Source: Chloroflexota bacterium (lineage in GTDB: Bacteria > Chloroflexota > Anaerolineae > UBA1429). Taken from it: a stretch of 45,724 nt of DNA. Positions 1 through 45,724 of this stretch are shown here, piece by piece; position 1 is the stretch's first letter, and every line of letters begins with the position of its first letter. The notes below the pieces were generated by a model, which did no database searches, was not told the DNA's origin, and saw only the letters and a program-made list of their open reading frames with translations. The position numbers and the translations under genes were made by a program. The DNA is taken from the NCBI GenBank assembly GCA_019873625.1, contig JAIOAW010000021.1, positions 1-45,724 on the forward strand. The letters are read 5' to 3'.

Positions 1-126
1 GTGACGTGGCAGGTGGTGGGGCTGGTCAGTTCGCATGCCGAGGACATCCGCGTGGCGCAGGATATCCTCGTGCACACGGGGGCACCGCAAATCGCCAGGG
101 TCTTGGCGGAGCCAAAGCGCTCCTAA
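1..126 (+). CDS. C-terminal fragment of an unidentified protein (5' truncated by window edge)
   Basis: Frame 1 is open from the first base to a TAA at 124-126 and gives about 41 residues, ending in LAEPKRS. The fragment contains a short helix-like stretch (SHAEDIRVAQDILVHTGA). This is loosely reminiscent of the repeat seen at the end of YflT/general-stress-17M-type domains, but the match is too short to name. The first codon happens to be GTG, but the gene probably begins outside the window. It is followed by about 80 bp of non-coding DNA before the restriction-modification gene on the same strand. Confidence 0.5.
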   Translation: MTWQVVGLVSSHAEDIRVAQDILVHTGAPQIARVLAEPKRS

Positions 127-206
127 GGGCCTTCTGGGGAACGTAAGGCGCGGTTATGGCCGTGCCGCCAGTGGCTTGCCTTGGCCATGGCACGGAAATG
201 TGCAGA

Positions 207-3200
207 ATGGACACGTTACTGAAATCCTACCTCCAATCCATTGCGGAAATCACTCGGCAGGGCGATGCGCGCGAGGAGAGTTACTACCCGGCTTTGAAAG
301 ACCTGCTAGAGGCTCTCGCGCAGGCTCAGGGGAAGACTGCCCAAGTTACCGTCCTGCCCAAGCCGACTGAGGCCGGCAACCCCGATTTTCGCGTGTGGGA
401 TGGCTCGCATCAGGTCATCGGCTATATTGAGGCCAAAGCGCCAGGAGCCAAGCTGGATGTCGTCGAAACCTCGGAGCAACTCCAGCGTTACCGGCACACT
501 TTCCCGAACGTCATTCTGACCGACTTTTATGAGTTCCGTCTGTATCGCAACGGCGCATTGCAAGAACGCGCCTTGTTGGCGCGACCTTTCATCGCCCAAA
601 CGCTCAAGGCAAAACCGCCCGCCGAACAGGTCGAGGCGCTGGCGCACTTGTTTGAGGATTTCTTTGCCTTCACCTTGCCACCCAGTATGACGCCTGAAGC
701 GCTTTCAGTCGAACTGGCGCGGCGGACGCGCTTTTTGCGCGATCAGGCCATTCGCCCCGAACTAGAGCAAAAGCAAAGCGGCATCTATGGGTTCTATGAG
801 GCCTTCAAAAAGTACCTGATTGCCGGGTTGAAAGAAGAACAGTTCGCTGACCTCTATGCCCAGACCATCACCTATGGCCTGTTTGCCGCCCGCACCCGCA
901 CCCAGGGAACCTTCAACCGCCAAATGGCTTATGCCCTTATCCCCTCCACCATCGGCATCCTGCGGGATGTCTTTCAGTTCATCTCGCTGGGCAAGCCCTC
1001 CCCACAAATGGAGATGAGCATAGATGACATCGTTAGCGTGCTGAACGCCGCCGATGTGCGGGCTATCCTGACGCAATACTATCGTCAGGGCAAGGGCGAC
1101 GACCCCATTTTGCACTTTTACGAGACTTTTCTGGCCGAATACGACCCGGAGACGCGCGAGCGGCGCGGCGTTTATTACACCCCACAGCCCATCGTGCGGT
1201 ACATTGTCCGCGCCGTGCATCACCTGCTCAAGACGCGCTTCGGCCTGACCGATGGCTTGGCCGATTCCCAAGTTACCCTGCTGGACCCGGCCGCCGGCAC
1301 GCTGACCTTCCCCGCTGAGGCCGTTCAACTGGCCTTTCGCGAGTTCACTGAAAAGTACGGCGAGGGGGCAAAGGAGGCCATCCTGCGCAACCACATTTTG
1401 CCGCACTTTTACGCCTTCGAGTTGCTTATGGCGCCTTACGCCATTGGCCATATGAAAATCGGCTTCTTGCTCGAAACATTGAACGTGCCGCTGCGAAATG
1501 GCGAGCGTTTCCAGTTCTACCTGACTAATACGCTGGAGATGGAAGACCTGGAGAAAATCAACCTCCCCGGCCTCTCTTCGCTCTCCGAAGAGAGCCATCA
1601 TGCCGCCAAGGTCAAAAAGGATGAGCCGATCCTGGTTATCCTAGGCAACCCGCCCTATTCGGGCCTTTCGGCCAATCAGAACGCGTGGACTGAGGAACTA
1701 CTCAAGCGGGACGTGGATGGGGCGCAGAGTTACTACACCGTAGATGGCCAACCGCTCGGCGAAAAGAACCCTAAATGGCTGCAAGATGACTATGTCAAGT
1801 TCCTGCGCTTTGCCCAGTGGAAGGTTCACAAGGCGGGTCGTGGCATCGTGGCGATGATCACCAATCACGGTTACTTGGATAACCCCACCTTTCGCGGTAT
1901 GCGCCAGAGCCTGATGAAGACCTTTGACGAAATATACATTCTGGATTTGCACGGCAATAGCCTCAAGCGCGAAACCGCCCCCGACGGCGGCCCCGATGAA
2001 AACGTCTTTGATATCCGCCAAGGCGTGGCCATCGCGCTCTTTGCCAAATATGGCGCACCGTTTACAGCCGGCGCTTACCCAAATCATTGGCAGACGCCCG
2101 CACCTGTGTGGCATCGCCTCAAGCCAAGCGTTCAGGAAATGCGCAAGAATCCCACCCCTGCCGAAGAAGCCCTTTGGCAACGCCTGCGCGGTGAGCAGTT
2201 AGGCACCAAGTTCCGCCGCCAGCACAGCATTGATCGCTTTATCGTGGATTTCTATGCCCGCGAGCCGCGCCTGATTATCGAAGTAGATGGCCCGATTCAC
2301 GAAACACAGAGAGAATATGATGCCTTGCGGCAATCTATACTGGAGGAGTTGGGCTACCGTGTCCTGCGGTTCACGAACGATCAGGTGCTACAAAACATAG
2401 AGCAAGTCATCGCCACCATTCGGGCGGCTCTAGACCCTTCGCAAGCGAGGCAGGGAGAACCCCTTCCCCTGGCCCCTTCCCCGCAAGCGAGGCAGGGAGA
2501 ACCCCTTCCCCTGGCCCCTTCCCCGCAAGCGAGGCAGGGAGAACCCCTTCCCCTGGCCCCTTCCCCGCAAGCGAGGCAGGGGAATACCCCCTCCCCGAAA
2601 TCGGGGAGGGGGATAGAGGGTGGGGTCTACCACGCCCACCTTTACGGCCTCCGCGCCCAAAAATACGCCTGGCTGGAGGCACACGACTTTACAAACACCC
2701 CTTGGGAACCGCTCGCCCCGCAATCGCCCTATTATTTCTTTATCCCGCGGCAGACCGAAAACCTGCGGGCCTACCAAACCTGGCCGCAAATCACCGAGAT
2801 TTTCCCCACGAGTAGCGTCGGCATCGTTACTGCGAGGGATGGGTTTGCTATTGCTTTCGACAAAGCCGAATTGCAGAACCGTATCCTACAATTTCAAAAC
2901 ATACGGGGTTTGCCCGATGAGATACTGACCCAGGCCTATGGCCTGAAAGATAAACGTGGCTGGTCGTTGGCCGCCGCCCGTAAGCGCGTGCAGGCTGAAG
3001 CCAACCCGCAGGGGAAAATTTACCCCATCCTCTATCGGCCGTTTGATGTACGCTACGTTTTTTATCATGAGGCCGTCATCGAGCGCCCTCGCCTCGAAGT
3101 TATGCGCCATATGTTGGCTGGTGATAATTTGGCACTTATTACCCACAAGAGAGAAGAACTGGATGTTGCGTGGGCACACGCGTTAGTGACCAATCTGATA

Positions 3201-3866
3201 ACCGAGCACGGCATCATCTCTTCCAAAACTACGAACTATCATTTCCCCCTTTACCTCTACCCCTCTAACACCGCGCCGGATATGTTCCATCGGGAACGGC
3301 GGCCCAACGTAGCCGAATGGCTCTTGCCGAAACTTGCCGCCGCTTACGGCGCCACCCCCACACCGGAAGAAGTGCTCGCCTACATCTATGCTGTTTTCTA
3401 CAGCCCCACGTATCGCCAAAAATACGCCCAGGAACTGCGCACCGATTTTCCGCGCGTCCCTTTCACCGCCGAGGCTAGCCTCTTTCGCCAAATGGCCGAC
3501 CTGGGGGCACAACTCATAAACCTGCACCTGCTGCGCGGCCCCGGCCTGGACCCACCGCTCGTGAAATACCAAGGGCGAGGTGAGGATCAAATCGAAAAGG
3601 TACGGTATGAACCGGCCACTCGGCGCGTATACATCAATGCCGATAAATATTTTGAAGGCGTTACGCCGGAAATGTGGGAGTATCCTATCGGTGGTTACCA
3701 AGTGCTAGGGAAATACCTCAAGGATCGTCAAGACCGGCGGATGGAAGACCCCGTGCGTTACATCCACATCGCCACGGCTATCGCGCGCACTATGGGCATC
3801 CAAGAGCAGATTGACGAGGTATACCCGCAAGTGGAACATAACCCCTTGGTCTTGGCGGCCAAGTGA
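207..3866 (+). CDS. Single-chain type ISP/IIG-like restriction-modification enzyme (N6-adenine methyltransferase plus PD-(D/E)XK nuclease) interrupted by a DUF559 endonuclease
   Basis: About 1219 residues. The N-terminus has a PD-(D/E)XK-type nuclease signature: D60 in NPDFRVWDG, then E75-A-K77. A helical linker leads to the methyltransferase, with SAM-binding motif DPAAGTLTF at 360-368 and the adenine-N6 catalytic motif NPPYS at 481-485. The C-terminal part (from about residue 807, VYHAHLYGLR onward) looks like the Type_ISP_C target-recognition region. No helicase motifs are visible, so it is closer to a helicase-less ISP/type IIG enzyme than to LlaGI. Residues 617-806 are an in-frame insert carrying a second, DUF559 nuclease and tandem repeats (separate entries). 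An upstream in-frame ATG exists at 156; 207 was preferred because family-like sequence begins there (MDTLLKSYLQSIAEIT). No separate S, M or R gene adjoins it. Codon use is more A/T-rich than in the following operon, which suggests horizontal acquisition. It probably cuts unmethylated foreign DNA and modifies host DNA. Confidence 0.85.
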   Translation: MDTLLKSYLQSIAEITRQGDAREESYYPALKDLLEALAQAQGKTAQVTVLPKPTEAGNPDFRVWDGSHQVIGYIEAKAPGAKLDVVETSEQLQRYRHTFPNVILTDFYEFRLYRNGALQERALLARPFIAQTLKAKPPAEQVEALAHLFEDFFAFTLPPSMTPEALSVELARRTRFLRDQAIRPELEQKQSGIYGFYEAFKKYLIAGLKEEQFADLYAQTITYGLFAARTRTQGTFNRQMAYALIPSTIGILRDVFQFISLGKPSPQMEMSIDDIVSVLNAADVRAILTQYYRQGKGDDPILHFYETFLAEYDPETRERRGVYYTPQPIVRYIVRAVHHLLKTRFGLTDGLADSQVTLLDPAAGTLTFPAEAVQLAFREFTEKYGEGAKEAILRNHILPHFYAFELLMAPYAIGHMKIGFLLETLNVPLRNGERFQFYLTNTLEMEDLEKINLPGLSSLSEESHHAAKVKKDEPILVILGNPPYSGLSANQNAWTEELLKRDVDGAQSYYTVDGQPLGEKNPKWLQDDYVKFLRFAQWKVHKAGRGIVAMITNHGYLDNPTFRGMRQSLMKTFDEIYILDLHGNSLKRETAPDGGPDENVFDIRQGVAIALFAKYGAPFTAGAYPNHWQTPAPVWHRLKPSVQEMRKNPTPAEEALWQRLRGEQLGTKFRRQHSIDRFIVDFYAREPRLIIEVDGPIHETQREYDALRQSILEELGYRVLRFTNDQVLQNIEQVIATIRAALDPSQARQGEPLPLAPSPQARQGEPLPLAPSPQARQGEPLPLAPSPQARQGNTPSPKSGRGIEGGVYHAHLYGLRAQKYAWLEAHDFTNTPWEPLAPQSPYYFFIPRQTENLRAYQTWPQITEIFPTSSVGIVTARDGFAIAFDKAELQNRILQFQNIRGLPDEILTQAYGLKDKRGWSLAAARKRVQAEANPQGKIYPILYRPFDVRYVFYHEAVIERPRLEVMRHMLAGDNLALITHKREELDVAWAHALVTNLITEHGIISSKTTNYHFPLYLYPSNTAPDMFHRERRPNVAEWLLPKLAAAYGATPTPEEVLAYIYAVFYSPTYRQKYAQELRTDFPRVPFTAEASLFRQMADLGAQLINLHLLRGPGLDPPLVKYQGRGEDQIEKVRYEPATRRVYINADKYFEGVTPEMWEYPIGGYQVLGKYLKDRQDRRMEDPVRYIHIATAIARTMGIQEQIDEVYPQVEHNPLVLAAK
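2055..2624 (+). other. In-frame insert in the R-M gene: DUF559 (Vsr-like) endonuclease domain plus repeat tail
   Basis: The ISP-family sequence runs up to VAIALFAKYG and resumes at VYHAHLYGLR. Between them lie 190 codons that do not belong to that family. The insert contains a DUF559 domain starting near an internal Met (MRKNPTPAEEALWQRLRGEQ). Its putative catalytic acidic residues are D681 (FIVDFY) and E692-V-D694 (IIEVDG). Free-standing DUF559 proteins typically begin at this same MRxNPTPAE motif. The domain is followed by four copies of a 42-bp repeat and a 12-bp perfect hairpin. Boundaries are judged by eye from family memory and may be off by several codons. The length is a multiple of three, so the host frame survives. 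No intein splice-junction residues or LAGLIDADG motif were seen. Confidence 0.75.
2442..2582 (+). repeat. 42-bp tandem direct repeat, 3.4 copies, coding for QARQGEPLPLAPSP
   Basis: Copies start at 2442, 2484, 2526 and 2568 (the last is partial), spaced exactly 42 bp. The first three look identical. Each copy encodes 14 residues, so copy number can change without a frameshift. Right after the array, 2587-2612 is a 12-bp perfect inverted repeat with a two-base centre. The unit contains CCCCTGGCCCCTT, a core also seen in the palindrome at 36395-36443. Confidence 0.95.
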
Positions 3867-3889
3867 CGCGATGATCTCACCATAGACTT

Positions 3890-3918
3890 TTGACGAAATG
3901 CGCCCTTTCCCATACACT
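3890..3918 (+). promoter_or_regulatory. Sigma-A-type promoter of the ffh operon
   Basis: TTGACG at 3890-3895, a 17-bp spacer, then TACACT at 3913-3918. It lies 33 bp upstream of the ffh start and just after the R-M stop codon. The same -35/-10 pair recurs at 23167 and 30252. Confidence 0.7.
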
Positions 3919-3950
3919 TTACCAATTAGTGCGCTCCTCGGAGGAGAGGC

Positions 3951-5276
3951 GTGTTCGAATCTCTTTCGGAAAAACTCCAAGAGACCTTTCGCAAACTGGC
4001 GGGCAAAGGGAGGGTATCTGAGGCGGACGTCCAGCAGGCTATGCGCGACGTGCGCCTGGCCCTCTTGGAGGCGGATGTCAACTATCGCGTAGTGCGAGAC
4101 CTGACCAAGCGCATCAGCGAGCGCGCCGTGGGCGAGGAGGTCTTGCGGTCGCTGACGCCCGCGCAGACGGTCATCAAGATCGTCCACGAGGAGTTGATCG
4201 CCCTCTTGGGCGAGGCCGAACGGCTGAATTTGGGGGGCACTCCGCCGGCCGTCATCATGCTCGTGGGCCTGCAAGGCTCTGGGAAGACGACGATGGCCGC
4301 CAAATTGGCCGTCTACCTGCGCAAGCAGGGGCATCGGCCCCTTTTGGTGGCGGCCGATACCTATCGGCCGGCGGCCGTCACCCAATTAGAGACCCTGGGC
4401 AAACAGGTGGGCGTGCCCGTGCACAGCGAGGGCACCCACGTGGCGCCCCCGACCATCTGCGAAAACGCCCTCAAGCGCGCCCGGCGCGAGGGGTTCACGG
4501 TGGTCATCTTGGATACGGCCGGCCGCTTGCAGGTTGATGAGCGGATGATGGCTGAGGTGGAAGAGATCCGCCGCGTGGTGCGCCCCAATGAGGTGCTCCT
4601 GGTGGTGGATGCGATGACCGGCCAAGAGGCCGTATCCGTGGCCGACGAGTTCCATCGCCGCCTGGGGTTGACGGGGCTGATCCTCACCAAGGTGGATGGT
4701 GATGCGCGCGGCGGGGCGGCCCTCTCGGCGCGCGCCGTAACGGGCGTGCCCATCAAGTTTATGGGCGTGGGAGAGAAACCCTCTGACCTGGAGGTGTTCC
4801 ACCCTGACCGCTTGGCCTCGCGCATTTTGGGGATGGGCGACGTCCTCACGCTCATCGAAAAGGCCGAGGCAGCCTTTGACGCGCAAGAGGCCAAGAAACT
4901 CGAGGAGAAACTGCGCAAGGCCGAGTTCACCTTTGAGGATTTTTTGGAGCAACTCCAGGCCGTGCGGAAGATGGGGCCTTTAGGAGACCTCATCAAGATG
5001 ATCCCCGGTATGCAGCAGTTCAGCCAAGCCATCCCGGAGGAGGCCACGGAGCAGGGGCTTAAGGTAACACAGGCCATCATCCAATCAATGACCAAGGAAG
5101 AGCGGCGCAACCCGAAAATCATCAACGCCAGCCGCAAGCGGCGCATCGCGCGGGGCAGCGGCACGAGCGTCCAACAGGTGAATCAACTGCTGCGCCAATT
5201 TATGCAGATGCAACAGATGATGAAACAGATGCAGGGCGGGCGCGGGCGCCGCACCTTGATGCCGTGGCTCCGTTAG
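3951..5276 (+). CDS. ffh: Signal recognition particle GTPase Ffh (SRP54)
   Basis: 441 residues, the normal length. Ffh binds 4.5S RNA and signal sequences of nascent membrane and secreted proteins, and docks with FtsY at the membrane. Visible elements, in order: an N-terminal helical bundle (FESLSEKLQETFRKL), the G1 loop GLQGSGKTT, DTAGR, the TKVDGDARGG guanine-specificity region, and a Met-rich M domain with MGPLGDLIKMIPGM and the RNA-binding RKRRIARGSGTSVQQVN. The start is GTG at 3951, with GGAGGAG a few bases upstream. It is first in a co-directional run with rpsP and khpA, as in many bacteria. Confidence 0.97.
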   Translation: MFESLSEKLQETFRKLAGKGRVSEADVQQAMRDVRLALLEADVNYRVVRDLTKRISERAVGEEVLRSLTPAQTVIKIVHEELIALLGEAERLNLGGTPPAVIMLVGLQGSGKTTMAAKLAVYLRKQGHRPLLVAADTYRPAAVTQLETLGKQVGVPVHSEGTHVAPPTICENALKRARREGFTVVILDTAGRLQVDERMMAEVEEIRRVVRPNEVLLVVDAMTGQEAVSVADEFHRRLGLTGLILTKVDGDARGGAALSARAVTGVPIKFMGVGEKPSDLEVFHPDRLASRILGMGDVLTLIEKAEAAFDAQEAKKLEEKLRKAEFTFEDFLEQLQAVRKMGPLGDLIKMIPGMQQFSQAIPEEATEQGLKVTQAIIQSMTKEERRNPKIINASRKRRIARGSGTSVQQVNQLLRQFMQMQQMMKQMQGGRGRRTLMPWLR

Positions 5277-5302
5277 GCGAAAAGGGCCGTTCGGTATATA
5301 AT
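5274..5302 (+). promoter_or_regulatory. Possible internal promoter before rpsP
   Basis: A perfect TATAAT lies at 5297-5302. The weak -35 candidate TAGGCG at 5274-5279 sits at a 17-bp spacing and overlaps the ffh stop codon. It may give rpsP-khpA extra transcription independent of ffh. Confidence 0.4.
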
Positions 5303-5340
5303 CATTACTACGTCTAACCTAGGGGGATAAAGAAAAGAGG

Positions 5341-5622
5341 ATGGTACGCATTCGTTTGATGAGGGTAGGGGCCAAGAAGCAGCCGAGTTACCGCGTGGTG
5401 GTGGCCGATCAGCGCGCGCCGCGCGATGGGCGCTTCATCGAGATCATCGGCCATTACAACCCGCGCACCGATCCGCCCACGGTGGAGGTGGATGCGGAGC
5501 GGGCGCTCTTCTGGCTGCGCCGCGGCGCTCAGCCGAGCGAGCCGGTGGCTCGCTTGCTGGATCAGGCGGGCATTATGAGCCAGTTCCTCGCGGGAACCAC
5601 CCAAGAGGGGAGCGCGGCCTGA
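5341..5622 (+). CDS. rpsP: 30S ribosomal protein S16
   Basis: 93 residues. The N-terminus [20 protein letters not shown] and the following [21 protein letters not shown] are diagnostic of bS16, an assembly protein of the 30S subunit body. The start is preceded by an A/G-rich ribosome-binding region (AAAGAGG). It sits between ffh and khpA, its usual place. The last base of its stop codon is the first base of the khpA start, so the two are probably translationally coupled. Confidence 0.97.
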
Positions 5623-5873
5623 TGCTTCGCGAGGAACGTCGCGCCAATCTGCGCGATCTCGTCGCCTATATCGCCCAGGAATTGGTGGATCGCCCTGAAG
5701 AGGTGCGCGTAACCCAAGTGCGCGGCACGCAGGCTACGATCATCCGGTTGCGCGTGGCCCCGGCCGATAAGGGCTGGGTCATCGGCCGCAAGGGGCGCGT
5801 GGCCAACGCGATCCGTTCGCTCCTGCGCGCGGCGGCCCCGAGCAACCGGCATATCGTGCTCGAAATCCTATAG
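5622..5873 (+). CDS. khpA: KH-domain RNA-binding protein KhpA
   Basis: 83 residues, typical of KhpA/YlqC. A single type-II KH fold has the nucleic-acid-binding GxxG loop at G55-R-K-G58 (VIGRKGRVANAI). In Firmicutes KhpA partners with KhpB and binds many RNAs; in this operon position it is usually associated with ribosome and cell-division functions. The start overlaps the rpsP stop (TGATG). A hairpin follows the gene. Confidence 0.93.
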   Translation: MLREERRANLRDLVAYIAQELVDRPEEVRVTQVRGTQATIIRLRVAPADKGWVIGRKGRVANAIRSLLRAAAPSNRHIVLEIL

Positions 5874-5904
5874 AGTTCACACCCGTAGGCCACGGGTTCG
5901 ATGA

Positions 5905-5936
5905 GCGCCGCGTGATCGGGATGCGCGGCGCCTTTT
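5905..5936 (+). terminator. Terminator-like hairpin between khpA and rimM
   Basis: GCGCCGCG (5905-5912) pairs with CGCGGCGC (5924-5931) across an 11-base loop and is followed by CTTTTA. The U-tract is short, so it may attenuate rather than stop transcription into rimM. Confidence 0.5.
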
Positions 5937-5957
5937 ATGCTATCGCAAGGCGCAGAG

Positions 5958-6491
5958 ATGGATCGAGAGCAAGGGCAACGGGCGCGCTCAACCGAATATC
6001 TCGTCATCGGGCAGGTCATCGCCCCGCGAGGGGTACGCGGCGAACTCAAGGTGCGCTGCGAATCCGAAGACCCTCAACGCTTCTTGGCGCTTCGCGAGGT
6101 CTATTTGGGGGAGGGGCGCGCACGGTTTGCCGTGCGCGCCGTGCGCTTTTTCAAAGGGCAAATCCTCCTGCAGTTGCACGGCATCGAAGACCGCAACGAG
6201 GCCGAACGTTGGCGCGATGCCTATGTGTCCATTCCCCTGGAAGAGGGCTTGCCTTTGGGAGAGGATGAGTATTATTATCACCAGATAGAGGGCCTGACCG
6301 TCATCACCGAGGAGGGTGAAGTGCTCGGCCGAGTGGTCGAGATTTTGGCCACCGGGGCGAATGACGTCTATGTGGTGCGCGGAGAGCGCGAGGAAATCCT
6401 CCTGCCGGCCATTCGAGAAGTCATCTTGCGGGTGGATTTGGAAAAGGGCCTCCTGGTGGTGCACCTGTTGGAGGGGTTGCGCGGAGAGTAA
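5958..6491 (+). CDS. rimM: Ribosome maturation factor RimM
   Basis: 177 residues. RimM helps assemble the 30S head by binding S19. The N-terminal RimM domain carries YLVIGQVIAPRGVRGELKV and the C-terminal PRC-barrel carries YYHQIEGLTVITEEGEVLG and GANDVYVVRGE, ending in the usual LLPAIREVIL/VDLEKGLLVV. A second in-frame ATG at 5937 would add seven residues; 5958 is chosen because 5937 follows directly on the hairpin. The expected next gene, trmD, is absent; dprA follows 18 bp after the stop. Confidence 0.95.
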   Translation: MDREQGQRARSTEYLVIGQVIAPRGVRGELKVRCESEDPQRFLALREVYLGEGRARFAVRAVRFFKGQILLQLHGIEDRNEAERWRDAYVSIPLEEGLPLGEDEYYYHQIEGLTVITEEGEVLGRVVEILATGANDVYVVRGEREEILLPAIREVILRVDLEKGLLVVHLLEGLRGE

Positions 6492-6509
6492 CGCAAAGGT
6501 GGCGCGGCG

Positions 6510-7595
6510 ATGAGCGACCTTCGCTATTGGGTAGGGTTCAACCTAGTGCCTCAGATTGGCTCGGCGCGCACGGCCCTCCTTTTGGATTACTTTGGCGATT
6601 TGGAATTGGCCTGGAAGGCGAGCGCTGCCAGCCTGCGGGCCGCAGGGCTGCCGCAGGCGGCGGTGGAGCGCCTTCTTTATTACCGCGCCCGCTTGGATTT
6701 GGATGCGGAGATGGCCCGCCTAGAGGCGACCGGCGTGCGCGCCATCACCTGGGAAAGCGCCGATTACCCCCCTCTCCTGCGGCAGATCGAGCATCCCCCA
6801 CCCGTCCTCTATGTGCGGGGCAGCCTTTTGGAGGCGGATAAATGGGCGGTGGCCGTGGTGGGCACGCGCCACGTCACGGCCTATGGCCGAGAGGTTACGA
6901 TGCGCCTGGCTAGGGGGTTGGCCGAGGCGGGCGTTACCGTGGTGAGCGGCTTGGCCTTGGGGGTGGATGGCATCGCCCATCAGGCGGCGCTTGAGGCCGG
7001 CGGGAGGACGATCGCCGTGCTGGCCTGTGGGTTAGATCGGGTTTACCCCGAACGCCACACGGATTTGGCCCGACGCATCGAAAAGGCCGGTGCGCTCCTT
7101 TCCGACTACCCTTTGGGCACCCGCCCCGATGCGAGCAACTTTCCACCCCGTAACCGCATCATCAGCGGCTTGGCCTTGGGCACCCTCGTCACAGAGGCTG
7201 GGCGAGATAGCGGCGCGCTGATCACCTTGCGCTACGCCCTGGAGCAGGGGCGCGAGACCTTTGCCGTGCCTGGCAACGTCTACAGTCGCACGAGCGAGGG
7301 CACGAATGCCTGCATCCAGCGGGGCGAGGCGAAACTCGTCCTCACCGTGCAGGATATCCTCGAAGAACTCAACCTCTCGATGGCCATTCAGCATGAAGAG
7401 GTGCGCGAACTCGTGCCCGAAAACGCCACCGAACGGGCGCTGGTGGCCTGCCTAGGGCCAGAACCGATGCACATTGATGAGGTGGTGCGCCAATCTGGCC
7501 TGGCGGTGCCCATCGTCTCGAGCACGTTGGCTATGCTGGAACTCAAAGGGCTGGTGCGCCGCGTCGAGAATATGTGCTACGTGCTGGCCCAGTAA
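6510..7595 (+). CDS. dprA: DNA-processing protein DprA
   Basis: 361 residues. DprA loads RecA on incoming single-stranded DNA during natural transformation. The order is an N-terminal helical/SAM-like region, a Rossmann-like DNA-binding domain (VAVVGTRHVTAYGREV, VVSGLALGVDGIAHQAAL, FPPRNRIISGL, VTEAGRDSGALITLRYAL) and a C-terminal winged-helix (ERALVACLGPEPMHIDEVV). It sits where trmD would normally be. A cinA-like gene two genes downstream supports a competence link, as the two are co-induced in several naturally competent bacteria. Confidence 0.95.
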   Translation: MSDLRYWVGFNLVPQIGSARTALLLDYFGDLELAWKASAASLRAAGLPQAAVERLLYYRARLDLDAEMARLEATGVRAITWESADYPPLLRQIEHPPPVLYVRGSLLEADKWAVAVVGTRHVTAYGREVTMRLARGLAEAGVTVVSGLALGVDGIAHQAALEAGGRTIAVLACGLDRVYPERHTDLARRIEKAGALLSDYPLGTRPDASNFPPRNRIISGLALGTLVTEAGRDSGALITLRYALEQGRETFAVPGNVYSRTSEGTNACIQRGEAKLVLTVQDILEELNLSMAIQHEEVRELVPENATERALVACLGPEPMHIDEVVRQSGLAVPIVSSTLAMLELKGLVRRVENMCYVLAQ

Positions 7596-7614
7596 TCTCT
7601 CAAGGAAGGGTGCT

Positions 7615-8706
7615 ATGACCGACCGCGTGGATCTCCGCAATGTGCACGTGGCCATCCTGGCTGGGGGGAGCGGGACGCGCCTATGGCCGCTCAGCCGCCA
7701 ACATCTGCCCAAACAACTCTTGCCCCTCTTGGGCGAGCGTTCGCTTCTCCAGCAGACGGTGGAGCGCATCCTTCCGCTCGTGCCGCTGGAGAGAATCTAT
7801 ATCCTCACAGGGCCAGATTTGGCGCCGGCCATCCAAGAACAACTCCCTGACCTTCCCGCTGAGAACCTCTTTATCGAGCCCTCGCCGCGCGGCACGGCGC
7901 CCTGCTTGGGGCTGGCGGCGATGAAACTCCGCGAGCGCTTTTCGGCACAAGATGTGATGATCTCGCTCCATGCCGATCATGCCGTGGGCCAGCCCGAGCG
8001 CTTCCGCGAGGCGCTCAAGGCGGCCATTTTTGCGGCGCGGCGCGGGTACCTCGTCACGGTGGGGATTATGCCCACCTACCCGGAGACGGGGTTTGGGTAT
8101 ATCGAACGTGGCCCGGAACTCTTTCGCCTGGGCGAGTGGGCGATCTACCGCGCCGTGCGGTTTACCGAAAAGCCCTCTTTAGAAAGGGCGCAGGAGTTCA
8201 TTTCGACGGGGCGCTATTATTGGAATGCGGGCTATTTCGTGTGGACGCTGGGGAACATCCTCGATGAGTATCAACGCCTTTTGCCGGAATTGTATGCCCG
8301 CCTCGATGCGATGGTCGCCACGGGCAATAGCCCCGCCTACCAGCGCATCTGGGAGCAGATCCAGCCTGTAACGATTGACGTGGGCATTATGGAAAAGGCC
8401 CGCGAGGTGGCCGTGGTGCCCTGTGAGATGGGCTGGAGCGACGTGGGGAGTTGGGAGGCCATTTATGACCTCGCGCCGCAGGATGCGGCGGGGAACGCCT
8501 TTCTGGGCGAGGGCGCCTCGGTGGCCGTGGATACGCGAGGCACGCTCATCTATGCCAAAGGGCGTATGGTGGCTGCCATCGGTCTGGAGGATATGATCGT
8601 CATCGAGACGGAAGATGCCATTTTGGTGCTCCCGCGCGCCCGCGCGCAGGACGTGGGAGCGCTCGTCAACCTGTTGAAGGCGCGCGGCTGGCAAAATATC
8701 CTGTAA
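7615..8706 (+). CDS. manC: Mannose-1-phosphate guanylyltransferase (GDP-mannose pyrophosphorylase)
   Basis: 363 residues. It makes GDP-mannose from GTP and mannose-1-phosphate for glycans, exopolysaccharide or compatible solutes. The nucleotidyltransferase signature AGGSGTRLWPLSR lies near the N-terminus. RFTEKPS, YYWNAGYFVW and the later MGWSDVGSWEAIYDL are typical of the family. The length fits the guanylyltransferase alone, without the C-terminal isomerase domain of long AlgA/ManC proteins. The ATG at 7615 follows AAGGAAGGG; longer in-frame extensions overlap dprA and are rejected. It is co-directional with dprA, with 19 bp between them. Confidence 0.9.
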   Translation: MTDRVDLRNVHVAILAGGSGTRLWPLSRQHLPKQLLPLLGERSLLQQTVERILPLVPLERIYILTGPDLAPAIQEQLPDLPAENLFIEPSPRGTAPCLGLAAMKLRERFSAQDVMISLHADHAVGQPERFREALKAAIFAARRGYLVTVGIMPTYPETGFGYIERGPELFRLGEWAIYRAVRFTEKPSLERAQEFISTGRYYWNAGYFVWTLGNILDEYQRLLPELYARLDAMVATGNSPAYQRIWEQIQPVTIDVGIMEKAREVAVVPCEMGWSDVGSWEAIYDLAPQDAAGNAFLGEGASVAVDTRGTLIYAKGRMVAAIGLEDMIVIETEDAILVLPRARAQDVGALVNLLKARGWQNIL

Positions 8707-8719
8707 AGGGGGTGTTCCT

Positions 8720-9955
8720 GTGCAGGCTGAGATCGTGACGATCGGCACCGAATTGCTCTTGGGAGAGATTGTGGATACGAACTCCGCATGGATCGCCCAA
8801 CGGCTGACGACCATCGGCTTGAACCTGTATTACACGACGACCGTCGGCGATAACTTGGGGCGCATCACGCAGGTGCTGAAACAGGCCCTGGAACGCTCCG
8901 ATGTGGTCATCACCACGGGCGGCTTGGGGCCAACGGTGGATGATGTAACGCGCGAGGCCGTGGCCGCCGCCACGGAACGCGACCTTGTGCTCGACTCCGA
9001 TCTCTTGGAAGAGATCACGGCCTATTTCGCCCGCCGTGGCTATACGATGACGGAAAACAACCGCCGTCAGGCGCGCATCCCACGGGGGGCGATGATCATC
9101 CATAACCCCGTGGGCACGGCGCCGGCCTTTGCCGTGGAACACAAGGGGCACGTCATCATCAGTTTGCCCGGCGTGCCCCACGAGATGCGCTATCTGATGG
9201 AGAACACTGTCTTGCCCTATCTGCGCGAGCGCTTTGGCCTGACGGGCATCATCAAGAGCCGCGTCGTGCACACCTGCGGCATTGGCGAGAGCGCGGTGGA
9301 CGCGCGCATCGGCGATCTGATGCAGTTATCGAACCCGACCGTGGGCACCCGCGCCCATCCCGGCCAGACGGATATCGTCATCACGGCCAAGGCCGATAGC
9401 CCTGCCGAGGCCGATGCCCTCCTCGCGCCCATTGAAGCCGAGATCCGGGCGCGTTTGGGCATTTACGTGTACGGCGTGGATGAGGAGACCTTGGCCGATG
9501 TGGTAAACGGCCTTTTGGCCGCCAAGGGCCTGCGCTTGGCCATCGCCGAGACCCTCACGCGCGGCGAACTGGCCCGCATCTTGAGCAGTGCGCGCGGGGG
9601 CGAAGGTGCCCTGGCGGGCACGGTGATGCTCCCCCATGCGCAAGCCGCCCAACAGGTGCTGGGCATTGGGGCCGACCTCATCGCGCGGGAGGGATTCGTC
9701 AGCCAAGCCGTGGCCGATGCGATCGCGGAGGCAGTGCGGCGGCTGTACAATGCGGGTTTGGGGTTAGCCATCGTCGGGCCAGATGATCCGGGGGCCGAAG
9801 GCGCCCCGCCCACCTATTTTAGCCTGGCCACCGAGGAGGGGGTCATCCGCGGCCAACCTCGCCCGGGGCGCAGCGGCGTCGCGGGGATGAATTGGCTCCT
9901 CTTTTTGGGGCAAGACCTCGTGCGCCGGCACCTTTTGGGAGCGGAGCCGAACTAG
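8720..9955 (+). CDS. cinA: CinA-family protein with an apparently degenerate nicotinamide-nucleotide amidase domain
   Basis: 411 residues. The N-terminal MoCF/COG1058 domain (residues about 4-165) is intact: IGTELLLGEIVDTNSAWIA, then TTGGLGPTVDDVTREAVA; in homologues it has ADP-ribose pyrophosphatase activity. The C-terminal half aligns in position with the PncC domain, but the canonical AESCTGG is AETLTRG (E277 onward), and the following Tyr/Lys segment reads VMLPHAQAAQQ with neither residue. Amidase activity is therefore doubtful. The GTG start at 8720 has AAGGGGGTG upstream. It lies 13 bp after manC in the same run. dprA in the same operon suggests a competence or NAD-salvage role. Confidence 0.88.
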   Translation: MQAEIVTIGTELLLGEIVDTNSAWIAQRLTTIGLNLYYTTTVGDNLGRITQVLKQALERSDVVITTGGLGPTVDDVTREAVAAATERDLVLDSDLLEEITAYFARRGYTMTENNRRQARIPRGAMIIHNPVGTAPAFAVEHKGHVIISLPGVPHEMRYLMENTVLPYLRERFGLTGIIKSRVVHTCGIGESAVDARIGDLMQLSNPTVGTRAHPGQTDIVITAKADSPAEADALLAPIEAEIRARLGIYVYGVDEETLADVVNGLLAAKGLRLAIAETLTRGELARILSSARGGEGALAGTVMLPHAQAAQQVLGIGADLIAREGFVSQAVADAIAEAVRRLYNAGLGLAIVGPDDPGAEGAPPTYFSLATEEGVIRGQPRPGRSGVAGMNWLLFLGQDLVRRHLLGAEPN

Positions 9956-9985
9956 GGCCGTGGCCGCGTGCAAAGGAGGTTCCCA

Positions 9986-10471
9986 ATGAAGATCGGCGTC
10001 ATCTCAGATATTCACGATAACCTCTGGGCGCTCGATGAGGTGCTGCGGCGCTTGGGCGAATGCGAGGCCCTCTTTTGCCTGGGCGATTTGTGCGCGCCCT
10101 TTACCATCTCGGCCATCGTGCAGACCTTTGGGGGAACCGTTCACCTCGTATGGGGCAATAATGATGGCGACAAATTGGCCATCGCCCGCAATGCCGATCA
10201 GGCGGGCAACGTCGTCCTCCATGGGGATTTTGCCGAGTTCACCCTAGAGGGCCGCAAAGTGGCCCTGACCCATTGGCCTCAGGTGGCCCGCGCCCTGGCC
10301 CTGGGGCAAGAGTATGACTTGGTGTGCTATGGGCACAACCATCAGCGCCACAAAGAGTGGGTGGGCCGCACGCTCCTTTTGAACCCCGGCGAGGTGATGG
10401 GGCGGTTCGGCGTGCGCAGCGCAGCGATTTACGATACCGATACGGGCGATGCCGAAATCCTTGAGGTGTGA
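9986..10471 (+). CDS. YfcE/MJ0936-type metallophosphoesterase
   Basis: 161 residues. It is a small calcineurin-like phosphodiesterase with the metal-binding motifs in order: D8-x-H10 (SDIHDN), GD34 (CLGDL), GNND (57-60), a THWP segment and GHNHQ near residue 120. Homologues hydrolyse phosphodiesters with Mn; the physiological substrate is unknown. The ATG at 9986 is chosen because AAAGGAGG lies 8-12 bp upstream; an upstream GTG at 9968 would put that site inside the gene. It is the last gene of the run and is followed by a strong terminator. Confidence 0.88.
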   Translation: MKIGVISDIHDNLWALDEVLRRLGECEALFCLGDLCAPFTISAIVQTFGGTVHLVWGNNDGDKLAIARNADQAGNVVLHGDFAEFTLEGRKVALTHWPQVARALALGQEYDLVCYGHNHQRHKEWVGRTLLLNPGEVMGRFGVRSAAIYDTDTGDAEILEV

Positions 10472-10493
10472 GCGCAAGATGCCCGGGGCCTAG

Positions 10494-10526
10494 GGAGCCA
10501 CCTGTCAGGGGCGGGTGGCTCCTTTT
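10494..10526 (+). terminator. Rho-independent terminator of the ffh-dprA-cinA run
   Basis: GGAGCCACC (10494-10502) pairs perfectly with GGTGGCTCC (10514-10522) across an 11-base loop and is followed directly by TTTT. Confidence 0.85.
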
Positions 10527-10602
10527 CGCGCAACCCTAGGGTGCCCCGTGCGTAATGTGAGTGTGATCCGATCGAGATCGCGGCGGTTGAAGGTGGTGGA
10601 GG

Positions 10603-11256
10603 GTGGGGGGAGATCAGGAACTTGTTTGGGTGGTCAAGGCCCAACAAGGGGATCAAGAGGCGTTCGCGCGCCTCGTCGAGGCCTATCAAGTGCCCGTCTA
10701 TAACTTGGCCTACCGTATGCTCGGCGTGGCCACCGAGGCCGAGGATGCGACGCAAGAGACCTTTTTGCGGGTCTATACGCGCCTCAAGACGTATGACCCC
10801 TCGCGAAAATTCTCTTCGTGGATCCTCTCTATTGCCTCGCACTATTGCGTAGATCGCCTGCGCCGGCGGCGGGGGGCTGTCTCGATGGAGGAGGTCGAAT
10901 CCTGGCGGTGGATGGCCGACGAGGGCCTGGCGCCGGAGGATAAGGCCCTTCAGCGCGAACGCGATCGCTCCATCCGCGAGGTGCTCGCGACGCTGCCGGA
11001 GCCATACCGCCTGGTGATCATCCTGCGCTATTGGCATAACCTCTCGTATGAAGAGATCGCCGAGATTACGGATTCGACGGAGAGCGCGGTCAAATCGCGT
11101 TTGCATCGCGCGCGGCAGGCTGTGCTCGAGGGGCTGAACCACGCCTTGGAGGGCCAGCACCCTCTGGAGGAGCGCAAAGAGGAAGCCTCTCTAGCCCAGC
11201 GGGGCCGTGCGCTATTGCAGGCCAGTTTACGCCGGCCGAGAAGGGAGCCCCTGTGA
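10603..11256 (+). CDS. ECF-family RNA polymerase sigma factor
   Basis: 217 residues. Region 2 (EAFARLVEAYQVPVYNLAYR, then DATQETFLRVYTRL and SSWILSIASHYCVDRLRR) and region 4 (LPEPYRLVIILRYWHNLSYE with the ESAVKSRLHRAR helix-turn-helix) are clear. Region 3 is lacking, as expected for an extracytoplasmic-function sigma factor. The start is GTG at 10603 after a purine-rich stretch. The tail beyond region 4 is basic and about 30 residues long. Its stop overlaps the start of the anti-sigma gene (GTGA), so the pair is coupled. No matching autoregulatory promoter was recognised upstream. Confidence 0.92.
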   Translation: MGGDQELVWVVKAQQGDQEAFARLVEAYQVPVYNLAYRMLGVATEAEDATQETFLRVYTRLKTYDPSRKFSSWILSIASHYCVDRLRRRRGAVSMEEVESWRWMADEGLAPEDKALQRERDRSIREVLATLPEPYRLVIILRYWHNLSYEEIAEITDSTESAVKSRLHRARQAVLEGLNHALEGQHPLEERKEEASLAQRGRALLQASLRRPRREPL

Positions 11257-11798
11257 ACAGACCTCACGAAGAGATCTCTCAGCAGATATCTCTCGCGCTA
11301 GATGGCGCCCTTTCGCTGGAGGAAGAACGCCAGTTGCGCGCCCATCTCCAAGAGTGCCCCGCCTGCGCCACCCTGTGGGAGGAGATGCGCGGCGTCTCTG
11401 GCCTGTTTGAGCGGCCGCCCCTCTTGGCGCCGCCGCCCCTTTTGGCGGCGCGGGTGATGCGCCGCATCGAACGGCGCGAACGCTGGCGGGCTTGGATGCG
11501 GCGGCTAGCCGTTTCTCTCCTCGTGCTCATCCTGTTGGCGATGGTGCTGGCCATTCCTCTGATGGGCCTTTCGACCCTGGCGGTCAATCACCCGGCGCTC
11601 TCTCAAGCCGTGTTTCGCGCCCTCGTTCGGGCCGCCGAGATCGCGCAGGCCCTTTGGTTGGGGCTTGGCATCCTGGCGCGGGCCTTCTTGGGCCGAGGGG
11701 AATGGCTGATCCTCGCCGTGTGGCTCGTTTTGGCGGTGGCCGCGGGAGTGGGCTGGATGCGGCTCTTGCGACGAGCGCGGCGCATTGTGGCCCGTTGA
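11253..11798 (+). CDS. Membrane-anchored zinc-finger anti-sigma factor
   Basis: 181 residues. The N-terminal cytoplasmic ZAS/zf-HC2 domain has H31-x3-C35-x2-C38 (HLQECPAC), with H5 as the likely fourth ligand. Two hydrophobic segments follow: SLLVLILLAMVLAIPLMGL, and WLILAVWLVLAVAAGVGW near the C-terminus. It presumably holds the upstream sigma factor inactive until an envelope signal. GTG start at 11253, 4-bp overlap with the sigma gene. Confidence 0.88.
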   Translation: MNRPHEEISQQISLALDGALSLEEERQLRAHLQECPACATLWEEMRGVSGLFERPPLLAPPPLLAARVMRRIERRERWRAWMRRLAVSLLVLILLAMVLAIPLMGLSTLAVNHPALSQAVFRALVRAAEIAQALWLGLGILARAFLGRGEWLILAVWLVLAVAAGVGWMRLLRRARRIVAR

Positions 11799-11805
11799 GG
11801 TTCCT

Positions 11806-12879
11806 GTGAAAGAGACGCCGATGCGAAAGATGCGATGCCTGTGGTTGGCCTTACTCGCGGTGGCACTCTGGCTTGGGGGAGGCGTGGCCCTCGCCCAAGG
11901 CGGAGGGAATGCTTACCTCGGCCAAGATGTGCGCATCCGGAGCGGCGAGGTCATCCAGGGTGATGTGAGCATCCTCGGCGGGCGGGCCGTTTTAGAAGAG
12001 GGCAGCCTCGTCAAAGGGAATGTGGCCGTAATGGCGGGCGAGGTGGTGGTCAATGGCCATATCGAGGGCGACCTCGTGGCCTTTGGCGGCGTGGTAGATT
12101 TGGGCGCGCGCGCCGTGGTCGAAGGGGATGTGGTCGCCCTGGGCACGGTGCGGCGCCACCCGGAGGCGCAGATCCATGGCCGCCTATTGATGGGCCTGAG
12201 CGCGGCGCGCTCTTGGCAAATGTTCGCTTGGCCGCCCGGCGAACTGCGCTCGGGCGCGGGGCCGTTCCTGCCGGAAGTGGGCCATTGGGCCGGGGCCGCC
12301 ATCCGCATCGTGGCCGTCCTCCTTGCCCTGGTGGGGATCGCCCTCGTCATATCCGCCCTACTCCCCGAAAACCTCAACCGCATGGCCCAGGTGATGGTCG
12401 TTTCGTTCCCGCTCTCCATCGCCGCCGGCCTCTTGACTTTTGTGCTCGTCATCTTCCTCGTGCCCATCCTGGTCATTCTGTGCCTGGGGATTCCCATCGC
12501 TGTGGCGCTCTTGTTGGCGCTGGCCGTGGGCGCGCTCGTCGGCTGGGTGGCGGCGGGCAAACTCGTGGGCGAACGGTTATTGCAGGCGCTCCACGTAGGC
12601 GCGGCGCACCCGGCCCTTGCGGCGGGCCTCGGCGTCGGGTTGATGACCCTCCTGGCCCAGGTGCCCTGCGTCGGCTGGCTGTTGGGATTGTTCGTGCTCC
12701 TATGGGGGCTGGGGGCCGCCGTCCTCTCGCGCCTTGGGTTTGCCGCCACCGCCTTTTGGCCGCCCCCGCAGGGCAAGGCAGGCCCTTCCCCCCAAGGGGC
12801 GCTTTCAGGGGCCCAACCGGCGGGCGAAAGCCGAGACACACGCCCCTTGAGCGGCGCGCCGCCCTCCCAAGAAGGCTAA
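11806..12879 (+). CDS. Bactofilin-like polymer-forming/membrane protein
   Basis: About 357 residues. It has a signal peptide (RCLWLALLAVALWLGGGVALAQ) and then a short right-handed beta-helix-like region of repeated turns (VIQGDVSILGG, LVKGNVAVMAG, HIEGDLVAFGG, VVEGDVVALGT), the pattern of bactofilin/polymer-forming domains. Four to five hydrophobic segments follow (about 165-310), then a Pro/Gly/Ser-rich tail. It lies 7 bp after the anti-sigma gene, so it is probably in the same operon and possibly a sigma target or sensor. The start is GTG 11806 (TGAGG upstream) or ATG 11821; both give the same mature protein. Function unknown. Confidence 0.75.
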   Translation: MKETPMRKMRCLWLALLAVALWLGGGVALAQGGGNAYLGQDVRIRSGEVIQGDVSILGGRAVLEEGSLVKGNVAVMAGEVVVNGHIEGDLVAFGGVVDLGARAVVEGDVVALGTVRRHPEAQIHGRLLMGLSAARSWQMFAWPPGELRSGAGPFLPEVGHWAGAAIRIVAVLLALVGIALVISALLPENLNRMAQVMVVSFPLSIAAGLLTFVLVIFLVPILVILCLGIPIAVALLLALAVGALVGWVAAGKLVGERLLQALHVGAAHPALAAGLGVGLMTLLAQVPCVGWLLGLFVLLWGLGAAVLSRLGFAATAFWPPPQGKAGPSPQGALSGAQPAGESRDTRPLSGAPPSQEG

Positions 12880-12918
12880 ATCTCCCCTTCGTGCCTTTTT
12901 CGCCTCAACCCCTCTACG

Positions 12919-12947
12919 TTGACGCAAGCCCTCGGATAGTATATGAT
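12919..12947 (+). promoter_or_regulatory. Promoter of the sugar ABC operon
   Basis: TTGACG at 12919-12924, 17-bp spacer, TATGAT at 12942-12947. It lies about 100 bp before the first permease start. No LacI-type palindrome was found in the leader. Confidence 0.75.
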
Positions 12948-13048
12948 ACGCCCTGTGAAGGCGCGCCCTGCGAGCCTGTAGGCGTGCCGAATGCTCTGGC
13001 GGGTACCCCATTCCTTCACGGCAATATCCTAGAGGGAGCAATGAGGCG

Positions 13049-14062
13049 ATGATAGGGCGAGGGCAAGGCAACCGCGTTTCTGCGTCCGCATCTCCGCTGC
13101 CTCGGCGCCCTTCTCCGGCCAGGCGCCGCCGCAGGCTCGGCGAAGTGGCATTGGGCTATGCGCTCCTAGCGCCGGCCGTCATTTTACTCCTCGTTTTCGA
13201 GTTTTATCCCCTGGGGTTGGGCTTTCGCATCAGCACCTGCGACTGGCGGCTGGGCTGTGCCAAGTTCGTCGGCGCCGAGAACTATATCCGGGCGTTCAAA
13301 GACCCCGATATGTGGCACGCCCTGATGATCACGGCGACCTATTCGGCCATCTCGGTGCCGGTGCAATTGGGGTTGGCCTTGCTCTTTGCCTATCTCCTCT
13401 TTCAGAGGATTCGGGGCATGCAGGTCTTCCGTATGCTCTATTTTATGCCCTATATTACCTCCACCGTGGCCTCGGCGGCCGTGTGGGCCTACCTCTTTAG
13501 CCCCGATATCGGCCCCATCAACAAGTTTTTGGAGTCCATCGGCCTGCCCGGCCAGCGCTGGCTCAGCGAAACGCGCGGGATCATCCCCCTCTTTTTCTCC
13601 TATTTTGGCATTCAGACGCCGCCTTGGCTCAAAGGGCCGAGTTTGGCGCTCCTCTCGCTCATCATCTACACCACGTGGGTGTTCGTTGGGTACGATATCG
13701 TCATTTTCCTGGCGGGGCTGGGGAACATCCCCAAAGAGTTGTATGACGCCGCCCGTGTGGATGGCGCGAGCGGCTGGACACTCTTTTGGCACATCACCTG
13801 GCCGCTCCTTTCCGCCACGACCTTTTTCCTGCTCCTCATCACCGTCATCGGCACGTTCAAGGCCTTCAACCACATCTATGTGATGACCTTGGGCGGCCCC
13901 GGCAACGCCACCACCACGGCCAGCATCTACATTTTCAACCAAATGGTCTCCTATAACCGTTACGGGTATAGCGCGGCGCTCTCCTTCATCGTCTTTTTCA
14001 TCATCCTCATCTTGACGATCATCCAAAATCAGGTGGCGGGGAGGCGGGTCATCTATGATTAG
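13049..14062 (+). CDS. CUT1 carbohydrate ABC transporter permease (UgpA/MalF type)
   Basis: 337 residues with about six membrane segments after a basic cytoplasmic N-terminus (PLPRRPSPARRRRRLGE). The EAA loop that contacts the ATPase is IPKELYDAARVDGASGWTLF, around residue 230. The ending GGPGNATTTASIYIFNQM is typical of the UgpA-like subunit. It imports a sugar or oligosaccharide together with the next two genes; the substrate cannot be read from sequence. GGGAGCA and AGGCG lie upstream of the ATG. Its last 8 bp overlap the second permease. Confidence 0.93.
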   Translation: MIGRGQGNRVSASASPLPRRPSPARRRRRLGEVALGYALLAPAVILLLVFEFYPLGLGFRISTCDWRLGCAKFVGAENYIRAFKDPDMWHALMITATYSAISVPVQLGLALLFAYLLFQRIRGMQVFRMLYFMPYITSTVASAAVWAYLFSPDIGPINKFLESIGLPGQRWLSETRGIIPLFFSYFGIQTPPWLKGPSLALLSLIIYTTWVFVGYDIVIFLAGLGNIPKELYDAARVDGASGWTLFWHITWPLLSATTFFLLLITVIGTFKAFNHIYVMTLGGPGNATTTASIYIFNQMVSYNRYGYSAALSFIVFFIILILTIIQNQVAGRRVIYD

Positions 14063-14942
14063 GCGCGTCATCCGCAGAAGAAGGGTTTCGTTCAACCGCG
14101 TGCTTATCTACGCCGTGCTGATTTTGGGGGCGATCGTCTCGGCGGCGCCGTTCGTCTATATGATCCTCGGTTCGCTCAAGAGTTACGGGAGCGTCATCAC
14201 GAACAAGTTCTGGCCGTGGTGGCCCTTTGGCGACGAGCCGGTGCAGTGGCAAAACTACCCAGAGGCCATCGAGACGATCGGCACCGATGTGCAGTGGGGC
14301 ATCCCGCTCTTTTACCGCTACCTTTTCAACAGCGTGTTGGTGGCCGGCGTCACCGTGGCGGGCACTCTGGCCACCTCCATTATGGCGGCCTATACGCTGG
14401 CCTTTATTGACGTGCCGGGCAAGAACATCCTGTTCATCGGCATCTTGGCCACGTTGATGATCCCCGCCGACCTTACCCTGGTGCCCAAAGTGGTTATGAT
14501 GTTCCGCTTCAAATGGTACAACACCTACCTGGCGTTGACCGTGCCCTTCCTCGTGAGCGTGTTCGGCATCTTTTTGCTGCGGCAATTCTTTATGCAGATT
14601 CCCAAAGATCTCTACGATGCCGCCCAAATTGACGGCGCAGGGCATTTGTTGTATCTATCTCAGGTTGTGGTGCCCATCAGCCGGCCCGCCGTGATCACGG
14701 TGGCGCTCCTGAACTTTATCTGGAGTTGGGATAGTTTCCGCTGGCCCTTGCTCGTCACCCGAGATAGCGGTATGCGCGTGCTGGCGGTGGGGCTGCAGCA
14801 GTTCTTGGCCGGCGAAGGGGGCACAAAGACCCATCTTCTGATGGCCTTTGCGACGATGGTCGTTCTCCCGGTCCTGGTGTTCTACTTTTTCACGCAGAAA
14901 CACTTTACCGAGGGCATCTCACGCACCGGGATCAAGGGATAA
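14055..14942 (+). CDS. CUT1 carbohydrate ABC transporter permease (UgpE/MalG type)
   Basis: 295 residues with six membrane segments. The EAA loop is IPKDLYDAAQIDGAGHLLYL, followed by VVPISRPAV. The C-terminal HFTEGISRTGIKG is the hallmark ending of MalG/UgpE-type subunits. The start overlaps the upstream permease stop by 8 bp, so the pair is translationally coupled. No ATPase gene lies nearby, so a shared MsmK/UgpC-like ATPase is probably encoded elsewhere, as is common for CUT1 systems. Confidence 0.93.
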   Translation: MIRRVIRRRRVSFNRVLIYAVLILGAIVSAAPFVYMILGSLKSYGSVITNKFWPWWPFGDEPVQWQNYPEAIETIGTDVQWGIPLFYRYLFNSVLVAGVTVAGTLATSIMAAYTLAFIDVPGKNILFIGILATLMIPADLTLVPKVVMMFRFKWYNTYLALTVPFLVSVFGIFLLRQFFMQIPKDLYDAAQIDGAGHLLYLSQVVVPISRPAVITVALLNFIWSWDSFRWPLLVTRDSGMRVLAVGLQQFLAGEGGTKTHLLMAFATMVVLPVLVFYFFTQKHFTEGISRTGIKG

Positions 14943-15052
14943 TTTCAAACGACAAAAGGAGGAAAGAAGCACAGAGACGGTACAAGGCAGCCTTTGAGCA
15001 GTTTCCGTGGATGTGTTGACCCTTTGCGCAAGAATTCAGGAGGGATGACATC

Positions 15053-16582
15053 ATGCGTTCGTTAAAGATCCTTATGCTCCTCACGGTGGTCGTTCTGACG
15101 TTTGGCGCGGCCCTCACGGCGTGCACGCCCAAGGCTACGCCCACCCCTACGGCGGCGCCTACCGTCCAGGCCCAGGCGCCCACGCAGGCCCCGGCTCAGC
15201 CTACCCAAGCGCCCCAACCGACGCAGGCCCCGGCCCAGCCCACGCAGGCGCCCAAGCCTACCGAGCCGCCCAAGCCGACGCCCGTCAAGGTGGAGAACCC
15301 ACCCAAAACGGCCGAGCAGGTGGATGCCATCTCGCTCGAGGGGCGCAATGTCGTGGTAACCTACTGGCACAACCGCCCGCAGAAGGATCAGGAATTCCTT
15401 CAGGCGATGTTCGATGAGTTCAACAAGACAAACCCCTACGGCATCATCGCGCGGGCCGAGATCGCAGGCGCCTCGTATAACGACGTCTACAACAAGATCA
15501 ACGCGGCCATCCAGGCCGGCGTGGCGCCTTCGATGGCGGTGGCTTACCAGAACCAGGCCGCGCTCTATCGCTCGATGGGCGCCGTCATTGACCTGACGCC
15601 TTTCATCCAGAGCAAAAAGTACGGCCTGAGCGAGGCGGACCTCAAAGATTACTTCCAGACCTTCTTGGATAGCGACGCGAACCCGCAGTTCAAGGGCGAG
15701 CGCCTCGGCTTCCCCACCCAGCGGTCTATGGAAGTGATGTACTACAATGTGGATTGGCTCAACAAGTTGGGCTATACCGAGCCGCCTAAGGATTGGGCGA
15801 CCTTTGAGGAGATCGTCTGCAAGGCGGCCCAGGAGCCGGGCAAGTACGGTTGGGCCATTCGGCATGACGCCTCGAACTTTGCCTCGCAGGTCTTCTCGCG
15901 GGGTGGGCGCATCATCGCGGAGGATGGCTCGGCCTATGTGTTCAACAGCCAAGCCGGCGTGGATACCCTGGCGATGATGCAGCGCTTGGCCGCGAACAAG
16001 TGCGCCGTCGAAATCCCCGTCTCCGAGCGCTACGGCGAGCAGAACCGCTTCGGCAATGGAGACGTCCTGTTCGTCTTTGCCTCGTCCTCCGGTTTGCCCT
16101 ATTACCAGCAAGCCGCGGAAAAGGGCGGCAAGTTCAAGTGGGATATCGCCCTGCTCCCCTATACCGAAAAGCCGGCCGTCAACCTCTATGGCGCGAGCAT
16201 TTCGGTATTCAAGACCACGCCTGAGCAAGAACTGGCCGCGTGGCTCGTGATCAAGTGGTTGGGCGAGACGAACCAGACGGCGCGTTGGGCCACGCAGACG
16301 GGGTACCTCCCGGTGCGCCAGAGCGCCAAGGATATCGTCATCAGCAACTTTAAGGCGAACCCGGTGTGGGGGCCTGTGGCCGATTCCTACGCCAAGATGT
16401 TCGATTGGACGCAATACGCGATGATCGAGGCGCCCGTGGCCGGCTATGACCCAGTGCGTACGTTGATTGACAACGAACTGATCTCCGTGGTCATCACCGA
16501 CCCGAATGCCGACGTCAAAGCGCTGTTGGATAAGGCCGTCGAGAAGGCCAACCAAATCCTCAAAGAGAATGCGCCGCGCTGA
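15053..16582 (+). CDS. Sugar ABC transporter substrate-binding lipoprotein
   Basis: 509 residues. A lipoprotein signal peptide ends in the lipobox L-T-A-C24. Residues about 28-80 form a Pro/Ala/Gln/Thr repeat linker (QAPTQAPAQPTQ...), common in Chloroflexota lipoproteins. The rest is an extracellular solute-binding family 1/8 fold: VVVTYWHNRPQKDQEFLQAM, MEVMYYNVDWLNKLGYTEPP, then an aromatic-rich C-lobe. The ATG has AGGAGGG upstream. It is preceded by a 110-bp gap after the permeases, probably still within the operon, and is followed by a strong terminator. Confidence 0.93.
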   Translation: MRSLKILMLLTVVVLTFGAALTACTPKATPTPTAAPTVQAQAPTQAPAQPTQAPQPTQAPAQPTQAPKPTEPPKPTPVKVENPPKTAEQVDAISLEGRNVVVTYWHNRPQKDQEFLQAMFDEFNKTNPYGIIARAEIAGASYNDVYNKINAAIQAGVAPSMAVAYQNQAALYRSMGAVIDLTPFIQSKKYGLSEADLKDYFQTFLDSDANPQFKGERLGFPTQRSMEVMYYNVDWLNKLGYTEPPKDWATFEEIVCKAAQEPGKYGWAIRHDASNFASQVFSRGGRIIAEDGSAYVFNSQAGVDTLAMMQRLAANKCAVEIPVSERYGEQNRFGNGDVLFVFASSSGLPYYQQAAEKGGKFKWDIALLPYTEKPAVNLYGASISVFKTTPEQELAAWLVIKWLGETNQTARWATQTGYLPVRQSAKDIVISNFKANPVWGPVADSYAKMFDWTQYAMIEAPVAGYDPVRTLIDNELISVVITDPNADVKALLDKAVEKANQILKENAPR

Positions 16583-16602
16583 GCGGCCTGCGTTGTGAGG
16601 AG

Positions 16603-16643
16603 CGTGGGGGATGAGTATGTGACTCATCCCCCACGTTTTATTT
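16603..16643. terminator. Strong hairpin terminator shared by convergent genes
   Basis: CGTGGGGGATGAGT (16603-16616) pairs perfectly with 16622-16635 across a 5-base loop, followed by TTTTATTT on the plus strand. It ends the sugar ABC operon and lies 6 bp beyond the stop of the convergent phosphotriesterase-family gene. Confidence 0.92.
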
Positions 16644-16648
16644 AGGCG

Positions 16649-17566
16649 CTAGGCGATGGAGAGGGCGCGGCGGGGATTCTCTATGAGGAGTTGGCGAATC
16701 TCCTCCTCTCCCAAGCCGGCCCGCCGCAGGAGGGGCACGAACTCGGCCATCAGGTAGGTATAGGGGCGCACGGTGCCACCGAGGGGCTGGCCCGCCTCGT
16801 ACCACCCCGCATCGTGCGAGAGGAGGATTTGGCCTCCATAGCCGCGTTCCAGGGCATAGCGCACGAGGGTAAGGTGCCATTCGGCGGAATCGGCCTGGAG
16901 GCCATCGTACTCGAGCCACGCGCCACGGGCTGCCAGAGCCTCGTGATCGGCCAGGTTGCGGATGGCATTGGCGTGGACGATGACATAGCGGCCAGGGGCC
17001 ATACCGGCCCGCTCGATAATCTCTAGGCTCTCATAGGCCGCTTGTGCCTCGGCCGTGTGGCTGGCCACGAGAAGGCCGGTGGCGCGATGGGTTAGGGCGG
17101 CGGCTCGCACGATCCTCTGTTGCACGGGAATCAGGGCGCCGGGGTTGACGGCGATCTTGATGAACCCGGGGCGCACGCCCGTGCCCTCGATGCCTTCCTG
17201 CCACTCGGCTACCCAGTGCTCGGCGAGTTCCTCGGCCGGCGCCTCCAAGGCCCAGCGCGGCAGAAAGGGTTCCTTGTAAAAGCCCGTGTTCGTCAGGATG
17301 TGCAGGCCCGTCTTTTCAGAGAGGTGGCGAAGGAGAAGGGGGTCTCGCCCGATGTAGCGGGGGCTGCAATCCACAAAGGCCGTTATGCCCTGATCCACAA
17401 TGGCTTGTAGATAGGGGGTTATGCGCTCGGCCACCTCGGCGCGATCCCAGCGGTGGGGGCCGGTCTTTTCGGCGCCGATGAAATCGCAGAGGATGTGCTC
17501 ATGTATCAGGGTGAGGCCGAGTTCGGAGGGATGGATGCGCCCACGCACGGTTTGGATGAACGCCAT
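16649..17566 (-). CDS. Phosphotriesterase-family metal-dependent hydrolase
   Basis: 305 residues. All binuclear metal ligands of the PTE family are visible: H22-x-H24 (LIHEHILCD), the carboxylated lysine K137 (FIKIAVN), H170 (ASHTAEA), H198 (VIVHAN) and D252 (LSHDAGW). Family members include lactonases, phosphotriesterases and sugar-lactone hydrolases. A lactonase role beside a sugar transporter is plausible but not proven. AGGAGGG precedes the ATG. It lies 20 bp downstream of the membrane-protein gene on the same strand, so the two form one operon. It is convergent with the sugar ABC operon. Confidence 0.88.
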   Translation of the reverse strand: MAFIQTVRGRIHPSELGLTLIHEHILCDFIGAEKTGPHRWDRAEVAERITPYLQAIVDQGITAFVDCSPRYIGRDPLLLRHLSEKTGLHILTNTGFYKEPFLPRWALEAPAEELAEHWVAEWQEGIEGTGVRPGFIKIAVNPGALIPVQQRIVRAAALTHRATGLLVASHTAEAQAAYESLEIIERAGMAPGRYVIVHANAIRNLADHEALAARGAWLEYDGLQADSAEWHLTLVRYALERGYGGQILLSHDAGWYEAGQPLGGTVRPYTYLMAEFVPLLRRAGLGEEEIRQLLIENPRRALSIA

Positions 17567-17586
17567 GGCGATTCCCTCCTAGGCCC

Positions 17587-18246
17587 CTATTGCCCGCCCT
17601 GTGAACGGATGCGCTGAAAATAACGGTAGAGGAAAAAGAGGCCGAGCAGGATCATCACCCCCGGCCAGACGTAGCGCAAAACGGCAATCTCGCTCGCCAT
17701 AATGATCAGCCCCACCAGGCCGAGCACCCCAGCCGGCACCAAGGCCCAGGTGAGGCGTTTGCCCTCCTCCGTGGTGACGAACGAGACGCCCAAAAAGGTG
17801 GCCGCGATGCCCAAGAGGATGACCCATCCCACATCAAAGGGCGGCGAAAGCGCTTCGATGAGGACGAGCACCGCCACCGAGACCAACACGCCCCCTGGGA
17901 TGATGGCCCACCAGAGGTTGCGCTGGGTGAGATAGACCACCCAAAAACTGGCGCCGAGGGCGCCGAGAAAGAGCGGCACGCCGATCACCTCGCTGAGGGC
18001 GGGCGCGGCGTGGCCTGTGCCGATGAGCGCCGCCAGCCCAAGGAGCGATAGGCCGGGGATGATCGTCCACCACTGCGAACGGTTCGAGATGAATAACCCC
18101 GTGAACACGGCCCCGACGATGGCCGTGGCCGCCGCCCATACCATAGGGCCAATGTCGGCCACGATGCCGAGCGACTGCAGAAGGAATAGGGCGCCCACTA
18201 TGACGAGCGCTCCTCCCCAAATCAGCGTGGACATACCTTTCTTCAT
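17587..18246 (-). CDS. Polytopic membrane protein of unknown function
   Basis: 219 residues, with about seven hydrophobic segments from STLIWGGALVIVGALFLLQS to the C-terminal WPGVMILLGLFFLYRYFQRI. The layout, with repeated WW-I-IPG motifs (QWWTIIPGLSLLGLA, LWWAIIPGGVLVSVA) and a related WALVPAGVLGLVG, suggests internal duplication of a two-helix unit. No catalytic motif was recognised. The start at 18246 has GGGGAGATG upstream; an earlier in-frame start is less likely. It is first in a two-gene minus-strand operon. Confidence 0.75.
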   Translation of the reverse strand: MKKGMSTLIWGGALVIVGALFLLQSLGIVADIGPMVWAAATAIVGAVFTGLFISNRSQWWTIIPGLSLLGLAALIGTGHAAPALSEVIGVPLFLGALGASFWVVYLTQRNLWWAIIPGGVLVSVAVLVLIEALSPPFDVGWVILLGIAATFLGVSFVTTEEGKRLTWALVPAGVLGLVGLIIMASEIAVLRYVWPGVMILLGLFFLYRYFQRIRSQGGQ

Positions 18247-18306
18247 TTCATCTCCCCTTCTTCTCAAGGCGAGCTCCAGGCCCACCCAGGCAGTTCGAAC
18301 GCCCGC

Positions 18307-18335
18307 AGCATACCTGAAAGAGGCCGGGGGCGCAA
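18307..18335 (-). promoter_or_regulatory. Candidate minus-strand promoter of the membrane protein/PTE operon
   Basis: On the minus strand: TTGCGC (18335-18330), 17-bp spacer, TATGCT (18312-18307). It faces away from the plus-strand promoter at 18341, leaving 5 bp between the two -35 boxes. Confidence 0.5.
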
Positions 18336-18340
18336 GTGTT

Positions 18341-18369
18341 TTGACGCCACCCCCTGGGCGCGATATAGT
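18341..18369 (+). promoter_or_regulatory. Promoter of the 655-residue surface protein gene
   Basis: TTGACG at 18341-18346, 17-bp spacer, TATAGT at 18364-18369. Transcription would start near 18376, about 20 bases before the chosen ATG. Confidence 0.72.
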
Positions 18370-18396
18370 GGGCTGTGTTTGGGCAAAGAGGTGCGT

Positions 18397-20364
18397 ATGG
18401 CGCTGCGTAAAACGTGGCTATGGGGCCTTGTGGCGATGCTCTGGGTTGGCATCGCTTGGCTGGCATTCGGCCAGGCGGTGCGCGCCCAGGCGCCGACGCA
18501 GGCCCTGATAACCCAGCCTTTGGTGCCGGCGACCAGCCCCGGCTTTGTAGAGGTGAGCGCCGTGGTGGTCGAGGCAGGCCTGGCGTGCCCAGGGGGTTCC
18601 TGCCGCGTTGAGGTGACACAGGCCTATCACCTGCATAATCGCGACCGCGTCAAACCCGCCTCTTTGCGCGTGAAACTGGCGGCGCCCACCGCCGCAAAGG
18701 GCGAGGGCGCCTATCGGGCCACCTTCAAAGGGGCCTCCCTCGCGCCAGCGGGAGAGGCCTCGGCGTGGGAGGTGTCTCTAGGCCCCAACGAGCAAGGGGT
18801 GTTCAAAATCCTCTCGCAGCATGAGGCCGGGCCGAGCCTCTTTCTCGATTGGGCCTGGGATATGTCGGCCCTCGCGCCGTGGGGGCAGATCATCAGCGCC
18901 CGTGTGGTGTGGCGCCTCCCCGAGCATATGACCGACGATGCGTTCCTGGCCATCGAGCCGCCGGCGAACGCCTTCGATGGGCGCGCCCTGGAGTGGGAAT
19001 TTGAGGCGCTCAACGCACCGCCGCGCTTTCACCTCGCGATGCTCTCCCCGCCCGCCTGGGGGGATCTCCGCGCGTTGAGCGCCTCCGGAGATCATCTCAA
19101 CCTCGCCACGCGCTACCTGGCGCTCAAAGAGGAGGCGGATCGCCGCGGCCTCGCCTATCCCGATCCCTTTGAGAAGGTCCTCGCCGAATTGCAATCTGCC
19201 CTGGTGGAGGGGAAGGCCCCCGCCGAGGCGCATACCCTCCTCGCCGAACTCTACCGCCGCCGCGCCGAGGCGATGCCCGAACTCCGTCTGAACTATTTGG
19301 TGCTCGCTGCCCGCGAGTATGAGGCCCTGCGCGCCCTCCAGCCGGGCGACGCGGAGGCGGCCAGGCGCCTCAGCCAAACCCTTTTTGACGCGGCCCTCAC
19401 GGCGAGCGCCGAGGGCGACCCCGCCGGTGCCCTCGATTACATCCGCAAGGCCGAGGCAGTGGACGCCTTGGCCTTACCCCCCGCCGACGTGGAGCGGTTG
19501 ATGCTGAAATGGGCCGTCGAGTTGGCCCTGGCGGGGAAATCGCCACAGGCCCTGCGAGAGTTAGAGGGCGTCCTTTCGCCGGGGCTGCGCGAAAGCCTTT
19601 TTCGCTACGCGCCCCCCCTGGCCTTCGCCCTGACGGACGTCTCTTTGGCCCAGGGCGAGCGCCGGGTAACGTACCGCTTGGGGCTGTATGAACCCTCGGC
19701 GGATGATACCCGCCAACGCCTACAGCGTTTGGCCGCGCGCCTGCGAGAGGTTCCGAACGTCGCGGTGGAGATCGTGGCGCCCGCCGAAGGATCTACCCTG
19801 GAGATGACGCTTTATGCCCATTGGGAAGCGTTGGCCGATCTACAAGGGACGAGCGCGGCTATTGTGAAGGTTTGTAGCGTAGAGGAAGGGTTCCTTGCCA
19901 CGCTCATCGCTGCGCCGTGGCGCGCGGATGTGGCTCGCTACGATGTGCGCCACACAGCGTGGGCGAGCGAATGGCACTACGAGGAGCCGGTGGATTTGGC
20001 CGACGTCGCCGCGGCCTGGGAGGCCGAGGCCCTTTACAGCCACTGGCACCTCATCGAGGTGCGCAATGAAACGCCGCTCGATGAGCGGGCCGCGCTCGAA
20101 AAACAGTTGGCCCTGGTGGTGCTGGGCGACCAGGCCCACGTGTGGGATGGCCTCCCCACGGCGTGCGTATGGGCCTATCATGTGGCGGCGCCGGCCGGGG
20201 TACCGGCTGAGGGAACGTCTTGGTCCATCCCCTGGGGAGAGGCTAGGCACCTCGTGGGGGGGCGCCGCGTCATCCTTTGGGAGAGGGCCGCGCTCCTGGT
20301 GGGCCTTTCGGCCTGCGCCTTGGGGCTGGTCGGCATCGTGTGGGCCTTCCGGCGCCGCGCGTGA
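18397..20364 (+). CDS. Secreted, C-terminally membrane-anchored protein of unknown function
   Basis: 655 residues. It has an N-terminal signal peptide (WLWGLVAMLWVGIAWLAFG, likely cleavage after VRA). A beta-rich first third follows, with a Cys pair in ACPGGSC. The middle (about 230-400) is Ala/Leu/Glu-rich helical and TPR-like (HTLLAELYRRRAEAMPEL, AAREYEALRALQPGDAEAA). A mixed C-terminal part ends in one membrane helix (AALLVGLSACALGLVGIVWAF) and a short RRRA tail, so the bulk is outside the cell. The ATG at 18397 is preferred over TTG 18379 because AAAGAGG lies 6 bp upstream and the promoter leaves little room. I do not recognise the family. Confidence 0.75.
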   Translation: MALRKTWLWGLVAMLWVGIAWLAFGQAVRAQAPTQALITQPLVPATSPGFVEVSAVVVEAGLACPGGSCRVEVTQAYHLHNRDRVKPASLRVKLAAPTAAKGEGAYRATFKGASLAPAGEASAWEVSLGPNEQGVFKILSQHEAGPSLFLDWAWDMSALAPWGQIISARVVWRLPEHMTDDAFLAIEPPANAFDGRALEWEFEALNAPPRFHLAMLSPPAWGDLRALSASGDHLNLATRYLALKEEADRRGLAYPDPFEKVLAELQSALVEGKAPAEAHTLLAELYRRRAEAMPELRLNYLVLAAREYEALRALQPGDAEAARRLSQTLFDAALTASAEGDPAGALDYIRKAEAVDALALPPADVERLMLKWAVELALAGKSPQALRELEGVLSPGLRESLFRYAPPLAFALTDVSLAQGERRVTYRLGLYEPSADDTRQRLQRLAARLREVPNVAVEIVAPAEGSTLEMTLYAHWEALADLQGTSAAIVKVCSVEEGFLATLIAAPWRADVARYDVRHTAWASEWHYEEPVDLADVAAAWEAEALYSHWHLIEVRNETPLDERAALEKQLALVVLGDQAHVWDGLPTACVWAYHVAAPAGVPAEGTSWSIPWGEARHLVGGRRVILWERAALLVGLSACALGLVGIVWAFRRRA

Positions 20365-20499
20365 GATTTTTATCCCCGTTTTACGCCCAAGCCGCGAAAG
20401 TTCATCCCCGCTTTATGCAACGCATTGCCGAGTCGGCTACACTAAGGGCAAAGTGGAATCCATCCATCCGCCCTTCGTGAAACCAGCAGGAGGTGAACG

Positions 20500-20913
20500 A
20501 TGTATCGGGTAGCCCAACGGCATTGGCGGCGTATGCTGATCGTCCTTGCCCTCGTGGCGGCGCTCATCTTGCCCGTGACGGCGGGCGCCGGGTGGACGGT
20601 GTACCACGACCGCGAATATATCCCCCCTGCGACGACAGAGACCGAAGACCTTCAGGCTGGCCCGATTTATGTAACCATCCCGGCGGGCGCTCTGCCGCAG
20701 GGTGGCCTCTTGCGGGCCAAGGTCAAAGTGGCCGATGACGGCGCCTTCGAGGCCGTCTTTAGCCCCGGTGTGCAGTTTGCGACGAACATCGTCATTGACT
20801 TTGGCCCCGACGTGCACGTCGTCTATTACTGGGAAGATGGTGTGCCCATCCTCCAAGAATTGGTGGATGGCAAACTCGTTACGAATCACTTCTCCCGCTA
20901 CAGCGGTTGGTGA
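20500..20913 (+). CDS. Small secreted protein of unknown function
   Basis: 137 residues. It has a basic N-terminus and hydrophobic signal sequence (MLIVLALVAALILPVTAGAG), then about 105 residues of probable beta structure (AGPIYVTIPAGALPQGGLLR, FATNIVIDFGPDVHVVYYW). The IPAGALP segment resembles the strand motif of ZU5/ExbB-type surface folds, but this is only suggestive. A perfect AGGAGGTG ribosome-binding site precedes the ATG. A TACACT box at 20438-20443 could be its -10, but no convincing -35 is seen. A strong terminator follows, so it is likely a single transcript. Confidence 0.75.
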   Translation: MYRVAQRHWRRMLIVLALVAALILPVTAGAGWTVYHDREYIPPATTETEDLQAGPIYVTIPAGALPQGGLLRAKVKVADDGAFEAVFSPGVQFATNIVIDFGPDVHVVYYWEDGVPILQELVDGKLVTNHFSRYSGW

Positions 20914-20950
20914 ACCACCCTCTTGCTGGCCGTATCATCGGCGCGCCTCC

Positions 20951-20983
20951 GGCGAGGGCCTTTTGAAGGCCCTCGCCTTTTTT
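20951..20983 (+). terminator. Strong rho-independent terminator
   Basis: GGCGAGGGCCTT (20951-20962) pairs perfectly with AAGGCCCTCGCC (20966-20977) across a 3-base loop, followed by six T residues (20978-20983). Confidence 0.95.
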
Positions 20984-21004
20984 CACCCTTTTGAGTGGCC
21001 TTCT

Positions 21005-21033
21005 TTGACAAGCCTGGCGCCTTGCGCTACCCT
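21005..21033 (+). promoter_or_regulatory. Promoter of the esterase gene
   Basis: TTGACA at 21005-21010, 17-bp spacer, TACCCT at 21028-21033; 37 bp upstream of the start codon. Confidence 0.62.
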
Positions 21034-21070
21034 TGCCCCATCCGTAAAGGCCTGATAAAAGGGGGGCATT

Positions 21071-21829
21071 ATGGCAGAGGCGCAAAAGGCGGATCCTAGC
21101 CCGTTTGCCTTTGAGGGTGGGCCGATTGGGTGTTTGCTCTTGCGCGGTTTTTCGGGTTCGCCGGCAGAGATGCGCCCCTTGGGCGAGTTCCTTGCCACCC
21201 AGGGCCTCGCGGTGAGAGCGCCGCTCCTGCCGGGCCACGGCACCACGCCCGAGGACCTAAACCGCGTAACGTGGGAAGATTGGGCCTCGGCAGCGCAGGA
21301 AGCGCTGGAGGCGCTCAAGGCCGAGGCGCCGCATACCTTCATCGCGGGCTTGAGTATGGGGGCCATCTTGGCGTGCCATTTGGCCGAGCGCGAGGCGAGC
21401 CTCGCGGGGCTTATCCTCTACGCGCCGGCCTTTCAGGTGGCGAACCGCCTTTTCTGGCTCGCGCCCCTTCTGAAGGGGGTGATCCGCCAATTCCCCAAAG
21501 GGAAAGACACCGACCTCACCGACCCCGAGGCGCCTTCGCGGATCTGGGCGTATCCCACCTACCCCGTGCGGGGGGCCGCGGAATTCTTGGCGCTCCAGCG
21601 GGGGGTGCGCCGCAACTTGGGTGCCGTGCGCGTGCCTACCATCGCCTTTTACTCCTCGCGCGACGCGAACGTGCCCCTCTCGGCCACGCGCTTCCTCGAC
21701 CGCTTCGGCACGCCCGATAAGGAGATCGTCATCTTGCATAATTCGGGCCACTGTATGACGGTGGATAGCGAACGCGCCGCCATCTTTGCGCGGACGTGGG
21801 GGTTCATCCGCGCCCATAGCGGGATGTGA
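21071..21829 (+). CDS. Alpha/beta-hydrolase, carboxylesterase/monoacylglycerol lipase type
   Basis: 252 residues. The catalytic triad is visible as the nucleophile elbow G-L-S-M-G (IAGLSMGAIL), the acid in YSSRDANVPL and the histidine in NSGHCMTVD. The oxyanion region is RGFSGSPAEM and PGHGTTPEDL follows, a layout like the Geobacillus Est30 carboxylesterase. It probably hydrolyses short-chain esters in the cytoplasm; no signal peptide is present. It has its own promoter and is convergent with the MFS gene, 22 bp away. Confidence 0.88.
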   Translation: MAEAQKADPSPFAFEGGPIGCLLLRGFSGSPAEMRPLGEFLATQGLAVRAPLLPGHGTTPEDLNRVTWEDWASAAQEALEALKAEAPHTFIAGLSMGAILACHLAEREASLAGLILYAPAFQVANRLFWLAPLLKGVIRQFPKGKDTDLTDPEAPSRIWAYPTYPVRGAAEFLALQRGVRRNLGAVRVPTIAFYSSRDANVPLSATRFLDRFGTPDKEIVILHNSGHCMTVDSERAAIFARTWGFIRAHSGM

Positions 21830-21851
21830 AGCCGCAGTTCCCCCTTGGCTC

Positions 21852-23078
21852 TCAGGGTATTTTCCGCACGCTCGGTTTGAAGAGCCACACCGCGGCAAAG
21901 AGGGCTAGGGTGATGGCCCCCTGCAAGATGATGACCGGTTGGACGCCCCAACGGTCCGCCAAGGCGCCGGCGGGGAGGGTGCCTAAAGGGGTGAGGCCCC
22001 AGGTCATCATATACACGCTCAAAACGCGCCCGCGGAAGCGGTCCACGCAGTTCGCCTGCACCAGCGTTTGGTTGCTCACCATGCACGAGTTGTTCGCATA
22101 GCCCACGACGACGAGCGCCAAGAGCACCAAAACGAACTGGCGAGATAGCGCAAAGAGGATCAAAAAGGCGCCCATCATCACGCCGGCCGTGAGGAGCAAT
22201 TTCCCCTTGCCCTGATAATTCCCCAGGGCGGCCAGGCGCAGGGCGCTGATGAGCGAGCCGATGCCGGGCGCCGCCGAAAGGATGCCCAGGCCTCGCGCGT
22301 CGAAATTCAACACGTCTCGGGCGTATTTGGGCATAAGCGTGGAATAGGGCATCGCAAAGAGCACCCTCACCAGGGCCAGCCCCATAAGCGTCATAATGAC
22401 GGGCCGTTCCCACAAGTAGCGCACGCCTAGGCTAAGGTTCTGCCAGACGTTGTTGCGCGTCGTATCCGAGGCGCCCGTACGCGGCAGTTGCGAGATGGTG
22501 AAAAGCGCCCCGACATAGAGCGCGGCCATAAAATAATACACCGCCGCCACGCCGATATATTCGATGATGAACCCCGCCAGCGAGGCGGCCAAGATGCCCA
22601 TCAACCCCATACCCACGGAACTGAGCGAGACGGCATTCAAAAGGAGGTCTTTGCCTACGATATCGGACATAATGGCGTTTTGGGCGGGCATCATAAGGGC
22701 CATAAGGATGCCGGAGAGCAGCGCACTGGCGGCGATATGCCATACTCGGATGGCGCCCACGGAGATGAGGACGGCGAGCACCAAGGAGTTGACCACCATA
22801 GCGGCGCGCGTCCAAAAAAGGATTTTCTGCTTCTCAAAACGGTCAGAAAGGACGCCGCCGTACAGCGAAAGGACGAGCGTGGCGATGCTGCCCCCCGCGC
22901 CCACCCAGCCCAGCGCAAAGCCAGAACCGGTCAATTGATAAACGAGCCACCCTTGGGCGACGGTGTTCATCTGCATCGTGGCGGAGGCCGCCAGCCGGCC
23001 CCACCAAAACCAACGAAACGCCGGGTTACGAAACGATTCAAAGGCCGGCCAAGTCTTCCAAAAGCGCGAAAGTGCCAT
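21852..23078 (-). CDS. MFS transporter (EntS/MFS_3-type exporter)
   Basis: 408 residues with about twelve hydrophobic segments. The N-terminus FRNPAFRWFWWGRLAASATM and the loop GGVLSDRFEKQKILF (the MFS D-R motif between TM2 and TM3) match the MFS_3 exporter group; PAGALADRWGVQPVII repeats the motif in the second half. The group exports siderophores, macrolides or other small molecules; the substrate here is unknown. The ATG at 23078 is chosen over an upstream TTG because GGGGGAG lies just before it. It has a clear divergent promoter at 23125-23152. Confidence 0.9.
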   Translation of the reverse strand: MALSRFWKTWPAFESFRNPAFRWFWWGRLAASATMQMNTVAQGWLVYQLTGSGFALGWVGAGGSIATLVLSLYGGVLSDRFEKQKILFWTRAAMVVNSLVLAVLISVGAIRVWHIAASALLSGILMALMMPAQNAIMSDIVGKDLLLNAVSLSSVGMGLMGILAASLAGFIIEYIGVAAVYYFMAALYVGALFTISQLPRTGASDTTRNNVWQNLSLGVRYLWERPVIMTLMGLALVRVLFAMPYSTLMPKYARDVLNFDARGLGILSAAPGIGSLISALRLAALGNYQGKGKLLLTAGVMMGAFLILFALSRQFVLVLLALVVVGYANNSCMVSNQTLVQANCVDRFRGRVLSVYMMTWGLTPLGTLPAGALADRWGVQPVIILQGAITLALFAAVWLFKPSVRKIP

Positions 23079-23124
23079 CTCCCCCAATCATCTTCGGTAA
23101 TGCGCCACCGAGGGCATATCGCCC

Positions 23125-23152
23125 ATTATAAAAGGCCCAAGGGCCGCGTCAA
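23125..23152 (-). promoter_or_regulatory. Minus-strand promoter of the MFS gene
   Basis: On the minus strand: TTGACG (23152-23147), 16-bp spacer, TATAAT (23130-23125). Its -35 lies 14 bp from the -35 of the divergent promoter at 23167. Confidence 0.78.
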
Positions 23153-23166
23153 GCCCGTTCGTGCAG

Positions 23167-23195
23167 TTGACGAAGCCCTTGGGTGCGCCTACACT
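23167..23195 (+). promoter_or_regulatory. Promoter of the YbjN-like gene and probably the aldolase
   Basis: TTGACG at 23167-23172, 17-bp spacer, TACACT at 23190-23195. It rules out upstream in-frame starts before about 23200 and supports the GTG at 23245. Confidence 0.75.
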
Positions 23196-23244
23196 TGCGC
23201 CCGTTAGCGAGGATGTGCGAATCTCGGCGAACAGGAGGCGTGCC

Positions 23245-23655
23245 GTGAGCGATGAACTCGTCTACCCCAAGGATATTTCCAAAGAGGCGCTCTTGGCCAT
23301 CTATCAAACGGCCTATATGGATGCCGTGCTGGACGATGACGGGGATATCCTCATCCGCGAGGATTACCGTCATTTCGTCTTCCCCGAGGAGGACGGGCGC
23401 GCCATCCACCTGGCGACCTTTTTCCGCAGCCGAGAGGATGCGCCGGTGGAGGAGAAACTCGCCTTCGCCAACCGCGTGAACGACGAACTCGTGCTCATCC
23501 GCGCCTCATGCACCGAACGGGGCGCCTTTTGTTTCGACTATTACATCCCCGTGCAAGGGGGCATCACCAAACAGGCCATCGTCCTGGCCACGCGGCGCTA
23601 TATTGGTTTGGTGCGCAGCGCCCTAGCGCGAGACGATCACGATGTCGTAGGATGA
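23245..23655 (+). CDS. YbjN-domain-like protein
   Basis: 136 residues, cytoplasmic, acidic. The pattern (AYMDAVLDDDGDILIREDYR, then LATFFRSREDAPVEEKLAFANRVNDEL) resembles the YbjN/type-III-chaperone-like fold, whose members are thought to bind partner proteins or act in stress response. No catalytic motif is seen. The GTG at 23245 has AGGAGG upstream and fits the mapped promoter. The following aldolase gene starts 11 bp after the stop, so they are probably co-transcribed. Confidence 0.7.
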   Translation: MSDELVYPKDISKEALLAIYQTAYMDAVLDDDGDILIREDYRHFVFPEEDGRAIHLATFFRSREDAPVEEKLAFANRVNDELVLIRASCTERGAFCFDYYIPVQGGITKQAIVLATRRYIGLVRSALARDDHDVVG

Positions 23656-23666
23656 GGGAATCGGCT

Positions 23667-24425
23667 ATGCCCAACCCCCTCAAAGAGACATTGTATGCCG
23701 GCCAACCCACCTACGGCGTTTCAGTGATGATCCCCTCGGCGCAGATGGTCGAGATGGTCGCCCATTTGGGGTTTAACTGGGTGCTCATTGATTGCGAACA
23801 CGGCGCCATCGGCCTGGAATCGGTCGAGGCGATGGTGATGGCCGCCGAGGCGGCGGGGATCGTGCCCATCGTGCGGCCCCCTACGAACGCCGCCGAGGCC
23901 ATCGCCCAGGTGATGGATCGGGGCGCCCTGGGGGTGCAGGTGCCCCACGTGCGCTCTGCCGCCGATGCGCGCCGAGCCGTGGAGGCTGTCAAGTTCCCGC
24001 CCCTGGGCGCGCGGAGCCTCGCCGTGGGGACGCGCGCGGGGCGTTATGGCTATGGCCTTTCGCAAACGGAGTATGTGGCGCAATCCAACCGCGAGACGCT
24101 CGTCTGCGCCCAGTTAGAGGATGTCGAGGCGCTCCACAATGCGGAGGACATCTTGGCGGTAGAGGGCGTGGACGTCTTTTTCATCGGCCCTTCGGATCTC
24201 TCGCAATCCCTCGGGTACCCCGGCCAGTTGGAGGCGCCGCCCGTCCGCGAGGCGATCGAGGCGCTCTTTGCTAAGATCCGCGCCGCTGGGCGCATCGCCG
24301 GTTCGGCAGGGGGCGCGGCGGCCCTTTGCCGCTACCGCGAACTGGGCGCCCTGTACCTCTACACCCATCTGACGCGATTATTGCAAGAGGGGGCCTCGGC
24401 CTTTTGGAACGCCGTGCGCGCTTGA
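23667..24425 (+). CDS. HpcH/HpaI-family 2-keto-3-deoxy acid aldolase
   Basis: 252 residues. Class II metal-dependent aldolases of this family cleave 4-hydroxy-2-oxo acids to pyruvate and an aldehyde. The family blocks are present: VLIDCEHGAIGLE (catalytic His, acid), IVRPPTN (Arg), LGVQVPHVRSAADARRAVEA, FPPLGARS, AQLEDVEA (metal-binding Glu) and FFIGPSDLSQSLG (metal-binding Asp). The ATG at 23667 has GAGGGA upstream; an in-frame ATG at 23652 overlaps the preceding stop and is a possible alternative. Its place next to two sugar-type dehydrogenases suggests sugar-acid catabolism. Confidence 0.9.
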   Translation: MPNPLKETLYAGQPTYGVSVMIPSAQMVEMVAHLGFNWVLIDCEHGAIGLESVEAMVMAAEAAGIVPIVRPPTNAAEAIAQVMDRGALGVQVPHVRSAADARRAVEAVKFPPLGARSLAVGTRAGRYGYGLSQTEYVAQSNRETLVCAQLEDVEALHNAEDILAVEGVDVFFIGPSDLSQSLGYPGQLEAPPVREAIEALFAKIRAAGRIAGSAGGAAALCRYRELGALYLYTHLTRLLQEGASAFWNAVRA

Positions 24426-24495
24426 AGACCGCCCGAACGAGGTTTATACCGTGCTGGAGGCTCGCTTCAGCACCCCAAAATAGAAGGAGGAAGAG

Positions 24496-24936
24496 ATGAC
24501 GCGCCCTTTGCCTTTGGAGACGATCTCCCCCGAAGCGTTCGCGCCTTTTGGCACCGTCATTGATTGGAGCGATGAACTGGAGGCCAGCGGCCAAAGGTTC
24601 CATGTGGTGATGCGCAGCGAGGCGCCCACCGGCTGGCGCCTGGGCGTGCTCAAAGTGCGCGAACGGTTTATGGAACGGATGGAAAACCACCCCACCACCG
24701 AGGAACTGTTTGCCCCCATCGCAGGGCAGGCCGTCATCGTGGTGGCGCCGGCTGGCCCTTTCGACGAGGGGGCGCTCCGCGCCTTTTTGCTCGATCGGCC
24801 GGTGAGCCTCAAAGCGGGCACCTGGCATGACGTTTTCACCCTCTCGGAGTGGGCGACCGTCCTCATCGCCGAGAACCTCCACGTCACGGGGGAGCGCGTC
24901 GTGCTGAGCAAACCCGTGGGTGCTGTGCTGGGTTAG
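24496..24936 (+). CDS. Ureidoglycolate lyase (AllA)-family cupin protein
   Basis: 146 residues. The AllA fold signatures are visible: ISPEAFAPFGTVID at the N-terminus, ENHPTTEELFAPIAGQAVIV in the middle and KAGTWHDVFTL near the metal/substrate site. AllA converts ureidoglycolate to glyoxylate and urea. No other allantoin or purine genes occur here, so it may act on another 2-hydroxy acid from the neighbouring aldolase/dehydrogenase pathway. GGAGGAAGAG precedes the ATG. It is 70 bp after the aldolase on the same strand, and a symmetric hairpin follows. Confidence 0.85.
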   Translation: MTRPLPLETISPEAFAPFGTVIDWSDELEASGQRFHVVMRSEAPTGWRLGVLKVRERFMERMENHPTTEELFAPIAGQAVIVVAPAGPFDEGALRAFLLDRPVSLKAGTWHDVFTLSEWATVLIAENLHVTGERVVLSKPVGAVLG

Positions 24937-24939
24937 ATA

Positions 24940-24967
24940 GAGGGGGCACCCTAAAGGGTGCCCCCTC
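24940..24967. terminator. Perfect 13-bp hairpin between convergent genes
   Basis: GAGGGGGCACCCT (24940-24952) pairs with AGGGTGCCCCCTC (24955-24967) around two bases. No real T-tract follows on either strand, so it may be a bidirectional terminator or an RNA end-protecting structure. Confidence 0.6.
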
Positions 24968-24982
24968 CGCTCATTAGCCCAC

Positions 24983-26038
24983 TTAGAAGGTGGGTGTGAC
25001 GGGGGCCTGTTGGCGCGCGGATTCGTAGGCGGCCATAGCCACCACGAAGGCCTGATAGGCATCTTCGATGGTGCCGGCGGGTTTCTTGTGCTGCTCGATG
25101 CAATCCAACAGGTAGGGCAAGAACCCGGGCGAGGGCGGCCCGTAGAGGTCGCCTACCTGCCGCTCAAACACCCAGCCGGGCGCGTCTTTGGCCAAAACGG
25201 CCAGTTCGGGCACATAGAGGGAACTCGTCATGATTTCGCCGCGCGTGCCGACGATTTCCAACCGCCGGTTGGCGTTCGCCTTGGGCGAGGGGCCGGATTT
25301 TCGCGGCGAGCAAATCGTCCACGAGGCCTCCAGGGTGGCGATGATGCCGTTGGCAAAGGTGAAAGTCGCCATGCCCCAATCCTCTACGGCGATATCCCGA
25401 TGGACAAAGTTCGCCACCTTGGCCTCGACCTTGACGACAGGGCTTTCGGCCAGCCACAGGAGTTGCTGGACGCCGTAAATCCCCTCGTCAATAAAGGCGC
25501 CGCCAGGCACTTTGGTGGGGTCGGCAAACCAGCCGGGTTTGCCGGAGTGGAACCAATCTTCGGCGATGGACCAGCGGCTGGTGTTGTGCATCACGACGAT
25601 GTCGCCGATTTCGCCGGATTGGATGCGCGCTTTGAGCGCCCCACCCATCAGAATGGGCATACACTGGAAGGGCAAGCAGACGACGCCCGAGCGGTTGACC
25701 ACCTCGACCATTTCGCGGGCGCGCTCCACCGTCATAGCCATCGGCTTGCCCAGGAGGATGTGCTTGCCCGCTTGCGCGGCCTTGATGGTGCATTCGGGGA
25801 TATCCACCACGGGCGGCGCAATGTGCACGACGTCAATATCGTCTCGCGAGATGAGGGCATCGTAATCCGTGTAATAGTCCACGCCAAAGGTCTCGCCGAA
25901 CTCGCGCGCCTTGGCCTCATCCCGTTCGGCCACGGCCACCAGTTCGGCGCGGGGGTATTCGCGCAGGCCGCGAGCCAGGCCATAGCCCGAATACCAATGG
26001 CCCAAACCCAACACGCCAACTCGCCATTTCTTTCGCAT
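24983..26038 (-). CDS. Gfo/Idh/MocA-family oxidoreductase
   Basis: 351 residues. The N-terminal Rossmann fold begins VGVLGLGHWYSGYGL, followed by VAVAERDEAKAREF. The family block is AQAGKHILLGKPMAM, where the usual E-K-P is G97-K98-P99; the catalytic Lys is kept. The C-terminal domain includes GGAFIDEGIYGVQQLLWL, matching the Gx3-D-x3-H-type block but with Gly where His is usual. Members oxidise sugars, inositols or sugar acids with NAD(P). The ATG has AAGGAGG upstream. It stands alone on the minus strand, convergent with the AllA-like gene and divergent from the next dehydrogenase. Confidence 0.9.
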   Translation of the reverse strand: MRKKWRVGVLGLGHWYSGYGLARGLREYPRAELVAVAERDEAKAREFGETFGVDYYTDYDALISRDDIDVVHIAPPVVDIPECTIKAAQAGKHILLGKPMAMTVERAREMVEVVNRSGVVCLPFQCMPILMGGALKARIQSGEIGDIVVMHNTSRWSIAEDWFHSGKPGWFADPTKVPGGAFIDEGIYGVQQLLWLAESPVVKVEAKVANFVHRDIAVEDWGMATFTFANGIIATLEASWTICSPRKSGPSPKANANRRLEIVGTRGEIMTSSLYVPELAVLAKDAPGWVFERQVGDLYGPPSPGFLPYLLDCIEQHKKPAGTIEDAYQAFVVAMAAYESARQQAPVTPTF

Positions 26039-26090
26039 AGTGATTCCTCCTTACCAAAGGGTCAAGATGCTTCGAACGCAAACTAAAATC

Positions 26091-26119
26091 ATTATGGTGC
26101 GAAAAAGGCGCGCATGCAA
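26091..26119 (-). promoter_or_regulatory. Candidate promoter of the Gfo/Idh/MocA gene
   Basis: On the minus strand: TTGCAT (26119-26114), 17-bp spacer, CATAAT (26096-26091), 53 bp from the start codon. Confidence 0.5.
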
Positions 26120-26170
26120 GCGAATGGTGCTCTTGCGCAATCATACTTTGCACAAAAGGGGAGGTGTGCC

Positions 26171-27085
26171 GTGAGCGAACCGAGACGATCCATCGCCTTT
26201 TTGGGGTTTGGGCAGGCGGCCTCGACCCTGGCCCGGCCGATGGCAGCTCACGGCGCGCAACTCCGCGCCTATGACCTCCTCCTAGAGCGCCCCGGCGGCG
26301 TTGAGGCGCTCCGTGCCCGGGCGGCCGGCCTCCCCATCGCCTTCTTGCCGCTCGAGGAGACCCTGCGCGGTGCGGAGTATATCCTCTCCTTGGTGACGGC
26401 CGAGGTGGCCCTCGAGGCCGCGCAGCGGGCCGCGCAGTACCTCGGCCCTGGCCAGGTATATGTGGACTTGAATTCCACTTCGCCCAAGACCAAGCGAGCC
26501 ATCGGCCAAGCCATCACGCCGGGCGGGGCCGGCTATGTGGAGGGCGCTGTGCTCGATGCCATCGGCGCCGCGGGCGAGAGGGCGCGCATCCTTTTGGGGG
26601 GGCCGCTCGCCGAACGCGCTGCCCAAGATCTCGCCCTCTTGGGGTTGAACGTAACGCCCTTTCGCGCCGAAATCGGTGCGGCCTCGCTCTTCAAGATGCT
26701 GCGCAGCGTCTTCTCCAAGGGGATGGAGGCGCTCCTTATCGAGGTGCTTTTAGCCGCCCAAGAGGCAGACCTTGTAGAGCCAATCTGGCACGAGATGATC
26801 GAGACGGTCAGCCGCGTGCCCTTTGAACGGACGGCCTCGACCTGGGTGCGCAGCCACGCGACGGCGCATCGCCGCCGGTATTACGAAATGGAGCAGGTGC
26901 TCGAGACCTTGGCCGATTTGGGCTTTCAGCCGCTTATGGCGCAGGCCACGCGGGAGTTTTTCCGCCGGTCTGTAGGCTGCGGGCTTGAGCAGGATTTCGC
27001 ACAGGAACCTGCCGAAATTGGCGTGCTTCTCAGGGCCTTGGCGCAGCGTCTACGAGGAAAAGAGGAGCGTTCCAAAGATGCCTAA
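26171..27085 (+). CDS. 6-phosphogluconate dehydrogenase-like NAD(P)-binding protein with DUF1932 domain
   Basis: 304 residues. The NAD-binding fold is RSIAFLGFGQAASTLARPMA, followed by the beta-hydroxyacid dehydrogenase-type segment YVDLNSTSPKTKRAI. The C-terminal DUF1932 helices include LFKMLRSVFSKGMEALLIEV, whose Lys aligns with the catalytic Lys of 3-hydroxyisobutyrate/tartronate-semialdehyde reductases. It probably oxidises or reduces a 3-hydroxy acid. The GTG at 26171 is chosen because GGGGAGG lies upstream; an earlier ATG at 26114 lacks a site. It is divergent from the Gfo/Idh/MocA gene. Confidence 0.87.
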   Translation: MSEPRRSIAFLGFGQAASTLARPMAAHGAQLRAYDLLLERPGGVEALRARAAGLPIAFLPLEETLRGAEYILSLVTAEVALEAAQRAAQYLGPGQVYVDLNSTSPKTKRAIGQAITPGGAGYVEGAVLDAIGAAGERARILLGGPLAERAAQDLALLGLNVTPFRAEIGAASLFKMLRSVFSKGMEALLIEVLLAAQEADLVEPIWHEMIETVSRVPFERTASTWVRSHATAHRRRYYEMEQVLETLADLGFQPLMAQATREFFRRSVGCGLEQDFAQEPAEIGVLLRALAQRLRGKEERSKDA

Positions 27086-27157
27086 TCCCAAAGGATGATG
27101 CGCTCTGCGACATTCCAAGTCCAGAAAGGCCGACAAGAGGGTGCCTATGGCCGACAT

Positions 27158-27186
27158 TTGCCTCAGATTGGCATTTGGTATATAGT
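27158..27186 (+). promoter_or_regulatory. Promoter of the two-component operon
   Basis: TTGCCT at 27158-27163, 17-bp spacer, TATAGT at 27181-27186. The leader to the kinase start is about 110 bases. Confidence 0.62.
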
Positions 27187-27192
27187 AGTGCC

Positions 27193-27303
27193 AGTTTCGA
27201 ATGAGAATAGGCTGCGTGATGAGTTTTTTTACCGCCATTTGCACACGTGTGTTATCGGGCACCTTGCCCGTGCAGGCGGCCCATTTGAGAGAGTGAACCG
27301 CAG
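27193..27303 (+). promoter_or_regulatory. Leader of the sensor-kinase gene with short palindromes
   Basis: The leader contains a seven-T run, a perfect 10-bp palindrome CACACGTGTG (27242-27251) and a small hairpin CGGGCA...TGCCCG near 27256-27270. These could be a regulator site and a weak RNA structure. No known riboswitch fold was recognised. Confidence 0.35.
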
Positions 27304-28434
27304 ATGGACGAGCAAGACTTGACGCACACCCTGTACACGCCATGGATCGAGTGTCTGCGCGCAAGTGAAGCGCGCTACCGCATCATTTCGGAACTGATGA
27401 GCGACTACGCTTACGCCTTTCGCGTTGCACCAGAGGGTTCGCTCCAGTGCGAGTGGGTTACGGATGCCTTCGAGCGCATCACCGGCTACACGCCGGAGAT
27501 GCTCTTGCAAGCCGGAGGCTATGAGAAACTCATCCACCCGGAGGATGTGCCTATCTCTCAGCGGCGCACCCAGGCCCTCCTGCGGGGGGAGCCGGATACG
27601 AGCGAGTTTCGCATCATCACGCGAGATGGCCAGGTGCGCTGGGTTCGAGATTCGGCACGCCCCGAACTCGATGGCTCGGGCCAGGTGGTGCGGCTCTATG
27701 GCGCGGCACAGGATATTACGGAGCGGCGCAAGGCTGAAGAGCAGTTGCGCAAGAACGAGTGCCGCTTGCGCCGTTCTGAAGAACGCCTGCGGCGGCTGGC
27801 GGCCCGCATAGAGACGGCCCTAGAGGCCGAACGGGCGCGCATCTCGCGCAAGATCCACGATGAATTGGGGCAGACGCTTACCGCGCTGCGCTTTGACGTG
27901 CACTGGCTCAAGGCGCGGCTGAAGCGCTCCTCGCCCGAGGTGCAGGCCAAACTGGATGCGATGCTTGCCCACATTGACGAGGCCATCCGCCAAGTCCAGC
28001 AGATCGCCAGCGAACTGCGCCCCCAACTCTTGGACGATTTGGGCCTTCCGGCGGCCATCGAGTGGAGCGTGAAGCAATTCGCCGAACGCACCGGGCTGGA
28101 GTACGCCTTGACCATCGAACCGGAGGAGGTGGCGATCCCGCCGGCCTGCGCCACGGACCTTTACCGCATTCTCCAAGAGGCGCTCACCAATGTGGCGCGG
28201 CATGCGCAGGCCACGCGCGTCGAGGTACGCCTAGCGAAAGAGGGCGATGGCCTCACGTTGACCCTGCGGGATAACGGGCGGGGCATTACGCCCAAGGAAA
28301 TGAAGAACCCCAACGCCCTGGGGATTATCGGTATGCGTGAGCGCGCCGCGCGGTGGGATGGGCAACTCGTCATCGCCGGCGAGCCTGGCAAAGGGACGGT
28401 CGTTTCAGTACACATTCCGACAAGGGGGGAGTGA
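27304..28434 (+). CDS. PAS-domain sensor histidine kinase (NarL-type, HisKA_3)
   Basis: 376 residues, no membrane segment, so a cytoplasmic sensor. One PAS_3 domain (about 22-145; FERITGYTPEMLL, LIHPEDVP, ending AAQDITERRKAEEQL) leads through a coiled coil to the HisKA_3 dimerisation helix with phospho-acceptor H185 (RKIHDELGQTLTAL). The HATPase domain has ILQEALTNVARHA (N-box), LRDNGRGIT (G1) and LGIIGMRERAA (G2), and closes with GKGTVVSVHIP. The partner regulator starts 5 bp downstream. The stimulus is unknown; PAS pockets of this kind may bind heme, flavin or small ligands. Confidence 0.94.
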   Translation: MDEQDLTHTLYTPWIECLRASEARYRIISELMSDYAYAFRVAPEGSLQCEWVTDAFERITGYTPEMLLQAGGYEKLIHPEDVPISQRRTQALLRGEPDTSEFRIITRDGQVRWVRDSARPELDGSGQVVRLYGAAQDITERRKAEEQLRKNECRLRRSEERLRRLAARIETALEAERARISRKIHDELGQTLTALRFDVHWLKARLKRSSPEVQAKLDAMLAHIDEAIRQVQQIASELRPQLLDDLGLPAAIEWSVKQFAERTGLEYALTIEPEEVAIPPACATDLYRILQEALTNVARHAQATRVEVRLAKEGDGLTLTLRDNGRGITPKEMKNPNALGIIGMRERAARWDGQLVIAGEPGKGTVVSVHIPTRGE

Positions 28435-28438
28435 GAGA

Positions 28439-29074
28439 ATGATTCGCGTTTTTGTGGCCGATGATCACGAGTTGTTCCGCGCGGGTCTCAAAGAGATCCT
28501 CCAAGAGGCCGAGGATATCGTCGTGGCGGGAGAGGCGGCCCGTGGAGAGGATGCCGTCGCCGCCATCACGCAAGATAACTATGACGTCCTCATCCTCGAT
28601 ATTTCGATGCCAGGCCTCCATTGGCTGGAGGTGATCAACAAGGTCCATGAGGCCAAGCCAGACCTGCCGGTGCTCATCCTCACGATGCACCCCGAAGAGC
28701 AGTATGCCCTCCGTGCCCTGCGCGCCGGGGTGGCCGGCTACCTCACCAAGAATGTAGCGCCGGATGAACTCATCCAGGCCATCCGCCGCGTGGCCCAAGG
28801 GCGCCGCTACCTAAGCGAGGCGCTGGCCGAGCACCTGGCCACCTATGTAACCGAAGAGCGCGGTTCGATGCCCCACGAGCGGCTGACCGACCGCGAATAT
28901 GAGGTGATGTGCCTCATCGCCACGGGGCACAACGCCACGCAAATCGCCAAGGCCCTGGGCTTGAGCATCAAGACGATCAGCACCTACCGCACGCGCCTTT
29001 TGCGCAAAATGGGCTTGGATAACAACGCCGAGTTGATTCGCTACGTGCTGGAGCACAACCTTCTGCCCCGCTAG
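28439..29074 (+). CDS. NarL/FixJ-family response regulator
   Basis: 211 residues. The receiver domain has the acidic pair D8-D9 (VADDHELFRAG), phospho-acceptor D54 (LILDISMPG), T (LTMHP) and K (LTKN). The LuxR-type helix-turn-helix at the C-terminus is LTDREYEVMCLIATGHN then IAKALGLSIKTISTYRTRLL. The ATG at 28439 has AAGGGGGGAGTGAG upstream; longer in-frame starts overlap the kinase gene. It forms a two-component pair with the upstream kinase. Targets are unknown. Confidence 0.95.
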   Translation: MIRVFVADDHELFRAGLKEILQEAEDIVVAGEAARGEDAVAAITQDNYDVLILDISMPGLHWLEVINKVHEAKPDLPVLILTMHPEEQYALRALRAGVAGYLTKNVAPDELIQAIRRVAQGRRYLSEALAEHLATYVTEERGSMPHERLTDREYEVMCLIATGHNATQIAKALGLSIKTISTYRTRLLRKMGLDNNAELIRYVLEHNLLPR

Positions 29075-29115
29075 GAGGCAAATCGTCCTCTAGCAAAGAG
29101 CGAGGCAGTAAAAAT

Positions 29116-29153
29116 GGGCCGACCTGAACCCTTTCGGGGGTTCAGGTCGGCCC
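29116..29153. terminator. Bidirectional terminator between response regulator and SDR genes
   Basis: GGGCCGACCTGAACCC (29116-29131) pairs perfectly over 16 bp with 29138-29153 around a 6-base loop. The plus-strand A-run at 29110-29114 becomes a T-run after the stem on the minus strand, so it best fits termination of the SDR gene, and probably of the regulator too. Confidence 0.85.
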
Positions 29154-29170
29154 GTTATGCCTTTCAGGGG

Positions 29171-29935
29171 CTAGATGCGCGGCATCTCGTTCCCGCCGCA
29201 GACGGGGAGATACAACCCTGTGATGTAACTCGCCAAATCGGAGGCGAGAAAGAGCACGGCGTTGGCGATATTCTGGGCATCGCCACGGTAGCCCATCGGC
29301 ACGCGGGCGATGTATTCCGCTTCGCTCGGCGTGCCGGGGGAGGGGCGGTCTTCGGAGATCGTCCAGCCGGGGGCCACCTGGTTCACCGTGATGCCATATT
29401 TGCCAACCTCTTTGGCCAGGATGCGGATAATGCCATCTAACCCGCGTTTGCCCGCCACATAGGCCGATTGGCCGGGGAAGCACTGCATCGCGCATTCGGT
29501 GTTTGTGGCGATGACCCGCCCCCAGCGCTTTTCGATCATCGCCGGCACGAAGGCTTTGGCCATAAGGACGTTGTGGATGACGCAACTCTCGAACTGCGAA
29601 TAGTAATCGGCCAAGGGTTGTTCGAGGATGGTCGTCCACTTGTATTGGATGACTGCGTTGTTCACGATGATGTCGGGCGCGCCGAGTTGGGCCGTTACCT
29701 CGTCTCGCATACGGAAGACGTCTTCTTCCTTCGTCACATCCGCCTGGACGAGGCAGGCCCGCCGGCCCATTGCCACCACCTCTTCATAGCGCTTCTTGGC
29801 GGATTCCTCGTTCTTGTGATAGTGGATGGCGACGTCGGCGCCGGCGCGGGCGAGCGTGCGCACAATCTCGCGGCCCAACTGTCCGCTGCCGCCGGTGACC
29901 AGGGCGATCTTGCCGGCAAGATCAATAGGAATCAT
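29171..29935 (-). CDS. Short-chain dehydrogenase/reductase (SDR)
   Basis: 254 residues. The cofactor motif TGGSGQLG (14-21) and NNAV at 92-95 are classical SDR features. The active-site pair Y159-x3-K163 (YVAGK) is present, but position Y-13, normally Ser, is T146 (TNTECAM). After the active site comes VNQVAPGWTISEDRPS; the C-terminus is LYLPVCGGNEMPRI. The substrate is probably a sugar, polyol or ketoacyl compound. The ATG at 29935 follows AGGAGG; the longer in-frame extension upstream has no conserved content. It is a single-gene minus-strand unit. Confidence 0.9.
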   Translation of the reverse strand: MIPIDLAGKIALVTGGSGQLGREIVRTLARAGADVAIHYHKNEESAKKRYEEVVAMGRRACLVQADVTKEEDVFRMRDEVTAQLGAPDIIVNNAVIQYKWTTILEQPLADYYSQFESCVIHNVLMAKAFVPAMIEKRWGRVIATNTECAMQCFPGQSAYVAGKRGLDGIIRILAKEVGKYGITVNQVAPGWTISEDRPSPGTPSEAEYIARVPMGYRGDAQNIANAVLFLASDLASYITGLYLPVCGGNEMPRI

Positions 29936-30251
29936 CTCAATGCCTCCTGTGCGTATTTTGCGCCGAGCGGCGCATTGGGCCGAGTATAGTGCAATGTGGC
30001 GTGCAAGGCGAGCGCTGAGGGTATCCTCGCTCCAAGATCGTGATGAATGCCGGTGAGGGTAGTGCGCATCTCTTTGGTTTGCGCCATCGGGCGCTGTGAA
30101 CGCACAGGCCCCCAAGAGGTGCCGGACCGCCTATCCACCCTCCCACAGGGTCCGCACCTGCGGGAGGGGCGCTTTCGTGTGGCCACGAAACGCCAAAACC
30201 CCCAAACATTTTGAATTTTGTCCCCTAGAAACCCCCAAAAGCCATTTTCAC
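29936..30251. other. Intergenic region between divergent SDR and subtilase genes
   Basis: Non-coding, about 315 bp. A TATACT box on the minus strand (29988-29983) may be the SDR -10, but no -35 at the usual distance is convincing. TTTCGTG (30173-30179) and CACGAAA (30184-30190) form a 7-bp hairpin. Short open frames here show no coding features. Confidence 0.5.
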
Positions 30252-30280
30252 TTGACGTGACGTCTAGCAGGTCTTACACT
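30252..30280 (+). promoter_or_regulatory. Promoter of the giant subtilase gene
   Basis: TTGACG at 30252-30257, 17-bp spacer, TACACT at 30275-30280. The leader to the ATG is about 125 bases and holds a second ribosome-binding-like site (AAAGGAGGTG near 30339). Confidence 0.72.
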
Positions 30281-30412
30281 GGGGATTGTTTGAGAAGTCA
30301 ACCTAGGGATTACGTCTTACTATGGATTGGCTCAAGAAAGGAGGTGCCCCCGAAAAAGTTCTTTTGCAGGTCCCCGATTTCCGTTCGATGTTATGTAAGG
30401 AGGGAAGCACCG

Positions 30413-33400
30413 ATGCACCCGTTACGTTGGCGTTTGATGAGCCTTCTCACGATTGTCGCCTTGTTCGTTTCGCTCCTCGGGGCAGCCCCTGCGGGCGCTG
30501 AGCCGACGAACCCGGCCAATCCCCCACAGCGGATCGTCCCCCAGAATGTCAAGCCCCCGGCAGACCGCGCCCAGGGCCTGGCCCGCACAGATGAGACTCT
30601 GGAGGTGGCCCTGCAAAAGATCGAGCCTTCGCTCCGCGCACTGGCGCAGCAAGGGGGCAAAGAGAAGGTCTTGGTCTATGTGACGGCCACGCCGGATGTA
30701 GACCTGAGCGGCTACCTCGAGATGATGATCGCCCGGCCCGTGATCTTTGGCGGGGTGCGCAACGTCTACGGCCTAGCCAAGGCGGCGGATCTCCTCACCA
30801 TCGCCCAGATTCCGGGCGTTACGGCCATCGTCTCGGCGGAAAAGACCTTGCGAGACCTCCCTTATGACGCGGAACGCGAGGATTCCCCCAACCGCGCCCT
30901 GGCTGTGGAGCGGTTGAACGCACTCCGCGCGCGCGAAGTGCCCTATGGGCAAACGGCCGCCGCCCAGGGTGAGGTCAAGGCCCAAGGCTGGTTTGACGTG
31001 CGCGATGGGCACCAATCCAGCAAGGCCTGGGAGAAGGGGTTCAAAGGCGAGGGCGTGGTGGTGGGCGTGCTGGATGACGGCATTGACTTTGCCCACCCGG
31101 ATTTGCAGGGCACCTATGCCGTCGTCTCCGACCCCAATTCGCCCTACTATGGCTGGCCTATGGCCTTCTCGCAGGTCTCGATGCAGTACTTTGTGTACGA
31201 GGTCTATTACCAAGACCTCGGCGCGAGGGGCATCACCCAACAGTGGAATGGCTCCCGTTGGGCCGATACCCAGACGACGGCCACCATCCACGACCCGCAA
31301 GGCCCCCTCACGGGCACGGTAACCTATCAACCCCTCGGCGCGGCTGGGCCGCACGAGTACACCGTGCCCAAGACGAGCCAAAGCGGCACCTACAAACTGG
31401 GCAGCCTGCCCGAAAAGAACCTCCTCGCCGTCTTTGGGGAGCGCGTGGCCATCCTGGTGGTGGATGAGGGCGCCGCCGGCGTGTATGACACGGTCTATGT
31501 GGATCTCGACGACGACTATGACTTTACCGACGAAAAGCCCGTCACTAAGGATAGCCCTGAAGTCTATCGCGATATGGATGGCGATGGCTTTGCCGATATT
31601 TCGGGCGGCCTCCTCGTGTGGATTAGCGACGGCGAGAACGTGCCCCCGATGGCCGATTGGCTATGGGGTGTGCAGTGCGGCGATGAGGTGGGCACCCTCA
31701 AGGCCTGCCCCGATTCCGGCTCGCTCTTGCAATTCGCCGGCCCGTTCGATGGCGGCTATACCCACGGCACGCAGTGCGCCTCCAACATCGCCGGCCAGGG
31801 CAAGGTGAGCGGCGGGCTGACGGCCCAGCCCTTCCGCGAGGGCGGGATGGTGCAGGGCGGCGCGCCCAAGGTGGGCTTGATGGATTTCGGCAACCACTAT
31901 TACCAGGGCACCGATGAGGATGAGTACCTCGTGGCGGCCTTGGGCTATGACGGCGTGCCGATGTCCGGCGATGAGGTGCAGATCACCTCGAACTCGTACG
32001 GCTCCTTTGGGCAGATGTGGGGCGGCTGGGGTTACTTTGGCCGCCTTATCACCAGCCTGAACCTGACCATCGCCCCAAACACGGTGTGGGTGTTCTCGGC
32101 GGGGAACGAAGGCCCCGGCTACGGCCCACAGGAGGGCGATAGCGGCCCCACGACGATTCAGGTCGGTTCCTCCACCCAGTACGGTTCCACGAACTGGGAT
32201 TCCATCGCCAGCGCCGATCAGATCGTCTATGGAGACGTAACCTCCTTCTTCTCCAAAGGCCCCAACCGAGATGGCACCTCCGGGCTGGACGTTTTGGCCA
32301 ACGGCGGTCGCGGTTCGGGAGACGAGGGGTTGAACTACTATGGGTTCAACGGCGCCGAATCTTGGACGACCTGGGGCGGCACCAGCCGTTCGGCCCCCGT
32401 GGCGGCCTCGAACTTGGCGCTCGTCTACCAAGCGTACAAGGCGCGCTATGGCACCTGGCCCACGTGGGATATCGCCAAGGCCCTGCTCAAGAGCGGCGCG
32501 AACAACGCCTCCTCCAGCCCCTTCTATCAGGGCGCGGGCGTGGTGAACGCCGACCGCTCCACGGACCTCGCCGCGGGCCTCTACGGCGTGTATGCCTTGC
32601 CGGACGAGTGGCAAGTGGGAGATTGGCAGGGCACCGAGTACCTCAACTTTGCCAAGGTGGCCGAGCCAGGCGGGGTGTATAACAAGACCTACACCCTCGT
32701 CAACCCCTCCGGCTATGATCTCACCGTGGACCTTTCCGACGGGGTGATGACCCTGATGAATCGCGTGGAACTCACCTTCACCACGCAGGATTCCTCAAAG
32801 GAAAGTGGGTTCAATTTCCACTCGCCAGACTACCTGATGCAATTGGATCCCTCGCTCATCCCGCCGGATGCCGAGTTGATGGTGGTGCGCTACGTCCACT
32901 CGTACGACACCTTTGACCCGGTGTATGACTTTACGCCGAACCCCAACTCCTCTTGGCGGTTCATGCTCTACAACTGGACCGACCAGAACGGCGATGGCCA
33001 ACTTTGGGTGGATAAGAACGGCAACGGCGTGGTGAACCACACCGATGCGCCGGCCATTGATAACGACGGCTTCCACCGGCTGGATTTCGCCAACTCTGAA
33101 ATCCAAGAGGGCGAGTACATCCGTATGGATTACGAGTTCGGCGGGCTGGCTGTGCCCATCTTCGTGCGGGACCCCTTGGCCCGTATGCGCGATGGCTACT
33201 TCTTTGGCTGGCAGCACCGCTACAACGATGGCACCGTCGGCCCCACCACCTTCAAGATTGGCGTCGAGTTCTACAAGCGCGCCGATTGGGATTGGCTCTC
33301 CCTGAGCGCCAGCCACGTCTTTGTGCCTGCGGAGGGCGTGGCCTCCTTTGACGCACAGATGGCCATCCCGGCCAACGCTGCGCCCGGCGCGTACGAGGGC

Positions 33401-36379
33401 GTCATCTATATGCGCGTGCCCGGCGATATGTTCCACGAGGGCTACGAGGTGGCCCTGCCGGTGGTCGTAAACGTCATCGCCGATTTGCCCGATGATGGGA
33501 TGATCACCCTGGGCGGCGGCCCGATGGAAGAGACGCTCTACCAGAACTCCTGGACCTACGGCTACTTTAACTGGTATGGCGGCGGCTGGACGGGCGCGGG
33601 CGATTGGCGCCACTTCTTTATCAACGTGGATGAGGCCGACGTAGAGAAAGGCTACCTCCTCATCCACACCTCGTGGGAGGATGACTACCCCACCGACCTG
33701 AACACCTGGGTGCTCGGGCCAACGGAGGATTGCGCCTCCAACGGCGAGGAACCGTGCGCTTGGTTCCAACCGGGGCTGGGGATGCCTGACCCCAGCGTCT
33801 ATGGGCCGTATACCCTCCAGCCCATCGCCTGGAGCGAGCCGTTTATGTCGGGCGCGGCCTATCCCTTCCACACGAGCACCGGCGGGCCGGATGATTGGCT
33901 CCTGGTGCCCGTCGAGAAGCCCGGCCTCTATGCCATCGCCCTGCATAACGTCCTATACTCGGGCGAGGAACTCGCCGCCCAGTTCCAGGTAGAGGTGGGC
34001 ACGCTGGAGGTCAACGGCCTTGTAGCCCCCGGCGAGGGCGCGGTGGTGGTGAACCCCACCGAGTATGACGTGTATCAATCAAGCGGCTCAGTCAAGTTCG
34101 AGTTCACGCCGACCCTTGGGTTTGATCATTTCCAGGCGACCCTCTCCGGCGGGCTGGAGACGGAGACCTATGGGCCATTCACGGTGACGGTGCCCGATAC
34201 GGGCCAGTGCTACAGCCCCTGGTGCGCGGGGAACCTCTATGAGCCATTTGAGATAGGGGATGACATCACCCAACTCACGGTGCACCTGGAGGTGCCCGCC
34301 GCGCAGGATGCCGACCTCTTCCTCCTCTACGATGCGAACGATAACGGCGTGGCCGATGGGGCGGATACGCTCAAAGGCTCTTCCGGCAACTCGGCCGGCG
34401 TGGATGAGGAGATCGTGGTGATGCACCCGCTAGCGGGCCGCTACTTTACCGTGATTGACGGCTATGACGTGGACCCGGATAGCGGCGTCGATATGGACTG
34501 GTGGTACGCCACCACGTTCGCTGGCGGCCTGCCTTCCGAGGTGGTTACCGACTTCCAAGGGCCAGTGCCCGTCAACCAGGATGACCCCGATGACTGGATG
34601 ACCGCCTCCTACACGCAGACAATCGCGGTAGACCAGCGCTTTGGCGCGCTCTATGCCTCCGTGACGAATATCCCCGCCGGTTCCGACGTGGACCTCATCG
34701 TGACGGATAGCAGCGGCGCGGTGGTGACCTGGTCGGCCAACTGGGGGAATGCGGATGAGGAGGTGGCCATCTATCCGGAAGCGGGCGGCTACCGCCTAAC
34801 GCCGGGCGAGGCGTACACCTTCTGGGTGCACGGCTATAATGTGCCCACGCCGCCGGTGACGCCGACCCTCACCATCTGGCACGACGAACTGAACCTCTGG
34901 CTGGAGACGAGCGACTCGGATATGCACGTGATGAGTGTGGCCCCCGGCGAGACGGTCAGCCTGCGCTTGCATTATGACAAGGCGGGCTGGGCGCCGGGCG
35001 ACCCGCCGCTTTCGACGCGGCTCATCGCTGGGCCAGAGGGCCTGCCGCAGGCCTTTGACCAGTTGATCCTCCTCAACCGCACCGAGGCGCCCGGCGAACC
35101 GGTGTGGAACCCGGATAACTTGGTGATTGACCTCACGGCCTACACGCCGCGCGGCCCCACCACCAAGTGGATGCTCGGCGGCGTGCCCATCTCGACGGCA
35201 CGCATCGCCCCGGGTGAGCGGGTTACCTACACCGTGCACCTGCGCAACGAGGACGCCCTGCCCTCGCCCGAGTTGGTGGCAGACGTCTGGCCACTCCCCG
35301 AGGATTACCTCGGCACCTGGTTCGGCTTCCCCAACCGTGTGGATGGCGTGGCCTACGGCCTCATCTTGGGCACGGCGGATACGGTGGATTACGGCGGAGG
35401 CATCCAGTGGTGGGGCACGCTTGACCCCGGCGAGGAAATCGCCTTCTCCTACTGGGTCCAGATGCCCGCCGATATGCCACTGGGGGGCGATCACGTCTCG
35501 GGTGTGGACGTTTACAATATGGAGACGTTCGACTGGTACGGCTGGGACCTAGCGGGGGCCTACTATCGCGCCTTCAGCGCCACCGGCTCCTTCAAGAGTT
35601 CCTTCCGAGATAGCGTGATCCCCGACGAGGAGTTCACCTACACCATCCGCCTGGCCAACCGGGGCGCCGAAGCCAAGGACGTCACGGTGATTGACCCCTT
35701 ACCCGAGGAGGTCGAATACCTGTGGCATTCGGGCGGCGGCACGTACAATGCCCAGGATCATACCTTCACCTGGGATACGACCATCCCCGGCGACATCACG
35801 ACCCAGGAAGTAGAGATTGGCGTGCGCGCCAAGGAAGATCTCACCTACGGGAGCATCTTTATCAACACGGCCACTGTGCGCGATCGCTACAGCGATGACG
35901 TGTACGCCGAGTTGAGCGATGTGCTCGAGGTGGGCACGGGCGCTGGCCTCACGCTGGAAAAGAAGGCCAACAAACTCGTGGCCGCCTTCGGCGAGACCAT
36001 CCAGTACACCATCACCCTGGGGAACACGGGCGTCGAGGCTGGTAAAAACGTCCAGATGGTGGATCAGATTCCCATCTATCTGGACTATGTGGCGGGTAGC
36101 GCCTGGGCCTCCAAGGGGAGCACCTGCGGGCCGCTCTTTAGCGGCGGGCAGATCACCTGGTGCGGCGACGTGGAACCGGAGGAGACGGTAACCATCGTCT
36201 TCTCGGCCAAGGTGAACGACCAAGCCCATAAGGGCCTCGTGATCATCAACGCGGCGCAGGCTGTGGCCGATAACTATCCCACAGTCCTTTACGATAGCGC
36301 CGCGACCGAGGTGGTCTTTATGTGCAAGGTTCGCCTGCCCATCCTCTTCAAGAACGCCTTGATCGGCCAACCTGCCTAA
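30413..36379 (+). CDS. Giant secreted subtilisin-family (S8) serine protease with PPC-like and DUF11 repeats
   Basis: 1988 residues. A signal peptide (LMSLLTIVALFVSLLG, cleavage near AGA) and an I9-like propeptide region precede the S8 domain. The catalytic residues are D221 (VLDDGIDFAHPDL), H451 (THGTQCAS) and S658 (GGTSRSAPV). The 230-residue gap between Asp and His is far longer than in subtilisin and holds a beta-rich insert with a DxDxDG calcium-type loop (DMDGDGFADISGG). After the protease come long beta-sandwich regions, PPC-like modules (about 1290-1480) and two DUF11-type repeats (from about 1726 and 1845; TYTIRLANRG, QYTITLGNTG). The protein ends with VRLPILFKNALIGQPA, a pattern I associate with Chloroflexota surface proteins. 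It is probably an extracellular or surface peptidase. The ATG at 30413 follows AAGGAGGG; longer frames run into the leader. Confidence 0.93.
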   Translation: MHPLRWRLMSLLTIVALFVSLLGAAPAGAEPTNPANPPQRIVPQNVKPPADRAQGLARTDETLEVALQKIEPSLRALAQQGGKEKVLVYVTATPDVDLSGYLEMMIARPVIFGGVRNVYGLAKAADLLTIAQIPGVTAIVSAEKTLRDLPYDAEREDSPNRALAVERLNALRAREVPYGQTAAAQGEVKAQGWFDVRDGHQSSKAWEKGFKGEGVVVGVLDDGIDFAHPDLQGTYAVVSDPNSPYYGWPMAFSQVSMQYFVYEVYYQDLGARGITQQWNGSRWADTQTTATIHDPQGPLTGTVTYQPLGAAGPHEYTVPKTSQSGTYKLGSLPEKNLLAVFGERVAILVVDEGAAGVYDTVYVDLDDDYDFTDEKPVTKDSPEVYRDMDGDGFADISGGLLVWISDGENVPPMADWLWGVQCGDEVGTLKACPDSGSLLQFAGPFDGGYTHGTQCASNIAGQGKVSGGLTAQPFREGGMVQGGAPKVGLMDFGNHYYQGTDEDEYLVAALGYDGVPMSGDEVQITSNSYGSFGQMWGGWGYFGRLITSLNLTIAPNTVWVFSAGNEGPGYGPQEGDSGPTTIQVGSSTQYGSTNWDSIASADQIVYGDVTSFFSKGPNRDGTSGLDVLANGGRGSGDEGLNYYGFNGAESWTTWGGTSRSAPVAASNLALVYQAYKARYGTWPTWDIAKALLKSGANNASSSPFYQGAGVVNADRSTDLAAGLYGVYALPDEWQVGDWQGTEYLNFAKVAEPGGVYNKTYTLVNPSGYDLTVDLSDGVMTLMNRVELTFTTQDSSKESGFNFHSPDYLMQLDPSLIPPDAELMVVRYVHSYDTFDPVYDFTPNPNSSWRFMLYNWTDQNGDGQLWVDKNGNGVVNHTDAPAIDNDGFHRLDFANSEIQEGEYIRMDYEFGGLAVPIFVRDPLARMRDGYFFGWQHRYNDGTVGPTTFKIGVEFYKRADWDWLSLSASHVFVPAEGVASFDAQMAIPANAAPGAYEGVIYMRVPGDMFHEGYEVALPVVVNVIADLPDDGMITLGGGPMEETLYQNSWTYGYFNWYGGGWTGAGDWRHFFINVDEADVEKGYLLIHTSWEDDYPTDLNTWVLGPTEDCASNGEEPCAWFQPGLGMPDPSVYGPYTLQPIAWSEPFMSGAAYPFHTSTGGPDDWLLVPVEKPGLYAIALHNVLYSGEELAAQFQVEVGTLEVNGLVAPGEGAVVVNPTEYDVYQSSGSVKFEFTPTLGFDHFQATLSGGLETETYGPFTVTVPDTGQCYSPWCAGNLYEPFEIGDDITQLTVHLEVPAAQDADLFLLYDANDNGVADGADTLKGSSGNSAGVDEEIVVMHPLAGRYFTVIDGYDVDPDSGVDMDWWYATTFAGGLPSEVVTDFQGPVPVNQDDPDDWMTASYTQTIAVDQRFGALYASVTNIPAGSDVDLIVTDSSGAVVTWSANWGNADEEVAIYPEAGGYRLTPGEAYTFWVHGYNVPTPPVTPTLTIWHDELNLWLETSDSDMHVMSVAPGETVSLRLHYDKAGWAPGDPPLSTRLIAGPEGLPQAFDQLILLNRTEAPGEPVWNPDNLVIDLTAYTPRGPTTKWMLGGVPISTARIAPGERVTYTVHLRNEDALPSPELVADVWPLPEDYLGTWFGFPNRVDGVAYGLILGTADTVDYGGGIQWWGTLDPGEEIAFSYWVQMPADMPLGGDHVSGVDVYNMETFDWYGWDLAGAYYRAFSATGSFKSSFRDSVIPDEEFTYTIRLANRGAEAKDVTVIDPLPEEVEYLWHSGGGTYNAQDHTFTWDTTIPGDITTQEVEIGVRAKEDLTYGSIFINTATVRDRYSDDVYAELSDVLEVGTGAGLTLEKKANKLVAAFGETIQYTITLGNTGVEAGKNVQMVDQIPIYLDYVAGSAWASKGSTCGPLFSGGQITWCGDVEPEETVTIVFSAKVNDQAHKGLVIINAAQAVADNYPTVLYDSAATEVVFMCKVRLPILFKNALIGQPA

Positions 36380-36394
36380 AAGTACGAGGACCTT

Positions 36395-36443
36395 ATCCCT
36401 CACCCATCTGTGCCCTTAACCGAAGGGCCAGGGGGTGAGGGAT
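36395..36443. repeat. REP-like 49-bp interrupted palindrome
   Basis: The outer arms ATCCCTCACCC (36395-36405) and GGGTGAGGGAT (36433-36443) are perfect over 11 bp. An inner arm pair GCCCTT/AAGGGC lies at 36412-36417 and 36423-36428. It shares the CCCCTGGCCC core with the tandem repeat in the R-M gene when read on the other strand. It may also act as the first terminator of the subtilase gene. Confidence 0.75.
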
Positions 36444-36460
36444 GGGCACTGCAAAAGCCA

Positions 36461-36500
36461 ACCCTCCCGCGCGTTTGAAAGCGCGCGGGAGGGTCAGTTT
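36461..36500 (+). terminator. Terminator of the subtilase gene
   Basis: ACCCTCCCGCGCG (36461-36473) pairs perfectly with CGCGCGGGAGGGT (36482-36494) around 8 bases, followed by CAGTTTT. A further 8-bp hairpin (CGCGAGGC/GCCTCGCG, 36554-36573) lies between here and the convergent GH4 gene. Confidence 0.82.
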
Positions 36501-36612
36501 TAGATATTCCCCGTTTCGGCCCCTTGTATGCTTGGAAGTTCTAACGCCCCCCTCGCGAGGCAGAAGCCTCGCGCTCCTCCTCTCTGGCGTGCGAGGCCCC
36601 CGGGCACCTGCC

Positions 36613-37938
36613 CTAGGCGACGAAATGCTTGAAGGTGGGCAGGTACGGCCGGTTCTTTTCGAGCATCTCGTTAACCATTTGCCGAATCTCGGCCAAAGAG
36701 AGCACCGCCGCCGTGAGCGGATCGTAGGCAATGGCGTGAAAGACCATCGTCGGGTTGCCCGTGAGGCAGGCCTCCACAGCCATCTCCTCCACGGCCACGC
36801 TGACGTTCACCAGCGCGGCGCACTGCGGCGGGAGCGCCCCCACGTGAATGGGGTTGAACCCCTGCCGATCGGCATAGACGGGCACCTCCACGCAGGCCCC
36901 CCACGGCAGGTTCGTGATGAGGCCCGTATTGGGCACGTTCCCGTTGAACTTGTATGGCTCGCCGCCCATATAGGCGTTGATGATGTAGGCGGCATACTCG
37001 TGCCCGCGCGTAAGGTTGAGCGGCGCGGGGTTATCCAGCCACTTCTGAATCTCCTCCCGCCAGGTGTGCTCGCGGCGCGTATACTCTTTGAGGATATAGG
37101 CATACTCGCCGGGGTTCCAACCCGTGCCGTGCGTGCAATATTTCTCGATGAGATCGGGACGCTTGCGGAACCACCAGTTGTATTCCGAGTTGTGGCCGGA
37201 GGATTCCGTCACGTAATAGCCGAGATGCTTGAACATCTCGTTGCGCACGATCTCCTCTTGATAAATCTCGGGGCGCTCCACCGCCTCGCGGATGAGGGGA
37301 TAGGCATCTTGGCCGTTCCACTCATACTTGATGTAAAAGGCCTGATGGTTGATCCCCGCGCAGACGTACTCGATCTCTTCGATGGGCGCGCCGATCCAGC
37401 GGGCGAGCATCTCAGCCGTCCCCTGCACGCTGTGGCACAGGCCCGTCACCTTGACCTTCGTCTCCCGCTGCATCGCGCGGCAGAGCATCGCCATAGGGTT
37501 CGTGTAGTTCAGGAGGATCGCATCGGGGCAGTAGCGTTCGATATCGCGGCAGATGTCAAGCATCACGGGGATGGTGCGCAGCGCCCGGAAGATGCCCGAT
37601 GGCCCGCGCGTATCGCCCACGTTCGTATCCACGCCGTACTTTTTGGGGATTTCGATGTCATAGCGCCAAATCTCCACGCCCCCGGCGAGGATGGTGCAGA
37701 TGACCGCATCGGCCCCTTTGAGGGCCTCGGCGCGATCCATCGTCGCCTCCACCTTGGCGGGATAGTTCCCCTCTGCGATAATGCGATCCACCGCGCGCTT
37801 GATGTAACTCAGGCGTTCGGCGTCAATATCCATTAGGGCCAGCGTCGCATCTTGCAAGAGCGGGAAGGTGAGGATATCCCTCACCAGGCTGCGCGTAAAC
37901 CCGAAACTCCCTGCGCCGATAAAGGCAATCTTGGTCAT
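36613..37938 (-). CDS. Glycoside hydrolase family 4 alpha-glucosidase/alpha-galactosidase (MelA-like)
   Basis: 441 residues. GH4 enzymes cleave alpha- and beta-glycosides by an NAD- and Mn-dependent redox elimination. The NAD-binding N-terminus is [19 protein letters not shown]. Further blocks are [13 protein letters not shown], the metal-ligand Cys in [12 protein letters not shown] and the metal-ligand His in [10 protein letters not shown]. The length and the CHS motif fit the MelA/AglA subgroup of alpha-galactosidases and alpha-glucosidases; the exact sugar is unknown. The ATG at 37938 has TGAGGAG upstream. It lies 75 bp after the TPR gene on the minus strand and is cytoplasmic, so it would act on imported di- or oligosaccharides. 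Confidence 0.93.
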
Positions 37939-38013
37939 GCTGAACTCCTCATTCTGAATATTCCGAGGATACGCCATAGGGCATACCCTTGGGTGCCCGA
38001 TGCATCGCCCGCC

Positions 38014-39195
38014 CTAGGAGGGGCCGAGCCTCTCTCGAACGGTTTGGGCGAGGCGCAAAACCCCCTCGTGTTCGGGGTAGAGCCGCCGCATCACCTCCAC
38101 ATCTCGCGCCACCTCCCCAAGGAGCGCCGGCGCGCCCTCCGCGAGCACCGCGTAATGCTTCAGCGCCTCTTCGAGGATGGCCATATCGCGCAAACGGCGC
38201 GCCAAGCCCAAGCGCGCAGCGTGATCCTCCGGATGGGCCTCCAGGTGGCGCTCCTGCGCCCGCCAAGGGGGTTCCCGAAGCGCCGGGCCAGGCGCTGGGC
38301 GCAGCCATTGCGGCTCAGCCGGCGCGGTAGTCGCCGCCTCTAAAAGGGGCGGCGGTTGGGCGCGCGCCGACCCCTCGATAGTGCGCACCCCTTCCTCATA
38401 CAGTTCGCCGAGGTCCTTGCCCGCCACATCTTGGCTTTCTACGGGCAAACGCGCTGTGCGCGGCGGCAAGGGCGAAAGCGCGCCGAACAGGTCCTGCGCC
38501 AAGGCATTATCGGGGTCCACCATTTGGGCGCGCTCCAAGAGGGCGCGCGCGGCCTCGTCTTGCGCGGTGCCCAACCACATCTGCCCCAAGATGAGGTTGG
38601 CTTTTAAGCAGTAAGGGAGATCATCGAGGAGGGCCTTTAGGGTGGCCTCCGCCTCTTCTTTCTTTTCGGCGCGCCACAGCGCTTCGGCCAGCGCGAGGCG
38701 CAGGTCAAATCGGCCTGGGTCCTCGGCCAAGAGGCCCTTCAATTCGGCAATCCCCTTTTCGTACAAACGCCCTCGCAAATAGGTACGCGCCAGGCCTCCC
38801 CGCGTCATCTTGAGCCGCCAGATATCCCGGCCGGCAGCCCGGTAAGCACGCTGAAGCCCTTGGCGGATGGCCGCATTGGCCGGGTCGAGTTCAAAGGCGC
38901 GCTGCCAAGGCCACAGGGCGCTTTCCCAATCTTGCAGGGCCTCATAGGCCGCGCCCAGGCCGGCATAGGCCGCGGCATCTTCGGGGTCCGCACTCAAGAC
39001 GCGCGCCCAGATGTCAAGCGCCTCTTGAGGGCGCCCTGTGGCCCCATACACCTGCCCCAAGATGCGATAAGCCCCTTTGAACTTGGGGAAGGCCCGCAGA
39101 ATGCGCCGCGCCACCCAGTAGGCCTGGTCATACTCGCCAGAACGCGCCAAGCGTTCAGCAAGCAGGGATTGGCTCCTCAGCGTGAGATCGGCCAT
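38014..39195 (-). CDS. TPR-repeat protein
   Basis: 393 residues of mostly alpha-helical tetratricopeptide repeats (AYRILGQVYGATGRPQEALD, AAAYAGLGAAYEALQDWESA, RFDLRLALAEALWRAEKKEE, CLKANLILGQMWLGTAQDEA). A Pro/Ala-rich linker near 280-320 separates these from a last repeat pair. There is no signal peptide or membrane segment. Such proteins scaffold partner proteins; nothing here shows which. The ATG at 39195 follows GGAGAGGAG. It has its own promoter at 39242-39269. Confidence 0.85.
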   Translation of the reverse strand: MADLTLRSQSLLAERLARSGEYDQAYWVARRILRAFPKFKGAYRILGQVYGATGRPQEALDIWARVLSADPEDAAAYAGLGAAYEALQDWESALWPWQRAFELDPANAAIRQGLQRAYRAAGRDIWRLKMTRGGLARTYLRGRLYEKGIAELKGLLAEDPGRFDLRLALAEALWRAEKKEEAEATLKALLDDLPYCLKANLILGQMWLGTAQDEAARALLERAQMVDPDNALAQDLFGALSPLPPRTARLPVESQDVAGKDLGELYEEGVRTIEGSARAQPPPLLEAATTAPAEPQWLRPAPGPALREPPWRAQERHLEAHPEDHAARLGLARRLRDMAILEEALKHYAVLAEGAPALLGEVARDVEVMRRLYPEHEGVLRLAQTVRERLGPS

Positions 39196-39241
39196 ACGCT
39201 TCTCCTCTCCGCGTGCCACGTGGCCTATTCCGCCAACGCCC

Positions 39242-39269
39242 ATTATGGCCGAGAGGAGGGCTATGTCAA
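39242..39269 (-). promoter_or_regulatory. Promoter of the TPR gene
   Basis: On the minus strand: TTGACA (39269-39264), 16-bp spacer, CATAAT (39247-39242). It sits just downstream of the stop codon of the transporter gene. Confidence 0.65.
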
Positions 39270-39276
39270 CCGCTTT

Positions 39277-40515
39277 TCAGGGCCACACGGTGAGTTCCAG
39301 CCAAGCCGTGCTGATGAGGAGCGTAATCACCGTGATGCTAGCGCCCGCGCGCGTATACTCCCAAAACCCAAGCCGCACCCCTCGGCCGGCAGCGCACTCG
39401 GCGACGATGAGGTTGGCCACGGAGCCGAGGAGCGTCAGGTTGCCAGCCAGCGTCGAAGAGGCCGCCAGCATAAGCCACCCGGCCACCGGGTAAGACATCG
39501 CCCCCACTACCGGTTTCAGAAGGAGAACGGCCGGCACATTCGAGACGATGTTGCTCAGCCCGGCGGTTAAAAAAGAAAAGGCCCAGGCGCTGGAGCCTCC
39601 ATCCAAATGCAGGAATTGAAAGAGTTGCGCGGTGATGCCGTTCACTTCCAGCGCGCCGCTCACGATAAAGAGGCCGCAGAAAAAGACCAATAGCCCCCAG
39701 TCGAACTCGGCAAAGACCTCCTGCGGGTGCACGCGCCGCGTCAAGAGCAAGGCACAGGCAGCGAGGAAAGCGGCCAAGGCCACGGGCACGCCGGCGAGGA
39801 AGGCGACCATAAGCCCGGCTGTGACGAGGCTGGCTTTGATCAAGAGTGGGCGCACCGTCGTAACGGCGCTCGGCGCGAGGATCGGCAAGCGCTCGCGGGC
39901 AAATTCGCGCGGGTAGAGCATCACCAAGATGCCCCAAATGACGCCCAGCCCCGCGAGGGCGACGGGCACAAGCGCACCCGCAAAGCGCACATAGGGGATG
40001 CCAGAAGCCACGCCGATGATCATATTCTGCGGGTTGCCCGTGAGCGTCGCCGTAGAACCGACATTTGCCGCCGTCGCCAGGGCGATGAGATAAGGCACCG
40101 GCTGGCGGTTGGCGCGCCGCGTCATTTCCACCACCAAAGGCGTGAACATCAGGCAGATGGTATCGTTCAGAAAAAGGGCACTGAGCAGGCCCACGGCCAG
40201 CACTTCAACGGCGAGGAGGGCGCGCGGGGTGCGCGTGAGCCGCAAGACGGCATCTCCCACCAGGCTGAAGAACCCCGCGATGCGCAAGTTCGCATTGATG
40301 ACCATCATACTAAAGAGGAGCACGATGGTATCGAAATCGATCAACTTGCTCAGCCCGTCAAAGGCCACCCGCCCAAAAAGGACGAGGAACCCCACGCCTA
40401 GGAGGGCCATCGTCGCGCGGTTGACCTTTAGGCCCGGCCAGCGCCCCGCGGCGATGCCGGCGTAGGTCAATGCCACAATGAGCACCGTGAGCCAATGTTC
40501 CGCCATAGACCCCAT
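39277..40515 (-). CDS. SLC13/ArsB/NhaD-superfamily ion transporter
   Basis: 412 residues with about eleven membrane segments. The transport signatures of the CitMHS/ArsB group are present: ALFLNDTICLMFTPLV and ATAANVGSTATLTGNPQNM in the first half, and SNIVSNVPAVLLL with SSTLAGNLTLLGSVANLIV in the second half, reflecting the internal repeat. The substrate could be an anion (arsenite, dicarboxylate, sulfate) or Na/H; no arsenic genes are nearby. The start is ATG 40515 or 40506; ribosome-binding sites are weak for both. It lies 81 bp before the TPR gene on the same strand. Confidence 0.87.
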   Translation of the reverse strand: MGSMAEHWLTVLIVALTYAGIAAGRWPGLKVNRATMALLGVGFLVLFGRVAFDGLSKLIDFDTIVLLFSMMVINANLRIAGFFSLVGDAVLRLTRTPRALLAVEVLAVGLLSALFLNDTICLMFTPLVVEMTRRANRQPVPYLIALATAANVGSTATLTGNPQNMIIGVASGIPYVRFAGALVPVALAGLGVIWGILVMLYPREFARERLPILAPSAVTTVRPLLIKASLVTAGLMVAFLAGVPVALAAFLAACALLLTRRVHPQEVFAEFDWGLLVFFCGLFIVSGALEVNGITAQLFQFLHLDGGSSAWAFSFLTAGLSNIVSNVPAVLLLKPVVGAMSYPVAGWLMLAASSTLAGNLTLLGSVANLIVAECAAGRGVRLGFWEYTRAGASITVITLLISTAWLELTVWP

Positions 40516-40547
40516 TTCAAAGCCGGAATGCGCAGGCAACGCCGAAA

Positions 40548-40575
40548 AGGATAGGCAAAACGCCCCTAGACGCAA
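40548..40575 (-). promoter_or_regulatory. Candidate promoter of the SLC13/ArsB-type gene
   Basis: On the minus strand: TTGCGT (40575-40570), 16-bp spacer, TATCCT (40553-40548). It directly follows the hairpin that ends the upstream dehydrogenase gene. Confidence 0.4.
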
Positions 40576-40613
40576 GTTCGGGGGGCGCCACGGCTGCATG
40601 GCGCCCCCCGAAC
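40576..40613 (-). terminator. Perfect 15-bp hairpin after the MDR dehydrogenase gene
   Basis: GTTCGGGGGGCGCCA (40576-40590) pairs perfectly with 40599-40613 around 8 bases. There is no T-run on the minus strand right after it, so termination is likely but not certain. Confidence 0.6.
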
Positions 40614-40638
40614 AAAGGGAAATCTTTTTTCCCCGGCG

Positions 40639-41691
40639 TCAGTCGTATTCCAGCACGGCTTTGATCGTCTCGGCCGGGTGCTCGTCAATAAAGCGGTAGG
40701 CCTCGGGCATTTGGCGGTAGGGGAAGCGCTGCGTGATGAGGTGCTCCACCTTGATTAGGCCCCGCTCGAGGAGGGTAAAGACCGTGCGCGTGGCGCGGGC
40801 GCGGTCCCACATCGGGTAATAGCGGCTGGGGCAGCCCCACACGCCCATACTCGAGACCATCGTCAAGCGGTTGTGGTGCCATTCCTCGCCCAGATACACC
40901 GCCGAAGCGCCCCCCTGGTAATATCCCAAGGTAACCACGCGGCCGCCCATATGGGCCGCCCGCAAGGCGCCCTGTAGCCCGGCATAGTGGCCGCTGGCCT
41001 CGATGGCCACATCCACTCCGCGCGGCGCGCCCTCGCGGAACTTGAGGACCACAGCCGGATCTTCCGCGGTGGGGTCTATCGCCTCGTCGGCACCGAGGTC
41101 CAGCGCCATCTGCCGGCGCAGGGGGAGCGGGTCCACAACGGTGATGTGCAAGGCGCCGTTGAGCCGTGCTAACTGCACCGCGATGAGACCGATAGCCCCC
41201 AGCCCAAAGATGGCCACATCATCGCCCACCTTGATTTGTGCGTCGTGGATGGCGATGAGCGCCACGCCGATGAGCGCGCTAAAGACGGCCTGCTCCGGCG
41301 TTACGTTGGGCGGCAGAACGGAGAGGGGGATTTGCCCTTGCGCATCGAGGTTCACCACGGTGGTGGGCTGGTGGCGTGTGGCCGTGTGGACGAGATCGCC
41401 CACCTTCACCTCGTGCACCTCCGGCCCCACCTCCACCACGCGGCTCACCAGTTCATAGCCCAGGCCCGTCTCGCGGAAGCCCTCCTCCTCGTTGGGCATA
41501 AACAGGCGGTGCTCCCCGTCAAAATGCTTGCTCGCAAAGGGCGCGGTCCCCCGATAGAGGTTCAACTCGGTGCCATGGCTGATGCCGCTCAAGACGCTCT
41601 TGAGCCGCACATCGCGCGGGCCGAGGGGCGGGTCCTCATATGGGCGTAGGGCAAACGTGCGTGGCGCGACTAACATAAACCGTTCCGGCAT
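40639..41691 (-). CDS. MDR-family (zinc-type) alcohol/polyol dehydrogenase lacking catalytic Cys
   Basis: 350 residues. The Rossmann motif is DVAIFGLGAIGLIAVQLA, with a downstream acidic residue in TVVDPLPLRRQM. The first zinc-ligand position, normally GICGSD with Cys, reads SGISHGTE with S38, and there is no four-Cys structural zinc loop. This resembles the BchC-like or zinc-independent MDR subgroup. The substrate is probably a sugar, polyol or secondary alcohol. AAGGAGGG precedes the ATG. It lies 25 bp downstream of the LacI gene, so it is almost surely in the same operon and a candidate target of that repressor. Confidence 0.88.
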   Translation of the reverse strand: MPERFMLVAPRTFALRPYEDPPLGPRDVRLKSVLSGISHGTELNLYRGTAPFASKHFDGEHRLFMPNEEEGFRETGLGYELVSRVVEVGPEVHEVKVGDLVHTATRHQPTTVVNLDAQGQIPLSVLPPNVTPEQAVFSALIGVALIAIHDAQIKVGDDVAIFGLGAIGLIAVQLARLNGALHITVVDPLPLRRQMALDLGADEAIDPTAEDPAVVLKFREGAPRGVDVAIEASGHYAGLQGALRAAHMGGRVVTLGYYQGGASAVYLGEEWHHNRLTMVSSMGVWGCPSRYYPMWDRARATRTVFTLLERGLIKVEHLITQRFPYRQMPEAYRFIDEHPAETIKAVLEYD

Positions 41692-41716
41692 AAGACCCTC
41701 CTTATCAAGATAGGGG

Positions 41717-42757
41717 TTACGGCCGCTCCGGCGCGCCGGTGGACTCTCGGCGGATAAGGCTTGGCGCGAGCACCACCTGTGGCTCCGGAGGGTCTTGGTT
41801 ATTCATCAACGCTTGCAGAATCTCAAAGGCCCTTTGCACCATCTCCTCGATGGGCTGGACGATGGCCGTGATGCTCGGCTTGGTAAAGGGCATATATTCC
41901 CCATCGTTGATGGCGAGGATGGAAAGATCCTGCGGCACGCGCAAGCCGTGTTCCAGCGCAAAGCGCAAAATACCGAGCGCCGAATAATCGTCTATAGTGA
42001 TGACGGCCGTAGGCAGGCGCATCCTTTCCGCCATAACCTGCATCGCTCGATAGCCGCGCCACGCGCCTCGATCGGTGGGCGCCAACTCGGGGCGGACGAG
42101 TTCCGCCCCCGCTGGGCTTAGCACGTTCATAAGCCCTTCCAACTGTTGGCGAGAAAAGATGCGCGGCGAGGCGCTCTCGATGAAGGCAATGCGCCGATGC
42201 CCCAGGCCCAAGAGATGTTCCGCGGCCATCTGCCCCGAGCGATAGTTATCGAACAGAACGGCCGGCCCCTCATAGCCGATGGGATGGCGATCCATAGCCA
42301 CCGCCGGAATGCCCGCCTTGGCCAGGATGTTCAGATTGTTGAAATAATCCGTGGTAACGTACAAGACGCCATCCACCCAGTTGCGCACGATGAGGTCCAA
42401 ATACTTGGCCTCGCGCGAGGGATCGTCGCGCGTGCTATACACGACGAGGGAATACCCCCGTTCCATGGCCTCCTGCTCCACCGCCGAGGTCATCTGCGCA
42501 AAGAAGGGACGGCTCACGTGGGGCACCAAGAGGGCCACCGTATCGGTGCGGCGCGTGCGCAAACTCCGTGCGATGCCGTGCGGCTGATAGCCCAAGGCCT
42601 CGATGGCCGCCTGCACACGCTGGAGCGTCTCCGACGAGATGCCCCCTTCCCCATTCACCACCCGCGAGACGGTCTGCACCGACACCTCGGCGAGCCGCGC
42701 GACGTCGCGCATCGTGGGTGGGCGCCTACTGGCTCGCCGCTTCTTCGGAACTTCCAT
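41717..42757 (-). CDS. LacI-family transcriptional regulator
   Basis: 346 residues. The N-terminal helix-turn-helix and hinge helix are MRDVARLAEVSVQTVSRVVN followed by LGYQPHGIARSLR. The effector domain is of the periplasmic-binding type (VALLVPHVSRPFFAQM, VDGVLYVTTDYFN, GIPAVAMDRHPIG, LGHRRIAFIES, TIDDYSALGILRFALEHGLR). It responds to a sugar or derivative not deducible here. The ATG at 42757 has GGGGAGGG upstream. A perfect operator-like palindrome at 42806-42819 abuts its own promoter, so it is probably autorepressed together with the dehydrogenase. Confidence 0.94.
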   Translation of the reverse strand: MEVPKKRRASRRPPTMRDVARLAEVSVQTVSRVVNGEGGISSETLQRVQAAIEALGYQPHGIARSLRTRRTDTVALLVPHVSRPFFAQMTSAVEQEAMERGYSLVVYSTRDDPSREAKYLDLIVRNWVDGVLYVTTDYFNNLNILAKAGIPAVAMDRHPIGYEGPAVLFDNYRSGQMAAEHLLGLGHRRIAFIESASPRIFSRQQLEGLMNVLSPAGAELVRPELAPTDRGAWRGYRAMQVMAERMRLPTAVITIDDYSALGILRFALEHGLRVPQDLSILAINDGEYMPFTKPSITAIVQPIEEMVQRAFEILQALMNNQDPPEPQVVLAPSLIRRESTGAPERP

Positions 42758-42805
42758 CGAACCCTCCCCTAAGCAGGGCAACAACAACGTTTTCACCGCG
42801 TTATG

Positions 42806-42819
42806 TGTGAACGTTCACA
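42806..42819. promoter_or_regulatory. LacI-family operator, perfect 14-bp palindrome
   Basis: TGTGAACGTTCACA fits the general LacI/CcpA operator form TGnnAnCGnTnnCA at every fixed position. It touches the -10 box of the promoter at 42819-42847 and lies about 50 bp upstream of the LacI start. Confidence 0.85.
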
Positions 42820-42847
42820 TCATACCCCCAAGGCGTAGGATGGTCAA
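42819..42847 (-). promoter_or_regulatory. Promoter of the lacI-like/MDR dehydrogenase operon
   Basis: On the minus strand: TTGACC (42847-42842), 17-bp spacer, TATGAT (42824-42819). The operator occupies the transcription start region. Confidence 0.78.
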
Positions 42848-42955
42848 GATCAAGGCCTTCGCGAGGGATTCGCTCCGGCTGCCCCTATTTTGAGGTCGTT
42901 ACGCCTCAGCCCGCTTTGCCCAAGAGTTTTTCCCACCTCCTCGTTGCCTCTCAAT

Positions 42956-42983
42956 TTGACGCCTCCTCCCTTTCCCCGATAAT
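42956..42983 (+). promoter_or_regulatory. Promoter of the 56-residue membrane protein gene
   Basis: TTGACG at 42956-42961, 16-bp spacer, GATAAT at 42978-42983; 30 bp before the start codon. Confidence 0.65.
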
Positions 42984-43013
42984 GGGAGCCGAGATGCGCA
43001 GAGGGCAGCAAAG

Positions 43014-43184
43014 ATGAACCGGTCGCCACTCTTGGTCCTATTCCCCATCATCGCCGGCATCTTATTCGCCGTGGGGGCCATCCGCTTCTATATGCGAGCC
43101 GATCGGACGGGGATGATCATCAACCTCATCGCCGCCGCGGTCTCGTTTTGGGTTTCGCGCTATTATATGCGCCAGGAAGGCTGA
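43014..43184 (+). CDS. 56-residue membrane protein of unknown function
   Basis: A short frame from ATG 43014 to TGA 43182-43184. It encodes a basic N-terminus, one strong hydrophobic helix (LLVLFPIIAGILFAVGAI), a charged turn (RADRT) and a second hydrophobic stretch (IINLIAAAVSFWV), then RYYMRQEG. This is a plausible two-helix membrane hairpin. GAGGG lies upstream and a promoter lies at the right distance. Codon use matches the neighbours. No family recognised. Confidence 0.68.
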   Translation: MNRSPLLVLFPIIAGILFAVGAIRFYMRADRTGMIINLIAAAVSFWVSRYYMRQEG

Positions 43185-43214
43185 CGTTTCCGCGCACGGC
43201 AGGGGCGCGCCCCT

Positions 43215-43243
43215 TTGCTCCTCCACTCGGTTTGTGCTACATT
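43215..43243 (+). promoter_or_regulatory. Candidate promoter of the anchored surface protein gene
   Basis: TTGCTC at 43215-43220, 17-bp spacer, TACATT at 43238-43243; 32 bp before the start codon. Confidence 0.5.
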
Positions 43244-43275
43244 ATTTATGTTATCCCCAACGTAAAGGAGCGGTC

Positions 43276-43974
43276 ATGCGGAGAGCATCCGCCTGGATCG
43301 TGGCGGTCGTTGTTATCTTTTACACTTTGGCCCTGGGCACATTGGCCGAGCCTTTGCGCCAGCAAACGCTGGTGCAGATCACGTCTCCGCAGATGGGCCA
43401 GGAGGTGCGCGGCATTGTGCCCATTATGGGGTCGGCCTCGGTGCCCAACTTTTGGTATTACAAGGTGGAGTGGGGGTTCGGGCCGAACCCCACGAGTTGG
43501 TCGGTCATCGGCGAAGACCCGCGCAAGGCGCACACCCAACCGGTGATCAACGGCCAGTTAGAGACGTGGGATACGCGCGTCTTGCCGGATGGGGTCTACA
43601 CCCTGCGCCTGCAGGGCGTGAAGAACGATGGCAACTGGGAAGAGTTCATCGTGCGGCAGGTGATCATCGCGAATACCAAGCCCACGGCCACCCCTGCCCC
43701 CACAGCCACGCCGACCGTGGCGGCGCCCGCGGTTTCGCCCACGCCCACTGGCCCCACGGCCACGCCCAAGCCCACCGCCACGCCGCGGATCATCGTGCCC
43801 ACAGCGGCGCTCTCGATGCCCACGCCCACCCCCACCTTGAGCCGTCCGCTCCAGCGGGGGGCGCTCCCCATTGACCCCACGAGTTGGCGGGAGTCATTCC
43901 TTTTGGGGGGCGCGGCGATGGGCGCCGTCTTGGTGGTGTTGGGGATCGTCTTTGGCTTGAGAAAATTGCTCTAG
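43276..43974 (+). CDS. Surface protein with Ig-like domain, Pro/Thr linker and C-terminal membrane anchor
   Basis: 232 residues. An N-terminal hydrophobic signal (ASAWIVAVVVIFYTLALG) is followed by a domain of about 100 residues (VQITSPQMGQEVRGIVPIMG ... VLPDGVYTLRLQGVKNDGNW), which looks like an Ig/FlgD-like sandwich of the kind that follows protease or glycosidase domains. Then comes a TP-repeat linker (TATPAPTATPTVA, TATPKPTATP) and a C-terminal helix (FLLGGAAMGAVLVVLGIVFGL) with an RKLL tail. It is probably an exported protein held in the membrane with the Ig-like domain outside. AAAGGAG precedes the ATG. No catalytic motif was seen. Confidence 0.78.
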   Translation: MRRASAWIVAVVVIFYTLALGTLAEPLRQQTLVQITSPQMGQEVRGIVPIMGSASVPNFWYYKVEWGFGPNPTSWSVIGEDPRKAHTQPVINGQLETWDTRVLPDGVYTLRLQGVKNDGNWEEFIVRQVIIANTKPTATPAPTATPTVAAPAVSPTPTGPTATPKPTATPRIIVPTAALSMPTPTPTLSRPLQRGALPIDPTSWRESFLLGGAAMGAVLVVLGIVFGLRKLL

Positions 43975-44139
43975 CCGGAACCTATGTTCCGAGAGCCTGC
44001 CTTGGGCAGGATATCGGCCTTTTCTTGGGCCTAGGCCTCCATAGAGGCTGCCAAAGGATACCGATGATCGCGTAAAAGGGCTGGTCCAGCCGGGCGAGCC
44101 TGTTTTGTGGTGTCCGCACGCCACATCAAGGGAGAGGAT

Positions 44140-44811
44140 ATGCCCTCTTGGAAGGAATGGGTGGAAAACTTGGCCCATCCACATCGGGGCGCCCCTGAGG
44201 GGCAAGGCCCCTATCTCATCGTGGGCCTGGGCAACCCGGGCCGCGAATACGAGGGGCACCGCCACAATGTGGGCTACCAGACACTGGATTACATCGCTCG
44301 CCAACACGGCATCGAAATCAAGAAGCGGCGCTTCAAGGCCCTCTGGGGCGAGGGGGAGATCGCCGGGCAGCGCGTCATCCTCGCCAAGCCGCTCACCTTT
44401 ATGAACGAGAGCGGCCAGGCCGTGGGGCCGCTGAGCCGCTATTACAAAGTGCCGCCGGAGCGCCTCATCGTGATTTACGATGATATTGACCTGGCCTTCG
44501 GCAAGATCCGCGTGCGCCCCGATGGGTCGAGCGGGGGGCACAACGGCATCAAATCGCTCATCCAGCACGTGGGGAGCGATGACTTTATCCGCATCCGCAT
44601 CGGCATCGGTCGCCCCACCTATGGCGACCCGGCCGATTACGTCCTAAACGATTTCAGCCCCGACCAGCGGCCTGTGGTCGAGCGGGCCTATGCCGTGGCC
44701 GAAGAGATCGTGCGCTGCATCCTCACCGAGGGCGTGCGGCAGGCTATGAACCGCTACAACGGCCGCGAGGCCCTCACGGTGGAAGGCGCCCCGGCGCGCC
44801 AGCAAGGGTAA
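44140..44811 (+). CDS. pth: Peptidyl-tRNA hydrolase
   Basis: 223 residues, with about 24 residues of extra N-terminus before YLIVGLGNPG. It releases tRNA from drop-off peptidyl-tRNA. The key residues of the E. coli enzyme are present: N32 (GLGNPG), catalytic H42 (GHRHNVGY), the Asp in VIYDDIDL and the Asn in SGGHNGIKS. FMNESGQAV is also diagnostic. The ATG at 44140 follows GGGAGAGG; an upstream ATG at 44107 has no good site. It is followed 4 bp later by mfd, a pairing known from Firmicutes and others. Confidence 0.95.
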   Translation: MPSWKEWVENLAHPHRGAPEGQGPYLIVGLGNPGREYEGHRHNVGYQTLDYIARQHGIEIKKRRFKALWGEGEIAGQRVILAKPLTFMNESGQAVGPLSRYYKVPPERLIVIYDDIDLAFGKIRVRPDGSSGGHNGIKSLIQHVGSDDFIRIRIGIGRPTYGDPADYVLNDFSPDQRPVVERAYAVAEEIVRCILTEGVRQAMNRYNGREALTVEGAPARQQG

Positions 44812-44815
44812 CGGG

Positions 44816-45724
44816 ATGAAACTCGAAGGGTTGATCCCGCTTGTGCGCGATGACCCAACCTATCGCGAGTTCTTGGCGCTGGCCCAGGAATCCCTCGCGC
44901 GAGGTGGCGAAAAGAAGCGCTTCCCGCTTGCCTCGCTGCAGGTCATCGAGGCGGCTCGCCCCTGCCTCATCGCCGCCCTCCAGCGAGATTGGCCCGGCCC
45001 CATCATCGTCCTCGCCAGCCGGCCCGAACAGGCGCATCATTTGGCAGACGAGGTGCGCGCCTGGTCTGACGCGCCCGATCGTATCCTTCACTTCCCCGCG
45101 CCAGACGCCCTCTTTTACGATCGTTCCCCTTGGGATGCCGAGACGCTCCACGCCCGCGTGAACGCCCTCTTTGCCCTGCTCGCCCTTCAAGGGGAGGCGC
45201 AAAAAGGGCGCGGGATGGTCATTACGGCCTCGATGTGGGCGTTGATGATCAAGACGGCGCCCCCTTTGGCCCTGCGGCGGGCGGCGCACACAGTGCGCAA
45301 AGGGGAGCCCCTCTCGCTCTACCGCTTTCTCGAGGCTTGCGTGCGGGCCGGGTATGAACCTGCCTCAGTGGTGGAGGCGCCGGGCACCTTCAGCCACCGG
45401 GGGAGCATCGTGGACATCTACCCGCCCAACCTGCCGGAACCGCTGCGCATAGACTTTTTTGGCGACGAGATAGACTCCATCCGCACCTTTTCGCCGGCCA
45501 CCCAGCGGTCTATCGAGGCGGTCGCCGAGGCGACGCTGGCGCCGGCCTCCGAGGCCTTGCCCGAGTGGGGGCCTCAAGCGGCGGAGGCCCTCCGCGCTTT
45601 GGACCTCGAACGGTGCAACGCCTCGGCGCGCCAACGGCTGGGCGAAGAAATCGAACGAATCGCCTCGGGGCATTACACGCCGGGGATGACCGGCTACCTC
45701 CCTTACCTTTACCCGCGCCCCGGC
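44816..45724 (+). CDS. mfd: Transcription-repair coupling factor Mfd, N-terminal part (runs off the window)
   Basis: 303 codons are open to the window end, about a quarter of a normal Mfd. Mfd displaces stalled RNA polymerase and recruits UvrA. The visible part is the UvrB-homology region: a degenerate helicase-like start (PIIVLASRPEQAHHLADEV, no Walker A), ASVVEAPGTFSHRGSIVDIY, then RIDFFGDEIDSIRTFSPATQ. The lack of a UvrB-type ATP-binding site and the position directly after pth argue for Mfd rather than UvrB. The ATG at 44816 is 4 bp after the pth stop. The RNA-polymerase-interaction and translocase domains lie outside the window. Confidence 0.92.
   Translation, partial: MKLEGLIPLVRDDPTYREFLALAQESLARGGEKKRFPLASLQVIEAARPCLIAALQRDWPGPIIVLASRPEQAHHLADEVRAWSDAPDRILHFPAPDALFYDRSPWDAETLHARVNALFALLALQGEAQKGRGMVITASMWALMIKTAPPLALRRAAHTVRKGEPLSLYRFLEACVRAGYEPASVVEAPGTFSHRGSIVDIYPPNLPEPLRIDFFGDEIDSIRTFSPATQRSIEAVAEATLAPASEALPEWGPQAAEALRALDLERCNASARQRLGEEIERIASGHYTPGMTGYLPYLYPRPG

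Follow-up and report, generated by a model that had tools for sequence, protein, structure and literature searches.

Several described systems resemble the DUF559 nuclease unit that we report here from a restriction-modification gene of a Chloroflexota bacterium. Inteins with a homing endonuclease are alike in their in-frame nuclease, their patchy occupation of fixed sites, their site-specific lineages and their horizontal entry; they differ in that the ORF holding our unit has no splicing domain, the unit is flanked by repeats, and variable linkers are occupied rather than conserved motifs. REP/REPIN elements with RAYT likewise surround a nuclease-type gene with palindromic repeats and include many copies that lack the gene, but RAYT is an HUH transposase, whereas DUF559 is a PD-(D/E)XK nuclease, and only the DUF559 units are set apart by in-frame insertion. 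The palindromic elements of Rickettsia likewise lie inside protein-coding genes. In fungi, homing endonuclease genes are inserted inside the host gene rps3, although these nucleases are of the LAGLIDADG type, mitochondrial and without the repeats seen here. Vsr has its fold in common with DUF559 according to the literature; its loci, unlike those of DUF559, show no association with hairpins.

Two repeat families complete the comparison. TM/PIT repeats are reported from >260 genomes (Holder et al. 2015) and, in the sections of that paper drawn on here, are tied to instability, with no mobility gene nearby (PMC4666352). By eye, the E. coli TM repeat CCCTCTCCCTGTGGGAGAGGGCCGGGGTGAGGGC resembles the repeat CCCCTCTCCC..GGGAGAGGGG..GGGGATGAGGG that we find in MetH; the same sections describe the TM repeats of E. 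coli as intergenic, whereas here the repeats flank a nuclease gene and lie inside coding frames (PMC4666352). PARCEL repeats are palindromic and occur in coding genes, and differ, in the part of the account available to us, in forming arrays of a 25-residue repeat without a repeat-flanked nuclease gene (PMC2996958). Our search of the literature on DUF559, which left most subscription journals and preprints outside its range, found no account of an in-frame DUF559-repeat unit, and a prior description is possible.

The window, the whole stretch of 45,724 nt that was analysed (45.7 kb), carries on its forward strand a type ISP restriction-modification gene encoding nuclease, methylase and specificity functions in a single chain (positions 156..3866, 1236 aa, likely start ATG 207). 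Its ORF is open throughout and without interruption. Pfam places N6_Mtase at residues 317-519 and Type_ISP_C at 881-1197 (E 8.6e-88); this order of an N6 methylase and an ISP C-terminal domain in one chain identifies a type ISP/type IIG host, PADLOC assigns the ORF to type IIG, and its sequence relatives in the PDB are 7lo5, LlaBIII (4xqk) and LlaGI (5ffj). The first part of the host (207..2054) comprises a nuclease-like N-terminus (PD...EAK, residues 76-93) and the N6 methylase up to VAIALFAKYG, and the second part (2625..3863) comprises what remains of the methylase region together with the Type ISP C-terminal specificity domain. The gene is closely followed by an SRP54 (ffh)-like gene, and its own G+C content, at 56%, is below the 62.5% of the window, which suggests that the restriction gene was itself acquired from elsewhere.

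An initial annotation of this DNA held that the host enzyme is split by 190 codons that encode a DUF559 nuclease and a repeat tail. Host homology ends at residue 633 (VAIALFAKYG) and restarts at residue 824 (VYHAHLYGLR), a break that corresponds exactly to positions 2055-2624, in frame. The 570 nt insert is a multiple of 3 in length, and the host frame runs through it without stops, whilst the other five frames contain 3-7 stops each; a short linker takes its place in seven relatives (8 aa in the closest). Its first part (2055..2120) joins a 5' linker to the N-terminal stretch of the DUF559 family (HWQTPAPVWHRL), and neither the window nor the related genome G053 has a repeat on this side. The DUF559 (PF04480) PD-(D/E)XK nuclease domain follows at 2121..2432 (Pfam residues 656-759, E 7.5e-35, 119.5 bits against a cut-off of 20.6; PDB relative 3hrl), with its D..E-x-D residues present. 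These are the catalytic residues named at the outset, D681, E692 and D694 when counted from ATG 207, and D698, E709 and D711 when counted from position 156. The sequence MRKNPT, previously described as a native-looking start, is present, but sits within the N-terminal region of the family (WQTP..W..LKP..EMRxxPT) and recurs in other copies.

The repeat tail noted in the initial annotation was also borne out. Three perfect tandem 42-nt C/G-rich repeats (2440..2581, translated QARQGEPLPLAPSP) are TM/PIT-like by eye and match the TM/PIT pattern only loosely; we regard them as a divergent, weakly folding variant. They are followed at 2582..2624 by the hairpin CCCCCTCCCCGA-AA-TCGGGGAGGGGG and a third G-rich arm, GAGGGTGGGG. 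The hairpin itself (2587-2612, z = -3.5) is the sole one of its kind in the window, and together with the third arm (2587-2624) it resembles, by eye, the TM/PIT order of Y-rich arm, loop, R-rich arm and third R-rich arm. A pattern search found no further copies of the 42-nt repeat in the genome of the window, with a pattern that also missed the window's own repeats and may be over-strict. No transposase domain was detected in the host ORF with Pfam, and at the ISP and MetH junctions no target-site duplication was evident by eye and no precise target was found. An AlphaFold model of residues 295-1080, of low confidence (pTM 0.51) and used for loop position only, positions the insert between two methylase-region strands, and the predicted linkers on either side have a pLDDT of about 30.

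The ISP site was compared across 60 related genomes. The closest empty allele, about 81% identical (G042), has KHNNSEQRGVYHA in place of the window's about 190 extra residues, and the nuclease is also missing at this site in G011, G019, G021, G033, G012 and G052, the last of which has a short APTY repeat in that loop. The insert is shared by G053 (82%), where its tail has diverged and the contig then ends; between the window and G053 the embedded nuclease gives an omega of 0.14. At the window's site G027 has C/G-rich repeats without DUF559, and a DUF559 flanked by repeats lies near host residue 1067, a second ISP site; the G027 gene is spread over two contigs. The initial annotation had set a domain common to all homologues in distant taxa as the mark of an ancestral fusion; instead, seven lack it at the site and one carries a DUF559 unit elsewhere in the gene. 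It had also proposed a search for related copies in the genome, and the one other DUF559 there is likewise embedded in frame, in a 2024-aa Eco57I-type (type IIG) enzyme. This second host enzyme carries, besides its DUF559 unit, many in-frame repeat arrays at several sites. The genome as a whole contains 91 hairpins of the form CCTCTCCC-loop-GGGAGAGG, often closely paired, and a reversed control pattern returned 0.

The MetH gene, compared in 61 genomes of one bacterial family, provides a fuller series. One site in its linker occurs in three states, short, repeat-only and repeat-DUF559-repeat, and every insert length is a multiple of 3. The repeat is a double hairpin with the inverted ends CCCTCACCCC ... 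GGGGATGAGGG, and one lies on each side of the DUF559 gene. On the MetH host tree the DUF559 state requires 11 changes for 11 rows, equal to shuffled labels, yet the MetH nucleases form a single clade (100/98), separate from free copies in the same family; the nuclease lineage is therefore bound to the site and not to host descent. In the pair G305 and G313, which belong to different genera, the insert shares 85% nucleotide identity and the hosts 75%, and AU tests rejected congruence both ways (p 0.021 and 4e-5), with clades that were named after the trees had been seen. This pair calls for horizontal movement between genera, and the pattern over the whole tree could in part reflect many in-frame losses following an old insertion. 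Omega was 0.06-0.12 for MetH pairs with unsaturated dS, in pairwise Nei-Gojobori estimates that are rough at such high divergence. Across both hosts, the embedded nuclease is under purifying selection (omega 0.06-0.14). The MetH linker (L125-L159) also takes other short in-frame repeats (QVDTYTST.., PITNYQLP.., GTGLAPVQGAGASPAP..), and this variety suggests a hotspot used by several repeat families.

Taken together, these comparisons lead us to conclude that the insert is probably one copy of a selfish nuclease-repeat element of a homing-like kind, translated together with its host and left unspliced. We infer the cutting, the movement and the absence of splicing. Copies at one host site are site-specific nuclease lineages, and further copies occupy linkers or loops of unrelated genes, again in frame. 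The selfish unit would consist of G/C-rich hairpin repeats surrounding a DUF559 nuclease gene. The nuclease would cut at or near a repeat or an empty site, repair of the break would copy the unit into the cut site, insertions that kept the frame in tolerant loops would survive, and the nuclease would then stay tethered to the host protein as an additional domain. The ISP, MetH and LeuRS sites each have both empty and filled alleles, as a homing element should leave, and horizontal spread into the same site is seen for MetH alone, in one clear incongruent pair. The element appears to work like a homing element, with DUF559 presumably cutting the empty allele, and it does not belong to the inteins. 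The mobile nuclease-repeat unit envisaged by the initial annotation is therefore supported, the seven relatives without nuclease and the wider distribution being the grounds on which movement is suggested.

An explanation that we consider unlikely is passive carriage. The hairpin repeats would themselves be mobile or unstable through slippage, recombination between repeats or another enzyme, and DUF559, with a host or repair role, would be carried between them. Repeats without DUF559 are far commoner than the nuclease (91 hairpins versus 2 DUF559 copies in the window's genome), the sections of the TM/PIT paper used here describe such repeats as prone to instability and lacking a mobility gene (PMC4666352), and the available part of another account links Caulobacter VsrA, a DUF559 protein, to a DNA damage response and proposes that it acts as a repair nuclease (PMC12907096). 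Against this stands a strong association of nuclease and hairpin across phyla. A hairpin with a C/T arm and a G/A arm lies <200 bp from DUF559 at 58 of 80 loci, on both sides at 32, where 4.2 were expected from the same contigs, and at 13 of 25 free copies of the window's class (3.4 expected); Vsr-family controls gave 0 of 25 loci. The pattern was picked after the MetH repeats had been seen, so the evidence lies in the difference from Vsr and from distant sequence and not in the raw count. At free copies, counts of repeat orientation by pattern disagree with examples read by eye. The site-specific nuclease lineages, and the use of DUF559 as the nuclease of real inteins, also speak against passive carriage.

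In E. coli, ycjD of strain K-12 (L163:1541-2261) is a DUF559 gene. A TM repeat follows it downstream, and a degenerate one overlaps the end of its coding sequence, covering the last codons and the stop. Of 5426 E. coli genomes 3365 have the gene and about 38% lack it; it sits at one locus, so some DUF559 copies look settled. A clean empty ycjD site was considered and rejected, as the fabI-sapF gap in the one ycjD-less strain that was read holds an efflux operon. It is possible, and we propose it tentatively, that DUF559 supplies the mobility nuclease so far missing from the widespread TM/PIT hairpin repeats, the two jointly forming a bacterial class of unspliced in-frame mobile elements in essential genes, in whose host proteins the nuclease would be tolerated as a domain.

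The range of hosts bears on a different possibility, that DUF559 was recruited as a second nuclease of the restriction-modification enzyme and kept because it aids restriction. DUF559 occurs in 183 of 396 genomes of the window's class, with about 30 copies in frames of at least 400 aa among the matches listed. Restriction or DNA-methylase genes account for 21 of these 30 (ISP at two sites, type IIG, type III-like, DUF1156-like and HsdR), which, with the omega of 0.14, is what a functional fusion would lead one to expect; the others are MetH (5), inteins (2), an ATPase-like ORF (1) and an apparently spurious frame (1), with host names taken partly from Pfam and otherwise from reading the sequence. 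Restriction-modification genes were considered as a specific target and set aside, the preference being a bias of this class that is not seen elsewhere. In a GTDB-wide scan, about 20 internal in-frame insertions stood among the best 80 DUF559 loci of the candidates listed, a set chosen by score and so skewed to the family that served as query. NCBIfam or Pfam confirmed LeuRS, IleRS, ValRS, UvrA, Mfd, WecB, RecG, GH31 and HsdR as hosts in scanned examples, along with MetH outside the class, at another linker; the remaining LeuRS and RecG cases were assigned by common flanking motifs, and in LeuC and RuvC the DUF559 domain is terminal, not internal. In the Gillisia family, LeuRS shows an insert-sized gap or frame in 5 of 80 genomes, and the empty loci that were read have a linker of 14-29 aa. 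In the tree of embedded nucleases the RecG copies group together (SH-aLRT 94), as do 7 of 9 LeuRS copies (85), with support that is modest because the DUF559 domain is short. One LeuRS insert (L291, G444) is strongly diverged and possibly a decaying unit. A unit of the same type in MetH, LeuRS, RecG, WecB and GH31, close relatives without the nuclease, and positions that vary within one enzyme family together make recruitment for restriction very improbable. The DUF559-repeat unit is not confined to restriction enzymes, and the insert can be explained without supposing that the host enzyme gained a function.

It is equally hard to credit that the insert is eliminated at the RNA or protein level, whether like an intein, like an intron or by ribosome bypass between hairpins, although essential genes do hold these insertions and many are hairpin-flanked. 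No intein family was found in the window ORF, unlike both DUF559-inteins tested, which show a C-terminal splicing domain. No group I/II intron or other Rfam family exceeded threshold (best 13.9 bits versus 70), the reading frame contains no stop, and the flanking sequences vary from copy to copy. These negative searches of the host ORF rule out an intein or intron identity, and fit the earlier comparison of the unit with an intein that does not splice. In related genomes DUF559 does serve as the nuclease domain of inteins, which makes a homing role for it plausible. The four such inteins (L036 in G027:C9, L038 in G031:C32, L091 and L094) form one clade, and two of them lie in a DNA methylase motif (DPTC/CGSGTT).

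That the insert is an assembly artefact or pseudogene has a negligible probability: the assemblies of many relatives are drafts or derive from metagenomes, and the repeats coincide with the ends of some contigs, but the frames are open and under purifying selection, and the same architecture recurs in independent genomes, including the named strains Gillisia marina, Tamlana nanhaiensis and Flavobacterium difficile. An ancestral domain fusion is ruled out by the relatives without the domain and by the unrelated hosts.

For genome annotation, the selfish element proposed here means that genes with embedded DUF559 units can be misannotated. The linkers of MetH and LeuRS are natural insertion-tolerant sites, and E. 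coli ycjD offers a laboratory handle on the question. Mobile DNA within essential genes is expected either to be spliced out or to be lethal; in leuS, ileS, recG, uvrA and mfd, a nuclease unit appears to last as translated sequence.
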